Of a stretch of DNA of 64,000 nucleotides, positions 1 to 64,000 are shown one piece after another (position 1 is the first letter of the stretch; each line of letters starts with the position of its first letter). The translations under genes and the position numbers were made by a program. Source of the stretch: Pedobacter cryotolerans (GTDB lineage: Bacteria; Bacteroidota; Bacteroidia; Sphingobacteriales; Sphingobacteriaceae); NCBI RefSeq assembly GCF_005116475.1, contig NZ_SWBO01000001.1, positions 248,001-312,000 on the forward strand. The letters are read 5' to 3'. The notes under the pieces are model-generated. The model made no database searches. It was not told the DNA's origin and worked only from the letters and a program-made list of their open reading frames with translations.

Positions 1-981
1 TTGTTCGGTTATTTTTAACTCATAGTTCGAGTTTGGATAGGATTTAATCACTTCTTTCACCACATTTTCTAAAGTTAATTCATGAGCTTTTAGCAATTCA
101 TCATTAAAATCTCTAATGATAAAATCTGCTTCAGCTTGCTCAGCATTCCCTTTAATATCTACCGGATGTATAAATCCTTCTTTCTCACTTGTAGCTTCTG
201 GTGTGAGTTTGTTTTTTGGCAAAGCCGATAAAATATCAGCCAATGCTTTAATTGCGCTTTCCATTTTACCTTTAGCAAAACCAGGATGAGCACTTACGCC
301 TTTGATAATTAATTTTACACCATCAGCAGAAAAAGTTTCATCTTCAATTGAACCCAAAGTTTCGCCATCAACCGTGTAGGCAAAATCAGCGTTTAATCTC
401 TTTAAATCAACTTTATCTACGCCTCTTCCTATCTCTTCATCAGGGGTAAATAAAATTTTAATTTCACCATGTTTTACGGTTGGGTTTTGCATCAAAAATT
501 CAGCAACCTCCATAATTTCAGCTACTCCAGCTTTATTATCTGCACCTAAAAGAGTTGTTCCGCTTGCGGTTATAATATCATTACCAATTTGATGTTTTAA
601 ATCTTTATGTTCACTTAACCTTAAAACTACGTTGATGTCATCAGGCAAAACCAAGTCTTGCCCTTGGTAGTTTTGATGGATAATTGGCTTTACATTTTCA
701 CCACTGCAATCTGGTGAAGTATCCATGTGAGAACAAAAACAAATTACTGGAACTGTTTTGTTTGTATTTGATGGAATTGTTGCGTAAACATATCCGTTTT
801 CATCTAAGTGGGCATCAGTAATACCAATACTTAATAACTCATTAACCAATACTTTTGCTAATTTTTTTTGTTTTGCTGTTGATGGGCATGTTGTAGAGCT
901 AGCATCAGACTGCGTATCTATTTCAGCATATTTAATAAATCGCTGTTGTAATTTCGTTTCGTTGTTGGTATAAGTATTCAT
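1..981 (-). CDS. pepT: Peptidase T (tripeptide aminopeptidase), C-terminus cut by window edge
   Basis: Cytosolic M20-family zinc aminopeptidase that removes the N-terminal residue from tripeptides. The 327 codons present are read on the minus strand from ATG at 981-979 and are still open at base 1. They show the co-catalytic metal-site motifs of the family: CSHMDTSPD (metal His, with the Asp), TTLLGADNKAG (bridging Asp) and FTPDEEIGRG (catalytic Glu followed by a metal Glu). The family is about 410 residues long, so roughly 80 residues lie outside the window. The gene is divergent from the outer-membrane barrel gene that follows. The assignment rests on motif order and overall similarity to PepT and is firm. 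Confidence 0.95.
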   Translation of the reverse strand, partial: MNTYTNNETKLQQRFIKYAEIDTQSDASSTTCPSTAKQKKLAKVLVNELLSIGITDAHLDENGYVYATIPSNTNKTVPVICFCSHMDTSPDCSGENVKPIIHQNYQGQDLVLPDDINVVLRLSEHKDLKHQIGNDIITASGTTLLGADNKAGVAEIMEVAEFLMQNPTVKHGEIKILFTPDEEIGRGVDKVDLKRLNADFAYTVDGETLGSIEDETFSADGVKLIIKGVSAHPGFAKGKMESAIKALADILSALPKNKLTPEATSEKEGFIHPVDIKGNAEQAEADFIIRDFNDELLKAHELTLENVVKEVIKSYPNSNYELKITEQ

Positions 982-1020
982 CGTTTCAAAAATAATATTT
1001 AAAAAATTGATTAAAGATTA

Positions 1021-1028
1021 TATTTTTG
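1021..1028 (+). promoter_or_regulatory. Putative -7 promoter element (TAnnTTTG)
   Basis: The octamer TATTTTTG matches the Bacteroidota -7 consensus TAnnTTTG. It lies 26 bases upstream of the TTG codon at 1055 and inside the longer open frame that begins at 1007. This favours the later start for the barrel protein. No clear -33 TTG is found at the ideal distance. Confidence 0.4.
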
Positions 1029-1054
1029 TAGGTAAACCTATAAAAAACAAGCAC

Positions 1055-1774
1055 TTGAAAAAAATACTTTTAACGCTTTCGTTGTTGTCTTTTGCAACCC
1101 TAGTTTATAGTCAAGTAAACTTCTATAAAATCGGACTTGGTGCTGGTATAGGTACAACAATTTCTTATGCCGATGTTCAAGAGAATAGTCAAGGTTATGC
1201 TGGTTACGTAACTGCAGATTATAATCTTACCGCTTTTGCATCCGTAGGGTTAGAGTTTCAAGCAGGTAAAATTAATGGTGGAAACATCATAACTAACCCT
1301 CATAATAGGCAGTTTAAAAATAATTATAACGCATTAACTTTAAATGGAAAAGTAGCTCTTGGGCAGTTTATAGATTATGAACGCAATAATTTTTTAAATG
1401 TAATTAAAGGGTTGTATTTAGGCGTTGGTATTGGCGCAATAAAGAATAAGATGAACTACATTGTTCGCTATAAACCCAATACCCAAGCAGAATTTCCTCC
1501 CTTGGGTTATGAGTTTCCGGGGCAAGACAAAAGCACTGAACTTTTAATGCCTGTTAACCTCGGCATGAACTTTTATTTTAAAGACAGCTACGATCAACTG
1601 AGATACATTTTAAATATAAACTGCCAAGGAAATGTAACTTTTGGTGAAGGTTTAGATGGTTATAATGATTCATTGGCCATTTTTTCCAATAAATCTCCAG
1701 ATCTATATTCCTTTTTATCTGTAGGCATTAAGTATAATTTTGGCCCCGTGGGCATTTCTAAAAGAATTTTTTAA
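1055..1774 (+). CDS. Secreted outer-membrane beta-barrel protein, function unknown
   Basis: Predicted exported protein of about 239 residues. Read from the TTG at 1055 it begins with a standard signal peptide (two Lys, then a Leu-rich core, ending near VYSQ). Read from the upstream TTG at 1007 that signal would be buried behind 16 polar residues, and the putative -7 element would fall inside the gene. The rest alternates hydrophobic and polar residues with many Gly and Tyr, as in OmpA/OprF-type porin barrels (PF13568-like), and ends in a strand closing on Phe. No catalytic motif is seen. It stands alone between divergent pepT and the M14 peptidase. Family membership is inferred from pattern, not from a specific motif. 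Confidence 0.6.
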   Translation: MKKILLTLSLLSFATLVYSQVNFYKIGLGAGIGTTISYADVQENSQGYAGYVTADYNLTAFASVGLEFQAGKINGGNIITNPHNRQFKNNYNALTLNGKVALGQFIDYERNNFLNVIKGLYLGVGIGAIKNKMNYIVRYKPNTQAEFPPLGYEFPGQDKSTELLMPVNLGMNFYFKDSYDQLRYILNINCQGNVTFGEGLDGYNDSLAIFSNKSPDLYSFLSVGIKYNFGPVGISKRIF

Positions 1775-1854
1775 TCAAAAATTTTTGTATTACTTCACAA
1801 TTTGCTGCCTTTAAAATAAAAGAGGTAATTTAGGGCGTCAATCCATGTCGTTTT

Positions 1855-3597
1855 ATGAAGAGATTATTCCTCGTTATATTTTTTTTTATTGCTGTTTCTT
1901 GTTGGGCTCAACAAACACCTTATGAGTTAAGTAATAAAAGGGAAACAACAACTTATGCCGAAGCCATAAAATTTTACGAAGGCTTAGCGAAAAACCATCC
2001 TAAACAAGCTAAACTTTTTACTTATGGTAGCACCGACTTTGGCAAACCTTTACATTTAGTGGTGCTTTCTAAAAATGGAGTTTTTGATCCTTCATTAATA
2101 AAAAAGGCTGATCGAAGGATATTATTAATTAACAATGGAATTCATCCGGGCGAACCCGAAGGCATAGACGCCAGCATGATGTTTGCCAGAGATTTATTAA
2201 AAGCGAATCAGCTTCCTGATAATGTAGTGATTTGTATAATTCCTGTTTATAATATTGATGGGAGCCATGATAGAACAGGTACATCTCGTGCCAACCAAAA
2301 CGGCCCAATTGCTTATGGTTTTAGAGGGAACAGCAAAAATTACGATTTAAATAGAGATTTCATCAAAACGGACTCTAAAAACTCGGAAGCTTTTCAACAG
2401 ATATTTAACACTTGGCAACCAGAAATTTTTGTAGATACGCATACCAGTAATGGTGCTGATTATCAGTACACCATGACTTTAATTCCTACTCAGAAGGATA
2501 AACTCAATCCGATACTGGCCAATTATTTAACCAAAACAATGGTGCCAGATTTGTATAGCCAAATGAAAGCCAAAGGATTTGAATTGATACCTTATGTAAA
2601 TTCTATTGGCGAAACACCAGAGACAGGAATTACTGGTTTTATAGAATATCCACGCTATTCTACTGGTTATTCTGCGCTACATAATACCATCGGCTTTATG
2701 CCAGAAACACACATGCTTAAAAGTTTTGATAAGCGTGTAGAATCTACCTATAAACTATTGTTTGCCTATAAGGATATTGTAGTTCGCGATGCTAAAATAA
2801 TTGGAGAGAATAAACGCAAAGCGGATGAATATACTGCCAAACAAAACGAGTTTGCGCTAGATTGGAAATTGAACAGAAATGTTTATGATAGTATTGAATT
2901 TAAAGGTTATACGGCCAAATATAAACCAAGTGAAATTAGTGGAATTGATCGCCTTTATTACGATAGAAATGAACCTTTTACCAAAACCATCAAATATTGG
3001 AACAATTTTGAGCCCAGTTTAAAAGTAAATAAACCCGTTGCTTATGTCATTCCAAAGGCTTGGGATAAAGTTATCGCTTTGCTTAAATTAAACAATGTAA
3101 AAATGCAGCAATTAGCAAGCGATATAAAATTAGATTTAGATACGTATTACATAGGCGATATGAAAACCAGTACTCGTGCTTACGAAGGTCATTACCAGCA
3201 TTCGGCAGTAAATGTAAATACGGTGAAACAAAATATACAATTTTACGAGGGTGATTATGTGGTTTATGTAAACCAATTTAGTAATAGATACATAGTTGAA
3301 ACCTTAGAACCACAAGCTATTGACTCATTCTTTAACTGGAATTTTTTCGATTCGATTTTAGGGCAAAAAGAAGGCTACTCTGGTTACGCTTTTGAAGATA
3401 CTGCAGCAGATTTATTGAAAAAGAACCCATCTTTAAAAGCCAAACTTGATGCAGAAAAGCTAAAAAATCCTGAATTTGCCAAAAGCGCCAGAATGCAATT
3501 AGATTTCGTATACAAAAACTCCGATTATTTCGAAAAAACAACCATGCGTTATCCGATTGGTAGGTTAATGCAAAACACCAAACTAAACCTAAAATAA
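1855..3597 (+). CDS. Secreted M14-family zinc carboxypeptidase-like peptidase
   Basis: A 580-residue exported metallopeptidase. Residues 1-19 form a signal peptide ending near CWAQ. The carboxypeptidase A fold is marked by the zinc pair H97/E100 in HPGEPEG, the third zinc ligand H196 in VDTHTSNG, the substrate-binding NYDLNRD segment near 162-168, and a candidate catalytic Glu at 284 in FMPETH. The C-terminal half, about residues 320-580, is an extra region with no motif I recognise. The stop codon lies one base before the start of the rhomboid gene, so the two are probably co-transcribed. Such periplasmic M14 enzymes trim peptides or peptidoglycan stems, and the sequence does not say which. 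Confidence 0.85.
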   Translation: MKRLFLVIFFFIAVSCWAQQTPYELSNKRETTTYAEAIKFYEGLAKNHPKQAKLFTYGSTDFGKPLHLVVLSKNGVFDPSLIKKADRRILLINNGIHPGEPEGIDASMMFARDLLKANQLPDNVVICIIPVYNIDGSHDRTGTSRANQNGPIAYGFRGNSKNYDLNRDFIKTDSKNSEAFQQIFNTWQPEIFVDTHTSNGADYQYTMTLIPTQKDKLNPILANYLTKTMVPDLYSQMKAKGFELIPYVNSIGETPETGITGFIEYPRYSTGYSALHNTIGFMPETHMLKSFDKRVESTYKLLFAYKDIVVRDAKIIGENKRKADEYTAKQNEFALDWKLNRNVYDSIEFKGYTAKYKPSEISGIDRLYYDRNEPFTKTIKYWNNFEPSLKVNKPVAYVIPKAWDKVIALLKLNNVKMQQLASDIKLDLDTYYIGDMKTSTRAYEGHYQHSAVNVNTVKQNIQFYEGDYVVYVNQFSNRYIVETLEPQAIDSFFNWNFFDSILGQKEGYSGYAFEDTAADLLKKNPSLKAKLDAEKLKNPEFAKSARMQLDFVYKNSDYFEKTTMRYPIGRLMQNTKLNLK

Positions 3598-3598
3598 C

Positions 3599-4231
3599 AT
3601 GATGCAATACTTAAACGAAACTCCCGTAGCTTCGATTATATTTTTATTTACCGTAATTACTAGTATTTATGCCTTTAACGACAGGCAATTAATGGGTAAT
3701 TTTATTTTCCATCCTTATACCGTAAGTAAAGGGAGCAAAGTATATACATTTATTACTAGCGGATTGATTCACGCAGATTGGATGCATCTAATTTTTAACA
3801 TGTTTACTTTTTATTTCTTCGCTTTTAAGCTAGAGATGATGATTGGACATTGGCAATTTGGCTTGCTTTACTTTCTGGGCTTAGTGTTAAGTGATGTTCC
3901 TTCATTAATTAAACATAAAGATAATTATGGCTACCAAAGTTTGGGTGCATCTGGAGCAATTAGTGCCGTTTTGTTTAGTTACATTTTATTTGAACCTACC
4001 ACACTTTTATTGGTAATGTTTATACCAATGCCTGCTGTTTTATTTGCGGTACTTTATTTATATTATTCGTGGTATATGGGTAAAAGAGGGCAAGATAATA
4101 TTGGGCATGATGCACACTTTTTTGGCGCCCTAACAGGTTTAGTTTTTACGATAGTTTTCGTACCTGGAATTATACCAAATTTTATAGAAAAACTTACTTT
4201 AGGAATTCAATATTTAACTGGTAGCAGGTAA
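3599..4231 (+). CDS. Rhomboid-family intramembrane serine protease
   Basis: A 210-residue polytopic membrane protein of minimal rhomboid size. The catalytic dyad is visible: S118 in GASGA and H173 in GHDAHFFG. H63 and N67 in HLIFNM match the oxyanion-side HxxxN of bacterial rhomboids. About six hydrophobic helices can be drawn. It follows the M14 peptidase with a one-base gap and has a doublet ATG start. Its last 18 bases overlap the 3' end of the convergent gene on the other strand. Substrate unknown. Confidence 0.9.
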   Translation: MMQYLNETPVASIIFLFTVITSIYAFNDRQLMGNFIFHPYTVSKGSKVYTFITSGLIHADWMHLIFNMFTFYFFAFKLEMMIGHWQFGLLYFLGLVLSDVPSLIKHKDNYGYQSLGASGAISAVLFSYILFEPTTLLLVMFIPMPAVLFAVLYLYYSWYMGKRGQDNIGHDAHFFGALTGLVFTIVFVPGIIPNFIEKLTLGIQYLTGSR

Positions 4232-5182
4232 AAAAGGTTCGTCAAAATAACTCATTGGCGCTCTTGGATCTTTAATGATTTCAAAAAGCGTGTGGCCCCA
4301 AGGTTTCCAAAAATTTTCTAGCACTTGTCCGTAAGTTTTGTGTGCCCAAGCATCAAAAAGTGGTTTGTTCTGCATACCTTGTAATGGCATGGCATCAATG
4401 TAAATCACGCCATCAACTGGCATAATGGTATATTCTGGTAGGCGATTAAACAAATAAGCCGAATAAAAAAAGCGAGCCGCAATTTCTTCAAACTGTTGTT
4501 CAGAAAGTTTTTTACCACTTATACTTTTTAAAATATCTTGATGGTATCTTCTGTTGGTTCCATTGTCTTGTAAACAGGCTACAATACCGAAACCCTTAAA
4601 TTTTAAGGAGAAAGTTAGCGTATTAATTTCATCTCTAAAACTAAATGCCGTTTCCTCGTTTTCTAATGGCACAACAACAATAGACCAAGGTGTAAAATCT
4701 TCTAAAACAACTTCTCGGTATATACTTTGCAACATGGTGTGTAAGTTGCCAAACTTGTGCATTAAACCTTGCGACATGTTCATTCCATCTCCACTTAATT
4801 GTTGTAAACGGATTGCGCCCTGCATTTCTATATACAAAAAGCTGTACATCAATTTACCAATCCAATTAAACAAATCTATTTCTGGCAAGGCCGATACACC
4901 TTCATATCCTTTACCAAAAGCTAAGGCAATTTTATCTTCTAATGGCGATACAAATTCATCGTAAACTTTAGCACTACAAGGCACAACTAAACTTTTATAG
5001 GTTCTAATCGTTTCATCTAACAGCTGGATTTGTTCATTTCCTGTTAAGTTGGCCATGCTCAATAACCAATCAGGCAAAACGTTTACAGTTGCCAAAGGCG
5101 ATGAAAAAGTATCGCCACTTAAAAAGCATTTGTCGTTTTTAAAATCGAAGTTTTTGAAAGGATTGTATACAGCTGTGTTCAT
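4214..5182 (-). CDS. Conserved hypothetical protein, function unknown
   Basis: A protein of about 322 residues that I do not recognise. It has no signal peptide and no transmembrane helix, and looks like a soluble mixed alpha/beta protein with several aromatic-rich stretches (WKPWGH near the C-terminus, FTPWSIVVVPLEN in the middle). No nucleotide-binding or metal motif is evident. ATG at 5182 is preferred over an in-frame TTG three codons upstream. It is convergent with the rhomboid gene and its 3' end overlaps that gene by 18 bases. The region upstream is a repeat-filled gap. Confidence 0.7.
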   Translation of the reverse strand: MNTAVYNPFKNFDFKNDKCFLSGDTFSSPLATVNVLPDWLLSMANLTGNEQIQLLDETIRTYKSLVVPCSAKVYDEFVSPLEDKIALAFGKGYEGVSALPEIDLFNWIGKLMYSFLYIEMQGAIRLQQLSGDGMNMSQGLMHKFGNLHTMLQSIYREVVLEDFTPWSIVVVPLENEETAFSFRDEINTLTFSLKFKGFGIVACLQDNGTNRRYHQDILKSISGKKLSEQQFEEIAARFFYSAYLFNRLPEYTIMPVDGVIYIDAMPLQGMQNKPLFDAWAHKTYGQVLENFWKPWGHTLFEIIKDPRAPMSYFDEPFLPATS

Positions 5183-5283
5183 TTGCTGCAATATTAGTGA
5201 ATAAAATGGTTTGGTAAATCAATTGGAAGTAAAAAGGTTTTTAATGTGCTCGTTATTGTGAGGCACAGCCTGTCGCGACTTTT

Positions 5284-5656
5284 CCTATCGTGTGGACAAA
5301 TCTTTTTGCTCATTATTTTTGGACTTTTTGCTAAGTTCCGTTAATACATTCCTGTCTTGTGCCAAGAGCTACCGTCAATCCCCAGTGCCTGCCAAATCAA
5401 AAAAACAGGTGTACAAAAGAACAAATAGCACTTACAAACCTTAAACGCAGTGGTTTTGTGTTCGAGTAAGCAGATGCCTTCATTCATCACTAGCGAGCAA
5501 AACGAAGTGCCGCTGTTTTTTTGATGAGCGAGGGCCTGTGAAAAGGCACATGGCGGGATTGACAAGCATTTTTGCATACTTTTGATGCTTCAAAAGTTTG
5601 ATGCCTTGCGGCATAGAGAAATTAATAAATCCTAATATTTGTGTCCACACGATAGG
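5284..5656. repeat. Intergenic element bounded by an 18/20-base inverted repeat
   Basis: A 373-base stretch starts with cctatcgtgtggacaaat (5284-5301) and ends with its reverse complement carrying two extra bases (5637-5656). No transposase frame lies inside. The interior shares short pieces with other intergenic repeats in this window. The only open frame (minus strand, 5341-5577) has no domain and looks accidental. This fills most of the gap between the hypothetical gene and the lipoprotein gene. Confidence 0.55.
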
Positions 5657-5669
5657 GTTTTTCCGGAAA

Positions 5670-5723
5670 GCAATCTCCCAACTTTAGCAAGGAGATTGCG
5701 AACCCGATCAAAATTCGGGTTCG
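5670..5723. repeat. Double hairpin (REP-like), possible terminator
   Basis: Two adjacent perfect stems: gcaatctcc (5670-5678) with ggagattgc (5691-5699), and cgaacccga (5699-5707) with tcgggttcg (5715-5723). They sit just past the 3' end of the minus-strand lipoprotein gene. The first motif recurs in the inverted repeat at 40.7 kb. Confidence 0.6.
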
Positions 5724-5737
5724 CAATGATGAGAAAC

Positions 5738-6871
5738 CTAATACCTATTATAAAAATTACTAATCTCATTTACCAATTGTGCATAAATTGGCTTCGTAAA
5801 TTCTACAAATAAAGTAGCTGGTGGTGGCGGTGCAATTTCTCTTCTTCTGGTCATTTGTAACTGCTGATTAGTTAAAGCTCTTTCATCACCATGGTAATTT
5901 GCCCAGCTATCTTGCCAAATGTAAGTGCCTGGTATATTTTGCTGGCGGATAATTCGCTGAGTTTGGTTATCAAAAATAGTCATTGCTAATAAACCAGATG
6001 ATGAAACTTGTTTATCAAAAATACTTAGCGTAGCAGTAACAGTTCCATAAATTTTAGCTTTGGTTCTGGTTTCTCCAATTACTACGCTATCTCTTCTAAT
6101 TTTCTCCACACGTTCTTTAACATAAGTTTGCCCCACAATAAAATCTTCAAAGTTTAATCTTAATATCTGATCTGGATTTACTTTTTGTTGATTTGCTTGT
6201 TGCTCTGAATAGAAAATTACAAAGCGATTTTGCTGGTAATTTTTCATGAATTGAGCTACCTGATCCTGAAAATATTGGTTACTTAACTGGTAATAACTGC
6301 TGTTTACCCTAACTGGTTGCACCACAATTTTTAATACAGCAGCCCAATAAGCTTCATCTAATTTTTGGCTAACATCTTTATAAGCTGGATAAAAATATTG
6401 CGCCTTTTCGAAATTGTAATAGGCATTTTTAGCGCTAGCTCTGTTATTCTCGTTAAGCTGATTCAAACCTAAAGCATAACGAACCTCAGCAGCCTTAATT
6501 TTGCTATCTTCAACCTCATTAATATATTTTGATGGATTTTTGATCAATCCCAAAGCTACTGGTGAGCTGTTCACTTCATCACTTAATTGATTAATCTTTT
6601 GGTAATGACCTAAAACAGTTTCCCATCTCAACACATCCGACGATAATTTAGCTTCATCAATTTTACGCAAATGTTCCTTTAAAGCTAAATCGTAGGCAAT
6701 GGGTAAAACGTATAATGCTTCCTCGTTTTTAGGAGCGTTTTTTAAGCGATCGATGGCTTTAAATACAGATAAATCGTAATTGCCTTTTTGCAAAGCATTT
6801 TTTCCAGTGGTACATCCAACAATTAGTATGGATAAATAAAGAAAATACCGTAATCTTGAGATAGTTTTCAT
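5738..6871 (-). CDS. Lipoprotein with TPR-like helical region, function unknown
   Basis: A 377-residue protein with a type II signal peptide: the lipobox LIVGC puts the lipidated Cys at residue 20. Residues about 25-170 are helical and repeat-like (pairs of A/Y/L-rich helices), as in TPR-type scaffolds. The C-terminal half is beta-rich and includes a run of four prolines (APPPPATL) near residue 350. It is therefore expected on the periplasmic or outer-membrane side. It is a single gene with a hairpin pair downstream, divergent from the epimerase gene. I cannot assign a function. Confidence 0.7.
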   Translation of the reverse strand: MKTISRLRYFLYLSILIVGCTTGKNALQKGNYDLSVFKAIDRLKNAPKNEEALYVLPIAYDLALKEHLRKIDEAKLSSDVLRWETVLGHYQKINQLSDEVNSSPVALGLIKNPSKYINEVEDSKIKAAEVRYALGLNQLNENNRASAKNAYYNFEKAQYFYPAYKDVSQKLDEAYWAAVLKIVVQPVRVNSSYYQLSNQYFQDQVAQFMKNYQQNRFVIFYSEQQANQQKVNPDQILRLNFEDFIVGQTYVKERVEKIRRDSVVIGETRTKAKIYGTVTATLSIFDKQVSSSGLLAMTIFDNQTQRIIRQQNIPGTYIWQDSWANYHGDERALTNQQLQMTRRREIAPPPPATLFVEFTKPIYAQLVNEISNFYNRY

Positions 6872-6941
6872 GGCTATTGGCGTTTAGATGAACAAATATA
6901 ACCTAAGGTTGTGAAACCCTTTAATGATTAGACGATAAACA

Positions 6942-7982
6942 ATGAAAATAAGTTGCAAGCAATTTGAATTAGAATTAAAACATCCATTTTCGATAGCGAA
7001 ATTTACCAGAACAAGTACTCCATTATTGCTAATAAAACTAGATTACGAAGGTTTTACAGGTTATGGCGAGGCAAGTATGGTGCCTTACATGGGCGAGAGC
7101 CATACTACCGCAGCAGCTTTTTTAGCCAAAGTAGATTTTAACAGGTTTCAACATCCGTTTGATTTTGCTGAAATTCATACTTATTTAAATGAAATTGAAA
7201 AAGGAAATCCGGCAGTAAAAGCAGCAATTGATATTGCTTTAAACGATTTAAATGGCAAAATTTTAAATCAAACTTGTGCATTAATTTATGGTGCTGATAA
7301 AAACAAAATGCCCATTACTTCTTATACATTAGGGATTGATACACCTGAAGTTTTAAAAGAAAAAGTAGCTGATGCCAAAGGTTTTAAAGTATTAAAAATT
7401 AAATTGGGCAGAGATAATGATAAAGAGCTGATCCAAACCATTCGCAGTGTAAGCAATTTACCTTTATACGTTGATGCCAACCAAGGCTGGAGCGACAGAA
7501 AACAAGCAATCGACATGTGTTATTGGCTGCACGACCAGGGTGTTTTATTGATTGAGCAGCCAATGGATAAAAATAATTTAGATGGTAACGCTTGGTTAAC
7601 TGAACGCAGTCCCATACCCATTATTGCCGATGAAGCCGTACAAAGAATTGGCGATATGGAAACGCTAAAAGGCGCTTACCATGGCATTAACATTAAACTG
7701 ATGAAGAGTGCCGGCATGTACGAAGCGCACCAAATGATTTTAAAAGCACGCAGCTTTGGCATGAAAGTTTTAATTGGTTGCATGAGCGAAACTTCTATTG
7801 CCACTTTAGCAGGTGCAGCGTTAGCTCCATTGTGCGATTGGGCAGATTTAGATGGACCTTTTTTAACGGTTAACAATCCTTTTGAGCAGCCAAAATTTGA
7901 GGATGGGAAATATATTTTAAACGATTTGCCGGGTTTGGGTTTGGTTGGTGGTGAGGGTTTGTTTAAAGAACCTACTTCTTAA
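6942..7982 (+). CDS. Dipeptide epimerase (L-Ala-D/L-Glu epimerase type), enolase superfamily
   Basis: A 346-residue cytosolic enzyme of the muconate-lactonizing subgroup. It should abstract and return the alpha proton of a dipeptide residue, most likely L-Ala-D-Glu released from murein. The acid/base Lys pair is present as K152-x-K154 (LKIKLG) and K252 (NIKLMKSAG). The Mg ligands are D178 (VDANQGW), E205 (LIEQP) and D230 (IADEA). Family length is matched. It is not next to other murein-recycling genes, so the exact dipeptide specificity is inferred from the subfamily alone. Its last 11 bases overlap the end of the convergent small membrane protein gene. Confidence 0.85.
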   Translation: MKISCKQFELELKHPFSIAKFTRTSTPLLLIKLDYEGFTGYGEASMVPYMGESHTTAAAFLAKVDFNRFQHPFDFAEIHTYLNEIEKGNPAVKAAIDIALNDLNGKILNQTCALIYGADKNKMPITSYTLGIDTPEVLKEKVADAKGFKVLKIKLGRDNDKELIQTIRSVSNLPLYVDANQGWSDRKQAIDMCYWLHDQGVLLIEQPMDKNNLDGNAWLTERSPIPIIADEAVQRIGDMETLKGAYHGINIKLMKSAGMYEAHQMILKARSFGMKVLIGCMSETSIATLAGAALAPLCDWADLDGPFLTVNNPFEQPKFEDGKYILNDLPGLGLVGGEGLFKEPTS

Positions 7983-8157
7983 AATCCTTGTTTAAACTCT
8001 TTATCAGCTGTATTTTTACGTAAGCAAAAGCAACTAAAGCTGCGGCAAAAAAGGCAACAACGAGCGGACTATTGTTGTTGTAAGCCCAACCAATGCCAAT
8101 TATGCAAAGGATAATGCCTATATTAAAAAGTACGTTGAGGAATATCTTTTTTTTCAT
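7972..8157 (-). CDS. Small two-helix membrane protein, unknown
   Basis: A protein of 61 residues if translation starts at ATG 8157, which gives MKKKIFLN followed by two hydrophobic helices (about residues 6-24 and 29-48) and a basic tail. An upstream in-frame ATG at 8211 would add 18 residues encoded by a repeated sequence and is less likely. It is not recognised beyond being a small inner-membrane protein. Its 3' end overlaps the epimerase gene. Confidence 0.55.
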   Translation of the reverse strand: MKKKIFLNVLFNIGIILCIIGIGWAYNNNSPLVVAFFAAALVAFAYVKIQLIKSLNKDFKK

Positions 8158-8170
8158 AAAAATGATAGAA

Positions 8171-8324
8171 GGATTGAATTTTGAATGAGTGAATTTATGC
8201 GTTATGCCCACTCAATCATTCAAAATTCTCTCATTCAAAATTAGTAAACAGGATTGAATTATTGAATATTCGCAAAACGCTACAGTCAATCATTCAAAAC
8301 TCTCTCAATCAAAATTAGTAAACC
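8171..8324. repeat. Two-copy tandem repeat of about 75-80 bases
   Basis: Both copies begin with ggattgaatt (8171 and 8251) and end with the block caatcattcaaaa...ttagtaaac (8213-8249 and 8287-8323). Each unit also pairs internally because attgaat and attcaat recur. The second copy contains the stop codon of the minus-strand rhodanese gene. Confidence 0.7.
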
Positions 8325-8632
8325 GGCATATTCGGGTCGTAAGCTTCTTGCCAAGCTAAAATACCACCTTTTAAATTGTATAAGTTATCAAAACCGTGTA
8401 ATTGCTCTAACTGCATAATGGCGGCAGCGCTTCTTTTACCGCTACGGCACTGTACAATTACAGGTTTATCTGTTGCAATTTTATCTGTTTCAATTAAAAT
8501 ACCACCCAAAGGGATGTTTAATCCATCTAAATTAGAGGTTTCGTACTCGAAAGTTTCTCTAACATCAATCAATTGAAAATCTTCTTTGTTATCTATTTTC
8601 TGTTTTAGTTCTTGTACCGAAATCTCTTTCAT
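8315..8632 (-). CDS. Single-domain rhodanese-like sulfurtransferase
   Basis: A 105-residue protein consisting of one rhodanese domain. The active-site loop is CRSGKRS with the persulfide-forming C62, and the family LIDVRE motif is at residues 21-26. There is no signal peptide, so it is cytosolic. The Lys and Arg in the loop are usual for GlpE/PspE-like sulfurtransferases that pass sulfane sulfur to cyanide or protein acceptors; the acceptor is unknown. Its terminal codons lie inside the tandem repeat, and a long dyad is found about 40 bases upstream of its start. Confidence 0.88.
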   Translation of the reverse strand: MKEISVQELKQKIDNKEDFQLIDVRETFEYETSNLDGLNIPLGGILIETDKIATDKPVIVQCRSGKRSAAAIMQLEQLHGFDNLYNLKGGILAWQEAYDPNMPVY

Positions 8633-8674
8633 ATTGGTTTGTTTTATTTGCTTTATGGAAATATGGAGCCTTTG

Positions 8675-8720
8675 ATAATTTAAATAATCATCTTAAAAAA
8701 TTATTGATTATTTAAATTAT
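8675..8720. promoter_or_regulatory. Perfect 16-base inverted repeat upstream of the rhodanese gene
   Basis: Arms ataatttaaataatca (8675-8690) and its exact reverse complement (8705-8720) are separated by 14 bases. The arms are entirely A/T apart from one C/G pair and lie 43 bases upstream of the rhodanese start codon. This could be an operator or a transcript hairpin. Confidence 0.5.
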
Positions 8721-9298
8721 GTCGGGTTCATAATTTAATATTTTTTCAAATGTACAAAAATGAATAACAAGGTAAAGTCTTACGAAAGTCTAAAATTAAA
8801 ATCTCATAATTTAATCGCCTTGAGATTAGATTATATTTTTTTCGAAGCGCTGTATTTGTTTGTAAGTGTTGCCGTATGGTTATGCTACAGGGACACATTA
8901 AGTTAAGCGTTGGCGTGGACGCCAACGCTGGAGTCTTCTCATGTGGGCGTCCTCGCTAAAATATTAATAATGCTAAACTTAATCACATTTCGTTACCACT
9001 GCACATTTGGCTAAACTATAATCTTATTTAGGCAAAATGCAATCGGGCTACCTAACTTTCATTATAAACCCGATCGAAACGGAAATACTTTTACCACTCT
9101 CGATTTCTCGGGATTAGGGGTAAAAGATTGTAGTGTAGAGCGGGGATATTGGCCGCCACCTGTTACCAAACGCTCATTTTCTAAAAAATAAGCTCTTCAA
9201 TTAATTCACATTACCCAAATAGCTCAATAAAACGGAGTAAATTAGCATTGTAACAATTTTGGCAATTGACTATCTAATTACAACATTAAACCCTGCAA
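8721..9298. other. Gene-free stretch with hairpin and degenerate repeats
   Basis: No coding frame with recognisable content was found. A strong hairpin, agcgttggcgt pairing with acgccaacgct, lies at 8906-8929. The segment 9066-9090 (aaacccgatcgaaacggaaa and on) resembles 40627-40650, so part of this gap belongs to the shared intergenic repeat population. The last 100 bases should hold the DUF4407 promoter, but no full consensus is seen. Confidence 0.5.
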
Positions 9299-10408
9299 AT
9301 GAAACAAATCTCCCGCTTTTTTTGGTTTTGCTCTGGCGTACACCTCGAAACTTTAGAAAAACATCCTACAGAACACAACAAGTATTTTGGTATTGGTGCA
9401 ACCATATTTTTTACGGGTTTATTTGCGGCACTTTCTGGTGGTTACGCCATGTATTTTGTGTTTAAAGGTGGAGATTTTGCTTGGCTATTTGCCCTGTTTT
9501 TTGGCATTATTTGGGGCTTAGCCATTTTTAATATGGATCGCTATATTGTATCAAGCATCAATAAAAATGCATCAAACAATAAGCAATTTTGGCAAGCCAC
9601 TCCTCGTATTTTATTGGCTATTATGATTGGTATGGTAATCTCGAGGCCGTTAGAATTAAAGATTTTTGATAAAGAAATTAAAGAGCGTTTAAACGTAAGT
9701 TACTTAAATGGGCAACGGTCTAAAATTGATACTTTAAACAAGGCTTTCGGCAAAAAATACACCATAGAAATTACTAAACTTAACACTGCCAAAGCCGAAA
9801 GAGATTCATTAGCTGCGGCCATAAAGGCGGATAGGCAAAAACTCAATTTTGAGATTTTTGGCAATAAAACCAATGAAACTTCGGGTGTAATGGGTTATGG
9901 CCCATATGCTAAAAGAAAGGAAGCAGAGCTGAAACAGCGGGAACAAAATTTAGATACTTTAACTAAAGATGTGCGCAAAATGGAAGCTTTTGTTGATGGA
10001 AGAAAACAGTTTGATGGCTTAATGACTGAGAAATTGTATACCAGTAAGCAATTAGACAGTTTAAGTAGCATTGCAGGTTTTGCAGATAGAAATTGGGCGT
10101 TGGGGCAATTGAGTTATAACGTTGATGGTACAAAAGATACTAATACCGCAATTGCAGTTACGTTTATAGGTTTATTATTTATCTTTTTTGAGTGTTTGCC
10201 TGTTTTTGTGAAACTAATGAGCAGCCGTGGCCCGTATGATTATGCGGTTGAAAATGTAGAAACTGCACACGTTCATATCTCAGGTAAGGATAAAGATTTT
10301 GAAATTGAAGTTGCAGATGGCATTCATGAAACTAGAGTTGGCACTGAAATAGAAAAACGAAAAGAACAGATTAGAAACAAGGCTCGTAGAGATTTGTCTG
10401 AGGAATAA
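9299..10408 (+). CDS. DUF4407 domain-containing membrane protein
   Basis: A 369-residue protein of the DUF4407 family, whose function is not known. Two closely spaced hydrophobic helices (about 32-55 and 59-78) are followed by a third near 100-118, a long polar coiled-coil segment (about 125-245), a fourth helix near 280-300 and a charged cytoplasmic tail rich in Glu, Arg and Lys. The helix-coil-helix layout and the NMDRYIVSSI segment after the second helix are typical of the family. ATG at 9299 begins MKQISRFFWF. It stands alone. Confidence 0.8.
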   Translation: MKQISRFFWFCSGVHLETLEKHPTEHNKYFGIGATIFFTGLFAALSGGYAMYFVFKGGDFAWLFALFFGIIWGLAIFNMDRYIVSSINKNASNNKQFWQATPRILLAIMIGMVISRPLELKIFDKEIKERLNVSYLNGQRSKIDTLNKAFGKKYTIEITKLNTAKAERDSLAAAIKADRQKLNFEIFGNKTNETSGVMGYGPYAKRKEAELKQREQNLDTLTKDVRKMEAFVDGRKQFDGLMTEKLYTSKQLDSLSSIAGFADRNWALGQLSYNVDGTKDTNTAIAVTFIGLLFIFFECLPVFVKLMSSRGPYDYAVENVETAHVHISGKDKDFEIEVADGIHETRVGTEIEKRKEQIRNKARRDLSEE

Positions 10409-10588
10409 CCCGTTAACGTTTTGCCACTGGCTAATTTTTTATTTTAAGGCATCACTTTGTGTTCTTTGTGCCTTTGCGGTTTAAATTTTCGGTGCAACCA
10501 ATTGTATCAAACCGTCGTCTTATCAGTAATAATTCTCACATAATTGTATTTTTTAGCGCAATAGCTTTAACTTAAAGGCAAATTTAGT

Positions 10589-12421
10589 TTGATGAAAAAA
10601 ATTATACTCAGCTTAAGCTTATTTATAATCTCTTTAGCCGTTTTTGCACAACAGAACGCTATTTATTACGAAGTTAATTTTCCAAATGCCATACATCACG
10701 AAGCAGAAATTACCATGCTTTTAAGAGATGTGCCCGTTGGTCCGTTAAAGATAAGGATGAGCCGTTCATCACCAGGAAGATACGCTACACACGAATTTGG
10801 CAAAAACGTTTATAACTTAAAGGCTTTTGATGGCAGCGGAAAAGAATTAAAAATTACGCAGCCAGCAGGCGATGAATACACCATCCCAAATCATGGGGTA
10901 AGCGTGAGCATTACCTATACACTTTTTGGTAATTGGATTGACGGAACTTATGCAGGTTTTGATGAAACTCATGCACACATGAATATGCCTGCAACTTTTA
11001 TTTATCCAATTGGTTGGGATAACAGAGCTAGAAAAGTAAAATTTATTTATGATGAAAAGCTGAATTGGAAAGTTGCTACGCAATTAAAGCAAGAGGAAAA
11101 TGGAGTTTACAGTGCTCCAAATTTGCAGTATTTTATGGATAGCCCAACCGAAATTGCCGCTTACAAATCGGTTAGTTGGGATGTAAAATCTGCTGACGGA
11201 AAAACACAAACCATCCATTTAATTTCTCACTCTAATGATGAACTTTCTACTGTAGATAATTACGCTACAATGCTTAAAAAAGTTGTTGCCGAACAAGAAG
11301 CAGTTTGGGGCGAGTTGCCAAAGTTTGATCATGGTAATTATTACTTTTTACATGATGTTTTACCACAATACGCTGGTGATGGAATGGAGCATAGAAACTC
11401 TACTGTAATTGTACAGCGTACCCCAAAAATTGCAGGTTACGAATCTGGCTTGTTGGGCACTTTTTCTCATGAATTTTTTCATGCGTGGAATGTAGAACGA
11501 TTAAGACCAAAAACATTAGAGCCTTTTAATTTCGAGCACTCGAACATAAGCGATGGTTTATGGTTAGCTGAAGGATTTACGCAATATTATGGCAATTTGT
11601 TATTAACCAGAGCAGGTTTTAGAACGCATGAAAACGCTGCTCAAACGTTCAATGGAATTATCAATACGGTTTTAACATCGCCTGGTGCTCAAAATTTTTC
11701 GCCAGTACAAGCCAGTCAGTATGCGGTTTTTGCTGATGCTGGTGTGGCAATAGATCAAACAAATAAAAGCAATATTTTCACCTCTTACTACATTTACGGC
11801 GCATCGGTTGCTTTAGCTTTAGATTTACGTTTACGGGCCGAGTTTAAGCTTTCGCTTGATGATTACATGAAAGCTTTATGGAAAGCACATGGTAAACCTG
11901 AAATTGCCTATACCATGCAAGATTTGGAGAAGGTTTTAGCTCAATTAACAAAAAATCCAGCTTTTGCTGCAGATTTTTTTAAAAACTATGTTCACGGAAC
12001 GGCTAAAAATGATTACACAAAATTATTGCTTAATGCAGGCTATGTGTTAAGAAAAGCTAATCCTGGCAAGGCATTTACAGGTTTTGGGAGAGTGAATTTC
12101 GAAGATGGAAAAGCAACTTTAGGGGCAACTTTAAAAGGTACACCAGCTTACAATGCTGGTTTAGATATCGATAATATTATGGTAAGTATTGATGGTAATG
12201 AGGTAAAAGACCAAGCTTCGTTAAACAAAATAATTGAGTCTAAAAAACCTGGAGATGTAATTGAAATTACATACAGTTACCACGGACAAGAGAAAAAAAC
12301 TCAACTTACCTTAGCAGAAAACCCAACATTAGAAATAGTTTCGATAGAAAAAACAGGCGGAATATTAACATCAGCAATGCAAACATTTAGAGACAATTGG
12401 CTAAACTCACAGATTAAATAA
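10589..12421 (+). CDS. Secreted M61-family metallopeptidase with PDZ domain
   Basis: A 610-residue exported glycyl-aminopeptidase-like enzyme. It has a signal peptide (about residues 1-21, ending VFAQQ), an N-terminal beta domain, the zinc motif HEFFH at residues 294-298 with third ligand E328 in WLAEGFTQ, and a C-terminal PDZ domain at about 505-580 (GTPAYNAGLDIDNIMVSIDG). M61 enzymes act on N-terminal Gly or Ala residues. It is first of three exported peptidase genes on the same strand with gaps of 40 and 21 bases, so they are probably one operon for periplasmic peptide breakdown. Confidence 0.9.
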   Translation: MMKKIILSLSLFIISLAVFAQQNAIYYEVNFPNAIHHEAEITMLLRDVPVGPLKIRMSRSSPGRYATHEFGKNVYNLKAFDGSGKELKITQPAGDEYTIPNHGVSVSITYTLFGNWIDGTYAGFDETHAHMNMPATFIYPIGWDNRARKVKFIYDEKLNWKVATQLKQEENGVYSAPNLQYFMDSPTEIAAYKSVSWDVKSADGKTQTIHLISHSNDELSTVDNYATMLKKVVAEQEAVWGELPKFDHGNYYFLHDVLPQYAGDGMEHRNSTVIVQRTPKIAGYESGLLGTFSHEFFHAWNVERLRPKTLEPFNFEHSNISDGLWLAEGFTQYYGNLLLTRAGFRTHENAAQTFNGIINTVLTSPGAQNFSPVQASQYAVFADAGVAIDQTNKSNIFTSYYIYGASVALALDLRLRAEFKLSLDDYMKALWKAHGKPEIAYTMQDLEKVLAQLTKNPAFAADFFKNYVHGTAKNDYTKLLLNAGYVLRKANPGKAFTGFGRVNFEDGKATLGATLKGTPAYNAGLDIDNIMVSIDGNEVKDQASLNKIIESKKPGDVIEITYSYHGQEKKTQLTLAENPTLEIVSIEKTGGILTSAMQTFRDNWLNSQIK

Positions 12422-12461
12422 ACCAACCCAAATCCCTGATGGGATTAAAATACAGAAGAAT

Positions 12462-13775
12462 ATGAAAAAAACAATTTACACACTCCTTGTCATTTTTGTA
12501 GCTAGTGTTGCAAATGCCCAAGACATCAATAAAATTATTACCAAAGATTACGTAGATCACTTGATTAAAACTTTGGCTGGCGACGAAATGCAAGGTCGTA
12601 GAACTTTTACGCCTGGCATTGATAAAGCTGCAACATTTATAGAAAACGAATTTAAGCAGATTGGTTTAAAACCACTTGAAGGTGCAACTGGCTATCGCCA
12701 AACTTTTTATAAATATCAATTAAAGCCAACTACAGTTTCAGTTACTATTGATGGGCAAGCTATACCAAGTGAAAACATAGTGGTAATGGGTAACAATTCA
12801 AAAGAACTTTCTTTTGATCAAACCAATAGCGATGGTTGGATTAAGCTAGATCCGAATAAAGATTTTTTGAGCCAATACAGGGTAATTAGTAGAAGTGGCA
12901 AAAAACAGTTGATTTTAGTTGATGTTAAATTTGTTGATATTTTTAAACGCTTACAAGGGCAAACCGGTAGGCCAGTTGACGAAAAAGATCTAAACACAGC
13001 AAAGCAAAGCGCTTTAGTTTTTGTACTCGATAAAGATACAGTTACCAAAGATTTTAAAGTTGATTTAAAAAACGAAGTGCTAAAAATGCCTTTATTTAAT
13101 GTGGCTGGTATTATTCCGGGTAAATCTAAGGCGAAAGAATTAGTGGTGTTTTCTGGTCACTACGATCACATGGGCATAGTTCAGGCTAAAAATGGCGATA
13201 GCATTATGAATGGTGCTGACGATGATGCATCGGGTACATCTGCAATGATTGCTTTGGCTAAATATTATAAAAAAGCAAACAATAACGAGCGCACTTTAAT
13301 TTTTGTGGCTTTTACTGCTGAGGAAGTTGGTGGGTATGGTTCGCAATATTTTTCGCAACAATTAAATCCTGATGATGTAGTTGCCATGTTTAACATCGAG
13401 ATGATTGGGAAAGACAGTAAATTTGGTAAAAATACCGCTTTCATTACGGGTTATGATAAATCTGATTTCGGCAAAATTTTACAGAAAAACTTAGCAGGAA
13501 CTGAATTTACTTTCCATCCAGATCCATACATTAAAGAGCAGTTGTTTTACAGAAGTGATAATGCAACCTTAGCTGCTCTTGGGGTTCCAGCACATACCAT
13601 CAGTACCGATCAAATTGATGTTGATCCACATTACCATCAAGTTACCGACGAGTATAAAACCTTAGATGTAGAAAATATTTTATCAACCATAAAAGCAATT
13701 GCTAAAAGTGCGGTTAGCATAGTTAAAGGAATTGATACGCCAGCTCGTATCCCAAAATTAGCACCAAGACAATAA
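12462..13775 (+). CDS. Secreted M28-family aminopeptidase
   Basis: A 437-residue exported zinc aminopeptidase. After a signal peptide (residues 1-19, ending ANAQ) comes a protease-associated-like insert, then the M28 metal sites: H233 in SGHYDHMG, D253 in NGADDDASG, the catalytic Glu in FTAEEVGGYGS, and a further Glu/Asp site in FNIEMIG. The C-terminal HTISTDQIDVDPHYHQ region carries the last His ligand. It lies between the M61 and Tricorn-like genes, and these enzymes would together degrade peptides from the N-terminus. Substrate preference is not visible. Confidence 0.9.
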   Translation: MKKTIYTLLVIFVASVANAQDINKIITKDYVDHLIKTLAGDEMQGRRTFTPGIDKAATFIENEFKQIGLKPLEGATGYRQTFYKYQLKPTTVSVTIDGQAIPSENIVVMGNNSKELSFDQTNSDGWIKLDPNKDFLSQYRVISRSGKKQLILVDVKFVDIFKRLQGQTGRPVDEKDLNTAKQSALVFVLDKDTVTKDFKVDLKNEVLKMPLFNVAGIIPGKSKAKELVVFSGHYDHMGIVQAKNGDSIMNGADDDASGTSAMIALAKYYKKANNNERTLIFVAFTAEEVGGYGSQYFSQQLNPDDVVAMFNIEMIGKDSKFGKNTAFITGYDKSDFGKILQKNLAGTEFTFHPDPYIKEQLFYRSDNATLAALGVPAHTISTDQIDVDPHYHQVTDEYKTLDVENILSTIKAIAKSAVSIVKGIDTPARIPKLAPRQ

Positions 13776-13796
13776 ACCTTAAACCAAACAAACACA

Positions 13797-16700
13797 ATGA
13801 AATTTAACAAACTAAATCAACTTTTTTTGTTGGCTGGTTTATCGCTTTGCTTAACAAAAACGGCAAATGCACAAAGTGATGAAACCTTATTGCTACGCAG
13901 CCCAGCGGTTAGCGCCAATAATCTAGCTTTTGTATATGGTGGCGATATCTGGATTTCGGATTTAAATGGCAGCAATGCTAAAAGATTAACAGTAAATCCA
14001 GCAGTAGAGCAATCGCCTGTTTTTTCTCCAAATGGGAAACATATCGCTTTTACGGGTAATTACGATGGCAATAGTGATATCTATATCATTCCGATAGAAG
14101 GTGGAGCACCAAAAAGAGTAACTTATCATCCGGGTAACGATGTGATTAGAGGTTGGCTAAATAATGAAGAGCTGTATTTCACGGCAGTTCGTGATTACAA
14201 TTATACGCTAACCTCAAGAATGTATCGTATAAAGGCAGATGGAACCCAAGAAAAAGCTTTACCAATGCCAGAAGCTGTGCAAGGTTCGCCATCTGCAGAC
14301 CAACGATATTGGGCTTATATTAAAAACACCGACCCATCAGACCGCTCTAATGTTGCTTTTAAACGTTACCGAGGCGGAGGCATGCCAAGCGTTTGGATTT
14401 TCGATACCAACACTAATGATATCGAAATTATTCCAGGCAATACCTCTAATAATGTAAAACCACAATTTGTTGGCAGCAAAGTTTATTACCTATCGGATAA
14501 AGATTTAACATTAAACTTGTATAGCTACGATGTAAAAACTAAAAAAGTAGATCAGTTAACTAAATTTAAAGATTTCGACATTAAATCTTTAGTTGCTGGT
14601 AATGGTAAATTGGCTTTTGAGCAGGGCGGAAAAATTCATGTTTTTGATCCTGCTACCAACAAAGAAACTGCAATTAGTATTAGTATACAGGCAGATGCGC
14701 CTTACAAACGTGTTAACTTTAAAGAATTAGCAAGTGATATTAGAGGATATGATATTTCGCCAAAAGGTGTTAGAGCTTTATTCGAAAGCCGCGGTGAAAT
14801 TTTTACTGTTCCAAAAGAAAAAGGTGATGCAAGAAATATATCTAATTCGCCAGGCAGTTATGAAAAATATCCAGCTTGGTCGCCAGATGGAAAATACATT
14901 TCTTACTTATCTGATAAGAATGGAAAATACCAATTGGTATTACAAAATCAAGTAAGCAAAGGTGAGCCAGAATACATCAACTTAGGTAGCACACACTTCT
15001 ATTTCTCGCCAACTTGGTCGCCAGATAGTAAAAAACTGTTTTACAGCGATAGTCACTTAAATTTATATTACATCGATATCAATACTAAAAAACCTGTATT
15101 GGTTAAACAAGATAATTTAGGTTCGCACACCAATAGAACATACAATCAATTACAGCCATCATGGTCGCCAGATTCTAAATGGATTTCTTATGTAGCAACT
15201 TTAGAAAGTGGAGTAAGCGCTATTTACATCTATAATTTAGAAAAAGCAACACATGCACAAGTAACTGATGGAATGAGTAACACCAACAATCCATCGTTTA
15301 GTAAAGATGGTAAATATTTATTCTGCACAGCAAGCACTGATATTGGTTTGGCTGGTAGCGGATTGCACATGTCGGCCTACCAACGCCCTGTTAGTTTTAA
15401 TGCTTATGCTTTAATTTTAGCAAAAAAAACACCTTCTTTATATAAAACAGAAAGCGATGAAGAAAGCGTAAAACCAGAAGAGTCAGCGCCTAAAAAGGAT
15501 GAGCCTAAAAAAGAGGATAAAAAAACTTCGGATAAGAAAGAAGCGGAAACAAAAGCTAAAACTCCAGAAGTTAAATCAATTGTTGTTGATTTAGATGATT
15601 TAAGTAATAGAATTATCGCTTTGCCAATAGCTAATGGCTTATCTTACTTAGATGGATCTATTGAAGGACAGCTCTTATATCTAAAAAACGGTGAGCTAAA
15701 TGCTATCGATTTAAACAAAATGGAATCGAAATCTTTAGTTACTGGAATTAGCGGTTTTGGCATTAGTGCCGATGGGAAAAGTATGATTTATGCCTCAAGA
15801 GGTGGATATTTTATTGTTCCTGCAGCGCAAAAACCTGCTACACCCGAAACTGGAAAAGTGAAACTTGATGGAATTAAAGTTTTAGTAGATCCTGCTGCCG
15901 AGTGGAAACAAATGTTTAATGAAGTTTGGCAAATGGAGAAAGAATACTTTTATGTAGAAAACATGCATGGTGCAAATTGGCCAGCTGTAAAAGCTAAATA
16001 CGAGAAGTTTTTACCTCATGTAAACCACCGTTCTGATTTAACCTATTTGTTTAACGAAATGATGGGCGAAATGGTGGTTGGTCACAATTACATTTATCCT
16101 GGCGATGAGCCAACTGCAACTGCTGTAGCTGTAGGAATGCTGGGTGCCGATTATGAAGTTGAGAATGGTTTTTATAAAATCAAAAAGATTTTTAACCGTT
16201 TAGATTGGAATCCAAGCTTTAAAGCACCATTAGCAGAGCCAGGTTTAAACATTAACGAAGGAGATTACATTGTTGCGGTTAATGGAGTTCCAGTTACTTC
16301 AACTACCTCAATTTATAGCTTGTTTGATTTTAAAGTAGGCAAACAAGTAGCTATTAAAGTAAATACAAAACCAAGTTTAACCGGTGCCAGAGAAGTTGTG
16401 GTTTTGCCAATTTCTATTGGAGCAGAAATGGAATTGAGAAAAATGGAATGGGTAGAGCGAAACCGTAAAAAAGTTGACCAAATGAGCAATGGCCAAATTG
16501 CTTATGTTTATATGCCCAACACTGGTCAGGATGGTTTTACTTATTTTAACAGGTACTATTTCTCGCAAATGGATAAAAAAGCATTGCTGTTAGACGAACG
16601 AAATAATGGTGGTGGTTCTGTAGCAGATTATGTAATTGATTTACTAAGCCGAGATTTAATTAGCTATTGGGCAATTAGAGATGGCAAAAGTTTTACCACA

Positions 16701-17096
16701 CCAGGTAATGGTATTTTTGGTCCTAAAGCAATGCTGATTAATGAAAATGCTGGTTCTGGTGGCGATATGATGCCTTATATGTTTAAGCAGAAAGGTTTAG
16801 GACAATTGGTAGGTCGTACAACTATGGGTATTTTAGTTGGCATTAGCGGTTATCCTAAATTATTAGACGGAGGAAGTATTACCTCGCCAAACTTTGGTAT
16901 TTATGATACTAAAGGCAAATGGATCATCGAAAATGAAGGTGTTGCACCAGATATTTTTATTGAGCAAACTCCCAAAGAATTAATAGAAGGTAGAGATCCG
17001 CAATTAGAAAGAACTGTAAAACTGTTGCAACAGGAAATGAAAACTTTCAAATATCCAAATGTAGCAAAGCCAAAAGATCCAATAAGAGGGAATTAA
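13797..17096 (+). CDS. Tricorn-like S41 peptidase with beta-propeller and PDZ domains
   Basis: A 1099-residue exported serine peptidase. A signal peptide (about 1-25) precedes an N-terminal PD40/TolB-like propeller with repeated WSPDGKYISY-type blades, about residues 40-520. A lysine/glutamate-rich linker (about 545-590) leads to the helical C1 region, a PDZ domain (about 760-850) and the S41 core. The nucleophile is S987 in NAGSGGD, preceded by LLDERNNGGG. This is the Tricorn architecture, although Tricorn itself is cytosolic and this copy has a signal peptide. It is third in the peptidase run and is followed by a hairpin. Confidence 0.9.
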   Translation: MKFNKLNQLFLLAGLSLCLTKTANAQSDETLLLRSPAVSANNLAFVYGGDIWISDLNGSNAKRLTVNPAVEQSPVFSPNGKHIAFTGNYDGNSDIYIIPIEGGAPKRVTYHPGNDVIRGWLNNEELYFTAVRDYNYTLTSRMYRIKADGTQEKALPMPEAVQGSPSADQRYWAYIKNTDPSDRSNVAFKRYRGGGMPSVWIFDTNTNDIEIIPGNTSNNVKPQFVGSKVYYLSDKDLTLNLYSYDVKTKKVDQLTKFKDFDIKSLVAGNGKLAFEQGGKIHVFDPATNKETAISISIQADAPYKRVNFKELASDIRGYDISPKGVRALFESRGEIFTVPKEKGDARNISNSPGSYEKYPAWSPDGKYISYLSDKNGKYQLVLQNQVSKGEPEYINLGSTHFYFSPTWSPDSKKLFYSDSHLNLYYIDINTKKPVLVKQDNLGSHTNRTYNQLQPSWSPDSKWISYVATLESGVSAIYIYNLEKATHAQVTDGMSNTNNPSFSKDGKYLFCTASTDIGLAGSGLHMSAYQRPVSFNAYALILAKKTPSLYKTESDEESVKPEESAPKKDEPKKEDKKTSDKKEAETKAKTPEVKSIVVDLDDLSNRIIALPIANGLSYLDGSIEGQLLYLKNGELNAIDLNKMESKSLVTGISGFGISADGKSMIYASRGGYFIVPAAQKPATPETGKVKLDGIKVLVDPAAEWKQMFNEVWQMEKEYFYVENMHGANWPAVKAKYEKFLPHVNHRSDLTYLFNEMMGEMVVGHNYIYPGDEPTATAVAVGMLGADYEVENGFYKIKKIFNRLDWNPSFKAPLAEPGLNINEGDYIVAVNGVPVTSTTSIYSLFDFKVGKQVAIKVNTKPSLTGAREVVVLPISIGAEMELRKMEWVERNRKKVDQMSNGQIAYVYMPNTGQDGFTYFNRYYFSQMDKKALLLDERNNGGGSVADYVIDLLSRDLISYWAIRDGKSFTTPGNGIFGPKAMLINENAGSGGDMMPYMFKQKGLGQLVGRTTMGILVGISGYPKLLDGGSITSPNFGIYDTKGKWIIENEGVAPDIFIEQTPKELIEGRDPQLERTVKLLQQEMKTFKYPNVAKPKDPIRGN

Positions 17097-17105
17097 TTCA
17101 ATTGG

Positions 17106-17139
17106 CAGTTTTCAGTTGGCAATTGTCAATTGAAAACTG
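17106..17139. terminator. Hairpin between convergent genes
   Basis: The stem cagttttca (17106-17114) pairs with tgaaaactg (17131-17139), and the enclosed ttggcaattgtcaa is itself nearly palindromic. It separates the Tricorn-like gene from the convergent GNAT gene and could act in both directions. There is no pure T run, so it may instead be one of the short repeats. Confidence 0.5.
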
Positions 17140-17154
17140 TGAATTTGAGAACTG

Positions 17155-17652
17155 TTAACTGATCTCAATTTCCATCACATAATCATTCATATAGAAACCG
17201 TTGCCGATATTCACGTCAACGGTTTCTTTTATTTTAAAGCCAATTTTCTGGTAAAAATCAGCTGCTTTATTATTTCTGTTTACGTTAAGTTGTAAAAATT
17301 TTCCGCCTTCGCGAACAGCTAAATTTTTAACCTCGTTAATTAAAATTTTACCTACACCTTTACCATGCATTTCTGGTAAAACATATAATTTGTGTAGTTT
17401 ATAAGTGGCAGTTTCTGGTTCAATTAGCGATGAGCAAGCAAAACCCACATCTTCTTTGCCATCATCAGCAATGATAAAATTGTAACCTTCTTGCAGCTGA
17501 AAAAGAAGTTCTGCTTTACTGTACATTAAGTCTAACATGTATCTTAACTGTTCTTCGCTAATGTATTCACTGTAGGTTTGTGGCCAAATTCGCTCAGCTA
17601 AATCGCTGATAATTTGTAAATCAGCCTCTTTCGCTTTTCTTAAAAGTATCAT
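17155..17652 (-). CDS. GNAT-family N-acetyltransferase
   Basis: A 165-residue single-domain acetyltransferase. Motif A is clear: LYVLPEMHGKGVGKILINE, with the acetyl-CoA pyrophosphate loop supplied by HGKGVG. It is followed by the LNVNRNNKAADFYQKIGF segment of motif B. The acceptor (small amine, amino acid or protein N-terminus) cannot be read from the sequence. Its start lies 5 bases after the stop of the upstream TPK-like gene, so the two are likely co-transcribed. Confidence 0.85.
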   Translation of the reverse strand: MILLRKAKEADLQIISDLAERIWPQTYSEYISEEQLRYMLDLMYSKAELLFQLQEGYNFIIADDGKEDVGFACSSLIEPETATYKLHKLYVLPEMHGKGVGKILINEVKNLAVREGGKFLQLNVNRNNKAADFYQKIGFKIKETVDVNIGNGFYMNDYVMEIEIS

Positions 17653-17657
17653 GATAA

Positions 17658-18224
17658 TTAATTCAAAGGCTCAGACAAAAACAAATAATCTACCATAAAA
17701 TTGAAGCTTACAAAACCATCTTTTATCACTACAAAATCTCCATTATCTATTTGCTTTAAATTATCGGTTTCAAAGTAAGCCACTATGTCTATCTTAAAAA
17801 TTGAGCCTGCTGGTTTCCACACACTAAAATCCTTTTTTACAGCATAACTTTTTTCGGTTTCAGTAAATAAAACAATGTTGATGTCGTTTAAAAAACAAGC
17901 CAGATCATCAAATTTATTCTCTACACTAATGATATTTACTGCCGGATATTTTTCTGAGATTAAATATTTTACCACTGTAGGCAAACTTTCATGAGGGGTA
18001 AACATCCACTTTGTGTTTTCTTGAGTGTTCAAGTTTTCATCATTACCAAAAACAATATCCACTTTTAAGCCCATCGAAATTACCTTTTCATACTCGCTTG
18101 CAGCAACAATTAAAGTTGGGCTCCATTCTAAAAGTTGCCCTAAATATTCTTCATCAAAGTTACCTAAATGATGAATATACAATGCTGGTTCTTGTTTTTC
18201 TCTAACTATGTGATGTGATGACAT
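17658..18224 (-). CDS. Thiamine pyrophosphokinase-like protein lacking the GDxDS motif
   Basis: A 188-residue protein whose N-terminus (HHIVREKQEPAL, then LGQLLEWSP and GLKVDIVFG) resembles Bacteroidota thiamine pyrophosphokinases. At the place where TPK enzymes carry GDFDS for Mg-ATP this protein has GNDEN (residues 60-64), and the following Asp-rich site for the second substrate is not recognisable. The C-terminal thiamine-binding region is also divergent. I read it as a TPK-fold paralogue that has probably lost kinase activity. The family link is from my recollection of TPK sequences and is moderate. It is co-directional with the GNAT gene downstream. Confidence 0.5.
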   Translation of the reverse strand: MSSHHIVREKQEPALYIHHLGNFDEEYLGQLLEWSPTLIVAASEYEKVISMGLKVDIVFGNDENLNTQENTKWMFTPHESLPTVVKYLISEKYPAVNIISVENKFDDLACFLNDINIVLFTETEKSYAVKKDFSVWKPAGSIFKIDIVAYFETDNLKQIDNGDFVVIKDGFVSFNFMVDYLFLSEPLN

Positions 18225-18336
18225 GAAGCGAAGATATAAATTTATTGCTGGAGAAGAATAATGGAAGATAGCTAAATTTTGATGTCATAATTTGTGACCT
18301 CCAAAAGCCAAAATAAATTTTATATTTAATATACCT

Positions 18337-18928
18337 ATGACCAACAAACAAAACCTTGCAATACTATCAGATGATATTGTTGTAAACAAAATTTATGTGA
18401 TCAGAAACCAAAAAGTGATGCTAGACCGTGATTTAGCGGAACTTTATGGGGGTAGAAACACGAGTTTTAAAGCAAGCTGCAAAGAGAAATATAGACAGAT
18501 TTCCTGAAGACTTTATGTTTGAGCTTACTAAAAGTGAATTGGAGAATTGGAAGTGAAAATTTGTGACCTCCAATTCTGATAAGATGGGATTGCGCTATTC
18601 TCCTTTTGCTTTTGCCTAACATGGCGTATTAATGTTATCAAGCATATTAAATAGCCAACAAGCCATACAAGTGAACATTCAAATTGTAAGAATTTTTACA
18701 AGGTTGAGAAATTTGTTGAGTGAATATAGCAAGCTTTATAACCACCCCGCCTTGCAGGCACCCCTCCAATGGAGGGGAATTGCGACCTAAATTCCCCTCC
18801 ATTGGAGGGGTGGTCGAAGACCGGGGTGGTTTGATTTTTAAGAACTTGTTTTTGGCTATTTAGATAAGCTAATTGATAAGGAAAACCAGCCAAGAAAACG
18901 AATTGGTTTTAAGCCTGATGATTTGTAG
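18337..18928 (+). pseudogene. Decayed ORF6N-domain gene
   Basis: The ATG at 18337 opens a typical ORF6N (KilA-N-associated) protein: [20 protein letters not shown]. The frame breaks at a run of five G at 18448-18452, where four would keep the reading YGVETRVLK. In the shifted frame family residues continue ([19 protein letters not shown]) up to a TGA at 18554, then on past it (FVTSNSDKMGLRYSPFAF) to a TAA at 18617 where a Glu is expected, then MLSSILNSQQAIQVNIQI. After an inverted-repeat element at 18740-18831 the normal C-terminus reappears (RKRIGFKPDDL, stop 18926-18928). One G could be a read error, but the two internal stops and the insert show real decay. Such proteins are often of phage or mobile origin. 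Confidence 0.8.
18740..18831. repeat. 92-base inverted-repeat element inside the ORF6N pseudogene
   Basis: The ends aaccaccccg (18740-18749) and cggggtggtt (18822-18831) are exact reverse complements. Inside is a second stem, cccctccaatggagggg, followed by ttcccctccattggaggggt. It has no coding capacity. Its position between two recognisable pieces of one coding sequence shows that it moved in or replaced a segment. Confidence 0.8.
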
Positions 18929-18991
18929 CCTAATTTGCAACCCTCTTTTCTTTCATTGTATTTGCCGTAAAAGCTGGATTGCAGCGATATC

Positions 18992-19063
18992 CTTTATTTT
19001 CTATTGAGCTTTGACAACTTTAATAGCAAGGCTGAAAGAAAGTTGTCAAAGCTGAAAATAAAG
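18992..19063. repeat. 72-base hairpin element (MITE-like)
   Basis: The outer arms ctttattttc (18992-19001) and gaaaataaag (19054-19063) and the inner arms agctttgacaacttt (19007-19021) and aaagttgtcaaagct (19039-19053) are all perfect complements, with a five-base bulge between the two left arms. It is non-coding, in the gap before rplM. Confidence 0.75.
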
Positions 19064-19112
19064 ATTTAGCGCAAAGCCAGACTGCCAATCAAAAGAACCA
19101 TAAATCCTTGCT

Positions 19113-19198
19113 TTACCCCTTAAACCCCCTAAAGGGGACTTTGAACAGATAAACAGCAGGTTTCGATAAATAAAAAGCCCCTTTAGGGGTTGGGGTAA
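19113..19198. repeat. 86-base inverted-repeat element with C/G runs
   Basis: Begins ttaccccttaaacccccta and ends with the near reverse complement ttaggggttggggtaa. The second arm is almost identical to a lone arm at 32424-32451 after the TonB receptor gene, so this is a repeat family. It lies just upstream of the rplM promoter. Confidence 0.7.
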
Positions 19199-19215
19199 TT
19201 TTTTTCTCTCAACTC

Positions 19216-19246
19216 TTTGACAATTAAAGTATTCTCCCTATCTTTG
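19216..19246 (+). promoter_or_regulatory. Promoter of the rplM-rpsI-rpsB operon
   Basis: TTTG at 19216-19219 and TATCTTTG at 19239-19246 are separated by 19 bases, an exact match to the Bacteroidota -33/-7 consensus. Transcription should begin near 19252, giving a leader of about 50 bases before the GTG start of rplM. Confidence 0.8.
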
Positions 19247-19301
19247 CAGTCCCTAAAAAACAGGGAATAAAAATATTTTTTAACAAATTAAATAAAAGCA
19301 A

Positions 19302-19745
19302 GTGAATACGTTAAGTTACAAAACTGTCTCTGCCAATGCCAAAACTGTTAATAAACAGTGGGTTGTAGTTGATGCACAAGGAGAGATTTTGGGGCGCTTG
19401 TCTTCTAAAATCGCTATGATTATTAGAGGAAAACACAAGCCTGAATTTACCCCAAACGTAGACTGCGGTGATAACGTTATTGTTATTAATGCAGACAAGG
19501 TAAAATTGACTGGAAACAAGTTTAGCGATAAACAATATGTTTCTTATACTGGTTATCCAGGTGGTCAAAAATTTATTTCTCCTAAAGAATTAATGGCAAA
19601 ACACCCTACTCGCGTAGTTGAGAAGGCTGTTCGTGGTATGTTACCAAAAACTAAATTGGGCAAAAAATTGTACACCAATCTTTTTGTTTACGCTGGAGAT
19701 GCACACCCGCACTCGGCACAAGCACCAAAAACCATTAAACTTTAA
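19302..19745 (+). CDS. rplM: 50S ribosomal protein uL13
   Basis: A 147-residue ribosomal protein of usual length, with family segments KQWVVVDAQGEILGRLSSK, GDNVIVINADKVKLTG and AVRGMLPKTKLGKKL. The start is a GTG (MNTLSYKTV...). It binds 23S rRNA early in 50S assembly. It is the first gene of a run with rpsI (16-base gap) and rpsB, downstream of a full-consensus promoter. Confidence 0.97.
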   Translation: MNTLSYKTVSANAKTVNKQWVVVDAQGEILGRLSSKIAMIIRGKHKPEFTPNVDCGDNVIVINADKVKLTGNKFSDKQYVSYTGYPGGQKFISPKELMAKHPTRVVEKAVRGMLPKTKLGKKLYTNLFVYAGDAHPHSAQAPKTIKL

Positions 19746-19761
19746 TTAAAAGAGAAAAGAA

Positions 19762-20148
19762 ATGTCAGTTACAAATACTTCAGGTAGAAGAAAAACTGCA
19801 GTTGCCCGTATCTATTTAAAAGAAGGCAGCGGCATTATTACCGTTAACGGTAAAGACCACAAAGAATATTTCCCAACATTACCATTACAATACGTTGTTA
19901 ACCAAGCTTTAGAAGTTTCTGAATTGCTAGGTAAATATGATGTTACTGTAAATGTAAAAGGTGGTGGAGTTACAGGACAAGCAGGAGCTGTTCGCTTAGC
20001 AATTGCTAAGGCTATTGTTGAATTAGATGCTGAGAAAAAACCAGCATTACGTGCTAAAGGGTTAATGACCCGTGATATGCGTATGGTTGAACGTAAAAAA
20101 CCAGGACGTAAAAAAGCACGTAAGAAATTCCAATTCAGTAAACGTTAA
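19762..20148 (+). CDS. rpsI: 30S ribosomal protein uS9
   Basis: A 128-residue protein. It shows the family N-terminus GRRKTAVARIYLKEGSG and the conserved C-terminal tail KKARKKFQFSKR, whose last basic residue reaches the P-site tRNA. Length is normal. It is the second gene of the rplM operon, ending 20 bases before rpsB. Confidence 0.97.
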   Translation: MSVTNTSGRRKTAVARIYLKEGSGIITVNGKDHKEYFPTLPLQYVVNQALEVSELLGKYDVTVNVKGGGVTGQAGAVRLAIAKAIVELDAEKKPALRAKGLMTRDMRMVERKKPGRKKARKKFQFSKR

Positions 20149-20152
20149 TCTT

Positions 20153-20159
20153 AAAGGAG
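20153..20159 (+). promoter_or_regulatory. Shine-Dalgarno sequence before rpsB
   Basis: AAAGGAG ends nine bases before the rpsB ATG, an ideal ribosome-binding site. Most other genes in the window show only A-rich leaders, as is usual in this phylum, where the anti-Shine-Dalgarno is largely sequestered. Confidence 0.65.
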
Positions 20160-20168
20160 ACAAACACA

Positions 20169-21014
20169 ATGGCAAGAACTACATATCAAGACTTATTGGA
20201 TGCAGGTGTACACTTTGGTCACCTTACCCGCAAATGGAATCCGAAAATGGCACCATATATTTTTATGGAACGCAATGGGATTCACATTATAGATTTAAAC
20301 AAAACTTTAACTAAAACTGAAGAAGCTGCAGCAGCGATTAAACAAATCGTAAAATCAGGTCGTAAGATCTTATTCGTAGCAACTAAAAAACAAGCTAAAG
20401 AAATTGTTGCTGAACAAGCAAAAAAAGTAAACATGCCTTTCGTAACCGAGCGTTGGTTAGGTGGTATGTTAACCAACTTTGCAACTGTTCGCAAGTCAAT
20501 TAAAAAGATGGTTACCATCGATAAAATGACTAAAGACGGTACTTACTCAATTCTTTCTAAGAAAGAGCGTTTGATGATCCAACGTGAGCGTATCAAATTA
20601 GAAAGTTTATTAGGTGGTATTGCAGATTTAAACCGTTTACCGGCTGCAATTTTCTTAATCGACGTTAAAAAAGAGCATATTGCTGTAGCAGAAGCGATGA
20701 AATTAAACATCCCAACTTTTGCAATGGTTGATACTAACTCTGATCCATCTAACATCGATTTCCCAATTCCTGCAAATGATGATGCAACAAAATCAATTTT
20801 ATTGATTACTGATGTAATTATCAAAGCAATTGAAGAAGGATTAGACGAGCGCAAGCGCGAAAAAGATGATGAAGCTGAAAAAGAAGCTGTAGCTGTTAAA
20901 ACTGCTGCTGATGCTCCAGAATCTAAAGAGCCTAGAGCTGCTGGCGAGAAAAGACCAACTAAAAAAGAAACTGCTGAAGCACAAGCTGGAGCAGAAGATT
21001 CTACAGAAGGATAA
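20169..21014 (+). CDS. rpsB: 30S ribosomal protein uS2
   Basis: A 281-residue protein. Conserved blocks are GVHFGHLTRKWNPKMAPYIF near the N-terminus, WLGGMLTNF, and the AVAEAMKLNIPTFAMVDTNSDP region. About 50 C-terminal residues beyond the fold are acidic/basic low-complexity (Lys, Glu, Ala), a common extension in Bacteroidota. Third in the ribosomal operon, preceded by a strong Shine-Dalgarno. A 101-base spacer containing a hairpin separates it from tsf. Confidence 0.97.
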   Translation: MARTTYQDLLDAGVHFGHLTRKWNPKMAPYIFMERNGIHIIDLNKTLTKTEEAAAAIKQIVKSGRKILFVATKKQAKEIVAEQAKKVNMPFVTERWLGGMLTNFATVRKSIKKMVTIDKMTKDGTYSILSKKERLMIQRERIKLESLLGGIADLNRLPAAIFLIDVKKEHIAVAEAMKLNIPTFAMVDTNSDPSNIDFPIPANDDATKSILLITDVIIKAIEEGLDERKREKDDEAEKEAVAVKTAADAPESKEPRAAGEKRPTKKETAEAQAGAEDSTEG

Positions 21015-21075
21015 ACTCCTAGTCCCTAAAGGGGGAAAGGTTTAAAATAAATAAAATTAATAACTTACTCACAAG

Positions 21076-21091
21076 TCCCGATTTATCGGGA
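21076..21091 (+). other. Hairpin in the rpsB-tsf spacer
   Basis: tcccgatttatcggga pairs as a six-base stem with a short loop. No T run follows, so it is more likely an RNA processing or stability element than a terminator. Nearly the same hairpin recurs in the terminator after tsf. Confidence 0.45.
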
Positions 21092-21115
21092 TTTGCGGGT
21101 TAAAAAACATACAAA

Positions 21116-21961
21116 ATGTCAACAGTACAAATTACTGCCGCAGATGTAAATAAACTACGCCAACAAACTGGCGCTGGTATGATGGATTGCAAAAAAGCTT
21201 TAGTAGAAGCTAATGGCGATTTCGAAGCTGCGGTTGATTTATTGCGTAAAAAAGGTCAAAAAGTAAGTGCGGCTCGTTCAGGTAATGCTACTTCAGAAGG
21301 TCTAGTATCAATCGCTGTTTCAGCAGATGGTACAAATGGTAAATTAGTTGCTTTAGCTTGCGAAACTGAACCAGTTTCTAAAGTTGAAGATTTCCGTAAT
21401 TTAGCTCAGGCTGTTTTAGCTGCTGCAGTTGCTAATAATCCTGCTAATGCAGAAGAATTAGCAGCTATTACATTAGAAGATGGACGTACAGTTGCAGAAA
21501 CAATTACTGAATTAACTGGTAAAATCGGCGAGAAAATCGTTATTCAAGAGTATGCAAATGTATCTGGCGAAAAAATCGTTTCTTACATCCACTCTAACGG
21601 TAAAATGGGCGTTTTAGTAGTATTTGAAGGTGCAAATGGTGTTGATATTACTGATGCTGGTAAAGATGTTGCAATGCAAATTGCTGCAATGAACCCAGTT
21701 GCTGTTGATAAAGACGGTGTTGATCCAGCAACTATCGAGCGTGAAATCGAAATTGCTAAAGATGTTATTCGTCAAGAAGGTAAACCAGAAGAAATGGTTG
21801 AAAAAATTGCAGCTGGTAAATTGAACAAATTCTACAAAGACAGTACTTTATTAAACCAAGAGTTTGTTAAAGACGGTTCGATGGATGTACGTAAATTTTT
21901 AGACAATACTTCTAAAGGTTTAACTGTAACAGCTTTCACAAGAGTACAATTAGGCGCTTAA
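21116..21961 (+). CDS. tsf: Elongation factor Ts
   Basis: A 281-residue guanine-nucleotide exchange factor for EF-Tu. The N-terminal UBA domain has the signature LRQQTGAGMMDCKKALVEANGD, followed by LLRKKGQK. The core carries the conserved ACETEPVSK stretch (the family has ACETDFV), and AAMNPVAV. The C-terminus is normal. It follows rpsB as in most bacteria and is closed by a good terminator. Confidence 0.97.
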   Translation: MSTVQITAADVNKLRQQTGAGMMDCKKALVEANGDFEAAVDLLRKKGQKVSAARSGNATSEGLVSIAVSADGTNGKLVALACETEPVSKVEDFRNLAQAVLAAAVANNPANAEELAAITLEDGRTVAETITELTGKIGEKIVIQEYANVSGEKIVSYIHSNGKMGVLVVFEGANGVDITDAGKDVAMQIAAMNPVAVDKDGVDPATIEREIEIAKDVIRQEGKPEEMVEKIAAGKLNKFYKDSTLLNQEFVKDGSMDVRKFLDNTSKGLTVTAFTRVQLGA

Positions 21962-21982
21962 TTTTAAGCTTACTACAATATT

Positions 21983-22013
21983 AAAAAGTCTCGATTTATC
22001 GGGACTTTTTTTG
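21983..22013 (+). terminator. Intrinsic terminator after tsf
   Basis: The stem aaaagtctcgat/atcgggactttt with a short loop is followed by TTTTTTTG. It starts about 20 bases past the tsf stop codon. Confidence 0.85.
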
Positions 22014-22015
22014 TT

Positions 22016-22407
22016 TAGTTATGTCCGTCATTGCCAGCTTGACTGGCAATCGTAATGCTATACGCTGGAAGTTAAACTTATTAATACGTTTTCAAGACAG
22101 ATTCTCAATGTCTTCAAGATTTTTTTGGTAAAGCAAAATCCTTTTCCACATTATCGTTCGTCCCGCTATTTGTTCCAATTTTTTGCGCTTCGACTACGCT
22201 CAGCGTGACAAAAATTTTCACTGCTATCGGGTTTGTAAAACTCAGGATTGTGAAATTATTTGCAGTTGCATAGCTTAAAACGTAACGCTGTTGTGAGGTT
22301 GTAGCTCGTGCCAAAATTATAAGTCCGAGCTGCAAGCTCGAACTAGTAAGGGATATATTTAACTTAAGCTTGTGCAATTATTTACAGTTGCAATATGCAA
22401 ACCTATA
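22016..22407. repeat. Repeat-filled intergenic stretch
   Basis: No gene. It holds a hairpin ttgccagcttgactggcaa (about 22033), a gcttcgactacgctcagcg unit (about 22187-22206) also seen at 29.2, 29.3, 40.3 and 55.6 kb, a gagctgcaagctc hairpin near 22328, and a direct repeat of about 25 bases (22249 and 22371, gtg.aattattt.cagttgca). The open minus-strand frame 22114-22377 appears to be repeat-encoded noise. Confidence 0.6.
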
Positions 22408-24438
22408 TTATGGTAAATAAGGTTTTAAACCAAGCATGGTTGCATCGGTAGGATAAAGTTTTAAGCCTTCATTAACAATTTTTTTAACTTCCGTTTTACT
22501 ATAATCACTATAAAATAGCGATTCTGCATAATAAGAATAGGATTGCTGGTCTTTTCGATACTTATTATACTGATTGAAAAGCTTTTGCACTTCTTTAACA
22601 TCTTTGTGTACTCTGGCCAAATAACTAGCCATTCTAAAATAATAGAAATGTCTAGGTTTAGCATAAGCTGCTTTTTTGCCATATTTAAAGGCGCTGTCTA
22701 ACTGCTTCTTTTCTAGGTAAATATTACATTTCAAATAATCGCCATAAACTAAATTTGGCATTTGATAATGTACGCTGTCTAACAGTTTAATTGCCTCATC
22801 AAATCTTTTTTCCTTTTGCAAGTATTTTGCTTTTTTAAAGCCAATAGTCTCAGAGTTTTCTCCAATGTTTGGCATCTCCGGAAACATTAGGTTAACATCC
22901 TCGTATTTTAATTTTGGCATCGCAGTATCTATCCCATCTATTGCGGCCAAATCATTATCTACTTTGTATTGTGCTCTAGACGAGTTAAAAACCATCGCGT
23001 TTACATAAATAGTGCTTATGCAAAGTAATATCGCTAGCCCAGCAAATACCTTTAAAGGTTTATTTGTACTGCTAACTATAAAAAGTGGTTTACCATTACG
23101 CCAGCTTACAATAAATAAGGCAAGAGCCAATGCAAAAAGGAATTGTATGTTTGGTCTTTCTGCCGGAAAATTAAAAAATGCATCAACAAAATAACCACTC
23201 AAGGCAGCAAAAGTTATGATTGCGATTGTTTTTGCTTCTAAACTTCTATCAGAACTTAAAATCTTTACAGTTAAATAAAAAGCAATTATAAAAATAGATA
23301 AATAAATGAGGGCATTTGGTACACCAGTTTCTCCAGCAACTTCAATAAAATCATTATGTGGATGTTTGGAGAATACATTATCATCTAATATAGTGTTGGT
23401 GTATAATGGAGTGTATAATTTCCAGTTCCCTAAACCAACGCCAATAAATGGTTTTTCTTTAATTAAGTCTATCGATTTTTTCCAATAGGCAAGTCTAATA
23501 TTTGTTTCGCTAGTATTTTGTTCTGCTAAAGTGCCTAGCCTAGTGGCTACCGTACCATATGTAGAACTTTTATCTTTAGTCGCATTTTTTAAGCTATGCT
23601 GACTTACCATAAAACTTAGTAATAAAACAACAATGATGTAACTGGTATTAAATAGATGCTTTTTTGATTTTAAATCTTTCCATCTGAGGTAAGCCATACC
23701 GATAGTTATGATGGTTAATTCTAAAATTAGACCTAAAAATGCTGCCCTTGCATTTATTAAAAACACCGAAAATAGGCATAGAAAGAGACTTAAAATGGCT
23801 ACTACTTTTAATAAAGATCGACGTGTAATTATGCAGTAAATAATAAATGGAAGTTTGATGATAAAAGCAGCTGCAAATACATTTTTATTGCCAGTGGTTC
23901 CTTGTAAATCGTTAATTAATACATCAATTGGAGTTTTGTTAACATTTTTATAAAAGTAAGTTACGCTTTCAAAACCTTGCATTAGCGCCAAAAATGTAAT
24001 AACTAAGGCAATATTTTTTATTAAGTGCAATTTGTTAAATAGTAAAACACCAAGAACAAGAAAGGCCAAAACGGTGGTTAAAACTCTGCTGTAAACTACC
24101 AAACCCTCTACAGGATTTAGCGCTAAAATTATTGAAACACCAGATATAAAGGTAAAGAGTAAATAAGGGATGCTTATGGCATTTCTAAATACAGATTTTA
24201 ACTGAAAAGGATCAATTAAATTTTTATTGCTAAAAATGTAAGACAGAGAAAGAAAATTTAAAGCCGCAATCAATAGCCAATGTAACCCCATTTGGTCTTG
24301 AATTTCTATTTTCGGAGACATTTCTATGAGTAGGTAAAGCGTAATAATAACCGTACAAATATGATCGCTAAAATCGATAGATTTTTCTTGTAAATTTGGC
24401 TTTGTAAATGTTGTGCTTTTATTTGCTTTTTTGCTCAT
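22408..24438 (-). CDS. O-antigen ligase/polymerase-like (Wzy_C) membrane protein with TPR tail
   Basis: A 676-residue polytopic membrane protein. Residues about 25-460 contain roughly a dozen hydrophobic helices. The large periplasmic loop carries the Wzy_C signature region PFIGVGLGNW, HPHNDFIEVAGETG, which binds undecaprenyl-linked glycan in WaaL and Wzy. The last 190 residues are helical repeats resembling TPRs (KAKYLQKEKRFDEAIKLL). The family contains O-antigen ligases, polymerases and protein glycosyltransferases, and the sequence does not separate these. It is isolated from other polysaccharide genes and divergent from nagA. Confidence 0.85.
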   Translation of the reverse strand: MSKKANKSTTFTKPNLQEKSIDFSDHICTVIITLYLLIEMSPKIEIQDQMGLHWLLIAALNFLSLSYIFSNKNLIDPFQLKSVFRNAISIPYLLFTFISGVSIILALNPVEGLVVYSRVLTTVLAFLVLGVLLFNKLHLIKNIALVITFLALMQGFESVTYFYKNVNKTPIDVLINDLQGTTGNKNVFAAAFIIKLPFIIYCIITRRSLLKVVAILSLFLCLFSVFLINARAAFLGLILELTIITIGMAYLRWKDLKSKKHLFNTSYIIVVLLLSFMVSQHSLKNATKDKSSTYGTVATRLGTLAEQNTSETNIRLAYWKKSIDLIKEKPFIGVGLGNWKLYTPLYTNTILDDNVFSKHPHNDFIEVAGETGVPNALIYLSIFIIAFYLTVKILSSDRSLEAKTIAIITFAALSGYFVDAFFNFPAERPNIQFLFALALALFIVSWRNGKPLFIVSSTNKPLKVFAGLAILLCISTIYVNAMVFNSSRAQYKVDNDLAAIDGIDTAMPKLKYEDVNLMFPEMPNIGENSETIGFKKAKYLQKEKRFDEAIKLLDSVHYQMPNLVYGDYLKCNIYLEKKQLDSAFKYGKKAAYAKPRHFYYFRMASYLARVHKDVKEVQKLFNQYNKYRKDQQSYSYYAESLFYSDYSKTEVKKIVNEGLKLYPTDATMLGLKPYLP

Positions 24439-24546
24439 CTTCCTTTCAATATTTGGAGAAATTTACAAAATTTTATAATAAATAGTAAATTATGAAACAC
24501 GATTTATCGGTGTTTAAACACGTATTTGCCTGCAATTTTTGATATC

Positions 24547-25671
24547 ATGATAGCCATAACTAACAGCCGTTTTTTTAAAGATAATGAGTTAATTGCCAAC
24601 CAAACGGTATTAATTAATGAAGGTAAAATTGTAGCATTTACCGATGGAACCTTACCAAACGGTTACGAAATAATTGATGCAGAACAAGATTATTTAGTGC
24701 CAGGCTTTATTGAGTTACAAATTTATGGTAGCGGTGGCAATTTATTTTCTGCTTACCCCAGTGTAGAAACCTTAGCACAAATGGATGCAGATTTAATTAG
24801 CAAAGGCACAACAAGTTTTTTAGCCTGTGTTGCTACAAACTCTCCCGAAATCGTTCGTCAGTCAATAGAAGCAGCAAAAGCATATCGCCCAAAGGCAAAA
24901 AGTTTTATGGGTTTACACCTCGAAGGCCCATATTTAAATGTAAAGCGAAGAGGCGCACATATTTCTAAATTTATCAAAAAAGCAACTTTAGAAGAAGTTA
25001 AAGCTGTGCTTGAACATGCAGATGGAGTGGTTAAAATGATGACAATTGCTCCAGAATTACAAGATGATGAAGTAATACAGCTTTTATTGGATAACAATAT
25101 AGTGCTTTCTATGGGGCATAGCGATGCTACCTTTGAGCAGGCAACTGAAGCTTACAACAAAGGGATAGTTACAACAACACACTTGTTTAACGCAATGCCG
25201 TCAATCCATCATCGTGAGCCAAATTTACCAACTGCTTTTTTTAATCACCCAACAGCTTTGGCAAGTATCATCGCCGATGGCAGCCATGTAAATTTTGAAG
25301 CGATAAAATTGAGCTATAAATTGGCTAAAGGTAGATTGTTTTTAATTACGGATGCCGTTACTGCTTGTAATATCGGACCATACCAACATCAATTGGTGGG
25401 CGATAAATTTATTACTCCAGATGGCACACTTTCTGGCTCGAATATTACTTTGGTTGATGCGGTTAGAAATTGTGTTGATAACTGTGATATTCCTTTAAAT
25501 GACGCATTAAATATGGCTAATTTAATCCCCACACAGGTTATAGGCAAACAAGATGAGCTAGGTAAAATAGCAATCGGTTATGCTGCTAACCTAATAATTT
25601 TAGATCAATCTCTTAAGACTAAGGAAATTATTTTTCAAGGAAAGAAAGTTAATTCAACCTTTCAACATTAA
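24547..25671 (+). CDS. nagA: N-acetylglucosamine-6-phosphate deacetylase
   Basis: An amidohydrolase of about 374 residues that converts GlcNAc-6-P to GlcN-6-P in amino-sugar and murein recycling. Metal and substrate motifs are in order: HLEGPYLN, MGHSDATFEQA, THLFNAM and ITDAV with the catalytic Asp. ATG at 24547 (MIAITNSRFF) is preferred over an upstream in-frame TTG at 24526, because the family begins at this point. It sits 40 bases before pyrH on the same strand. With glmS elsewhere in the window it covers both directions of GlcN-6-P supply. Confidence 0.93.
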   Translation: MIAITNSRFFKDNELIANQTVLINEGKIVAFTDGTLPNGYEIIDAEQDYLVPGFIELQIYGSGGNLFSAYPSVETLAQMDADLISKGTTSFLACVATNSPEIVRQSIEAAKAYRPKAKSFMGLHLEGPYLNVKRRGAHISKFIKKATLEEVKAVLEHADGVVKMMTIAPELQDDEVIQLLLDNNIVLSMGHSDATFEQATEAYNKGIVTTTHLFNAMPSIHHREPNLPTAFFNHPTALASIIADGSHVNFEAIKLSYKLAKGRLFLITDAVTACNIGPYQHQLVGDKFITPDGTLSGSNITLVDAVRNCVDNCDIPLNDALNMANLIPTQVIGKQDELGKIAIGYAANLIILDQSLKTKEIIFQGKKVNSTFQH

Positions 25672-25697
25672 TACTTTCCAACTTTAAAACATTTACC

Positions 25698-25705
25698 TAT
25701 TTTTG
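25698..25705 (+). promoter_or_regulatory. Putative -7 promoter element of pyrH
   Basis: TATTTTTG matches TAnnTTTG and ends only five bases before the pyrH ATG. Transcription from it would start at or within a few bases of the start codon. Confidence 0.5.
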
Positions 25706-25710
25706 AGGTC

Positions 25711-26418
25711 ATGAAGTACAAACGGATTTTACTGAAACTAAGCGGCGAATCGTTAATGGGCGATAAGCAATACGGAATTGATAATGAGCGTGTTAAACAG
25801 TACGCCGAAGACATTAAAGCAGTTCACGACAAAGGTCTTGAAATAGCAATTGTAATTGGTGGCGGTAACATTTTTAGAGGCTTAAGTGCAGAAAAATCTG
25901 GTATGGATAGAGCACAAGCTGATTACATGGGCATGTTAGCTACCGTAATTAACAGTATGGCTTTGCAAGATGCGTTAGAAAAAGTTGGTTTAAAAACCCG
26001 TTTGTTATCAGCCATTAAAATGGAACAAATTTGCGAACCATTTGTACGCAGGAGAGCTGTTCGTCACTTAGAAAAAGGCAGAGTAGTTATTTTTGGTGCA
26101 GGAACCGGCAACCCTTATTTTACTACAGATTCTGCAGCAGCATTAAGAGCGATTGAAATTAACGCAGATGCTGTTCTAAAAGGAACTCGTGTTGATGGAA
26201 TTTATACCGCAGATCCAGAGAAAGATCCTACTGCAACAAAATATTCGGAAATTACTTTTAGAGAAGTATATGCAAAAGGTTTAAATGTAATGGACATGAC
26301 TGCATTTACACTTTGCGAAGAAAATAAAGTGCCAATCATCGTATTTGATATGAACAAACATGGCAACTTTATGAAAATTGCCAACGGCGAAGAAATAGGG
26401 ACCTTGGTACAGGGCTAG
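25711..26418 (+). CDS. pyrH: UMP kinase
   Basis: A 235-residue amino-acid-kinase-fold enzyme that phosphorylates UMP to UDP. It shows [13 protein letters not shown] at the N-terminus, [24 protein letters not shown] and [17 protein letters not shown]. Length is normal. It is followed by frr, the usual bacterial pairing, but separated from tsf by the O-antigen-ligase-like and nagA genes. Confidence 0.97.
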
Positions 26419-26434
26419 TTTTAAGCTTTTTTTA

Positions 26435-26442
26435 TATTTTTG
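26435..26442 (+). promoter_or_regulatory. Putative -7 promoter element of frr
   Basis: TATTTTTG in the 41-base pyrH-frr spacer matches the consensus. It would give frr its own transcript starting near 26448. Confidence 0.45.
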
Positions 26443-26459
26443 TATAAACACTACAAATC

Positions 26460-27023
26460 ATGAATGACCTCATAAAGAAACAATTGGTAGATGCTCAGGC
26501 AACAATGGATAAAGCAATTGCACATTGCGAAGCTGAACTAACTAAAATAAGAGCTGGTAAAGCATCAGCAGGTATGTTAGATGGAATTATGGTTGACTAT
26601 TACGGTACACCAACTCCACTAGCTCAAGTTGGTGGTATTACTACGCCAGATGCTCGTACCTTAATTATCCAACCTTGGGAAAAATCTTTATTGGTTCCTA
26701 TCGAAAGAGCAATTATGGAAGCTAACATTGGTATCAACCCACAAAATGATGGTATAATTATCCGTTTGGTTGTGCCACCTTTAACAGAAGAACGCCGTAA
26801 AGATTTAGTTAAAAAAGTTAAGGAGGAAGCAGAAAGAGGCCGTATCACTGTTCGTAATATCCGTAAAGATGCCAACAGCAAAATCCAAAAATTAAAAGGC
26901 GAAAGTGTTTCTGACGATGAAATTAAAACCGGTGAAGGCGAAGTGCAAAAGATTACCGATGCTTACATCTTAAAAGTTGATAAACACGCAGAAGTGAAAG
27001 AAAAAGATATCATGACGATATAG
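26460..27023 (+). CDS. frr: Ribosome-recycling factor
   Basis: A 187-residue two-domain factor that splits post-termination ribosomes with EF-G. Conserved segments are LTKIRAGKASAGMLDGIMVD, GIIIRLVVPPLTEERRKDL and the VRNIRKDAN motif of the three-helix arm. Length is normal. It is closed by a terminator. Confidence 0.97.
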   Translation: MNDLIKKQLVDAQATMDKAIAHCEAELTKIRAGKASAGMLDGIMVDYYGTPTPLAQVGGITTPDARTLIIQPWEKSLLVPIERAIMEANIGINPQNDGIIIRLVVPPLTEERRKDLVKKVKEEAERGRITVRNIRKDANSKIQKLKGESVSDDEIKTGEGEVQKITDAYILKVDKHAEVKEKDIMTI

Positions 27024-27071
27024 TAGATTCTTATTGCATAAGCAATCACTATATCGCTAAAATGTAATATA

Positions 27072-27106
27072 AAAGGGAATGTAGCTAAGCTTCATTCCCT
27101 TTGTTT
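27072..27106 (+). terminator. Intrinsic terminator after frr
   Basis: aaagggaatg (27072-27081) pairs exactly with cattcccttt (27093-27102), and TTGTTTATTTTT follows. The T-rich tail runs into the -7 element of the next gene. Confidence 0.8.
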
Positions 27107-27113
27107 ATTTTTG
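27106..27113 (+). promoter_or_regulatory. Putative -7 promoter element of the ABC exporter gene
   Basis: TATTTTTG matches TAnnTTTG. It overlaps the tail of the frr terminator and lies about 35 to 75 bases before the two candidate start codons. Confidence 0.5.
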
Positions 27114-27186
27114 CACCCCAAAACAAACCGAGAGTGCGAGTTCATTAATGCAATTTATAAAACTCAAACCCATTAATAAACAACAC

Positions 27187-28935
27187 ATGAAATTACTGCT
27201 CAACTATTTAAAAGATTACAAGTGGATTGTAGTGCTTGCATTGGTACTTGCATCTTTTAACATTGGTTTCTCACTAATGGATCCATATTTTACCGGACAA
27301 ATATTAGATAAATATATCAACAGACATACTGAATTAAGCAGGGAGGAATATATCTGGGGTGTTTTAGGTTTGGTTGGCTTAGCTGTTGGTGCGGCAATGG
27401 TATCAAGAATCGCCAAAAACTTACAAGATTATTTTACCAGCATTATTGTACAAAAAGTTGGTGCCAAAATGTACGCTGATGGTTTAAAGCATTCACTAGA
27501 ATTGCCTTATCAGGTATTTGAAGATCAACGAAGTGGAGAAACCTTAGGTATTTTACAAAAAGTAAGAACTGATAGTGAGAAATTTATCACCTCGTTTATT
27601 AGTATATTATTTGTAAGCTTAATTGGATTAATCTTCGTAATCGTTTATTCACTAAGCGTAAGCTACAAGGTTTCGTTAATTTATGCAGCTTCTATTCCAA
27701 TTATTAGTTTTTTAAGCTGGTTTTTGAGCAGAAAAATTAAAACCATCCAACGTTCTATTATTGCAGAAACAACAGCTTTGGCAGGTTCTACTACCGAGTC
27801 ATTACGTAATATCGAATTGGTGAAAAGTTTAGGATTGGCTAGTCAAGAGATTGACCGTTTAAACAAAACTACCTACAAAATTTTAGGTTTAGAGCTACGT
27901 AAAGTAAAATATGTACGTAGCATGAGTTTTGTACAAGGCACAACGGTAAATTTGGTTCGTAGTACCATGGTAGTGGTTTTATTGATGCTAATATTTGATA
28001 AAGCAATTACACCAGGTCAATATTTTTCTTTCTTGTTTTACTCGTTTTTCTTATTTGGTCCGCTACAAGAATTGGGCAATGTAATTTTAGCTTGGCGTGA
28101 GGCCGAGGTTTCGTTGGGTAATTTTAAAAAGATTTTAAATACACCAATTGATGTTAAACCAGCTAATCCTGCTAAGATAGAAAAGGTAGAAACTTTAGCT
28201 TTTGAAAACGTAAGTTTTAAACATTTGTCTGGCAAACACAATGCTTTAAACGGAGTTAGTTTTGCTGTAAATAATGGGGAAACTATTGCTTTTGTTGGTC
28301 CATCTGGTTCTGGTAAAACAACTTTAGTTAAACTCTTAGTGGGTTTATACCAACCTGTAGAAGGAGAAGTTTTTTACAACAAAATTTCTGGCAAAAAGAT
28401 AGATTTAGATCAGCTCCGAGAAAAAATTGGCTTTGTAACGCAAGATACGCAGCTTTTCTCAGGTACGATACGAGAAAATTTACAATTTGTAAAACCAAAT
28501 GCAAGCGACGAGCAAATTATGAAAGTGTTGCATCAGGCGGCTTGCCATAATTTGTTGGCAAGAGCTGATAAAGGTTTAGATACCGTAATTGGTGAAGGTG
28601 GCGTTAAAGTTTCGGGCGGCGAAAAACAACGTTTATCCATTGCTAGAGCCTTATTGCGTAATCCTGATATTTTGGTGTTTGATGAGGCAACCTCTTCATT
28701 AGATTCCTTAACCGAAGAAGAAATTACCGCAACTATTCGTGATGTTTCTGTTTTAACCAGTCATATTACCATTTTAATTGCTCACCGTTTATCAACCATT
28801 CGCCATGCAGATCGAATTTTTGTATTGGAGAAAGGAAACATCATTGAGCAAGGTAAACACGCAGATTTATTGACCGAAAAAGGTTTGTATTACGCCATGT
28901 GGAGACAGCAGGTTGGGGAACGTTTAGATAGTTAG
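27187..28935 (+). CDS. ABC exporter, fused permease and ATPase
   Basis: A half-transporter of about 582 residues. An N-terminal six-helix type IV exporter domain is followed by an ATPase with Walker A GPSGSGKTT, Q-loop GFVTQDTQLF, signature VSGGEKQRL, Walker B ILVFDEATSSLD and the switch AHRLST. It should dimerise in the inner membrane. I prefer the start at 27187 (MKLLLNYLKDYKW); an ATG at 27148 would add 13 residues without clear family support. Substrate (lipid, drug or peptide) cannot be told. It follows frr with its own putative promoter. Confidence 0.9.
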   Translation: MKLLLNYLKDYKWIVVLALVLASFNIGFSLMDPYFTGQILDKYINRHTELSREEYIWGVLGLVGLAVGAAMVSRIAKNLQDYFTSIIVQKVGAKMYADGLKHSLELPYQVFEDQRSGETLGILQKVRTDSEKFITSFISILFVSLIGLIFVIVYSLSVSYKVSLIYAASIPIISFLSWFLSRKIKTIQRSIIAETTALAGSTTESLRNIELVKSLGLASQEIDRLNKTTYKILGLELRKVKYVRSMSFVQGTTVNLVRSTMVVVLLMLIFDKAITPGQYFSFLFYSFFLFGPLQELGNVILAWREAEVSLGNFKKILNTPIDVKPANPAKIEKVETLAFENVSFKHLSGKHNALNGVSFAVNNGETIAFVGPSGSGKTTLVKLLVGLYQPVEGEVFYNKISGKKIDLDQLREKIGFVTQDTQLFSGTIRENLQFVKPNASDEQIMKVLHQAACHNLLARADKGLDTVIGEGGVKVSGGEKQRLSIARALLRNPDILVFDEATSSLDSLTEEEITATIRDVSVLTSHITILIAHRLSTIRHADRIFVLEKGNIIEQGKHADLLTEKGLYYAMWRQQVGERLDS

Positions 28936-29446
28936 GCAAAATTTGTCATTCTGAACATAGTGAAGAATCTCTATCCCTAATTCCAATATTAAATTCCTTG
29001 CTCAAAATCTTTACAGGCTGTTCCTCGGAGTCGCAATGTTTTCAGTCGTTTCGTTGTACCCAGCTTGACTGGGTATCGTAATGCTTAAATCTATTGAAAA
29101 ACAATGTCAGTTTTTCATCGGCAATTGTAGTCCCGCCAATGCTATCATATTTTTGTGCTTCGACAAGCTCAGCATGACAAAAATATTAAAGCTAAATCGG
29201 AGCCTGTCTGCCTTTGGCTGATTTAATTAACAAAGTTGGTGGTTCTTGGCAAATTGCAGCCCCTAATAGTAGCAAAAAACTTGCAATTTAAACCGGATTG
29301 AAATGGCATCCTGTGAGCTGTCATCCTGAGCGTAGTCGAAGGAAGCGAACAGATACAATGGAAAGCCGGACTAACTTTAATAGCTACAGAATTATTGCTT
29401 TTCAAAAATTTTAAAACTATTTCTATAACAAATCTATTTATTAGAT
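28936..29446. repeat. Repeat-filled intergenic stretch
   Basis: No gene. It contains an attctgaacatagtgaaga unit near 28948, the hairpin acccagcttgactgggt near 29057, gcttcgacaagctcagca near 29157 and tcatcctgagcgtagtcgaa near 29321 in the opposite direction. The segment gccggactaacttta and following (about 29363-29380) resembles 40860-40875. The minus-strand frame 29223-29405 is repeat-encoded noise. Confidence 0.6.
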
Positions 29447-29689
29447 ATGCTTTTAGAATTTTTAAACATGGGTGGTGCAGAAATTGGGTTAATTTTAGCG
29501 ATTGTAGCTGTGCCCTTTCTGTTAATTATTTACTGTATTGTAGATATTTTACGATCAGAATTTAAAACAGGCTTAATGAAATTTGTTTTCTTGGCTTTGG
29601 TTTTATTTGCTCCTTTTGTTGGTAGCATTATTTACTTAGTGATTAGAAAAGACTATTTAAAGGCAAATAGTAATACCCCAATGATTTAA
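29447..29689 (+). CDS. Small PLDc_N-type membrane protein
   Basis: An 80-residue protein with two membrane helices (about 12-33 and 43-64) joined by a short loop, ending VIRKDYLKA. The pattern fits the phospholipase D-nuclease N-terminal (PLDc_N) family, which occurs as a stand-alone membrane protein in many Bacteroidota. No catalytic HKD motif is present, so no lipase activity is implied. Its last four bases overlap the end of the convergent MFS gene. Confidence 0.65.
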   Translation: MLLEFLNMGGAEIGLILAIVAVPFLLIIYCIVDILRSEFKTGLMKFVFLALVLFAPFVGSIIYLVIRKDYLKANSNTPMI

Positions 29690-30972
29690 ATTTGATCTTC
29701 AATTTTATCGGCTGGCTTAATATCATTTAAGGTAAGTGGCAATAAATTTTTAGTTTTCATGTAAGTAACGAAAGCAATAATTAGGGTCATGCTACCGCCA
29801 AAAACTACAGCCGGAACCGTACGCATTAACTTTGCTGTTAAACCAGATTCGAAAGCGCCAATTTCATTTGATGAGCCAATAAACATACTATTTACCGCTG
29901 ATACTCGTCCACGCATTTGGTCTGGTGTAAGCAATTGCATAATGGTAGAACGGATGATAACGCTTACACTATCAAAAGCGCCTTCGCAGAATAAAAAGAA
30001 TAGCGTAAGGTAAAAACTAGTTGATAAGCCATAACAAATGATGCTTACACCAAAGCCTGTTACAGCAATTAACAAATTACGCCAAGGTTTATTCATCGGT
30101 GGGTATTTAGTCATAACCAACATAGTTAAAACCGAACCAACAGAAACTGCAGCTCGCATATAACCTGCACCTTCGGATCCTACATGCAAAATTTCTATCG
30201 CTATAATAGGTAAAAGCGCAACTGCTCCGCCAAAAAACACCGAAAACAAATCTAAACTAATGGCTCCCAACATCATTTTACTTTTAAAAACAAATTGAAC
30301 ACCTTCGGTTAAGCTTTTTAAAATACTTTCTTTAGGGATAAATGTTGGTGGGTGCGCTTTTAAAAATAGAATGCAGATTAAAGCAACAAAAATAAAACTG
30401 GTAATAACCAAATATGAGTTGGTTATGCCAAAATGAGCATATACTAAACCGCCTGTTGCTGGACCTAAAATTGAAGCCAATTGCCAGCTAGAACTACCCC
30501 AAGTTGCCCCGTTTGGATATAATTTTTTTGGTAAAATTTGCCCCATTAAAGAAAAGGTTGTTGGTCCGAAAAAGCCTCTAGCTAAGCCGATGCAAAAAAT
30601 CATGCTGTATAAAATGGGCAGAATTGTATCTTTTTGCAGCCCCATCTGCTTATTGGTAAAGGTTAACATTACCAGAGAACAAATTAAAACAGCAGCGAAA
30701 ATTTTAATCAGTAATCCTTTTTTTTCTGTTTTATCTGCCACATAGCCTCCATAAAGTGAAATTGATATAGATGGAATGGCTTCGCATAAACCAATAAAAG
30801 CCAGTGCTAATGGATCTCTTGTTAAATCGTAAATGTACAAGCCTAAAACAATGGCTTGCATTTGGTAAGCAAAAGTGAAAAAGAAACGCATGCCAATGTA
30901 TGAGCGAAATTCTCTAAACCTGAGGGCAGCAAATGGGTCTTTTTTTTCGGCTAAAACAGATTGTTCTTCCAA
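29686..30972 (-). CDS. MFS transporter
   Basis: A 428-residue inner-membrane carrier with about 12 predicted helices and the MFS loop 2-3 motif GGYVADKTEKKG, which fits the conserved GxxxDRxGRR pattern loosely. The second half carries another loop motif near DQMRGRVSAVNSMF, typical of the enterobactin-exporter (EntS/MFS_3) branch. Export rather than uptake is therefore more likely, but the substrate is unknown. It is upstream of the truncated haemoglobin gene's 3' side and transcribed separately. Confidence 0.88.
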   Translation of the reverse strand: MEEQSVLAEKKDPFAALRFREFRSYIGMRFFFTFAYQMQAIVLGLYIYDLTRDPLALAFIGLCEAIPSISISLYGGYVADKTEKKGLLIKIFAAVLICSLVMLTFTNKQMGLQKDTILPILYSMIFCIGLARGFFGPTTFSLMGQILPKKLYPNGATWGSSSWQLASILGPATGGLVYAHFGITNSYLVITSFIFVALICILFLKAHPPTFIPKESILKSLTEGVQFVFKSKMMLGAISLDLFSVFFGGAVALLPIIAIEILHVGSEGAGYMRAAVSVGSVLTMLVMTKYPPMNKPWRNLLIAVTGFGVSIICYGLSTSFYLTLFFLFCEGAFDSVSVIIRSTIMQLLTPDQMRGRVSAVNSMFIGSSNEIGAFESGLTAKLMRTVPAVVFGGSMTLIIAFVTYMKTKNLLPLTLNDIKPADKIEDQI

Positions 30973-31073
30973 TGGAAAATAATTTCTGCTAAAATAAGGT
31001 TTAGTAGCTTAATTATTTAACAGAAAATAACAGGAAAGTATAACAAAGGGAAAAATTACAAGATTTTAACCAA

Positions 31074-31472
31074 TTAAATTAATGGTTGAGCAGGGTTGTT
31101 CTTGTAATAATCTAATTTATATTGAAACATTTCGCTCATTCTTACTGCACGCCATTTGGCTTCTGAAGCTTTTTCGCCTGTAAAATGTTCATCTACGGTT
31201 TCATTGAATAAGCTAATCCATGTGTCAAAATGTTCTTTTTGTATGGGAAGTTTAGCATGTTTCAAAAACGGACTGCCGCTGTATGCTTGCACATCTAACA
31301 ATAAAGTTTGCCAAAAGCCATACATTTTCTCTAAATGGGCAGGCCAGTTTTCTTTAATAACGCCATTAAAAATGGGAGATAAAAGTTCATTGTCTCTAAT
31401 TTTTCCGTAAAAATCATCTACTAATAACTTAACATCATCAATGTTTAAGATATCCGTACTTGCGTTATCCAT
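31074..31472 (-). CDS. Group III truncated haemoglobin
   Basis: A 132-residue haem protein of the trHbIII type. The family pattern is present: ESILSPIF-like start region (NELLSPIFNGVI), FWQTLLL, the HAKLPIQKEHFDTWISLF segment that contains the proximal His, and KWRAVRM near the end. It binds haem and small gases such as O2 or NO in the cytosol. Its physiological partner is not known. It stands alone, with a hydrolase remnant immediately upstream on the same strand. Confidence 0.9.
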   Translation of the reverse strand: MDNASTDILNIDDVKLLVDDFYGKIRDNELLSPIFNGVIKENWPAHLEKMYGFWQTLLLDVQAYSGSPFLKHAKLPIQKEHFDTWISLFNETVDEHFTGEKASEAKWRAVRMSEMFQYKLDYYKNNPAQPLI

Positions 31473-31478
31473 GTTTTA

Positions 31479-31577
31479 TTATTTGATATGCTCAAATATA
31501 AGCTGTTCAATTTCTTTGAATCTGTTCACAATCATAAAATGACCTGATTTTGGTAATTTAATATGCTCATTGTCATA
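31479..31577 (-). pseudogene. C-terminal remnant of an alpha/beta hydrolase gene
   Basis: Read on the minus strand, 32 codons end at TAA (31481-31479) and spell NEHIKLPKSGHFMIVNRF followed by KEIEQLIFEHIK. LPKSGHF is the region around the catalytic His of alpha/beta hydrolases. The upstream part of the gene is missing, because the reading runs directly into a repeat unit at 31576-31652. This is a gene fragment cut at a repeat, just upstream of the haemoglobin gene. Confidence 0.65.
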
Positions 31578-31652
31578 CAGAGCGCAGCGAAGTATCCCTA
31601 TTAGAGATTCCTTCCCGAGAAATCGGGACAGGCTGTGCCTCGGAATGATAAA
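31576..31652. repeat. Short interspersed repeat at the hydrolase breakpoint
   Basis: The unit opens gtcatacagagcgcagcgaag and closes ggacaggctgtgcctcgga, with tcccgagaaatcggga as an inner hairpin. The closing segment recurs in reverse near 5260-5280 (gaggcacagcctgtcgcga). No coding content. Confidence 0.65.
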
Positions 31653-31661
31653 GTTTGAGAA

Positions 31662-32294
31662 CTAATTTACTTCCCTGTAAAAATCTACATAAGCCTCATA
31701 CATATTTTCGGCCTGGTTTATTGCTGATGATGCAGCAATACCAAAAACTCCAGTTGTCATTAATGTTGGCACATCTGCTAGAGTAACTCCGCCAACCGCT
31801 AAAATTGGTAAATCTATATTAGCTGATTTTAGTTTTTTTACAGCGTTGGCATATTCATCTATGCTAACCAAAGGATTATCGTTTGGCTTAGTAGAGGTTG
31901 TATTAAATGGCCCAAAACCAGCATAATCTGCACCTTCATTTGCCAATTTTATCAATTGCTCAACCGTATTTGCAGAGCCACCTAAAGTAAATTCTTCTCC
32001 AACTTGTTTACGCAGGGCGATGAAATCTGCATCCATATCTTCAATATGAAAACCTTGAATATCGGCTTTGCCTTTTAAATGGATGTGGTTGGTTACAATT
32101 AAAGTTGCTCCCCAATCATCGCATATTTCTGCAATAAGATTGATGTCCGCTAAAAGTTCATCATCAGCTTTGCTTAAACAACGATATTGGATCCATTTTG
32201 CACCAGCTTCACAGGCTACTTGCACTTGTTCAATGTGTGAACTTTGTGCAAGATCATGCGTGATGAAATGTAATTTTTCGATGTATTTTTTCAT
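31662..32294 (-). CDS. thiE: Thiamine phosphate synthase family protein (ThiE), divergent active site
   Basis: A 210-residue TIM-barrel protein. Recognisable ThiE landmarks are GAKWIQYRCL, GSANTVEQ, YAGFGPFNTTSTKPN and PILAVGGV. Two usual landmarks are changed. The ND of the Mg site is TN in TLIVTNHIH, and the (V/I)HLGQ(E)D motif is FHIEDMD, with only the Asp kept. The Lys of the IQxREK motif is also absent. The gene lies downstream of the riboswitch-controlled TonB receptor on the same strand, with a 155-base spacer filled by a repeat. Such copies are normally annotated as ThiE in this group, but catalytic activity is less certain than the fold. Confidence 0.8.
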   Translation of the reverse strand: MKKYIEKLHFITHDLAQSSHIEQVQVACEAGAKWIQYRCLSKADDELLADINLIAEICDDWGATLIVTNHIHLKGKADIQGFHIEDMDADFIALRKQVGEEFTLGGSANTVEQLIKLANEGADYAGFGPFNTTSTKPNDNPLVSIDEYANAVKKLKSANIDLPILAVGGVTLADVPTLMTTGVFGIAASSAINQAENMYEAYVDFYREVN

Positions 32295-32305
32295 GATATA
32301 TTTTA

Positions 32306-32418
32306 CGTCATTTCGAACGAGCTTTCCGCGAGGAGAAATCTGTAATAGTCTACACTTTTTTTGTTCTAGCAGTGCAAATCTGTAGATATCTCCTCGCTTC
32401 GCTGCGCTCGATATGACG
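32306..32418. repeat. 113-base inverted repeat between the receptor gene and thiE
   Basis: cgtcatttcgaacgagc (from 32306) and gctgcgctcgatatgacg (to 32418) pair, as do cgaggagaaatctgta and tagatatctcctcg further in. It is an imperfect MITE-like element without coding content, sitting in the transcript between the two genes. Confidence 0.7.
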
Positions 32419-32423
32419 ATGTA

Positions 32424-32451
32424 AAAAGCCCCCTTTAGGGGGTTGGGGGTT
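32424..32451. repeat. Single arm of the C/G-run repeat
   Basis: aaaagccccctttaggggg with the following ttgggggtt matches the second arm of the 19113-19198 element. It contains a small hairpin and touches the stop codon of the TonB receptor gene. Confidence 0.55.
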
Positions 32452-34831
32452 AAAACTTAAGGCTTAAATTTAACAAAAAGTTTCGGGTTGCTTGTGGGTA
32501 ATAATAATTGCCACGTTCTAAAGCTCCGCCAAAAAGATAGCTGTAAGAACCACCGTTGTTTTCATACAATTCGTTAAATACATTATTCACCATAAACGTT
32601 AATCCGATATTTTTTACGCCAGCAAATGTGGTGTTGTAGCTTAGGCGAATATCATTTACAAAAAAGCTTGATAAGGTTCTATTACCGGCAGATGTATTAT
32701 CTAAATTTTGTTTGCCCACATATTTACTTACAAAAGCAATTTGTCCGTTTTTAATCACATTATAGCCTATCTCACTAGATGCAATTACCGAGGGAGAGAA
32801 AGAAATATTGGTATTTTGATACGTGTTAATTACAACTGGATTTATTGCAGTAGGGTCTTCATCGTAAATAAATTCTGTGAACTCTTTAATTTTATTTGTA
32901 CTAAATGTAGCTGTTCCAGCCCAATAAAAATCTTTAGATATTTGCCATCTACCATCAAATTCTAAACCTAAACGATAGCTATCTGGTACATTTTGTCTGG
33001 TTTGTCCGCCAACTTCATTTAGCTCACCAGTGTTAATCAATTGATTTTTATACAGCATTGCATAACCATTAACCCCCAAAGATAGGTTGCTAAATTGGGT
33101 TCTGTAACCTGCTTCAAAATTGGTTAAATTTTCATGCAATGGTCTGCTATTGATATTCGAATCGGTAAAATCTCTTCTGTTTGGCTCTTTGTTACCAACC
33201 GCAACAGATGCATAAACATTGCTTTTTGCATTAAAATTATAAGTCAAACCTGCTTTCGGATTGAAGAAATTTAAACTAGCATTTTGCTGTGCCGGAGTAC
33301 CCGATGGATCGATACCAAAATAGGAATAATAAACACTACGGTATTGCAAATCGGCAAAGAAATTAAATTTATCTAATTGGTAATTGGCTCTACCAAAAAT
33401 GTTAAAATCTGTTTTAAAAGCATCATTGTCATTGTATCGGTGTCTAATTGATCCACTTCCATCATAATTTGCAAATTGTGCCCAAATTACTTCATCAAAA
33501 TGTTTACCATCATACTCATTGTATGCGCCACCCAAAATAAAGTTTAAATTGCTTTTTGGCGTATAGTTCAATGAATAGGTTACCCCATAAAAATCGTTAT
33601 CTAACCATAATCTTCTCACTAAATCAGAATTTGTGATTGTAGCTCCGCCAATATTCACCGCTGGGATATTGTAATCATCTAATACCTGATTTTCTCTAAA
33701 CTCTTCGTAATAACCTCTGCCGTAAGTGTAATGTAAAGCAGCATTTGCTGTTAATTGACTACCTAATGTTCTGGTATAAAATAACTGGTAATGATCTTGT
33801 TGATAATTGTCCGTTTGGTTATCGTAAGTGAAGTCGTTGTGTCTTCTATCTGTTAACAATTTTGCTTCAGAAATTCCATTCCAAGCTTGATAAGTTTTTT
33901 CTGTTCCGCTAAATACGTTGGCACGAAGGATATCTTTTTCGCCATAATAAGCACCTGAAACAAAAAACGATTTTAAATTAGCAGAAGCCCGATCTACATA
34001 GCCATCAGATTTTATTCTAGATAAACGCCCATCAAAACTGAATTTGTTATTAATTAATCCTGTACCTACATTTACGGTATTTTTCCAAGTTTCGAAAGAA
34101 CCATACGTATTGTTTAGCTCGGCATAGGCCGAATCTCTTCTGGTAGTTGTTTGTATATTTAAACTTGCACCAAAAGCACCTGCACCATTGGTAGATGTAC
34201 CTACTCCACGTTGAATTTGAATGTTATCTACTGATGAGGCTAAGTCTGGTAGATTAATGAAAAAACTTCCTTGACTTTCGGCATCATTTAATGGGATACC
34301 ATTTACAGTTACATTTATTCTTGTGGCATCGCTACCTCTAATTCTTATGCCAGTATAACCAATTCCTGTTCCTGCATCAGAGCTTACTACAACAGATGGC
34401 GTTTGGTTTAGCAAGTAAGGTAAATCTTGACCAAGATTATTTTTCTCGATTGCCGCTTTATCTAAATTTTTAAATGTTGTGGCCGAGTTTTTACTTGCTC
34501 TTGTTGCACTAACCACAACTTCATCTCCAATAAAAATTTGTTGCGCTAAGCTAAAATTAAGTGCTGTGTTTGAGCTTAGGTTAATTGTTTTTTCTTCAGT
34601 TCGGTACCCTAAAAAACTAACCATGAAAGTGTATCTGCCTGATGGCAAACTTAAAGTGTAATCGCCATTGGTATTTGAGTTAACAGCCGTAACATTGTTT
34701 TTTAACCTGATGGTTGCACCTGCTAAAGGTTTTTGATTGTTGTCGGTTACTTTACCGTTAACCGTAATTTGAGCCATAGCCACACAAGGCAATAGCATGG
34801 CAAATAATGCCAAGATTTTAAAATTTTTCAA
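32450..34831 (-). CDS. TonB-dependent outer-membrane receptor, probable thiamine uptake
   Basis: A 793-residue receptor. It has a signal peptide (residues 1-20), an N-terminal CarboxypepD_reg-like domain (about 23-98: GKVTDNNQKPLAGATIRLKN), a plug domain (about 115-230, with IRGSDATRINVTVNGIPLND), and a 22-strand barrel ending in LNLSLKF. It takes up a large or scarce ligand using TonB energy. The TPP riboswitch in its leader points to thiamine or a derivative, as in the OMR1-type receptors known in Bacteroidota. It is followed by thiE. The ligand is inferred from regulation, not from the barrel sequence. Confidence 0.9.
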   Translation of the reverse strand: MKNFKILALFAMLLPCVAMAQITVNGKVTDNNQKPLAGATIRLKNNVTAVNSNTNGDYTLSLPSGRYTFMVSFLGYRTEEKTINLSSNTALNFSLAQQIFIGDEVVVSATRASKNSATTFKNLDKAAIEKNNLGQDLPYLLNQTPSVVVSSDAGTGIGYTGIRIRGSDATRINVTVNGIPLNDAESQGSFFINLPDLASSVDNIQIQRGVGTSTNGAGAFGASLNIQTTTRRDSAYAELNNTYGSFETWKNTVNVGTGLINNKFSFDGRLSRIKSDGYVDRASANLKSFFVSGAYYGEKDILRANVFSGTEKTYQAWNGISEAKLLTDRRHNDFTYDNQTDNYQQDHYQLFYTRTLGSQLTANAALHYTYGRGYYEEFRENQVLDDYNIPAVNIGGATITNSDLVRRLWLDNDFYGVTYSLNYTPKSNLNFILGGAYNEYDGKHFDEVIWAQFANYDGSGSIRHRYNDNDAFKTDFNIFGRANYQLDKFNFFADLQYRSVYYSYFGIDPSGTPAQQNASLNFFNPKAGLTYNFNAKSNVYASVAVGNKEPNRRDFTDSNINSRPLHENLTNFEAGYRTQFSNLSLGVNGYAMLYKNQLINTGELNEVGGQTRQNVPDSYRLGLEFDGRWQISKDFYWAGTATFSTNKIKEFTEFIYDEDPTAINPVVINTYQNTNISFSPSVIASSEIGYNVIKNGQIAFVSKYVGKQNLDNTSAGNRTLSSFFVNDIRLSYNTTFAGVKNIGLTFMVNNVFNELYENNGGSYSYLFGGALERGNYYYPQATRNFLLNLSLKF

Positions 34832-34899
34832 TTTGTAATTTTGTTTTAGTTAAACCTGCCAAGAGTAGGGGTACTCCCAGCCTTAGTTAAACTCCATAA

Positions 34900-35074
34900 A
34901 CCATCCCTACGCCAGCATTACCTGGATCAGGTGCATTTAAAGTTAGGGTTTAGCTGTTAGTGTTTAGGGTTAGCGTATCGCTACCTTCAACCTTATAAGC
35001 TTTTACCTTCAACCTTAAAATGGGTATGTTCTCAGCCTTTATTTGTGTTTTTTACAAAACAAGGCACCCCTTAT
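34900..35074 (-). promoter_or_regulatory. TPP riboswitch
   Basis: On the minus strand the THI-box segments occur in order: AAGGGGTGCC (35072-35063), AAGGCTGAGAACATACCC, ACCTGATCCAGG, then TAATGCTGGCGTAGGGA ending near 34904. These form the P2/P4 stems and both halves of the TPP pocket. About 90 bases lie between the CTGAGA side and ACCTGATC, forming an enlarged P3 arm that contains two copies of aaggttgaaggta. The TonB receptor start codon is about 70 bases downstream. A gagtaggggtactc hairpin in between may be the expression platform. Confidence 0.93.
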
Positions 35075-35149
35075 TGATGGGGCAAATGTAAAACAAAATG
35101 ATTGAGAATACGAAATTGATTGTAAAATTAGTTACTTGTTCTTTTTTTT

Positions 35150-35225
35150 GGGCGTTTTTACACGCTGTCCGCTGTATCCCCGATGAAAAATCGGGGGATG
35201 CCGCTTCCATCGTTAACGCTAGCAA
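35150..35225. repeat. Hairpin repeat after the NadR-like gene
   Basis: tccccgat and atcgggg form a strong stem around gaaaa (about 35177-35197), flanked by gctgtccgctgta and gccgcttcc pieces typical of short interspersed repeats. It may also end the pnuC-kinase transcript. The minus-strand frame across it (35052-35333) is not considered a gene. Confidence 0.5.
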
Positions 35226-35256
35226 ATCATCAAAAAATGGCGCCTTAATTTTCCCG

Positions 35257-35778
35257 CTACAAGAATTCATCAATTGCTTTAATCGCATTTTGCAACCTAG
35301 TTTCAATACCGCCAATAACAACATAATTTGCATTAAGAGCGCTCAGTTCATTATGCCAAACTTGCATAAAATGTTCTCGCTTATGCGGAAAATCTCTTAG
35401 TGGATCATCCTGCCAAGGCAAATCAATGTCTAACAAAATATAAAAATCATACGGACGATTTTTTAATCCATCTAAAACAATTTGAGGCGTTTCTCCAAAA
35501 AATTCATCACTCCAAATTTTTACCGTTGCAAAAGTGGTATCGCAAATAATAAAATCGGTTTCGGCAGTAGCCAAAATAGATTCTTCTAAAGCAACCTGAC
35601 CATGAAACATATTAATTTCATCCTGCAAAGTGCAATCCGCTGGTAAAGCTTCGCAATAATAGCGGGCATATTCTGGTACCCAAGGCACATTATAATGTTT
35701 AGCCAAAGCAATAGACATGGTAGATTTGCCCGTGCTTTCTGGGCCAACGATCGCTATTTTTTTAATTTTTTTGTTCAC
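35257..35778 (-). CDS. NadR-like ATPase, probable ribosylnicotinamide kinase
   Basis: A 173-residue protein made of one P-loop domain of the NadR C-terminal (AAA_28) type: Walker A GPESTGKST at residues 12-20, then VPEYARYYCEA and FIICDTTFATVKIW, and the DIDLPWQDDPLRD segment of nicotinamide riboside kinases. It should phosphorylate nicotinamide riboside to NMN in the cytosol. Its start lies inside the 3' end of pnuC (17-base overlap). This translational coupling supports transport and trapping of one substrate. The DNA-binding and adenylyltransferase domains of full-length NadR are absent. Confidence 0.88.
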   Translation of the reverse strand: MNKKIKKIAIVGPESTGKSTMSIALAKHYNVPWVPEYARYYCEALPADCTLQDEINMFHGQVALEESILATAETDFIICDTTFATVKIWSDEFFGETPQIVLDGLKNRPYDFYILLDIDLPWQDDPLRDFPHKREHFMQVWHNELSALNANYVVIGGIETRLQNAIKAIDEFL

Positions 35779-36385
35779 GGTAAATTTTCCTCCAATCTAT
35801 GTAGCCCATAGTTGCAATGCCGATGTATAATAAATACATCAACCCTGTTGCGTATAAATCTTTTGAGAAATAAACGCCAACATAAATGATGTCTACAAAA
35901 ACCCAAATTAACCAATTTTGTAAAACTTTACGAGCCAAAAATACTTGAGCAACTAAACTACAAGCTGTACAAAAGCTGTCAATAAATGGAAATGAGGCAT
36001 CTGTTTTTTTAAACAAGGTGAAACCCAAAGCTACGGTAAACAAAATGATGCCAGCGATAGAAAGCAGTATTTCCTTTTTAGTAATGTTTAATATTGGTCT
36101 TTCTTGGGTTGGATTATTTCTGTGTTTACTCCAAAAATACCAACCGTATAAGTTCATAAATAAAAAGTATACCTGCAAACCAGCATCTGCATAAAGTTTC
36201 CCTTCAAAAAAAATGAAAATATAAATTATCACCGAAACACAGGCAATAGGCCAGTTCCAAATGTTATTTTTTGCAGCAAGCCAAACGCAAAGAATGCCAG
36301 TAAAAACTCCGCACCATTCTAACAATCCAGTGCCGAAAAGAAATTGGTTTATGCTTTCAGTAAATCCGTTTGCCAATACTAACAT
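35762..36385 (-). CDS. pnuC: PnuC-family nicotinamide riboside transporter
   Basis: A 207-residue inner-membrane protein with about seven helices, aromatic-rich loops (NLYGWYFWSKHRN, NWLIWVFVDIIYVGVYF) and the C-terminal GYIDWRK end. These are features of the PnuC family of vitamin facilitators. Overlap with the NadR-like kinase gene indicates nicotinamide riboside as the substrate. Because PnuT relatives in this phylum carry thiamine and a TPP-controlled receptor lies nearby, thiamine cannot be fully excluded, but the riboswitch is downstream of this gene. A terminator and a small frame lie in its upstream region. Confidence 0.87.
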   Translation of the reverse strand: MLVLANGFTESINQFLFGTGLLEWCGVFTGILCVWLAAKNNIWNWPIACVSVIIYIFIFFEGKLYADAGLQVYFLFMNLYGWYFWSKHRNNPTQERPILNITKKEILLSIAGIILFTVALGFTLFKKTDASFPFIDSFCTACSLVAQVFLARKVLQNWLIWVFVDIIYVGVYFSKDLYATGLMYLLYIGIATMGYIDWRKIYREQKN

Positions 36386-36462
36386 TTTTCAAATGTATAA
36401 AATACATATCAGTTTTGAATATGGTTAAGTGGACATGTTTAGTTAACAAAATCATGTAAAAC

Positions 36463-36494
36463 AAAAAATCCGATAGGGAACAACCCCTACCGGA
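36463..36494 (-). terminator. Intrinsic terminator in the pnuC upstream region
   Basis: Read on the minus strand, tccggtaggggttgttccct folds on itself with atcgga and is followed by TTTTTTG. It lies 78 bases before the pnuC start, and no annotated gene precedes it on this strand. It must therefore end a short upstream RNA or control read-through into pnuC. Confidence 0.65.
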
Positions 36495-36567
36495 AAATAA
36501 ACCAAACAAACTATTTATGAAGAATCCTCAAACTTGTTGAGGAAATTTTAGATCGATTTCAAATCAG

Positions 36568-36657
36568 CTAATCGCTGTGCAAATTTTGATAACACTTACT
36601 AAACGCATTATGATTACCATTAGTACAACATTTTTGCCAATAATTGTTTTTCAACAT
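36568..36657 (-). CDS. Candidate 29-residue leader peptide or small ORF
   Basis: A frame from ATG 36657 to TAG 36568 encodes a 29-residue polar peptide with three Cys (WQKCCTNGN, SKCYQN) and many Asn. It lies between a possible promoter (36710-36740) and the terminator at 36463-36494. No family is recognised and there is no Shine-Dalgarno, so it could be chance. It is recorded because of its position in a leader-like transcript. Confidence 0.2.
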   Translation of the reverse strand: MLKNNYWQKCCTNGNHNAFSKCYQNLHSD

Positions 36658-36709
36658 CTTCTTGACTTTTGCGTGACTTCTGAAACAAAATCTAACTGAG
36701 ATGCTTTGT

Positions 36710-36740
36710 TAAATATATAAACGATTATTGCTTGCAAAAA
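36710..36740 (-). promoter_or_regulatory. Possible minus-strand promoter of the pnuC leader RNA
   Basis: TTTTTG (36740-36735) and TATATTTA (36717-36710) are 17 bases apart. The second is one base from TAnnTTTG. A transcript from here would run about 240 bases to the terminator. Confidence 0.35.
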
Positions 36741-36873
36741 GTTTTTATGCTAAGAAATTATTTGATGTATTGAATTTTATACAAATGATTTATAATTGAA
36801 ACAATGTAATTTAATGAATTGTTATTTCTATACTTATCTAATTAAGTATTTATAAAAAATTAAATCTATCATT

Positions 36874-37191
36874 ATGAAAAGAGCAGGTTTAAATATATTG
36901 GTTGCTACAGCCCTATCATTGGGCTTATTTGCCTTCGGATCAATTAAACAAGGCGGCATACAAGGAAAAGTAACGCCTGCAGAAGGCGCCAAAGAAGTTT
37001 TAGCAATTGCAGGAACTGATACGTTAAGAAGTCAGATCAATAACGGAGCTTTTGTTTTTAGTAATGTAAAAAAGGGCACCTATATGGTTTGGGTTAAGGC
37101 AAATGCGCCTTATAAAGATATATCAGTTGAAAACGTAGCAGTAGCAGATAGTGCTACAACAGATATTGGCGAAATTAAATTAATGCAATAA
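36874..37191 (+). CDS. Small secreted protein with carboxypeptidase-regulatory-like domain
   Basis: A 105-residue protein. It has a signal peptide (about residues 1-23, ending FAFGS) and then a single beta-sandwich resembling CarboxypepD_reg or SusC N-terminal repeats: GGIQGKVTPAEGAKEVLAIA, FVFSNVKKGTYMVWV, DIGEIKL. It has no catalytic residues and probably binds or displays something in the periplasm. A long A/T-rich leader with no gene precedes it and a terminator follows. Function unknown. Confidence 0.7.
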   Translation: MKRAGLNILVATALSLGLFAFGSIKQGGIQGKVTPAEGAKEVLAIAGTDTLRSQINNGAFVFSNVKKGTYMVWVKANAPYKDISVENVAVADSATTDIGEIKLMQ

Positions 37192-37213
37192 CTGCATATT
37201 TCGAAATAAAATT

Positions 37214-37238
37214 AAGAGGGCAAATTGTCCTCTTTTTT
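37214..37238 (+). terminator. Intrinsic terminator
   Basis: aagaggg and cctctt pair around caaattgt and are followed by TTTTTT. It ends the small secreted protein gene. Confidence 0.8.
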
Positions 37239-37285
37239 ATTATAATATTTTTTAAATAAATCAATTAAATCTCTGTTCAAAAACC

Positions 37286-37293
37286 TATCTTTG
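37286..37293 (+). promoter_or_regulatory. Putative -7 promoter element of carB
   Basis: TATCTTTG is an exact TAnnTTTG match, 103 bases upstream of the carB start. The -33 TTG is not clear. Confidence 0.55.
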
Positions 37294-37395
37294 CATCCCG
37301 ACAGAGCAGTTGGGATATTTCATCATAGCAAAGGAATTCTTCCAGCTATCAGTCAAAAATTTTGACTATTCACTTTAGACTTTTTTAAAAACCTC

Positions 37396-40293
37396 ATGCC
37401 TAAAGATACCTCTATACGTTCAGTACTAATTATCGGATCAGGACCAATCATTATTGGCCAAGCTTGCGAATTTGATTATGCTGGTTCTCAAGCCGCACTT
37501 TCTCTTAAAGATGAAGGAATTACGGTTTCAATTATCAACTCTAATCCGGCAACAATTATGACGGATAAAGTTATCGGCGATCATGTTTATTTATTGCCAT
37601 TAACTTTAGATTCGATTGAGCAAATTTTAACAGACCACGCAACAAATCCAAATTTGCCTAAAATTGATGCCGTATTGCCTACCATGGGCGGTCAAACAGC
37701 ATTAAATCTTTGCGTTGATGCAGAAGAACGTGGTATTTGGGAAGCTCATGGTGTTAAAATAATCGGTGTTGATGTTGCTGCAATCGAAAAAACCGAAAAC
37801 AGAGAATCGTTTCGCCAATTAATGGTTGATATTGGTGTGGGTGTTGCTCCATCAAAAATTGCAAATTCTTATTTAGAAGGAAAAGAAGCCGCACAAAGCA
37901 TTGGCTTTCCATTGGTAATTCGCCCATCATATACATTAGGTGGTTCTGGTGGTGGTTTTGTGCACAAAAAAGAAGATTTTGATGCTGCTTTAAAACGTGG
38001 TTTAGAAGCTTCGCCAACTCACGAAGTTCTAGTAGAAAAAGCGGTTTTAGGTTGGAAAGAGTACGAATTGGAATTGTTGAGAGATGGAAACGATAATGTA
38101 ATTATCATTTGTTCTATCGAAAACTTCGATCCGATGGGTATTCATACTGGAGACTCAATTACCGTTGCTCCAGCAATGACATTATCAGATCGTTGTTACC
38201 AAGAAATGCGTAATCAAGCTATAAAAATGATGCGTGCCATTGGTAATTTTGCTGGCGGATGTAATGTTCAGTTCTCTGTAAACCCAGATAATGATGACAT
38301 CATCGCTATCGAAATTAACCCTCGTGTTTCTCGTTCATCAGCTTTGGCAAGTAAAGCAACGGGTTATCCAATTGCAAAAATTGCAGCTAAATTAGCCATC
38401 GGTTACAATTTAGATGAAATAGAAAATCAAATTACCAAAACAACTTCAGCATATTTCGAACCTACTTTAGATTATGTTATCGTAAAAATCCCTCGTTGGA
38501 ATTTCGATAAATTTAAAGGTGCAAATATGGAGTTAGGTTTGCAGATGAAATCTGTAGGAGAGGTAATGGCAATTGGCCGTAGTTTTATAGAGGCATTACA
38601 AAAAGCAACGCAAAGTTTAGAAATTGGCAGAGCTGGTTTAGGTGCTGATGGGAGACATAACAGAAGCATTGAAGAAATAATGTACGGTTTAGAGCATCCA
38701 AGTTGGAACAGATTGTTCTTAATTAAAGATGCAATGAGCATGGGTGTGCCTTTAGAATCTATCCGTAAGGTAACCAAAATAGATAAATGGTTTTTAACCC
38801 AAATACAAGAATTAGTAAACCTTGAGGTAGAATTAAAGCGATATTCGCTAAACAATGTACCGAAAGACGTTTTCTTTAACTTAAAGCAAAAAGGATTTTC
38901 AGACATACAAATTGCTTACGTTTTAGGTAACGTAACCGAAGATGATGTTTACAATCGTAGAAAAGAACTAGGCATTAGAAGGGTTTACAAAATGGTTGAT
39001 ACTTGTGCAGCAGAATTTGCAGCGCAAACGCCATATTTCTACTCCACTTTTGAGGAAGCGCCAATTCAGATTTCATTAGTAGGTAAAGAAATATTATCAA
39101 ACGGAGATGAATTAGGTACCAACGAATCTATTGTTTCTGATAAAAAGAAAGTAATTGTTTTAGGTTCTGGCCCGAATAGAATTGGTCAAGGTATCGAATT
39201 TGATTACTCGTGCGTACACGGTTTGTTAGCAGCTAAAGAAAGTGGTTTCGAAGCAATCATGATCAACTGTAATCCAGAAACGGTTTCTACAGATTTTAAC
39301 ATGGCCGATAAATTATATTTCGAGCCAGTTTTCTGGGAACATGTACGTGAGATTATTGAATTAGAAAATCCAGTTGGTGTAATTGTACAATTAGGTGGTC
39401 AAACGGCGCTTAAAATGGCCGAAAAACTACATGAGAATAACATCAAAATCATCGGAACTTCTTATAACGATATGGATATTGCCGAAGATCGTGGTCGTTT
39501 CTCTGATTTGTTAAAAGAATTAGAAATTCCTTATCCAAGATATGGTGTAGCAGAAAATGCAGAAGAAGCAATTGTTGTTGCAAACGAGGTTGGTTATCCA
39601 GTTTTGGTTCGCCCAAGTTACGTATTAGGCGGACAAGGAATGAGCATCGTAATTAACGATGAAGATTTAGAAAAAGCAGTAGTAAAACTACTCGGCGATT
39701 TACCTGGTAACCGTGTTTTAATCGATCACTTTTTAGATAGAGCAGAAGAAACTGAATCAGACTCAATTTCTGATGGAACAGATTGCCACATAGTTGGTTT
39801 AATGGAGCACATTGAGCCTGCAGGTATCCATTCTGGCGATTCGAGTGCAGTTTTGCCTCCTTTTAGCTTATCAGAAAAAGTAATTGCCGATATGGAAAAT
39901 TACTCGAAGAAAATAGCAAAAGCTTTAAACGTAATTGGTTTATTAAATATTCAGTTTGCGGTTAAGGATGATAAAGTTTACGTAATTGAGGCAAATCCAC
40001 GTGCTTCGAGAACAGTACCTTTTATAGCCAAAGCTTACGATGTACCTTACATTAACATCGCTGCCAGAATTATGCTTGGCGTTAATAAACTAAGAGATTT
40101 TAACATTGTGCGCAAGCTAAAAGGTTATGCCATTAAAGAGCCTGTTTTCTCTTTCGATAAATTCCCAGAAGTAACCAAAGAATTAGGGCCAGAAATGAAA
40201 TCTACTGGTGAAGCTATACGTTTCATTAAAGATTTAGAAGATCCTTATTTCCGTAAATTGGTTAAAGACAAATCGATGTATTTATCAAAATAG
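37396..40293 (+). CDS. carB: Carbamoyl-phosphate synthase large subunit, lacking the C-terminal allosteric domain
   Basis: A 965-residue synthase subunit that makes carbamoyl phosphate from bicarbonate, ATP and ammonia supplied by CarA. Both ATP-grasp halves are present: GSGPIIIGQACEFDYAG and RPSYTLGGSGGG in the first, and GSGPNRIGQGIEFDYS and RPSYVLGGQGMS in the second. The protein ends about 35 residues after LGPEMKSTGEA. The roughly 130-residue MGS-like domain, which binds UMP and ornithine in the E. coli enzyme (about 1070 residues), is missing. The stop is followed by a proper terminator, so this is not a recent truncation. carA is not in the window. Confidence 0.96.
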   Translation: MPKDTSIRSVLIIGSGPIIIGQACEFDYAGSQAALSLKDEGITVSIINSNPATIMTDKVIGDHVYLLPLTLDSIEQILTDHATNPNLPKIDAVLPTMGGQTALNLCVDAEERGIWEAHGVKIIGVDVAAIEKTENRESFRQLMVDIGVGVAPSKIANSYLEGKEAAQSIGFPLVIRPSYTLGGSGGGFVHKKEDFDAALKRGLEASPTHEVLVEKAVLGWKEYELELLRDGNDNVIIICSIENFDPMGIHTGDSITVAPAMTLSDRCYQEMRNQAIKMMRAIGNFAGGCNVQFSVNPDNDDIIAIEINPRVSRSSALASKATGYPIAKIAAKLAIGYNLDEIENQITKTTSAYFEPTLDYVIVKIPRWNFDKFKGANMELGLQMKSVGEVMAIGRSFIEALQKATQSLEIGRAGLGADGRHNRSIEEIMYGLEHPSWNRLFLIKDAMSMGVPLESIRKVTKIDKWFLTQIQELVNLEVELKRYSLNNVPKDVFFNLKQKGFSDIQIAYVLGNVTEDDVYNRRKELGIRRVYKMVDTCAAEFAAQTPYFYSTFEEAPIQISLVGKEILSNGDELGTNESIVSDKKKVIVLGSGPNRIGQGIEFDYSCVHGLLAAKESGFEAIMINCNPETVSTDFNMADKLYFEPVFWEHVREIIELENPVGVIVQLGGQTALKMAEKLHENNIKIIGTSYNDMDIAEDRGRFSDLLKELEIPYPRYGVAENAEEAIVVANEVGYPVLVRPSYVLGGQGMSIVINDEDLEKAVVKLLGDLPGNRVLIDHFLDRAEETESDSISDGTDCHIVGLMEHIEPAGIHSGDSSAVLPPFSLSEKVIADMENYSKKIAKALNVIGLLNIQFAVKDDKVYVIEANPRASRTVPFIAKAYDVPYINIAARIMLGVNKLRDFNIVRKLKGYAIKEPVFSFDKFPEVTKELGPEMKSTGEAIRFIKDLEDPYFRKLVKDKSMYLSK

Positions 40294-40328
40294 AATTGTC
40301 AGTCTGAGCCTAGTCGAAGACTTATACA

Positions 40329-40360
40329 AATCCCTTAGCGAAAGTTAAGGGATTTTTTTA
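40329..40360 (+). terminator. Intrinsic terminator after carB
   Basis: aatccctta and taagggatt pair around gcgaaagt and are followed by TTTTTTT. A gtctgagcctagtcgaaga repeat unit lies between it and the stop codon. Confidence 0.8.
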
Positions 40361-40674
40361 TAACGTTTTTGTCATTCAGAGCGGAGAGAAAAATCTATGA
40401 GTTAAATTAGTTTTGAAGCGCAATGAAACTACAACGATTAAGGGCAGTCCAACTTTCCGCTATATCTTTTTGGACCTCTGCTAAAACTTAAGAAGTCGCT
40501 TTCTATAAAATTATCAGACTTTGTAAGTTTACCTATACTAATAAAAAGTATGCCGCTTCAATTTGGGCTATTTAACTTAGGCAAGTGCAAGGAAACCCTG
40601 TATAGCTCCACACCAGATGTTATTTAAACCCGACGGAAGTGAATACTTAATCCCATTAAGTTAAGAGAGTTTCG
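40361..40674. other. Gene-free stretch with degenerate repeat pieces
   Basis: No coding frame with recognisable content. It contains gtcattcagagcgg (about 40370), a piece at 40627-40650 resembling 9066-9090, and an aaaaagtatgccgc unit near 40543. It looks like decayed interspersed repeats. Confidence 0.5.
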
Positions 40675-40769
40675 TCATTGCGAGGGTCGATTTTTCATCG
40701 CCCGAAGCAATCTCCTCTTTGTAATTAGACTCTAAAAGGCAAGGAGATTGCTTCGTGCCTCGCAATGAC
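40675..40769. repeat. 95-base inverted repeat (gtcattgcgagg type)
   Basis: gtcattgcgagg (from 40675) pairs with cctcgcaatgac (to 40769), and gaagcaatctcc with ggagattgcttc further in. It is non-coding. The inner stem recurs at 5670-5699. The remaining bases to 40933 repeat pieces (gcgaacacgtagtggtaa, gcgggactaacttt) also seen at 55.9 and 29.4 kb. Confidence 0.8.
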
Positions 40770-40933
40770 ATACAGTGTGCAAAATCAAAAGCTTAACTTA
40801 AAGATATTCAGCGAACACGTAGTGGTAATTTTTTTAATTACCCTGAAGTAAAACATTCAGCGGGACTAACTTTGATATGAAATACTAGCTTAGCTTTTCA
40901 AAAATCTTCATCATCAAAATATGAATATAATAA

Positions 40934-41890
40934 TTATTGCTTAGTCCAAATTCTGGTGTTCAGATCTAGCTCATGTACAATATCATACATAAAACCTAAA
41001 ATTGCCATATCATTTTTTAACAAATCTGGTTTTAGTAGCGATTTAAAAACAGGAGCTTCAAAGTAATTATGGTCTAATGGGAAAGCAATATAAGTTCTGG
41101 AATCGATAAAAGATAGCGAAACAGTGTAAGCCGATCGACTATTTAAATCATTAATTTTTTCCATTAATGCTGGTGTTAAAATGTAACGGGCTTCAATTTG
41201 ATCGGTGCTGTATACCACGAAATTTTTATTGAAACCATCATTTTCAAGCTCTACTACATTTTTATTGCCGAAAGAGTATACGTTTTTGGAAAACCATGCT
41301 CCAAGAGTAGCGCCAAAATCTTTCGGTCTAATTACGGTGATGCCGTTAAAGTTTTTATTGAAATCTGCAGTAAATACTATGCCTTTTAAAATATCGTGCC
41401 AATGGGTTTGCCTACCATTTTTGCCTTGCGTTTCGGTTTTATACTCGGCATGTACCTCAGCAAAATAGAAAGCAGTTTTGTCTATTTTACCAGTAATCAA
41501 ATCCTCTGTGTGGTATCTATCTGGCTCTTGAGTAAATAGTTGCGAGAATTTAAATTCTTCTTCGGCAATGCCATTATTTGGATTAATTGTTAAATTTTGA
41601 TCTATTGAACTTAAGGCAGCGCCAATTATTTCGTGCTTAAAGCGGCTTTTGTAAAGCGCACCCTCATCGCTAATTTTATAAAGGATAACCACACCAGGAA
41701 TTATGGCAGCTGCACCAACTACAACACCGATAATTACTGCGCTATAAGCTACGGCAATAATTAGCAGTAAAATGCCAAATGCAATTGCTCCCCAGCCTTG
41801 AGTTTGCTTAGATACAATCTTTTTTCTAAGCGTTTCTAATTCGGCTAAAACTGGCTGAATTTGAGGGTTGCTGATAAAATCTTGAGCCAT
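40934..41890 (-). CDS. DUF3137 domain membrane protein
   Basis: A 318-residue protein. Two membrane helices (about residues 34-50 and 54-72) follow a short coiled N-terminus, and the remainder is a soluble alpha/beta domain (DUF3137) that includes HWHDILKGIVFTADFN. Proteins of this family are commonly encoded with LemA. Here its start codon overlaps the lemA stop codon by one base, so they are translationally coupled. The biochemical role is unknown. Downstream is a repeat-filled gap. Confidence 0.82.
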   Translation of the reverse strand: MAQDFISNPQIQPVLAELETLRKKIVSKQTQGWGAIAFGILLLIIAVAYSAVIIGVVVGAAAIIPGVVILYKISDEGALYKSRFKHEIIGAALSSIDQNLTINPNNGIAEEEFKFSQLFTQEPDRYHTEDLITGKIDKTAFYFAEVHAEYKTETQGKNGRQTHWHDILKGIVFTADFNKNFNGITVIRPKDFGATLGAWFSKNVYSFGNKNVVELENDGFNKNFVVYSTDQIEARYILTPALMEKINDLNSRSAYTVSLSFIDSRTYIAFPLDHNYFEAPVFKSLLKPDLLKNDMAILGFMYDIVHELDLNTRIWTKQ

Positions 41891-42447
41891 TAACTATTAA
41901 AAAGTTCTTTTGCGCTAATGTTTTTACGTTCTTCGGAAGCAGTTTCTAAAACTGGCATAGTTTGGTAACCTAACATGCCTGCAAACATATTGCTCGGAAA
42001 CATCATTACAGCATTGTTGTAAGTGGTAACAGTTGCATTATAGTTTCTTCTGGCTGCGGCAATTTGTTCTTCACTTTCTGTCCACGTAGTTTGCAGATTT
42101 AAAAAGTTGGTATTTGCTTTTAAATCTGGATAATTTTCTACACTAACCATTAATCCTTTTACTGCTGTACCAATCTGTTGGTCTAAGGCTAATTTATCAC
42201 CTTCGGTAGCGTTTGTGCTTAAGGCCTTGCCACGTAATTCGGTAATTTTGGTTAAGGTTTCTCCTTCATACTGGGTGTATTGTTTTACAGTTTCTACTAA
42301 GTTTGGCAAAAGATCGAAACGTTTTTTAAGCATTACATCAATGCCTGAAAAGGCATTGGCAACTTGGTTTTTTTTGCTAATTAAAGAATTGTAAATGCTG
42401 ATACCAAAAATTAGTACAAGGATGGCGATAATTGCGATAATAATCAT
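41890..42447 (-). CDS. lemA: LemA family protein
   Basis: A 185-residue protein. A single N-terminal membrane helix (residues 1-20) is followed by a long helical bundle with the LemA landmarks YNSLISKKNQV, DVMLKKRFDLLPNLVETVKQY and ARRNYNATVTTYNNAVMMFP. It faces the periplasm or cytosol depending on orientation, and its function is not settled. It is the first gene of a two-gene unit with the DUF3137 protein. Confidence 0.92.
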   Translation of the reverse strand: MIIIAIIAILVLIFGISIYNSLISKKNQVANAFSGIDVMLKKRFDLLPNLVETVKQYTQYEGETLTKITELRGKALSTNATEGDKLALDQQIGTAVKGLMVSVENYPDLKANTNFLNLQTTWTESEEQIAAARRNYNATVTTYNNAVMMFPSNMFAGMLGYQTMPVLETASEERKNISAKELFNS

Positions 42448-42518
42448 GGGCGTTATTTTTTATTTAAATATAAAATTATAGATATGAAATAACTAAAGCT
42501 GTTACAAAATAATTATAA

Positions 42519-42550
42519 AAATAAAACCCTGCTCCGGAGAGAGCAGGGTT
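42519..42550 (-). terminator. Intrinsic terminator after the DUF4920 gene
   Basis: On the minus strand, aaccctgctc and gagcagggtt form a perfect 10-base stem with a six-base loop, followed by TTATTTTT. It lies about 30 bases past the stop codon. Confidence 0.85.
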
Positions 42551-42581
42551 CAATCAATCAATATTAAAAAGGAGAACCTTC

Positions 42582-43052
42582 TTAATTTTCCAAAATTACA
42601 ACTCCTTTTGCTTCAAACACAATTTCTTTTTTAGGTTTTGTAATTTTTGCTATTTCTTCTGCTGACTTTTTAGCGTCTTCTGCAAAATGTTTTAAATCTT
42701 CAACAGAGGTTTCTTTTCTTTCTGCAAAGCCATCAATCACAACTTTTTTACCAGCCAAATCTTTGGGCATAAAAAAAGCATAATCTTTAAAGTTTACAAA
42801 CATCGTCTCGCCATTTGGCATAGCTAAGTTCATGAAACAACCTTTTTTCTGACAAACTAATACTACTTCGCCAGTAACTTTCATATCTCTTTTAGTGCTG
42901 TCGCCTAATTTTGCATCAACTTCTGCGGTGGTAATGATCTCGCCTTTTTTAACGCCATCTCCAAATGCTTTACCAGCAATTGTATTTGCATCTTGAGCAA
43001 ATGTTAATGCAGTAATTAAACTGAATGCAATACTTAAAATAACTTTTTTCAT
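42582..43052 (-). CDS. Secreted DUF4920 protein
   Basis: A 156-residue exported protein. The signal peptide ends at LTFAQ (about residue 19). The domain has an OB-like pattern (DMKVTGEVVLVCQKKGCFMNL, KVVIDGFAERKE) with a conserved CxxxxC pair (VCQKKGC) that could bind a metal or form a disulphide. The last third is Lys/Glu-rich. DUF4920 proteins have no assigned function. It is a single-gene unit with a promoter upstream and a strong terminator downstream. Confidence 0.8.
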   Translation of the reverse strand: MKKVILSIAFSLITALTFAQDANTIAGKAFGDGVKKGEIITTAEVDAKLGDSTKRDMKVTGEVVLVCQKKGCFMNLAMPNGETMFVNFKDYAFFMPKDLAGKKVVIDGFAERKETSVEDLKHFAEDAKKSAEEIAKITKPKKEIVFEAKGVVILEN

Positions 43053-43077
43053 TGTTTTGATATTTTTTGTGCTGATA

Positions 43078-43085
43078 CAAAAGTA
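43078..43085 (-). promoter_or_regulatory. Putative -7 promoter element of the DUF4920 gene
   Basis: TACTTTTG on the minus strand matches TAnnTTTG and lies 26 bases before the start codon, with a TTG about 22 bases further upstream. Confidence 0.55.
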
Positions 43086-43135
43086 TTTAAAATCTTGTTA
43101 CTTAGGGCAATAATCTTGTGAATAAAAATTATTCA

Positions 43136-43167
43136 GAAAAAAACCCCACTACTTTGCAGTAGTGAGG
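43136..43167 (-). terminator. Orphan terminator between radA and the DUF4920 gene
   Basis: On the minus strand, cactactgcaaagtagtg pairs as a six-base stem flanked by a further cc/gg, followed by a run of seven T. It is 230 bases beyond the radA stop and upstream of the DUF4920 promoter. It may end a small RNA or a long radA 3' tail. Confidence 0.6.
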
Positions 43168-43347
43168 TCAATCATCCCTATTGTTTTGTTAACCTCCATT
43201 ACTAGATGAGAACAATAACCATAAGACAATAAGTTGTCCAATATGATTAATAATTTAAAAAATTACTGTATTTATCTGAAATACAAATATTTAGTATATT
43301 TTTGATCTAATGTGCCAAGTTTTTCTATTCAACAGTATGTAGAAATT

Positions 43348-43374
43348 TTACCCAATTAAGCATAAATTGGGTAA
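43348..43374 (-). terminator. Hairpin after radA
   Basis: ttacccaatt and aattgggtaa form a perfect 10-base stem around a seven-base loop, about 23 bases past the radA stop codon, with AATTT following on the minus strand. It could be a weak terminator. Confidence 0.6.
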
Positions 43375-43396
43375 TAATATTCCTAGTCTTAGCTAA

Positions 43397-44773
43397 TTAC
43401 CCAAACAATAAACTAAAAACTTCTTCAATTTTGCTTACCGTAACAATTTGGATTTTGAATTTATCTTTGTTTAATCCTTTTAGGTTATAATTAGAGATAA
43501 ATATTTTTTCAAAGCCTAGTTTTTCTGCTTCAGAAATTCTTTGTTCTATTCTATTTACTGCTCTAATTTCTCCTGATAAGCCCACTTCTGCTGCAAAACA
43601 GATTTTAGAAGATATAAATATATCTTCATGTGAAGATATAATCGCTGCCATAATAGCCAAATCTATGGCAGGATCTTCTACTTTAATTCCGCCAGCAATA
43701 TTTAAAAAAACATCTTTGGCACTTAACCTAAAGCCACAACGTTTTTCTAATACCGCCAAGAGCATGTTCATTCTTTTGGTGTCAAAGCCAGTTGCCGATC
43801 GTTGCGGCGTGCCATACGCTGCAACGCTAACCAATGCTTGTGTTTCTATTAACATTGGTCTAGCGCCCTCTAAAGTTGCCCCAATGGTTATGCCGCTTAG
43901 TTCTTCATCCCTTTGAGATAATAATATTTCTGAAGGATTAGAAACTTCTCTTAGCCCGCTGCTTTGCATAGCATAAATACCCAACTCTGCTGCGGCACCA
44001 AAACGATTTTTTATCGATCTTAATATTCGATAGATGTGATGTCTATCGCCTTCAAATTGTAAAACAGTATCAACCATGTGTTCTAAAATTTTCGGACCAG
44101 CAATAGCACCATCTTTGGTAATGTGGCCAATCAAAAATACTGGCGTATTGGTTTCTTTTGCAAAGCGAAGTAATTCTGCGGTGCATTCTCTAACTTGAGA
44201 TACACTACCAGGAGTAGATTCGATATGAGCAGAATGTAAGGTTTGTATCGAATCTACAATTACAATTTCTGACTCTAACTGCTCAATTTGTTTAAATATG
44301 TTTTGGGTTGAAGTTTCGGTAAGGATAAAACAATCTGCCTTAGGTTGAGTGGTAATCCTTTCGGCACGCATTTTAATTTGCTGCTCACTCTCTTCGCCAG
44401 AAATGTACAACACTTTTTTCCCGACTACATTTAATGCTAATTGGAGCATAAGCGTAGATTTACCAATACCCGGTTCGCCACCAATTAAAATAACCGAACC
44501 AGCAATTAAGCCACCGCCTAAAACGCGGTCTAATTCTAAATCGCCAGTGCTTGTTCTTTCTTCAGTAGCGCTTTGTATGTCTTCAACCTTACTTGGTTTA
44601 CTTAAACGCTGTGTACCAGAAGGCGATTTCCAAGTAGGTACATGCGAATTGCCCTTTTCAATTACTTCTTCTACAAAGGTATTCCATTGGTTACAAGATG
44701 GGCATTTGCCCAACCACTTAGCGGTTTCGAAACCACAACTCTGACAGAAATATGCTGATTTAGTTTTAGCCAA
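43397..44773 (-). CDS. radA: DNA repair protein RadA
   Basis: A 458-residue RecA-like ATPase that drives branch migration during recombination. The N-terminal zinc finger is C10/C13 and C24/C27 (CQSCG, CPSC). Walker A is GEPGIGKST (residues 99-107). The RadA-specific motif KNRFG is at 255-259, and the C-terminal Lon-like domain includes AGGIKVEDPAIDLAI. All key residues are present and length is normal. Transcribed away from a repeat-rich gap that separates it from rng. Confidence 0.97.
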   Translation of the reverse strand: MAKTKSAYFCQSCGFETAKWLGKCPSCNQWNTFVEEVIEKGNSHVPTWKSPSGTQRLSKPSKVEDIQSATEERTSTGDLELDRVLGGGLIAGSVILIGGEPGIGKSTLMLQLALNVVGKKVLYISGEESEQQIKMRAERITTQPKADCFILTETSTQNIFKQIEQLESEIVIVDSIQTLHSAHIESTPGSVSQVRECTAELLRFAKETNTPVFLIGHITKDGAIAGPKILEHMVDTVLQFEGDRHHIYRILRSIKNRFGAAAELGIYAMQSSGLREVSNPSEILLSQRDEELSGITIGATLEGARPMLIETQALVSVAAYGTPQRSATGFDTKRMNMLLAVLEKRCGFRLSAKDVFLNIAGGIKVEDPAIDLAIMAAIISSHEDIFISSKICFAAEVGLSGEIRAVNRIEQRISEAEKLGFEKIFISNYNLKGLNKDKFKIQIVTVSKIEEVFSLLFG

Positions 44774-44778
44774 TTTGA

Positions 44779-44912
44779 TTTACGATTTTATCTGCCTACG
44801 GTAGACAGGGATTTACGAATGACGATTTGTCTCTACGAATTTAAAGCTAATCGTTTTAAATAGCAGATTAAGTTTTAAACAAAAAAGCCTGATTTCGTTT
44901 TTGAAACAAGGC
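44779..44912. repeat. 134-base direct repeat, copy 1 (with terminator)
   Basis: About 134 bases nearly identical to 45042-45175. Shared landmarks are tttacgattttatctgcct, gtagacagggatttacgaat and agctaatcgttttaaatagc. Each copy ends in a hairpin which, on the minus strand, reads GCCTTGTTTC/GAAATCAGGC followed by TTTTTTG. Confidence 0.85.
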
Positions 44913-44977
44913 TGATATTTTAGTCATCATAATTGTTCGAGATGTTAAGCGAAGCGCATCTTGAACTTTTAAATATA

Positions 44978-44996
44978 GTGGATTTCAAATCCACTT
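44978..44996. other. Hairpin between the two direct repeats
   Basis: agtggatttcaaatccact is a perfect nine-base stem with a one-base centre. The spacer between the repeats also holds cgagatg/catctcg pairs. No coding content. Confidence 0.5.
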
Positions 44997-45041
44997 TATT
45001 AATTACTTCGAGATGCCTTTCAGAACATCTCGAAAAGCGTG

Positions 45042-45175
45042 TTTACGATTTTATCTGCCTACAGTAGACAGGGATTTACGAATGACAATTTATAAATACG
45101 AATTTAAAGCTAATCGTTTTAAATAGCAGATTAAGTTTTAAGCAAAAAAGCCTGATTTCTTTTTTGAAACCAGGC
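45042..45175. repeat. 134-base direct repeat, copy 2 (carries the rng terminator)
   Basis: Second copy of the 44779-44912 sequence. Its hairpin, on the minus strand GCCTGGTTTC/GAAATCAGGC then TTTTTTG, lies about 40 bases after the rng stop codon and is the likely terminator of the rng operon. Confidence 0.85.
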
Positions 45176-45211
45176 AATCGTAATTTGTAAATCTGAAATC
45201 GTAACTTGTTG

Positions 45212-46762
45212 TTACAATTTTATCTCTTCATCTTTAGATGACAGAAAATGAAACTCAGTTAAATTATAAGATGAAACTGATCTCACTTTAATACGCTGGC
45301 CAAATTTAAAGAACCATTTCCATTGTAAAGAAACCATTCCTTTTTTAATAAAAGCAGCAATATAAGGATGTACACAAAGTGTGATATTTTTTTCATTCTG
45401 CTCTTGCAAAATGTAAGTTAAATTACTTTCAATATCATCCATTAAAACAATACTTGCCTTAATTTCTCCGGTACCATCACAAGTAGGGCATTTCTCTACC
45501 GTAACAATATTCATTTCGGGCCTTACACGCTGACGGGTAATTTGTACCAATCCAAATTTACTCGGAGGCAAAATGGTGTGTTTAGCACGGTCTAACAACA
45601 TCAACTCACGCAAGTAATCGAAAAGCATTTTACGGTTGGTTGCTTTGTGCATATCGATAAAATCGATTACTACAATACCGCCCATATCTCTCAATCTTAA
45701 CTGACGAGCAATTTCTTTTGCAGCTTCCTTATTAACTTGAAGCGCATTTTCTTCTTGGTTTTCTTTGCTGGCTGTTCTGTTACCGCTATTTACATCAATT
45801 ACATGTAAAGCTTCGGTATGTTCTACCACCAAATAGGCACCACCGGCAAAATTTACTGTTTTGCCAAAGCCATTTTTAATTTGTTTCTCTACGCCAAAGT
45901 GCTCAAAGATGGGCTCTTTATGTTTGTAATATTTAACGATTTTTTCCATTTCTGGAGAAATCTCATGAACATAAGATTTAATATCTTCAAACAGATTTGC
46001 ATCGTTTACATAAACGTTAGCAAAATCAGCATTTAAAATATCTCGTATTAGGGTAGAAGTACGATCCATCTCTCCCCAAACGCGTTTAGAAGGCTCAGCA
46101 TCAGGTAACTTTTTTGCAAAGTTTTCCCATTTAGAAACTGAGTCTAATAAATCTTTTTGTAATTCGGCAACACCTTTTCCTTCAGAAACGGTTCTAATGA
46201 TTACCCCAAAGTTTTTAGGCTTAATACTTTCAATAATCTTTTTTAAACGATTACGTTCGGTATTGCTTTTAATCTTTTTGGAAATCGATATTACGTTCGA
46301 AAAGGGCACTAAAACAATGTATCTTCCTGCAATAGAAAGATCAGAGCTTAATCGTGGTCCTTTTGTAGAAATAGGTTCTTTAGCAATTTGAACAGGTAAG
46401 ATTAAATTTTTGGTAACAATGTCGGATATTTTACCCGCTTTATTGATATCTCCTTCTAATTTAAAATTATCTAATAAATTGCCATTAACTGTACCGTTAC
46501 GCTTAATTTTTGTAAGCTTTATTAAAGACTGTACCTGCGGACCTAAATCGAAATAATGCAAAAATGCATCTTTCTCATAACCCACATCAACAAACGCAGC
46601 GTTTAAGCCCGGCATAATTTTTTTTATGCGGCCCAAATAAATATCGCCAACGGCGTAATTGTTGTTGATGTGTTCTTTATGAAGTTCTACTAGGTATTTA
46701 TCTTCAATTAAAGCTATGGTTACTCCCGTAGGAGATGAATCGATTATTAATTCCTTTACCAA
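45212..46762 (-). CDS. rng: Ribonuclease G/E family endoribonuclease
   Basis: A 516-residue RNase E/G catalytic protein that processes rRNA and turns over mRNA. An N-terminal S1 RNA-binding domain (about residues 35-125, GDIYLGRIKKIMPGLNAAFV) is followed by the DNase I-like catalytic core with GGYLVVEHTEALHVIDVNSG-type metal ligands (here GGAYLVVEH, VIDVNSGNR) and GGIVVIDFIDM. The zinc-link Cys pair is in CPTCDGTGE. The start is a TTG (MVKELIIDSS). It is last of a minus-strand run HU, TPR protein, COX24-type protein, rng. The C-terminal degradosome scaffold of RNase E is absent. Confidence 0.93.
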   Translation of the reverse strand: MVKELIIDSSPTGVTIALIEDKYLVELHKEHINNNYAVGDIYLGRIKKIMPGLNAAFVDVGYEKDAFLHYFDLGPQVQSLIKLTKIKRNGTVNGNLLDNFKLEGDINKAGKISDIVTKNLILPVQIAKEPISTKGPRLSSDLSIAGRYIVLVPFSNVISISKKIKSNTERNRLKKIIESIKPKNFGVIIRTVSEGKGVAELQKDLLDSVSKWENFAKKLPDAEPSKRVWGEMDRTSTLIRDILNADFANVYVNDANLFEDIKSYVHEISPEMEKIVKYYKHKEPIFEHFGVEKQIKNGFGKTVNFAGGAYLVVEHTEALHVIDVNSGNRTASKENQEENALQVNKEAAKEIARQLRLRDMGGIVVIDFIDMHKATNRKMLFDYLRELMLLDRAKHTILPPSKFGLVQITRQRVRPEMNIVTVEKCPTCDGTGEIKASIVLMDDIESNLTYILQEQNEKNITLCVHPYIAAFIKKGMVSLQWKWFFKFGQRIKVRSVSSYNLTEFHFLSSKDEEIKL

Positions 46763-46867
46763 AAGCTACAGATTTTAAGGCTATTACGCCTTATTACACA
46801 TGGACAAAAAAACATAGAATCCAAAAATAAATGCAAAGGTTAATGAGCATTTATTTTTGGTCAATTA

Positions 46868-46888
46868 AAATAGGAAAATCCTATTTTT
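46868..46888 (-). terminator. Hairpin overlapping the stop of the COX24-type gene
   Basis: aaaatagga and tcctatttt pair around aaa, and the stem includes the TAG stop codon. On the minus strand TTTTAATTG follows. It may limit read-through into rng. Confidence 0.55.
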
Positions 46889-46970
46889 TCTTGTGTCTGT
46901 TTTTTCTTAAACGTTTTTTACGTTTGTGCGTAGCCATTTTATGTCTTTTTCTTTTTTTACCGCTTGGCAT
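46881..46970 (-). CDS. Small basic AURKAIP1/COX24-domain protein
   Basis: A 29-residue, extremely basic protein (MPSGKKRKRHKMATHKRKKR, then LRKNRHKKK), read from ATG 46970 to TAG 46881. The pattern is that of the COX24/AURKAIP1 (mS38-like) domain, a short Lys/Arg helix that packs on ribosomal RNA in mitochondria. In Bacteroidota this tiny gene is regularly found next to rng, and it is easily missed by gene finders. It probably binds the small ribosomal subunit. That is inference from the family; nothing in the window shows it directly. Confidence 0.85.
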   Translation of the reverse strand: MPSGKKRKRHKMATHKRKKRLRKNRHKKK

Positions 46971-47013
46971 AATTTTAAGTTTTAAATGTTTTTATTAATC
47001 TGTTAATTAACGT

Positions 47014-47868
47014 TTATTTTTTTAACTCAGTAACCTTACTATCAATAAATTTTGTTAGTGTTGGGTTAGCTGCTAATTTTTTGCTATTTAAATAAGCGTC
47101 TATTGCTTCTTGTTTTTTACCTAAATTTTCATAAGCTGTTGCTAAATAAAAATAGGCATCTGGTGTAGCTTTAATATTGCTGATGATGTCATTAAAACGA
47201 ATAATCGCCTTATCAAACTGGCCAGATTTAATTGCAAACATGCCTAAATTCATATTTGCTTTTAGGTTTTTTGGATCTTTTTTAACTACATCCATTAACA
47301 TTGCAATACCTTGCATCGGTGCTCCCATTCCGTTAACGATTGAGATTCCAAGTCCAGTTTTTGCATCATTACTGATAGAGTCTATTGCTAGTGCCTTAGT
47401 AAAAGCTGCATTTGCTTTTTGCAGCATTACTGGTTGCACTAAACTATCCTGTGTATTATCAAATGCTTTTAAGAAACGATTTCCAGTATTTAACCAATTG
47501 TTAAGACTAGGCTCACTGTTGGCAACAACTTCTAAGTACAAAGCGCTCGGTACAGATTGTTCAAAATCTTCCCATTTCTGGGCTAATACCTTCGCATTTG
47601 CGATTTTTTCTTCTGCTTTAGCTGTTTTATATTTGCTTTCTAATACCGTAATATCTTTAGCTGTTGCATTGCTTACTAAATTTTTAGCAGTTGTTGATGC
47701 TTCCTCTATACTTATTGTAGCGGTGTTTTGCTGTTGTGCAGCAGGCATTTGAGCAGTTTCTTGTTTAGGTATTACTAAAGCTTTAATCTCTCTCGAAAAC
47801 AAAAATCCAACAAGCAATAGCATTGCAACAATAATTATAACTTGTTTTGAACGGATATTGGTTTTCAT
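47014..47868 (-). CDS. Membrane-anchored TPR protein
   Basis: A 284-residue protein with an N-terminal membrane helix (residues 10-24), a Gln/Ala-rich linker (QMPAAQQQNTATIS), and at least three to four TPR units in the C-terminal half (AGLGISIVNGMGAPMQGIAM, NLGMFAIKSGQFDKAIIRFN, YLATAYENLGKKQEAIDAYL). It is likely a periplasmic or cytosolic-face adaptor. It starts six bases after the HU gene, so the two are one transcript. Its partner is unknown. Confidence 0.82.
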   Translation of the reverse strand: MKTNIRSKQVIIIVAMLLLVGFLFSREIKALVIPKQETAQMPAAQQQNTATISIEEASTTAKNLVSNATAKDITVLESKYKTAKAEEKIANAKVLAQKWEDFEQSVPSALYLEVVANSEPSLNNWLNTGNRFLKAFDNTQDSLVQPVMLQKANAAFTKALAIDSISNDAKTGLGISIVNGMGAPMQGIAMLMDVVKKDPKNLKANMNLGMFAIKSGQFDKAIIRFNDIISNIKATPDAYFYLATAYENLGKKQEAIDAYLNSKKLAANPTLTKFIDSKVTELKK

Positions 47869-47874
47869 AATAGA

Positions 47875-48177
47875 TTAAGCTTCTGCTTTTACTTTTTTAG
47901 ATGCATTTTTCACTTTGTCAACAAATACTTTTGCTGGTTTAAAGCTTGGTACAAAATGCTCAGGGATAATAATGGCAGTGTTTTTAGAAATATTTCTAGC
48001 AGTTTTTTGCGCTCTTTTTTTAACTACGAAACTACCAAAGCCTCTTACGTAAACATTATCGCCACCGATCATGCTATTTTTTATCACCTTGAAAAACGCT
48101 TCAACTGTCTCTTGTACGTCTACTTTTTCAATTCCTGTCTTTGTTGATATTTCTGAAATAATATCTGCCTTAGTCAT
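47875..48177 (-). CDS. HU-family DNA-binding protein
   Basis: A 100-residue histone-like protein. Family features are MTKADIISEISTKTGI, the VYVRGFGSF loop, and the beta-arm region KKRAQKTARNISKNTAIIIP, where most HU/IHF proteins have the Arg-Asn-Pro tip. It binds and bends DNA as a dimer. It is the first gene of the HU-TPR-COX24-rng run, with a consensus -7 element upstream. HU and IHF cannot be separated from sequence alone. Confidence 0.93.
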   Translation of the reverse strand: MTKADIISEISTKTGIEKVDVQETVEAFFKVIKNSMIGGDNVYVRGFGSFVVKKRAQKTARNISKNTAIIIPEHFVPSFKPAKVFVDKVKNASKKVKAEA

Positions 48178-48231
48178 ATTTTCTATTTATTAAATTATTG
48201 TGTGTTAAATATTATAACTGTTTTGGGGTTG

Positions 48232-48239
48232 CAAAAGTA
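48232..48239 (-). promoter_or_regulatory. Putative -7 promoter element of the HU operon
   Basis: TACTTTTG on the minus strand matches TAnnTTTG, 54 bases upstream of the HU start codon. The -33 region is TTTC rather than TTTG. Confidence 0.55.
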
Positions 48240-48335
48240 TTGCTTTTTAATGAGATAGGAAAATAAAAGATGATTTATTTGCAATGATATTCATCAGGTT
48301 ATTGCAAGTTTTACCAAATTGATATAAATTGATTG

Positions 48336-48343
48336 TATTTTTG
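48336..48343 (+). promoter_or_regulatory. Putative -7 promoter element of mutY
   Basis: TATTTTTG matches TAnnTTTG and ends five bases before the mutY ATG, implying a very short or absent leader. Confidence 0.5.
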
Positions 48344-48348
48344 GGCTA

Positions 48349-49392
48349 ATGAACTTCCAAAAAGAAATTGTTAAATGGTATCTCTCTAACAAACGCAACT
48401 TGCCTTGGCGCAGCACAACCGACGCTTATGTGATTTGGCTTTCTGAAATTATTTTACAACAAACACGTGTTGAGCAAGGTTTACCCTATTTTAATAAATT
48501 TTTAGAAAATTATCCAACAGTTGTTGATTTTGCAAATGCTAGCGAAACAGAAATTTTAAAGCACTGGCAAGGTTTAGGCTATTATTCTAGAGGTAGAAAC
48601 ATGCTTTATACCGCAAAACAAGTTCTAGAAATACATAAAGGCATTTTCCCAAACGCTTACGACGATTTGATTAAGCTTAAAGGAATTGGTGAATACACTG
48701 CCGCTGCAATTTCATCATTTTCCAATAACCAAGCTAAAGCGGTTGTTGATGGTAATGTTTTTAGAGTTTTAGCTAGATATTTTGGAATTGAAGAGCCTAT
48801 TAATTCTACTATTGGGAAAAAAAAGTTTTCAACTTTAGCTCAAGATTTGATTGAAGATCAGCAGCCATCATTGTATAACCAGGCAATTATGGAGTTTGGT
48901 GCATTACATTGTAAGCCTAAGTTGCCTTTATGTGCAGTTTGTCCTTTACAATTAGATTGCTTCGCTTACAACCACAATAAAATTGAGATTTTGCCTGTAA
49001 AGTTGAAAAAGGTAAAAGTTAGAGAACGGTGGTTTAATTATTTTTTGTGTTTGGAGGGTGATGATATACTTACAAAGCAAAGAGTCGCTGGTGATGTATG
49101 GCAGCAAATGTATGATTTGCCTTTGATAGAAACTATTGAATTTGCAGATATATCAGATTTATCTTTTTCGGAATTGGTTAAAAAAAGCTTTGGTAAGGAA
49201 GTAATTATCAAGCCCTTAATAAGCAAAAAGCACCTGTTAACACACCAAATTATATATGTGCAATTTTTTGCTTTAGAAAATTATATTATTAACTTTAATC
49301 TACATGCAGAAATAAAATCGTTAACAATTGATGAATTTAAGACTTTACCACATCCAAAAGTAATCAGCGATTTCGTAGAAACATATTTATAA
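48349..49392 (+). CDS. mutY: A/G-specific adenine DNA glycosylase
   Basis: A 347-residue base-excision enzyme that removes adenine opposite 8-oxoguanine. It shows catalytic E33 in WLSEIILQQTRV, the helix-hairpin-helix GIGEYTAAAI, catalytic D134 in VVDGNV, and the [4Fe-4S] cluster cysteines C188, C195, C198 and C204 (spacing 6, 2, 5). The C-terminal NUDIX-like lesion-recognition domain follows (about residues 230-345). All catalytic residues are present. It is followed 17 bases later by ssb. Confidence 0.96.
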   Translation: MNFQKEIVKWYLSNKRNLPWRSTTDAYVIWLSEIILQQTRVEQGLPYFNKFLENYPTVVDFANASETEILKHWQGLGYYSRGRNMLYTAKQVLEIHKGIFPNAYDDLIKLKGIGEYTAAAISSFSNNQAKAVVDGNVFRVLARYFGIEEPINSTIGKKKFSTLAQDLIEDQQPSLYNQAIMEFGALHCKPKLPLCAVCPLQLDCFAYNHNKIEILPVKLKKVKVRERWFNYFLCLEGDDILTKQRVAGDVWQQMYDLPLIETIEFADISDLSFSELVKKSFGKEVIIKPLISKKHLLTHQIIYVQFFALENYIINFNLHAEIKSLTIDEFKTLPHPKVISDFVETYL

Positions 49393-49409
49393 AACTAACC
49401 AAATAAACT

Positions 49410-49832
49410 ATGTCTGGTATTAATAAAGTTATTTTAGTTGGCCATTTAGGAAAAGATCCTGAAGTTCGACATTTAGATGGAGGAGTAACTGTTGCGAGTT
49501 TTCCTCTCGCCACTTCCGAAACGTATAATAAAGATGGAAAAAGGGTAGAGCAAACCGAATGGCATAACATTGTGTTGTGGCGTGGCTTGGCCGAGGTAGC
49601 CTCTAAATATCTCCAGAAGGGAAAATTAGTTTATATAGAAGGCAAACTTCGTACTCGCTCTTTTGAAGATAAAGAAAAGGTTAAAAAGTACGTAACTGAA
49701 GTGGTTGCAGAAAACTTTACGATGTTAGGTAGAAAAAGTGATTTTGAGAATACCCCTGCAAGCACGGGAACGCCAAAAAGCGAGGATGATTTCGTAAGTC
49801 CGGTAGACTCTACTGGTGATTTACCCTTCTGA
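49410..49832 (+). CDS. ssb: Single-stranded DNA-binding protein
   Basis: A 140-residue protein with an N-terminal OB fold (NKVILVGHLGKDPEVRH, EWHNIVLWRGLAEVASKYL, GKLVYIEGKL) and a short linker ending in the acidic tip DLPF that recruits repair and replication proteins. Linker length is short but the tip is intact. It lies downstream of mutY and is closed by a bidirectional terminator shared with glmS. Confidence 0.96.
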   Translation: MSGINKVILVGHLGKDPEVRHLDGGVTVASFPLATSETYNKDGKRVEQTEWHNIVLWRGLAEVASKYLQKGKLVYIEGKLRTRSFEDKEKVKKYVTEVVAENFTMLGRKSDFENTPASTGTPKSEDDFVSPVDSTGDLPF

Positions 49833-49845
49833 TATAAATTCAAAT

Positions 49846-49873
49846 AAAAACCCCGAAATTTTCGGGGTTTTTG
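49846..49873. terminator. Bidirectional terminator between ssb and glmS
   Basis: aaaaaccccgaaa and tttcggggttttt form a near-perfect stem with both A and T runs. It serves ssb on the plus strand and glmS on the minus strand. Confidence 0.92.
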
Positions 49874-49878
49874 TTTAA

Positions 49879-51717
49879 TTACTCTACGGTAACAGATTTT
49901 GCCAAGTTTCGAGGCTGATCTACGTTACAACCTCTCATAACAGCGATATGATAAGATAATAATTGTAGCGGAATAGTTGCCAAAAGCGGTAAAAATGCTT
50001 CATCTGCATCAGGTATTTCAATACAATAATCTGCCATCTTTTTAACTTCTACATCACCTTCGGTTACAATGGCTATTACAACACCTTTTCTAGCTTTAAC
50101 CTCTTGTATGTTGCTGATTACCTTTTCGTAAGATGAATTTTTTGTTGCAATAACTACAACAGGCATTTCCTCATCAATTAAGGCAATAGGACCATGCTTC
50201 ATCTCTGCTGCAGGGTAACCCTCCGCGTGGATATATGAAATCTCTTTCAGTTTTAATGCACCTTCTAAAGCTACAGGGAAACCACTTCCTCTACCCAAAA
50301 ATAAACAGTTTCTTGAATCTTTAAATTTCTCTGCAACTGCTTTGATGGTATCATTTGATTGAAGCGCTAACTGGATTTTATCTGGAATTGTATCTAGTTC
50401 AGTTAATAACTCAATTAATTTAGAATTTGTGATTGTTCCTTTTTGCTGAGCCATGTAAAATGCCATCAACGTTAGTACAGTAACTTGAGCAGTAAAAGCT
50501 TTTGTAGAAGCCACCCCGATTTCTGGTCCGGCGTGTGTGTAAACACCCGCATGTGTTAACCTTGGTATCGATGAGCCAACTACGTTACAAACACCAAAAA
50601 TTGTTGCGCCACGTTCTTTGGCCATTTCAATTGCCGCCATGGTGTCTGCAGTTTCGCCAGATTGAGAAATGGCAATTACCACATCTTTTTCGGTAATGAT
50701 CGGGTTTCTATATCTAAATTCAGATGCATACTCTACTTCAACAGGAATACGAGCATATTCTTCTATCAAATATTCTCCTACCAAACCAGCATGCCATGAT
50801 GTGCCACAAGCTACAATAATTATTCTATCGATATTTTTAAGCTTATCAACAAATTCTTTTATGCCGCCTAATTGAACTTTGCCCTCAGCAGGATAAATCC
50901 TACCTCTCATACAATCTCTAATAGAACGAGGTTGCTCATAAATTTCCTTTAGCATAAAATGATCGTAACCACCTTTCTCCAACATTTCAAGTTGTAGCTC
51001 TAACTCTTGGATATATGGTGTTTGAACCACATTATCTAATCTTTTAATCAATAACTCATCTCTTTTTAGAAACGCGATTTCATTATCGTTAAGATAGATT
51101 ACATTTTTGGTGTATTCTATAATTGGAGTAGCATCAGAAGCAATAAAATATTCCCCTTGGCCAACACCAATAACCATAGGGCTTCCCTTTCTAGCCGCAA
51201 TTAACTGATCTGGATGATCCTGATCCATTATTACTATTGCATAAGCACCGTTTACTTCTTTAAGCGCCAAACGTACCGCCTCTAAAAGATCATTCTGCTC
51301 ATTTTTGTAAATTTCTTCTATTAAATGAATTAAAACCTCTGTATCGGTATCACTATTAAAAGTGTGGCCTCTTCTTTCTAATTCCTCTTTTAATGTTGCA
51401 TAATTTTCTATTATACCATTATGGATAATACTTAATCTTCCGTTATTAGAGGTATGTGGATGAGAGTTTCTATCTGATGGAGCTCCATGAGTTGCCCAAC
51501 GCGTATGTCCCATTCCAACAGTGCCAGAAACATTTTTTCCATTAGCATAATTTTCAAGCTCTTGAACTTTGCCTGCCTTTTTATAGATATTTAGATCATT
51601 ATGGTCTATTAATGCAATACCAGCACTATCATATCCACGATATTCTAATCTTTTTAAACCTTTAATTACAATTGGCCAAGCTTCGCGGAAGCCGATGTAG
51701 CCTACAATTCCACACAT
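49879..51717 (-). CDS. glmS: Glutamine-fructose-6-phosphate aminotransferase (isomerizing)
   Basis: A 612-residue enzyme that makes glucosamine-6-phosphate for murein and lipid A. The N-terminal glutamine amidotransferase starts MCGIVGYIG, where C2 becomes the nucleophile after Met removal, with YRGYDSAGIA. Two SIS domains follow (about 290-430 and 460-600) with VACGTSWHAG, ISQSGETADT and LGRGSGFPVALEGALKLKE. It ends PRNLAKSVTVE. All expected motifs are present. No glmS ribozyme is recognised upstream; instead a terminator of the preceding gene is found there. Confidence 0.97.
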   Translation of the reverse strand: MCGIVGYIGFREAWPIVIKGLKRLEYRGYDSAGIALIDHNDLNIYKKAGKVQELENYANGKNVSGTVGMGHTRWATHGAPSDRNSHPHTSNNGRLSIIHNGIIENYATLKEELERRGHTFNSDTDTEVLIHLIEEIYKNEQNDLLEAVRLALKEVNGAYAIVIMDQDHPDQLIAARKGSPMVIGVGQGEYFIASDATPIIEYTKNVIYLNDNEIAFLKRDELLIKRLDNVVQTPYIQELELQLEMLEKGGYDHFMLKEIYEQPRSIRDCMRGRIYPAEGKVQLGGIKEFVDKLKNIDRIIIVACGTSWHAGLVGEYLIEEYARIPVEVEYASEFRYRNPIITEKDVVIAISQSGETADTMAAIEMAKERGATIFGVCNVVGSSIPRLTHAGVYTHAGPEIGVASTKAFTAQVTVLTLMAFYMAQQKGTITNSKLIELLTELDTIPDKIQLALQSNDTIKAVAEKFKDSRNCLFLGRGSGFPVALEGALKLKEISYIHAEGYPAAEMKHGPIALIDEEMPVVVIATKNSSYEKVISNIQEVKARKGVVIAIVTEGDVEVKKMADYCIEIPDADEAFLPLLATIPLQLLSYHIAVMRGCNVDQPRNLAKSVTVE

Positions 51718-51729
51718 ATGTTTTTCAAA

Positions 51730-51768
51730 AAATAAATCCCCCGAAAATAGAAAATTCTCGGGGGATTT
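51730..51768 (-). terminator. Intrinsic terminator between the DUF4270 gene and glmS
   Basis: On the minus strand aaatcccccgagaa and ttttcgggggattt pair around ttctat and are followed by ATTTTTTG. It ends 13 bases before the glmS start codon, so it could also attenuate read-through into glmS. Confidence 0.85.
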
Positions 51769-51795
51769 AATAGTATAAAGTAAGTTAGGATATAA

Positions 51796-53235
51796 TTAGT
51801 TTATTTTAGTATAATAAATATTTAACTTCATGGTATTATCACCAGCAATAGGGTTCTTTTTGTAAGTTCCTATAACCGATCTTGCACCTGTAGAAATTGA
51901 TGGGAAAAAACTAAATTCAGAAGCGCCTGATGGTGTTGGCGCTAAGAAAGTACCATAATCTTTTGTAGTGCCAGAAAGAAGATCTTGTACATATAAGGTA
52001 ACATTAAAAATATATTGTTTTTTTATTGGATCAAAAAATCCTCCAAAAGAGTATGATAGATTTTGGGGATACCTTATATCACCAGCAACTGTTTGCGAAC
52101 CTGGGTTATTATCTGGCAAATTTTGTCTTTGCTCTGCAATATCATACCTATATAAAGCCAATCGTGGGGCAGCATTGTAAGGTATTACATCAGAACCATT
52201 GCTCAAATCAATTACCAATTCAGCTTTATTTACAATTACTTTTCCAATTGCTGTAGCAAATTTACCTAAATGAGGAAATGTAATTTTGTTTTTTAAGCCA
52301 GCAAGCGGTTGTAAATACGTTACAGCATATTGGGTATTAGGGTTTGCTAATTGTGTAGCTATTACTGTACCAGTGTAATCATGTTTGATAGTAGCGGCAA
52401 TTGCGTTAAATGAATTTGCAATAGGAAAATTTACCACAGGAACGGTATCTGTAACAGTAGTTGTAGTGCTGTTTTGTTTTTTATAGTAAAGGGCTAATGC
52501 TGAGTTTGAGCCCGCAAAATCAAAAAACATTACGCCGCCATTGCCTGTTGAGCCTGTCTTATTAATTTGTACTTTAAGGCCTTTAAATGACTGAACGAAA
52601 TTTGCATTAGTTTTTAAATTGGCAGCAGCAAGGTTAACAATGTTGTTCTGGATAAAAGTTTTATCAAGCACAATTCTTAATTGCGGAGTAACTGTTTTTA
52701 ATGTATCGGGTTTCCCAGAAACAATATCAGTGATTTTATATCGTGTGGTTGGATAAATTTTGCCAGTTTTATTTCCAATAACAGTTGTAGCGTTAGTGTA
52801 TGTTTTATTGTTTAAATAAGTATCGTTTTGACTAATATTTTCTGTAAGTTGATGAACATCTACACTATAGCTTGCAGTACTATCACCATAAAACTGACCT
52901 CCGTAATTTAACACCAATACAGCAGAGTCTAAAACAGGATTAGTTCCAAAATCATGAGTAGCAGCATTTGGTAAATTAACTACCATGGCTAAACTAGATT
53001 CTGTTGTGCCAAAAATTGGGTCTTTTAGGTTACCAAGAGGATGTCTGCTAACGCCTCTTGTATTCGTTACATCCTCTAACTGCGTTCTTGAATTTATAGT
53101 TATGGTGTCTATCAAATCTCCTTGCACAGCCGAGCTTGGGTCAACCTCTAAACCAATTGTTGATGTACTTTCGCATGATGCGAAAAGAAAAAGACTTATC
53201 AACAACGTTAATAAGTCTAGTTTTATAAATTTCAT
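51796..53235 (-). CDS. DUF4270 lipoprotein
   Basis: A 479-residue protein with a lipoprotein signal (lipobox LFASC, lipidated C21). It is the DUF4270 type: STIGLEVDPSS directly after the anchor, then GNLKDPIFGTTESSLAMVV and a beta-sandwich-rich body with Thr, Asn and Ser. Proteins of this family are probably surface or periplasmic carbohydrate- or cell-wall-associated lipoproteins, but no activity is known. It lies between the glycogen-synthase-like gene and glmS on the same strand. Confidence 0.85.
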   Translation of the reverse strand: MKFIKLDLLTLLISLFLFASCESTSTIGLEVDPSSAVQGDLIDTITINSRTQLEDVTNTRGVSRHPLGNLKDPIFGTTESSLAMVVNLPNAATHDFGTNPVLDSAVLVLNYGGQFYGDSTASYSVDVHQLTENISQNDTYLNNKTYTNATTVIGNKTGKIYPTTRYKITDIVSGKPDTLKTVTPQLRIVLDKTFIQNNIVNLAAANLKTNANFVQSFKGLKVQINKTGSTGNGGVMFFDFAGSNSALALYYKKQNSTTTTVTDTVPVVNFPIANSFNAIAATIKHDYTGTVIATQLANPNTQYAVTYLQPLAGLKNKITFPHLGKFATAIGKVIVNKAELVIDLSNGSDVIPYNAAPRLALYRYDIAEQRQNLPDNNPGSQTVAGDIRYPQNLSYSFGGFFDPIKKQYIFNVTLYVQDLLSGTTKDYGTFLAPTPSGASEFSFFPSISTGARSVIGTYKKNPIAGDNTMKLNIYYTKIN

Positions 53236-53262
53236 ATGTGGAAAATATTTTTTTTAGCGGTC

Positions 53263-53318
53263 ATATGGAATAGCCCATGTATTCGTTTAATCGAATTGGT
53301 ACATGGCCTATTTCATAT
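53263..53318. repeat. 56-base inverted repeat downstream of the glycogen-synthase-like gene
   Basis: Pairs of arms atatg/catat, aatag/ctatt and ccatgta/tacatgg, then ttcg/cgaa, build one long imperfect hairpin. TTTTTT follows only on the plus strand, where no gene needs a terminator. Confidence 0.65.
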
Positions 53319-53340
53319 TTTTTATTAAAATAATGCTTTA

Positions 53341-54171
53341 TTAAGCTACCGAAACCAATTCTTCATTAGATATTTCTTCGTAAAAAGTAAAGAAATTCTC
53401 ATAATTTTCGGTTAAATTAAAAGCTAAAGTTGGTTTATTAGAATCTTTAACAAATTTTAACACCTCTTCATCTAGCTTTTCATCAGCTAACACTACTGCA
53501 TCAGCGTGAGTTATCGCTCCAATGTGTAAGCTATTGTTATCAGCACCAACAAAAGATTTTGTGTCTTCTGCTGTCATGTGTTGCATCATCGCTTTTTTGT
53601 GTAAATCTGTATTTAGCTTTTCAGTAAAACAGTTTTCGTAAACAGAATAAACAACCTTTGCATTTTTAAATGTTGGGTCGTTTTTATAAGTAGTTTTAAT
53701 GTATGCCGGTACTAAAGAAGTCATCCAGCCATGGCAATGTACAATATCAGGAGCCCAACCTAATTTTTTAACCGTTTCTAAAGCACCTTTGCAAAAGAAA
53801 ATGGTACGCTCATCATTGTCTGCATAAAATTTATTCTCTTTATCTCTAAAAACATATTTTCTCTGAAAATAGTCTTCATTGTCTAAAAAATAAACTTGCA
53901 TACGAGCAGCCGGAATAGATGCCACCTTAATAATTAGTGGGTTGTCATTATCATCAATAATAATGTTCATTCCAGATAAACGGATCACTTCATGTAACCT
54001 GTTTCTTCTTTCGTTAATGTTGCCAAACCTAGGCATCAAGATACGGATTTCAAATCCTTTTTCTTGCATTGCTTGTGGTAACTGACGGGTAATTTCTGAA
54101 ATTTTTGTGAGTTCGAGGAAAGGCGACATCTCGTGTGTAACAATCAGTAGCTTCGTTTTTGCCATCTCCAT
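53341..54171 (-). CDS. Glycogen/starch-synthase-like protein, N-terminal domain only
   Basis: A 276-residue protein equivalent to the N-terminal Rossmann domain of GT5 glycogen synthases (LLIVTHEMSPF, LPQAMQEKGFEIRILMPRFG, PDIVHCHGWMTSLVPAYIK). True synthases carry a KxGGL loop that binds ADP-glucose near the start, but this protein has LTKISEI there. The whole C-terminal GT-B domain (about 200 residues) is also missing. Catalysis is therefore doubtful. It may be a regulatory or sugar-sensing relative. A second ATG at 54165 (MAKTKLL) is an equally good start. Divergent from panC. Confidence 0.75.
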   Translation of the reverse strand: MEMAKTKLLIVTHEMSPFLELTKISEITRQLPQAMQEKGFEIRILMPRFGNINERRNRLHEVIRLSGMNIIIDDNDNPLIIKVASIPAARMQVYFLDNEDYFQRKYVFRDKENKFYADNDERTIFFCKGALETVKKLGWAPDIVHCHGWMTSLVPAYIKTTYKNDPTFKNAKVVYSVYENCFTEKLNTDLHKKAMMQHMTAEDTKSFVGADNNSLHIGAITHADAVVLADEKLDEEVLKFVKDSNKPTLAFNLTENYENFFTFYEEISNEELVSVA

Positions 54172-54212
54172 ATTGTATATTAAATTATGTTAATTTCAAG
54201 ATTATCAAGGTG

Positions 54213-54243
54213 CAAAGGTACGTAAAATATTAATATTTATCAA
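54213..54243 (-). promoter_or_regulatory. Promoter of the glycogen-synthase-like gene
   Basis: On the minus strand TTG (54243-54241) and TACCTTTG (54220-54213) are 20 bases apart, matching the -33/-7 consensus. The start codon is about 42 bases downstream. Confidence 0.65.
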
Positions 54244-54315
54244 TAAGTTATGCAGTAGGCTTTGTAAATAATAGATTTATTACCAACTTAGCACCCTTAA
54301 AAACCATTTGGTAAT

Positions 54316-55164
54316 TTGGAAATTATACACACGATCTCAGCTTTAAAAGCTATACTAAAGCCATTTAAACAGGCAGTATCTAAAATAGCATTGGTACCAA
54401 CAATGGGTGCATTACACAATGGGCACCTTTCGCTAATAGCTATTGCAAAGGCAAATGCAGAGGTGGTTGTTTGTAGTATTTTTGTTAATCCAACGCAGTT
54501 TACCGATCCTAAAGACTTAGAAAAATATCCTCGCCCTTTGGCTCATGATATTAAAATGCTAACAGAGGCAGGCTGCGATTTTGTTTTTATGCCAACTGTA
54601 ACCGAGATGTACCCTAGCTTTCCAACTCCAGAAAATTGGCTTATAGATTTGGGGCCGGCTGAGTTTGTTTTAGAAGGTGAATTTAGAAAAGGGCATTACC
54701 AAGGCGTAACTCAAATTGTAAAAAAGCTTTTTGATGCAGTTAGCCCAGATGTTGCCTTTTTCGGTCAAAAAGATTTTCAGCAGGTGCTGATGATTAAAAA
54801 TATGGTTAGGCATTTTAACCTACCGATAGAAATTGTATCGTGCCCAATTATAAGAGAAGATGATGGCTTGGCGATGAGTTCTAGAAACATTCATCTATCT
54901 CATGATGATAGAATGAATGCGCTTGTTTTAAGTAAAGCATTAAAATTTGTTGCAGATAATTATAAAAAATTGAAATTAAAGGATTTGCTAACTGAGGCAA
55001 AACAAATGATTAATGATACAAATGGCGTAGAACTAGACTATTTTACGATAGCTCATGATGATACTTTGTTGCCTATTGAGCACGAAGAAAAAGGCAGTGT
55101 AGTTGCTTTAGTAGCCGCAAAAGTTGGCGAAACCAGATTGATAGATAACATGCTTTTAGGCTAA
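54316..55164 (+). CDS. panC: Pantothenate synthetase
   Basis: A 282-residue ligase joining pantoate and beta-alanine with ATP. The nucleotide-binding motif is VPTMGALHNGHLSL (HNGH at 34-37). Others are VVCSIFVNPTQF, GHYQGVTQIVKKLFD, FFGQKDFQQ and the KMSK-like REDDGLAMSSRN. The start is TTG at 54316. It is followed 82 bases later by panD, which supplies its beta-alanine, so the two form a pantothenate pair. Confidence 0.96.
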   Translation: MEIIHTISALKAILKPFKQAVSKIALVPTMGALHNGHLSLIAIAKANAEVVVCSIFVNPTQFTDPKDLEKYPRPLAHDIKMLTEAGCDFVFMPTVTEMYPSFPTPENWLIDLGPAEFVLEGEFRKGHYQGVTQIVKKLFDAVSPDVAFFGQKDFQQVLMIKNMVRHFNLPIEIVSCPIIREDDGLAMSSRNIHLSHDDRMNALVLSKALKFVADNYKKLKLKDLLTEAKQMINDTNGVELDYFTIAHDDTLLPIEHEEKGSVVALVAAKVGETRLIDNMLLG

Positions 55165-55234
55165 CAAGACTAAAATTTATTGTATTCTTATTGTAGCCTT
55201 ATGCTTTTACCTTTTTACCTTCAACCTTAATTAC

Positions 55235-55242
55235 TAACTTTG
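55235..55242 (+). promoter_or_regulatory. Putative -7 promoter element of panD
   Basis: TAACTTTG matches TAnnTTTG and ends four bases before the panD ATG, implying a leaderless or nearly leaderless transcript. Confidence 0.5.
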
Positions 55243-55246
55243 CCAA

Positions 55247-55597
55247 ATGATTATCGAGATCCTAAAATCGAAAATACACCGTGTTAAAGTAACACAGGCT
55301 GAGTTAAATTACGTTGGAAGCATTACAATAGACGAAGATTTATTAGATGCAGCTAATATTATACCTAATGAAAAGGTTCAAATTGTAAATAACAACAATG
55401 GTGAGCGTTTCGAAACTTACGCCATTAGAGGTGAGCGTGGTACTGGTATGATTTGTTTAAATGGTGCAACGGCCAGAAAAGTTCAGCTTGGTGATATTTT
55501 AATCATTATGTCTTACGGCTCATTGCCTATGGAAGAGGCTAAAAAATATCAGCCAATTTTGGTTTTTCCTGACGATAACAATAAGTTGTTAAAGTAG
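55247..55597 (+). CDS. panD: Aspartate 1-decarboxylase proenzyme
   Basis: A 116-residue pyruvoyl enzyme that makes beta-alanine from aspartate. The self-cleavage site is G24-S25 in NYVGSITID, so the alpha chain begins at S25. K9 and H11 (KSKIHRVKV) and the [12 protein letters not shown] segment match the family. Length is normal. It functions with panC just upstream. Confidence 0.97.
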
Positions 55598-56082
55598 GGT
55601 ATATGTCAGGCTGAGCGTAGTCGAGGCCTTATTCTTTTCAATTTTATTATTTCTAGAAGACGTAAACATTTATTTTGTTTTGAAAAGCAATTGCTGTGCT
55701 TTTCGGTTGCCACGGTCCTGCTTTTCATTTCTGCCGATGCTTTTAGTCCCGACTTCTTCGGGGAAAATCGTCATCCATTGCCATCTGTTTATTTTAGCTA
55801 ATTACACTGTGCTTGGGTGGGTTGCCATACATAGTAGCAAAAGCTTTTGTAAAATAAGCCTGATGGTAGCGAACACGCAGTGGTAACTCTTCAGTTGCCA
55901 CGAAGTAAAGCGAACAGCAGGGCAAACTAATTTTCTTGCATACAGTCGCCTTTCTAAAAACTTTTACTGTCTCATTTTTAAGCGTTTAAATAAAATGATG
56001 ATAAAAAAATTACTATGCAGCCATAGCAATTTAACTAAGAAACACTAAATTTGGAAAATCTAACCATATATAAATTTAAATT
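55598..56082. repeat. Repeat-filled intergenic stretch
   Basis: No gene. It contains gtcaggctgagcgtagtcga (about 55605), the hairpin cccgacttcttcggg (about 55748), and the gtggtaac/gttgccac hairpin (55880-55901) inside a gcgaacacgcagtgg unit also seen at 40.8 kb. The plus-strand frame 55680-55886 is repeat-encoded noise. Confidence 0.6.
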
Positions 56083-57225
56083 ATGCTTTTTGAATTAAGT
56101 GAAGAACAATTAATGATACAGCAAGCGGCCAGAGATTTTGCACAAACAGAATTAAAACCGGGAGTTATAGAGCGAGATGAACATCAAAAATTTCCGAAGG
56201 AACAAGTTCAAAAGTTAGGCGAGCTTGGTTTTTTAGGTATGATGGTGGATCCGAAATATAACGGAAGTGGCATGGATGCTGTTTCTTATGTTTTAGTAAT
56301 GGAAGAACTTTCAAAAATTGATGCATCAGCATCGGTTGTGGTATCGGTTAACAATTCATTAGTTTGCTATGGCTTAGAAGCTTATGGTAACGAGGCGCAA
56401 AAAGAAAAATATTTAAAACCTTTGGCATCTGGCGAAAAAATTGGTGCTTTTTGTTTATCGGAGCCAGAAGCAGGTTCTGATGCTACTTCGCAACAAACTA
56501 CTGCAGAAGATATGGGCGATTATTATTTGTTAAACGGCACTAAAAACTGGATAACCAATGGTAGTACAGCGAGTACCTATTTGGTAATTGCGCAAACCCA
56601 CAAAGAATTAAGACATAAAGGTATAAATGCATTTATTGTAGAAGCCGGCACACCTGGTTTTACAATTGGCCCTAAAGAAAATAAATTAGGTATTCGCGGT
56701 TCTGATACACACTCATTAATGTTTAACGATGTTAAAGTGCCTAAAGAAAATAGAATTGGCGAAGATGGTTTCGGTTTTTCATTTGCCATGAAAACTTTAG
56801 AAGGTGGTAGAGTTGGAATTGCAGCACAAGCTTTAGGCATAGCTGCTGGAGCATACGAGTTGGCGCTTGAGTACTCAAAACAACGTAAATCTTTCGGTAA
56901 GCCTATTTCAGATCATCAAGCAATTGCCTTTAAGTTAGCAGATATGGCTACTCAAATTGAAGCTGCCAGAATGTTGGTTTATAAGGCTGCTTGGTTAAAA
57001 GATCAAGGTCAGTCTTATACTTTAGCTGGTTCTATGGCTAAACTTTTTGCCAGTAAAGTAGCTATGGATGTTACAGTTGAAGCAGTACAGATACATGGAG
57101 GTTATGGTTTTGTTAAAGAATACCATGTAGAGCGTTTAATGCGTGATGCAAAAATTACGCAGATTTACGAAGGAACATCGGAAATACAGAAAATGGTAAT
57201 TAGCAGAAGTATTTTAAGTAAATAG
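56083..57225 (+). CDS. Acyl-CoA dehydrogenase
   Basis: A 380-residue FAD flavoenzyme that introduces the alpha-beta double bond into acyl-CoA. It shows FCLSEPEAGSDA (FAD and substrate binding), NGTKNWITNG, the QALGIAAGAYELALEYSKQR segment, and the catalytic base E363 in YEGTSEIQ. Length and motifs are those of short-chain (butyryl-type) enzymes, but chain-length preference is inferred. It stands alone in front of a repeat, with no electron-transfer flavoprotein genes nearby. Confidence 0.94.
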   Translation: MLFELSEEQLMIQQAARDFAQTELKPGVIERDEHQKFPKEQVQKLGELGFLGMMVDPKYNGSGMDAVSYVLVMEELSKIDASASVVVSVNNSLVCYGLEAYGNEAQKEKYLKPLASGEKIGAFCLSEPEAGSDATSQQTTAEDMGDYYLLNGTKNWITNGSTASTYLVIAQTHKELRHKGINAFIVEAGTPGFTIGPKENKLGIRGSDTHSLMFNDVKVPKENRIGEDGFGFSFAMKTLEGGRVGIAAQALGIAAGAYELALEYSKQRKSFGKPISDHQAIAFKLADMATQIEAARMLVYKAAWLKDQGQSYTLAGSMAKLFASKVAMDVTVEAVQIHGGYGFVKEYHVERLMRDAKITQIYEGTSEIQKMVISRSILSK

Positions 57226-57250
57226 CCCTCAAGTATACAGGTAATTATTT

Positions 57251-57332
57251 AACCGCAAAGAAAACAAGTACGCGAAGCAGATCAAATTAACTTTGCGTTT
57301 CCTGCTGGCAGGCAGGTTGTTTCTTTGCGGTT
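57251..57332. repeat. 82-base inverted repeat (aaccgcaaag type)
   Basis: aaccgcaaagaaaacaa (57251-57267) and ttgtttctttgcggtt (57317-57332) are near-exact reverse complements, with cctgctggcaggcagg as an inner hairpin. It lies between the convergent dehydrogenase and holin-like genes and could act as a terminator. A related tctttgtgcctttgcggttt occurs near 10462. Confidence 0.7.
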
Positions 57333-57341
57333 ATTTGTATG

Positions 57342-57689
57342 TTACTTTTTCTCTACGCCAAAAATAGAATCTAAAATCATTTTAATAAGCGAAACTGCAA
57401 TGGCCAAAATTGCCGCGGCTAAGAAACCTGAGGTATTAAAGCCTTTCATCCAGCTATCTACCAATAAAATCATTAAAACTGTGATGATAAATGAGATTAA
57501 GCCGAGTGTTAATACGTTTAAGGGAAATGTAAAAACTCTAAGCACTAAACCTATGGTTGCATTTGCTAAAGCAATTAATAAAGCGGCAATTAGCGCACTC
57601 ATGTAGCCATCTACACTAACGCCGGGTACTAGGTAGGCGCCCACCATCATGGCAAAGCCCATTAATAAAATTTCGAGAATAAGCTTCAT
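57342..57689 (-). CDS. Phage-holin-IV-type small membrane protein
   Basis: A 115-residue protein with about four membrane helices (near residues 1-20, 30-48, 55-80, 88-108) and few charges. It fits the Phage_holin_4_2 (YvlD-like) family, which is chromosomal in most bacteria and not a true lysis holin. Features supporting it are GAYLVPGVSVDGYMSALIAA and the Gly/Ala-rich helices. It is divergent from the small lipoprotein gene that follows. Function unknown. Confidence 0.75.
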   Translation of the reverse strand: MKLILEILLMGFAMMVGAYLVPGVSVDGYMSALIAALLIALANATIGLVLRVFTFPLNVLTLGLISFIITVLMILLVDSWMKGFNTSGFLAAAILAIAVSLIKMILDSIFGVEKK

Positions 57690-57706
57690 AATGTTAATTT
57701 AGTTAA

Positions 57707-58138
57707 ATGTTTAATAAAGTTAAATTTTTTGCAATTATAAACCTATTGTGGTTTTTAATTGCTTGCGGCAGTACAAATAGTGAGCCATTATCTATTCAGT
57801 TTTCTTCTGATAGTTCAAAAATCATTATCAAAAACATTAATGACGCTAGTTTATATCAACTTAAAACCAACCTTGAAACGGATTCTGCCTATCAAAACGT
57901 TGTTTCGGTTTTACAAACACCTAGCGAAGATGATTCATTAAGTATGGAAATAGTGTACCCTGGAGATTTAACAATAATAGGAGACAGTTTAATTTACACA
58001 CCAAAAAATGAATTTGTGAGAGGGAAGGTTTACTTGATAGAAACGATGATTAATACACAATTTGCCAAAAGCGAAGAAATCATAAAATCGCAGGTTGGTA
58101 GGCAAATAAAAGCGCAGCAAAAAATTTTAAAACGTTAG
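57707..58138 (+). CDS. Small lipoprotein, function unknown
   Basis: A 143-residue protein with a lipobox LIAC (lipidated C20, signal FFAIINLLWFLIAC). The mature part is mostly beta (SIQFSSDSSKIIIKNINDA, YQLKTNLETDSAYQNVVSVL) with a basic C-terminus. I do not recognise the family. It lies just before the rimP-nusA-infB promoter, and nothing in its sequence ties it to that operon. Confidence 0.65.
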   Translation: MFNKVKFFAIINLLWFLIACGSTNSEPLSIQFSSDSSKIIIKNINDASLYQLKTNLETDSAYQNVVSVLQTPSEDDSLSMEIVYPGDLTIIGDSLIYTPKNEFVRGKVYLIETMINTQFAKSEEIIKSQVGRQIKAQQKILKR

Positions 58139-58165
58139 TTATGCGCCTCATTTTCAAAAGGGTTT

Positions 58166-58195
58166 TTTGTTTTGCAAAAATAATTCGTACATTTG
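58166..58195 (+). promoter_or_regulatory. Promoter of rimP-nusA-infB
   Basis: TTTG (58166-58169) and TACATTTG (58188-58195) are separated by 18 bases, close to the ideal -33/-7 arrangement. Transcription should start near 58202. Confidence 0.7.
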
Positions 58196-58212
58196 CACCG
58201 TAATAGAGGAAG

Positions 58213-58241
58213 AAGAGGGGACAGAGTCCCCTCTTTTCTTT
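58213..58241 (+). terminator. Intrinsic terminator or attenuator in the rimP-nusA-infB leader
   Basis: aagaggggac (58213-58222) and gtcccctctt (58226-58235) form a perfect ten-base stem with a three-base loop, followed by TTCTTTT. It starts about ten bases after the predicted transcription start and ends 17 bases before the rimP ATG. Confidence 0.8.
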
Positions 58242-58257
58242 TACAACAAATTAGGAT

Positions 58258-58722
58258 ATGCAGGTAGAAAAAAGAGTTGCAGCACTCGTTGAAGAAAAGA
58301 TTGCAGACAGACCCGAACTGTTTTTAGTGTCTATAAAGATGCTTCCAAACAATAAACTCATTATTCATGTAGATGGTGATGAAGGGATCAGTATTCAGGA
58401 TTGTGCAGCGATTAGTAGACATGTTGGTTTTCATTTAGAAGAAGAAAACACCATTGACAAAGCTTATAATTTAGAAGTTTCATCTCCTGGTGTTGGAGAA
58501 CCGCTACAATTAAATCGTCAATTTCATAAAAACATTGGCAGAGATTTAGGCATTAAATTGAGTGATGGTACAGCAAAAGAGGGTAAATTAATTTCGGTTA
58601 GTGAGCTGGCAATTGAAATTGAAGAGAAAGTAAAAGAAAAAGGTAAAAAAGTTCAACTGGTAAATACCCAAATTGAATTTAATAATATAGTAGAAACAAA
58701 GGTTTTAATTTCATTTAAATAA
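58258..58722 (+). CDS. rimP: Ribosome maturation factor RimP
   Basis: A 154-residue 30S assembly factor. It has the N-terminal alpha/beta domain with VHVDGDEGISIQDCAAISRHV-type segment (here HVDGDEGISIQD), the LEVSSPGVGEPL motif that marks the family, and a C-terminal SH3-like domain. It is the first gene of the conserved rimP-nusA-infB operon, four bases before nusA, and downstream of a leader terminator. Confidence 0.95.
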   Translation: MQVEKRVAALVEEKIADRPELFLVSIKMLPNNKLIIHVDGDEGISIQDCAAISRHVGFHLEEENTIDKAYNLEVSSPGVGEPLQLNRQFHKNIGRDLGIKLSDGTAKEGKLISVSELAIEIEEKVKEKGKKVQLVNTQIEFNNIVETKVLISFK

Positions 58723-58726
58723 ACAA

Positions 58727-59962
58727 ATGAGCAATATTAACTTAATCGATTCATTCCAGGAGTTTAAAGACTTTAAGAACATCGACCGCCCTACAGTAAT
58801 TAGTGTACTGGAAGAGGTATTTCGCAGTATGTTGCGTAAAAAATATGGAACAGACGAAAACTGTGACGTAATTGTAAATCCAGATAATGGGGATTTGGAG
58901 ATCTGGAGAACTAGAAAAGTAATGGAAGATGGTTTTTCTGAAGATGATGATCTAGAAATAGAACTTGCTGAAGTGAAGCTATTAGATGCTGATATGGAAG
59001 TTGGGGACGATTACATTGAGCAAATTACATTAGAAAGTTTTGGTCGCAGAGCGATTTTAGCAGCTCGCCAAACCTTAGTTTCTAAAGTTTTAGAATTAGA
59101 AAAAGATGAAATCTTTAAGAAATATAAAGATAGAGTTGGCGAAATTGTAACAGGAGAGGTTTATCAGGTTTGGAAAAAAGAAACTTTGGTATTAGATGAT
59201 GAAGGCAACGAATTAATGATGCCTAAAACAGAACAAATCCCTGCAGATTATTTCAAGAAAGGGGATTCGGTACGTGCCGTAATTTCTAAAGTTGATATGG
59301 TTAATGCAACACCAAAAATTATCATCTCTAGAATTGCACCAGAGTTTTTACAACGCTTGTTCGAAATTGAAGTTCCAGAAATTTTTGATGGTTTAATTAC
59401 GATCAAGAAAATTGTTCGTGAACCAGGAGAAAGAGCTAAAGTTGCTGTTGAATCTTACGATGATAGAATTGATCCGGTAGGTGCTTGTGTTGGTATGAAA
59501 GGGTCTCGTATCCACGGTATCGTGAGAGAGTTAAAAAATGAAAATATTGATGTAATTAACTTTACAAACAATGTTTCTCTGTATATTCAGAGAGCTTTAA
59601 GCCCGGCAAAAATTACGTCGATTAAATTAAATGATGAAAATAAAACTGCTTCGGTTTATTTAAAACCAGATCAGGTTTCATTAGCAATTGGCCGTGGCGG
59701 ACACAACATTAAATTGGCAGGTAAATTGACGGGATACGAAATTGATGTTTATCGTGAAGCTGGAGAAGAAGATGAAGATGTGGATATCGAAGAATTCTCA
59801 GATGAAATTGATAGCTGGATCATTGATGAATTAAAAGCAATAGGTTGCGATACTGCAAAAAGTGTTTTAGCTTTATCAGTAGATGAATTAGTAAAACGTA
59901 CCGATTTAGAGGAAGAAACAATCAAAGAAGTGATTAGTATTCTTCAATCGGAATTTGAATAA
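58727..59962 (+). CDS. nusA: Transcription termination/antitermination factor NusA
   Basis: A 411-residue RNA-polymerase-associated factor. It has an N-terminal RNAP-binding domain (about 1-130), an S1 domain (about 135-205, VGEIVTGEVYQVW), two KH domains with PVGACVGMKGSRI and LAIGRGGHNIKLAGKLTG, and an acidic tail with one helix-hairpin-helix region. E. coli NusA has two C-terminal acidic repeats; here the end is shorter, as usual in this phylum. It lies between rimP and infB, and it could act on the leader terminator of its own operon. Confidence 0.96.
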   Translation: MSNINLIDSFQEFKDFKNIDRPTVISVLEEVFRSMLRKKYGTDENCDVIVNPDNGDLEIWRTRKVMEDGFSEDDDLEIELAEVKLLDADMEVGDDYIEQITLESFGRRAILAARQTLVSKVLELEKDEIFKKYKDRVGEIVTGEVYQVWKKETLVLDDEGNELMMPKTEQIPADYFKKGDSVRAVISKVDMVNATPKIIISRIAPEFLQRLFEIEVPEIFDGLITIKKIVREPGERAKVAVESYDDRIDPVGACVGMKGSRIHGIVRELKNENIDVINFTNNVSLYIQRALSPAKITSIKLNDENKTASVYLKPDQVSLAIGRGGHNIKLAGKLTGYEIDVYREAGEEDEDVDIEEFSDEIDSWIIDELKAIGCDTAKSVLALSVDELVKRTDLEEETIKEVISILQSEFE

Positions 59963-59973
59963 CGTTGTATGCT

Positions 59974-60003
59974 TGAATAAACAAGAATAAACGTTACTTT
60001 TGT
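59974..60003 (+). promoter_or_regulatory. Internal promoter of infB
   Basis: TTG (59974-59976) and TACTTTTG (59996-60003) are 19 bases apart, matching the full consensus. It lies just downstream of nusA and 31 bases before infB, so infB can be transcribed independently of rimP-nusA. Confidence 0.7.
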
Positions 60004-60033
60004 ATATAATTAGTAAAAATAATAGGATAATAG

Positions 60034-63000
60034 ATGTCAGACGACAAAGCCGTAATTTTATTTAAAGCAGCCAAAGAGCTTAACATAGGAATTGCTACAG
60101 CAGTAGATTTTCTTGGTAAGAAAGGCTTTGCTGTGGAAAATAAGCCCACTACCAAACTTTCTAAAGAGATGTACGATACATTGATGAAGGAGTTTCAGGG
60201 GGATAAAATCGTAAAAGAAGAAGCCAATCAGATAGTTATAGGAAAAATTCGTCGTGATGAACCCGAAGCAGCTGAGAAAGCTCCTGAGGTGCCTAGTAAA
60301 AAACAAGATTTTGAAAACGAAGGGATTTTAATTAAAAACCTTCATTCTTATACTCCTCCAGCTGAGAAGCCAAAGGAAGAAAAGCCTGTAGAAGCTACGC
60401 CAGTTGAGCCAGTTAAAGTTGCTGAGCCAGTAAAACCTGCGGAGCCTATAGTTGCAAAAGAAGATGATGGTTCGCTGCCTGGTGTTAAAATTGTAGGTAA
60501 AATTGATTTAAACAATTTAAATACAAAAACTCGTCCTGATAAGAAGGAAGAGCCAGCGCCAGTAGTTGAAACAAAAAAGGAAACTCCTGTAGTTGCTGAA
60601 GTACCTAAAGTTGAACCTAAGGTAGAGCAACCGAAAGAAGAAAAGCCAGCTCCTGTTGAAGAAGTTAAAGCCCCAGTTCAAGAAACTAAGGTTGTTCTGC
60701 CTGCCGAACAGGTTGAAGAAAAACCAAAAGTGGAAGAGGCTAAGCCAGCTGTTACAGCTACACCTGTTGCAGAAACTCCAGCGGAAGACGAAGTAATTAA
60801 AGCTCGTTCGGTAAAATTATCTGGACCAAATATTATTGGTAAAATTGTATTACCAACAACACCAGACCGTAGAAATCAACCTGTTGCTTCATCAAATGAT
60901 AGTGAAGCTGCTAAACGTAAACGTAAGCGTAAAAAAACGCCAGGTGGACCAAATGCACCTCAACAAGGTCAAGGTACGCAGGGCGCTGCTCCAAGTCAAG
61001 GTCAGCAAGGACAACAAGCTCCTCGCCCTGCCGGAACAGGTGTGCCAGCTAACAGACCAGATTTTAGAAATAACACTAACAATACCGCTGGTGGTCGTCC
61101 AAACTTTAGAAATGCTCGTCCAGGTGCTCCATCTGGCGGACCAAAAGAAGAGCCAACAGAAAAAGAAATACAAGATCAGATTAAAGCAACACTTGCACGT
61201 TTAAGTGGAGCAGGTAAATCTGGTAAATTTGCACAAAGAGCAAAATTACGTCGTCAGAAACGTGATGATGTTGCTTTAACTGCAGAAGAAGCAGCAGCAG
61301 AAGAACAATTACAATCTAAAGTATTAAAAGTTACTGAGTTTGTTACGGCAAATGAGTTGGCTAATATGATGGATGTTCCAGTAACAAAAATTATTGGTAC
61401 TTGTATGAGTTTGGGTATGTTCGTTTCTATTAATCAACGTTTAGATGCAGAAACTTTAACAATTGTTGCTGATGAATTTGGTTACGAAATTCAGTTTGTA
61501 AAAGCTGATGAAGAAGCCGATAGCGTAATTGAAGAAGAAGATGCAGCAGAAGATTTAGAAGCTAGAGTTCCTGTTGTTACGATCATGGGTCACGTAGATC
61601 ATGGTAAAACATCATTGCTAGATTATATTCGTAAAGCGAATGTAGTTGCTGGTGAGGCTGGTGGTATTACACAGCACATTGGAGCTTATAAAGTAACTAC
61701 AAACTCTGGTAAACAAGTTACTTTCTTAGATACTCCTGGTCACGAAGCCTTTACAGCGATGCGTGCTCGTGGTGCTAAAGTAGCAGATATTGCCATTATT
61801 GTTATTGCTGCGGATGATGCGGTGATGCCTCAAACTAAAGAAGCAATTAACCATGCACAGGCTGCTGGTGTACCTTTAGTATTTGCTTTTACAAAAATTG
61901 ATAAACCAGGAGCTAATTCAGATAGAGTGAAAGAACAATTATCTGTAATGAATATTTTGGTTGAAGATTGGGGTGGTAAATTCCAGTCGCAAGAAATATC
62001 AAGTAAAAGTGGCTTAAACGTAGATTTATTATTAGATAAAGTTTTATTAGAAGCAGAGATATTAGAATTACAAGCTAATCCTAACAAACGTGCAACGGGT
62101 ACGGTTATCGAAGCAACATTAGATAAAGGCCGTGGTATTGTAACTACTGTATTGGTACAAGCTGGTACATTAAGAGTTGGTGATCCGATTTTAGCAGGTA
62201 GTTATAGTGGTAAAGTAAAAGCTTTATTTAACGAACGTGGTGCTAAAGTTAATGAAGCTGGCCCATCTGTACCTGTACAAGTATTAGGTATGCAAGGTGC
62301 GCCAACTGCGGGTGATAAGTTTAATGCAATGGAAAGTGAAGTTGAAGCGAGAGAAATTGCAAATAAACGTTTACAGTTAATGCGTGAGCAAGGTTTACGT
62401 ACACAGAAACATATTACGCTAGATGAGATTGGTCGTCGTTTAGCAATTGGTAACTTTAAAGAGTTAAACTTAATTGTTAAAGGTGATGTGGATGGCTCTA
62501 TCGAAGCATTAGCCGATTCATTATTGAAGTTATCTACTGAAGAAATTCAGATCAATATTATTGGTAAAGCAGTGGGTCAAATCTCAGAATCTGATGTATT
62601 GTTGGCTTCTGCTTCAGATGCTATCATTATCGGTTTCCAAGTACGTCCTTCGCCAGGTGCCCGCAAATTAGCAGAAGCTGAACAAATCGATATTCGTTTA
62701 TATTCTATCATTTACGATGCAATTAACGAGATTAAAGCGGCTATGGAAGGTATGTTGGCTCCAGAATTTGAAGAGAAAATTGTGGCTAACGTAGAGATTA
62801 GAGAAACCTTTAAAATTACAAAAGTTGGTACCATTGCAGGTTGTATGGTATTAGATGGTAAGATCACTAGAAATAGCAAAATCCGTATTGTACGTGATGG
62901 TGTGGTAATTTACACAGGTGAATTAGCTTCGTTAAAACGTTTCAAAGATGATGTTAAAGAAGTTTCTAAAGGTTACGAATGTGGTCTAAACATCCAAAAC

Positions 63001-63069
63001 TTTAATAATATCGAAGTTGGAGATATTGTAGAAGCTTACGAACAAGTAGAGGTTAAAAGGAAGTTGTAA
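60034..63069 (+). CDS. infB: Translation initiation factor IF-2
   Basis: A 1011-residue GTPase that places initiator tRNA on the ribosome. An N-terminal IF2_N-like helical part is followed by a long low-complexity region rich in Pro, Glu, Lys and Val (about residues 90-390), a second IF2_N domain (about 425-470), then the G domain with GHVDHGKTS (G1 near 519-526), DTPGHE (G3) and FTKIDKPG (G4), and domains II to IV. Length and domain order are usual for Bacteroidota. It is last in the operon, with an internal promoter and a terminator. Confidence 0.97.
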
Positions 63070-63088
63070 ATAACTAAATATTATCAAA

Positions 63089-63120
63089 AAGTGACCTTTA
63101 ACAAGAGGTCACTTTTTTTT
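63089..63120 (+). terminator. Intrinsic terminator after infB
   Basis: aagtgacct (63089-63097) and aggtcactt (63106-63114) pair exactly around ttaacaag and are followed by TTTTTTTT. Confidence 0.92.
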
Positions 63121-63168
63121 TGCAATTGATTGAAGTTAGTAGTTTTCTTATCGTATTTAAACTAATTA

Positions 63169-63195
63169 AAAGATACTTAAGTGTCTTTAATTTTG
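63169..63195 (+). promoter_or_regulatory. Putative promoter with an abutting palindrome
   Basis: A 20-base near-palindrome centred on CTTAAG (63169-63188, one mismatched pair) runs straight into TAATTTTG (63188-63195), a TAnnTTTG match. The palindrome occupies the spacer where a repressor or activator would sit. The methyltransferase gene starts about 94 bases later. Confidence 0.4.
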
Positions 63196-63288
63196 TACCT
63201 TCCAATTAAGAATATTTTTTTAATAGAATTTCTTATCATTTATAAAAATCTTAAAAGAATGAATTTATTTAATTAATCACGAATTTAA

Positions 63289-64000
63289 TTGAACACTGAA
63301 AGTTTATTAGCCCCAGTCTGCCACATTTGCGAATCTAAGTTTAGTAAAACTTATACATTTAAAGAGAAGATGTTTGGCTTTAATGACGAATTCAAATACA
63401 ATGAATGTTCAAATTGCGGTTGTTTACAAATAGCTGAAATTCCAGGTAATATGGATAAATATTATCCACCTTATTATTATTCTTTTACCACAAAAACAGC
63501 CCTTTTAAAGCGTAAACCATTTATAAAAAGATTATTTGGGCGTTTTAGGGTTAAAAGAGTTCTAAAGCGTAAGGCTACTGCTTTAAATTATATAAAACAT
63601 ATAAATGTTGGAATTAAAGATCGTATCCTTGAGGTAGGTTGTGGAAGAGGATATTTATTGTGCGATTTATTTAATTTTGGTTTTGAAAATGTTGAAGGGG
63701 TAGATAAGTATCTGCCAGAAGAAATTGACCATGGCTATGGTGTAAAAATTAGAAAAAAAGAATTGAACGAACTTGATCCCGATAGATACGATGTGATAAT
63801 GATGAATCATGTATTTGAGCACATGGATCAACAGCACCAAGTTTTAAATGATTGCCATCGTCTGTTAAAAAAAAATGGTTGTCTAGCTATTTGCATTCCA
63901 ATATTAGGAGATGCGTGGAAGATTTATGGAGAGAACTGGGTTCAGTTAGATGCTCCTAGGCACTTCTTTCTGCATACATTAAAAAGTATGGAAATACTCG
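63289..64000 (+). CDS. Class I SAM-dependent methyltransferase with zinc ribbon, C-terminus cut by window edge
   Basis: The 237 codons present begin at TTG 63289 and remain open at the window end. An internal ATG at 63370 is the alternative start. The N-terminal zinc ribbon has two Cys pairs (CHIC near residues 11-14 and CSNC). The Rossmann methyltransferase fold follows with motif I ILEVGCGRGYLL, then DVIMMNHVFEHM and the LKKNGCLAICIP region, and APRHFFLHT. This layout (zinc ribbon plus Methyltransf_23) is typical of enzymes acting on sugar nucleotides or lipid-linked glycans, so a surface-polysaccharide locus may start here. The substrate is not determined. Confidence 0.85.
   Translation, partial: MNTESLLAPVCHICESKFSKTYTFKEKMFGFNDEFKYNECSNCGCLQIAEIPGNMDKYYPPYYYSFTTKTALLKRKPFIKRLFGRFRVKRVLKRKATALNYIKHINVGIKDRILEVGCGRGYLLCDLFNFGFENVEGVDKYLPEEIDHGYGVKIRKKELNELDPDRYDVIMMNHVFEHMDQQHQVLNDCHRLLKKNGCLAICIPILGDAWKIYGENWVQLDAPRHFFLHTLKSMEIL

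Follow-up and report, generated by a model that had tools for sequence, protein, structure and literature searches.

A start-proximal terminator-like hairpin before rimP-nusA-infB in Bacteroidota: a probable transcription attenuator with NusA as candidate sensor

Why should a structure with the features of an intrinsic terminator lie between a promoter and the first codon of rimP, the leading gene of rimP-nusA-infB in Pedobacter cryotolerans? We addressed this question in a stretch of 64,000 nucleotides from this bacterium, referred to here as the window, and in the corresponding leaders of its relatives. The sequence-only reading had described a perfect ten-base stem with a T-rich tail between a consensus promoter and the rimP ATG, and this was confirmed by the sequence and by folding: a perfect 10-bp hairpin plus T-rich tail (58213-58242) is located between the TACATTTG box, a perfect copy of TAnnTTTG, the primary-sigma box of the Bacteroidota, and the ATG at 58258 (Table 1). 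The TTTG further upstream is a candidate -33 element, in agreement with the TTTG consensus for this position.

Table 1. Elements of the rimP leader and genes of the operon in window coordinates
Feature	Position	Strand	Basis and remarks
Candidate -33 element TTTG	58166..58169	+	Sequence; 18 nt 5' of the -7 box
Promoter box TACATTTG, perfect TAnnTTTG primary-sigma box	58188..58195	+	Sequence; meaning and -12/-5 position according to PMC9723704
Predicted transcription start, +1	58200 (near)	+	Inferred from box position
Hairpin 5' arm AAGAGGGGAC	58213..58222	+	Sequence, folding, shuffles
Hairpin loop AGA	58223..58225	+	Sequence, folding
Hairpin 3' arm GTCCCCTCTT	58226..58235	+	Sequence, folding
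T-rich tail TTCTTTT, a single C breaking the T run; predicted site of release	58236..58242	+	Sequence
rimP	58258..58722	+	Pfam RimP_N (5.1e-15), DUF150_C
nusA	58727..59962	+	Pfam NusA_N, KH_5, S1
infB	60034..63069	+	Pfam IF-2, GTP_EFTU
Possible separate infB promoter box TACTTTTG, perfect TAnnTTTG	59995..60002	+	31 nt 5' of infB; similar box in 8 of 62 relatives

In Flavobacterium psychrophilum the TAnnTTTG box of the primary σ factor spans -12 to -5 (PMC9723704), and the same spacing places the start of the window's transcript near 58200. Counted from there, the stem would extend from about +14 to +36 and the T tract would end at about +43, giving a predicted terminated RNA of about 43 nt. 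The hairpin would therefore be start-proximal as had been proposed, the proposed distance of about ten bases being slightly low. Folding of 58166-58258 yielded -27.3 kcal/mol (z -4.4) and that of 58200-58257 yielded -24.4 kcal/mol (z -5.4), values equalled by none of 200 shuffles in either case. The 19-base stem-loop is present in a single copy in the window, and none of 100 shuffles contained a match to it even with three mismatches allowed. A generic scan, whose boxes are those of E. coli, listed neither a promoter nor a terminator at the rimP leader; we think that the terminator was missed because the stem was extended into the A/U of arms and tail, which left too few T residues. The Rfam covariance models found nothing at or above gathering score at the leader. 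A riboswitch, a T-box and a leader peptide were considered and rejected, as there is hardly any space for them between the predicted start and the stem and no Rfam match reached gathering score.

Between the window and Pedobacter frigiditerrae (L165; L and f denote our loci and families) the NusA sequences share 98.8% identity, and on this basis we assign the window to Pedobacter, phylum Bacteroidota. Upstream of the leader and on the same strand as rimP lies an open reading frame for 143 amino acids (57707-58138) that has no Pfam match and ends 75 nt 5' of the stem; adjoining it on the minus strand is a gene for a 115-residue Phage_holin_4_2 (Pfam) protein (57342-57689). Elsewhere in the 64-kb window the Flavo-1 model (RF01705) exceeds its gathering score five times, on both strands (9062-9151, 18959-19087, 22155-22238, 29286-29376 and 35154-35224).

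Absence of the hairpin from close relatives had been named as one of the observations that would speak against attenuation. A first search of 31 genomes provided 30 loci, namely the window, 18 others of the genus and 11 from 12 genomes of other families of the class, and inspection by eye revealed a hairpin before rimP, downstream of a TAnnTTTG box, in all 30, most of them with a GGGGAC/GTCCCC-like stem. To these were added 130 loci out of at least 150 found in a phylum-wide draw of 198 genomes and 14 loci from one further family of that draw (15 genomes searched). RimP was found at 170 of the resulting 174 loci, and the other four (L106 of f47; L120, L131 and L147, all of f43) were dropped. 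At L019 (genome G014, a draft of about 620 contigs) the rimP match is split into residues 1-24 and 37-154, reflecting a frame break or an assembly error.

When a terminator-like hairpin was defined by at least five pairs, at least three of them G-C, and at least five T in eight nucleotides, 154 of the 170 rimP leaders contained one within their last 110 nt, the leaders often coming from related genomes so that the counts are not independent. Five dinucleotide shuffles of the same leaders gave 12, 13, 10, 9 and 4, and control leaders gave 2/30 for dnaA, 1/29 for recA and 2/30 for rho. A stricter score left 137/170 rimP leaders as compared with 1, 3, 1, 1 and 2 of 170 in the shuffles and 1/30, 0/29 and 1/30 in the dnaA, recA and rho controls. 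All controls were from the class of the window (30 of 57 dnaA-bearing, 30 of 59 recA-bearing, 29 of these usable, and 30 of 40 rho-bearing genomes), with rho taken to start at the first ATG of its frame; contig ends truncate L347, L351 and L361, whose starts may be misplaced. Given 154/170 rimP leaders against 4 to 13 in the shuffles, and the few dnaA, recA and rho leaders, the rimP-leader hairpin is not a product of chance.

Extending the search to 130 nt raised the count to 155/170, with at least one positive leader in 45 of 47 families, one of which (f12) is credited through a wrong hairpin; by this rule f23 (0/4) and f48 (0/1) had none. Among the 15 misses, 14 have a hairpin when inspected by eye, which escaped the rule through an over-long loop, through a bulge or through a wrongly placed start codon, and one (L118) is doubtful. 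At L030 the rule picked a wrong upstream hairpin, the true one having a poor T tract. The hairpin described by the sequence-only reading is thus present in the window, and one also stands in the 29 other loci of the first search (by eye) and in most leaders of the phylum, so that the absence named as an objection was not observed.

A perfect TAnnTTTG was found in the 60 nt 5' of the hairpin in 99 of 155 leaders, where shuffling predicts about seven, and in the 60 nt preceding that stretch in 3 of 127. At five of six letters the numbers were 134/155, 72 in shuffles and 49/127 in the preceding stretch, and because of these high backgrounds the perfect match is the telling measure. Even at five of six letters no box is present in 21 of the 155 leaders; f24 accounts for five of these, its full set, and f28 for six.

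Beyond place and shape, the letters of the stem themselves are conserved in part of the class. The pattern GAGGGGACN3-8GTCCCCTC (loops 3-8) occurs at a single place in the 4.25-Mb genome of the window and in 28 of 99 genomes of the same class, always in one copy, and is absent from 71; a reversed control pattern matched in 2 genomes. Of the 28 copies, 27 lie 14-58 nt upstream of rimP and are spread over 18 families, and all 27 are preceded by a perfect box 14-29 nt before the stem. Around the remaining copy (L283) the stretch contains no rimP, and its stem is not preceded by a box. Although the search did not require any T, the 8 nt following the stem contain 5-7 of them in 28/28 copies. In a named genome collection the exact stem with a terminal CTCTTT was found in at least 119 stretches. 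Of those listed, 109 have it 14-148 nt before rimP; among the other ten, the motif lies near the stretch edge in four (L168, L191, L215, L220), five belong to other phyla (L166, L183, L211, L222, L232), and L251 has no rimP nearby. A perfect box precedes 100 of the 109 rimP loci among the matches listed, in 84 of these 100 cases at 20-30 nt before the stem.

Across the phylum, by contrast, 154 leaders display 51 different stem cores (six pairs, in two cases five), while the hairpin and its place are kept. The 5' arm is G-rich in 114, C-rich in 36 and even in 4 of them, and loops measure 3-12 nt in rule-found hairpins and 3-7 nt in the exact-stem set. As seen by eye, L001 has G-C and L010 has A-T at the eighth pair counted from the loop, and the flanks of the stem differ between families. 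When 67 leaders of the class were aligned with MAFFT, RNAalifold predicted no pairs, which we attribute to 5' arms lying out of register; a second alignment of 16 family members was also partly out of register. Free change of the stem is what a hairpin needs, whereas letters that persist through 18 families of the class when the flanks do not go beyond the needs of a plain terminator. Thus, as judged from these sequences, conservation probably concerns both structure and letters.

Seven leaders (L031, L032, L037, L043, L061, L064 and L099; families f24, f36, f40, f50 and f46) carry two terminator-like hairpins in tandem before rimP. By eye, both are followed by a T run, and the 5' arm of the first is mostly G-rich, that of the second C-rich; in such families the second may be the one that our rule takes. 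This order is the reverse of that of the gammaproteobacterial tandem described in PMC2965389. Leaders of f27 and f45 mostly have the C-rich form, e.g. TCGCCC..GGGCGA followed by a T run, as though these families had lost the first hairpin of such a tandem and retained the second.

An attenuator at this place has a history. Naville and Gautheret (2010; PMC2965389) named the 'rimP-leader', called it the most ubiquitous transcription attenuator, reported that its stem motif was absent from other terminators, and put forward NusA as its regulator. Repression of the operon by NusA, reported for E. coli, is cited in the same paper. According to a review that cites Mondal 2016 (PMC12288461), NusA of B. 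subtilis controls its own synthesis by stimulating termination in its 5' leader. In Streptococcus agalactiae (gbs0413-gbs0418) a short RNA that ends 31 nt after its start, at a predicted intrinsic terminator, shares this start with the long rimP-nusA-infB RNA, and feedback by NusA was suggested (PMC4448216). Within the Bacteroidota, a structured 5' element without an Rfam match was described before rimP in F. psychrophilum and other genera of the Flavobacteriaceae (PMC9723704). It shares phylum and gene with the hairpin of the window, to which we liken it by description and without implying identity; the text of that paper proposes no mechanism and does not follow the element outside the family.

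The element of the window is best seen as the Bacteroidota form of the 2010 'rimP-leader'. As described in PMC2965389, the latter is a short hairpin with a G-rich 5' and a C-rich 3' arm followed by a T stretch, located 4-130 nt before the gene in the same operon and devoid of a larger conserved element. The window likewise has a short hairpin and a T stretch upstream of rimP-nusA-infB, with no larger conserved element or antiterminator in the roughly 13 nt between predicted start and stem, and its stem is nearly exclusive to rimP (27/28 in the class; the exceptions, there and in the named collection, are L283, L251 and the five loci of other phyla). The published stem signature is GGGc..gCCC and that of the window GGGGAC..GTCCCC, in which GGG..CCC is present but separated by an A-T pair from the loop-closing C-G pair; a few other Bacteroidota families do have GGGC/GCCC cores, and some families differ from the 'rimP-leader' by their C-rich 5' arm. 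The distances also differ: the B. subtilis rimP leader measures about 180 nt (PMC2965389) compared with a stem start at about +14 here, and the short RNA of S. agalactiae was seen by RNA-seq (31 nt; PMC4448216) whereas that of the window is predicted (about 43 nt). For other phyla, attenuation of this operon has thus been a published idea since 2010. The main text of PMC2965389 names Firmicutes and Gammaproteobacteria and contains no word beginning with 'bacteroid', and its supplementary species lists may include Bacteroidota. The phylum-wide picture, the class-specific stem and the turnover of stems were not found in the main texts of open-licence papers.

Taken as a reading of sequence, the proposal that rimP-nusA-infB is controlled by attenuation is well supported by a conserved hairpin and T tail behind a promoter box. 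We favor a model, at a probability of about 0.68, in which the start-proximal intrinsic terminator is a transcription attenuator of rimP-nusA-infB with NusA as the best candidate sensor. RNA polymerase would start near 58200, and after some 35-43 nt the nascent RNA would form a hairpin from GAGGGGAC and GTCCCCTC, followed by a U-rich tract. The simplest reading of the leader is that a fraction of the polymerases would then stop at about +40 while the remainder would read through to rimP and nusA, the choice most simply depending on a protein bound to the polymerase or to the hairpin. Such a protein is the more likely device, and a sensor of small molecules or tRNA unlikely, since about 13 nt before the stem hardly offer space for an aptamer or an antiterminator, nor for a leader peptide. 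NusA, the product of the second gene, is the candidate because of its place in the operon and the precedents in B. subtilis, E. coli and S. agalactiae. As in B. subtilis, where the effect of NusA was seen and intrinsic termination in the 5' leader controls entry into the gene (PMC12288461), feedback by NusA-stimulated termination is most likely by analogy: more NusA would cause more termination and hence less operon message, and the stop signal would probably let the cell limit the amount of NusA. It is tempting to speculate, as a tentative addition, that GAGGGGAC/GTCCCCTC may be a sequence-specific sensor site whose letters are read by NusA or RimP, site and protein having co-evolved into lineage 'dialects' that would include the reversed arms and the opposite tandem hairpins.

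The same attenuator might instead respond to a different effector such as RimP, NusG, the state of ribosome assembly or elongation speed, and would then link the output of the operon to growth or ribosome maturation and not to the level of NusA. That 18 families of the class retain the exact stem at rimP suggests a specific binder, and RimP is encoded by the first gene, its feedback being mentioned as possible in PMC2965389; however, the B. subtilis experiments, according to the review (PMC12288461), point to NusA, and we consider another effector unlikely. It is quite improbable that the hairpin stabilizes the rimP mRNA at its 5' end or serves as an RNase processing site, the T tail being incidental. 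The location of the hairpin at the predicted 5' end would suit such a role, and in L023, L028, L029 and L030 the hairpin is kept while the T tract is interrupted or weak, which implies that termination may not be the sole role of the hairpin; yet none of the 28 exact-stem copies, one of them not at rimP, lacks its T-rich sequel.

It is very unlikely that the hairpin is an ordinary 3' terminator of the upstream reading frame and the promoter box fortuitous. That frame does run on the same strand up to 75 nt before the stem, and in 41 of the 70 leaders with enough DNA the longest upstream frame, measured from stop to stop, shares the strand of rimP, but it is on the other strand in 28 and absent in one, and the box precedes the stem at 27/27 exact-stem rimP loci of the class. 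Finally, a repressor operator in the DNA, for which a palindrome downstream of a promoter might be taken, is scarcely credible with an arm-to-arm distance that varies with the loop and letters that differ between families while pairing and T tail are kept.

The sequence-only reading had further claimed that infB has its own promoter and would escape this control. A perfect TAnnTTTG does precede infB in the window, but within 90 nt of infB, whose starts in the relatives were set by script as the first in-frame ATG, such a box was found in just 8 of 62 relatives; the 90 nt further upstream contained one in 2 of 62. A general escape of infB via its own promoter is therefore doubtful.

If the attenuation model is right, most sampled families of the Bacteroidota would possess a start-proximal feedback terminator before rimP-nusA-infB, and an attenuator already called the most ubiquitous would have a wider range still. 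The altered stems would then constitute a natural series for asking what NusA reads in RNA, and the leader would be a compact and favorably located system for the study of transcription termination in Bacteroidota.
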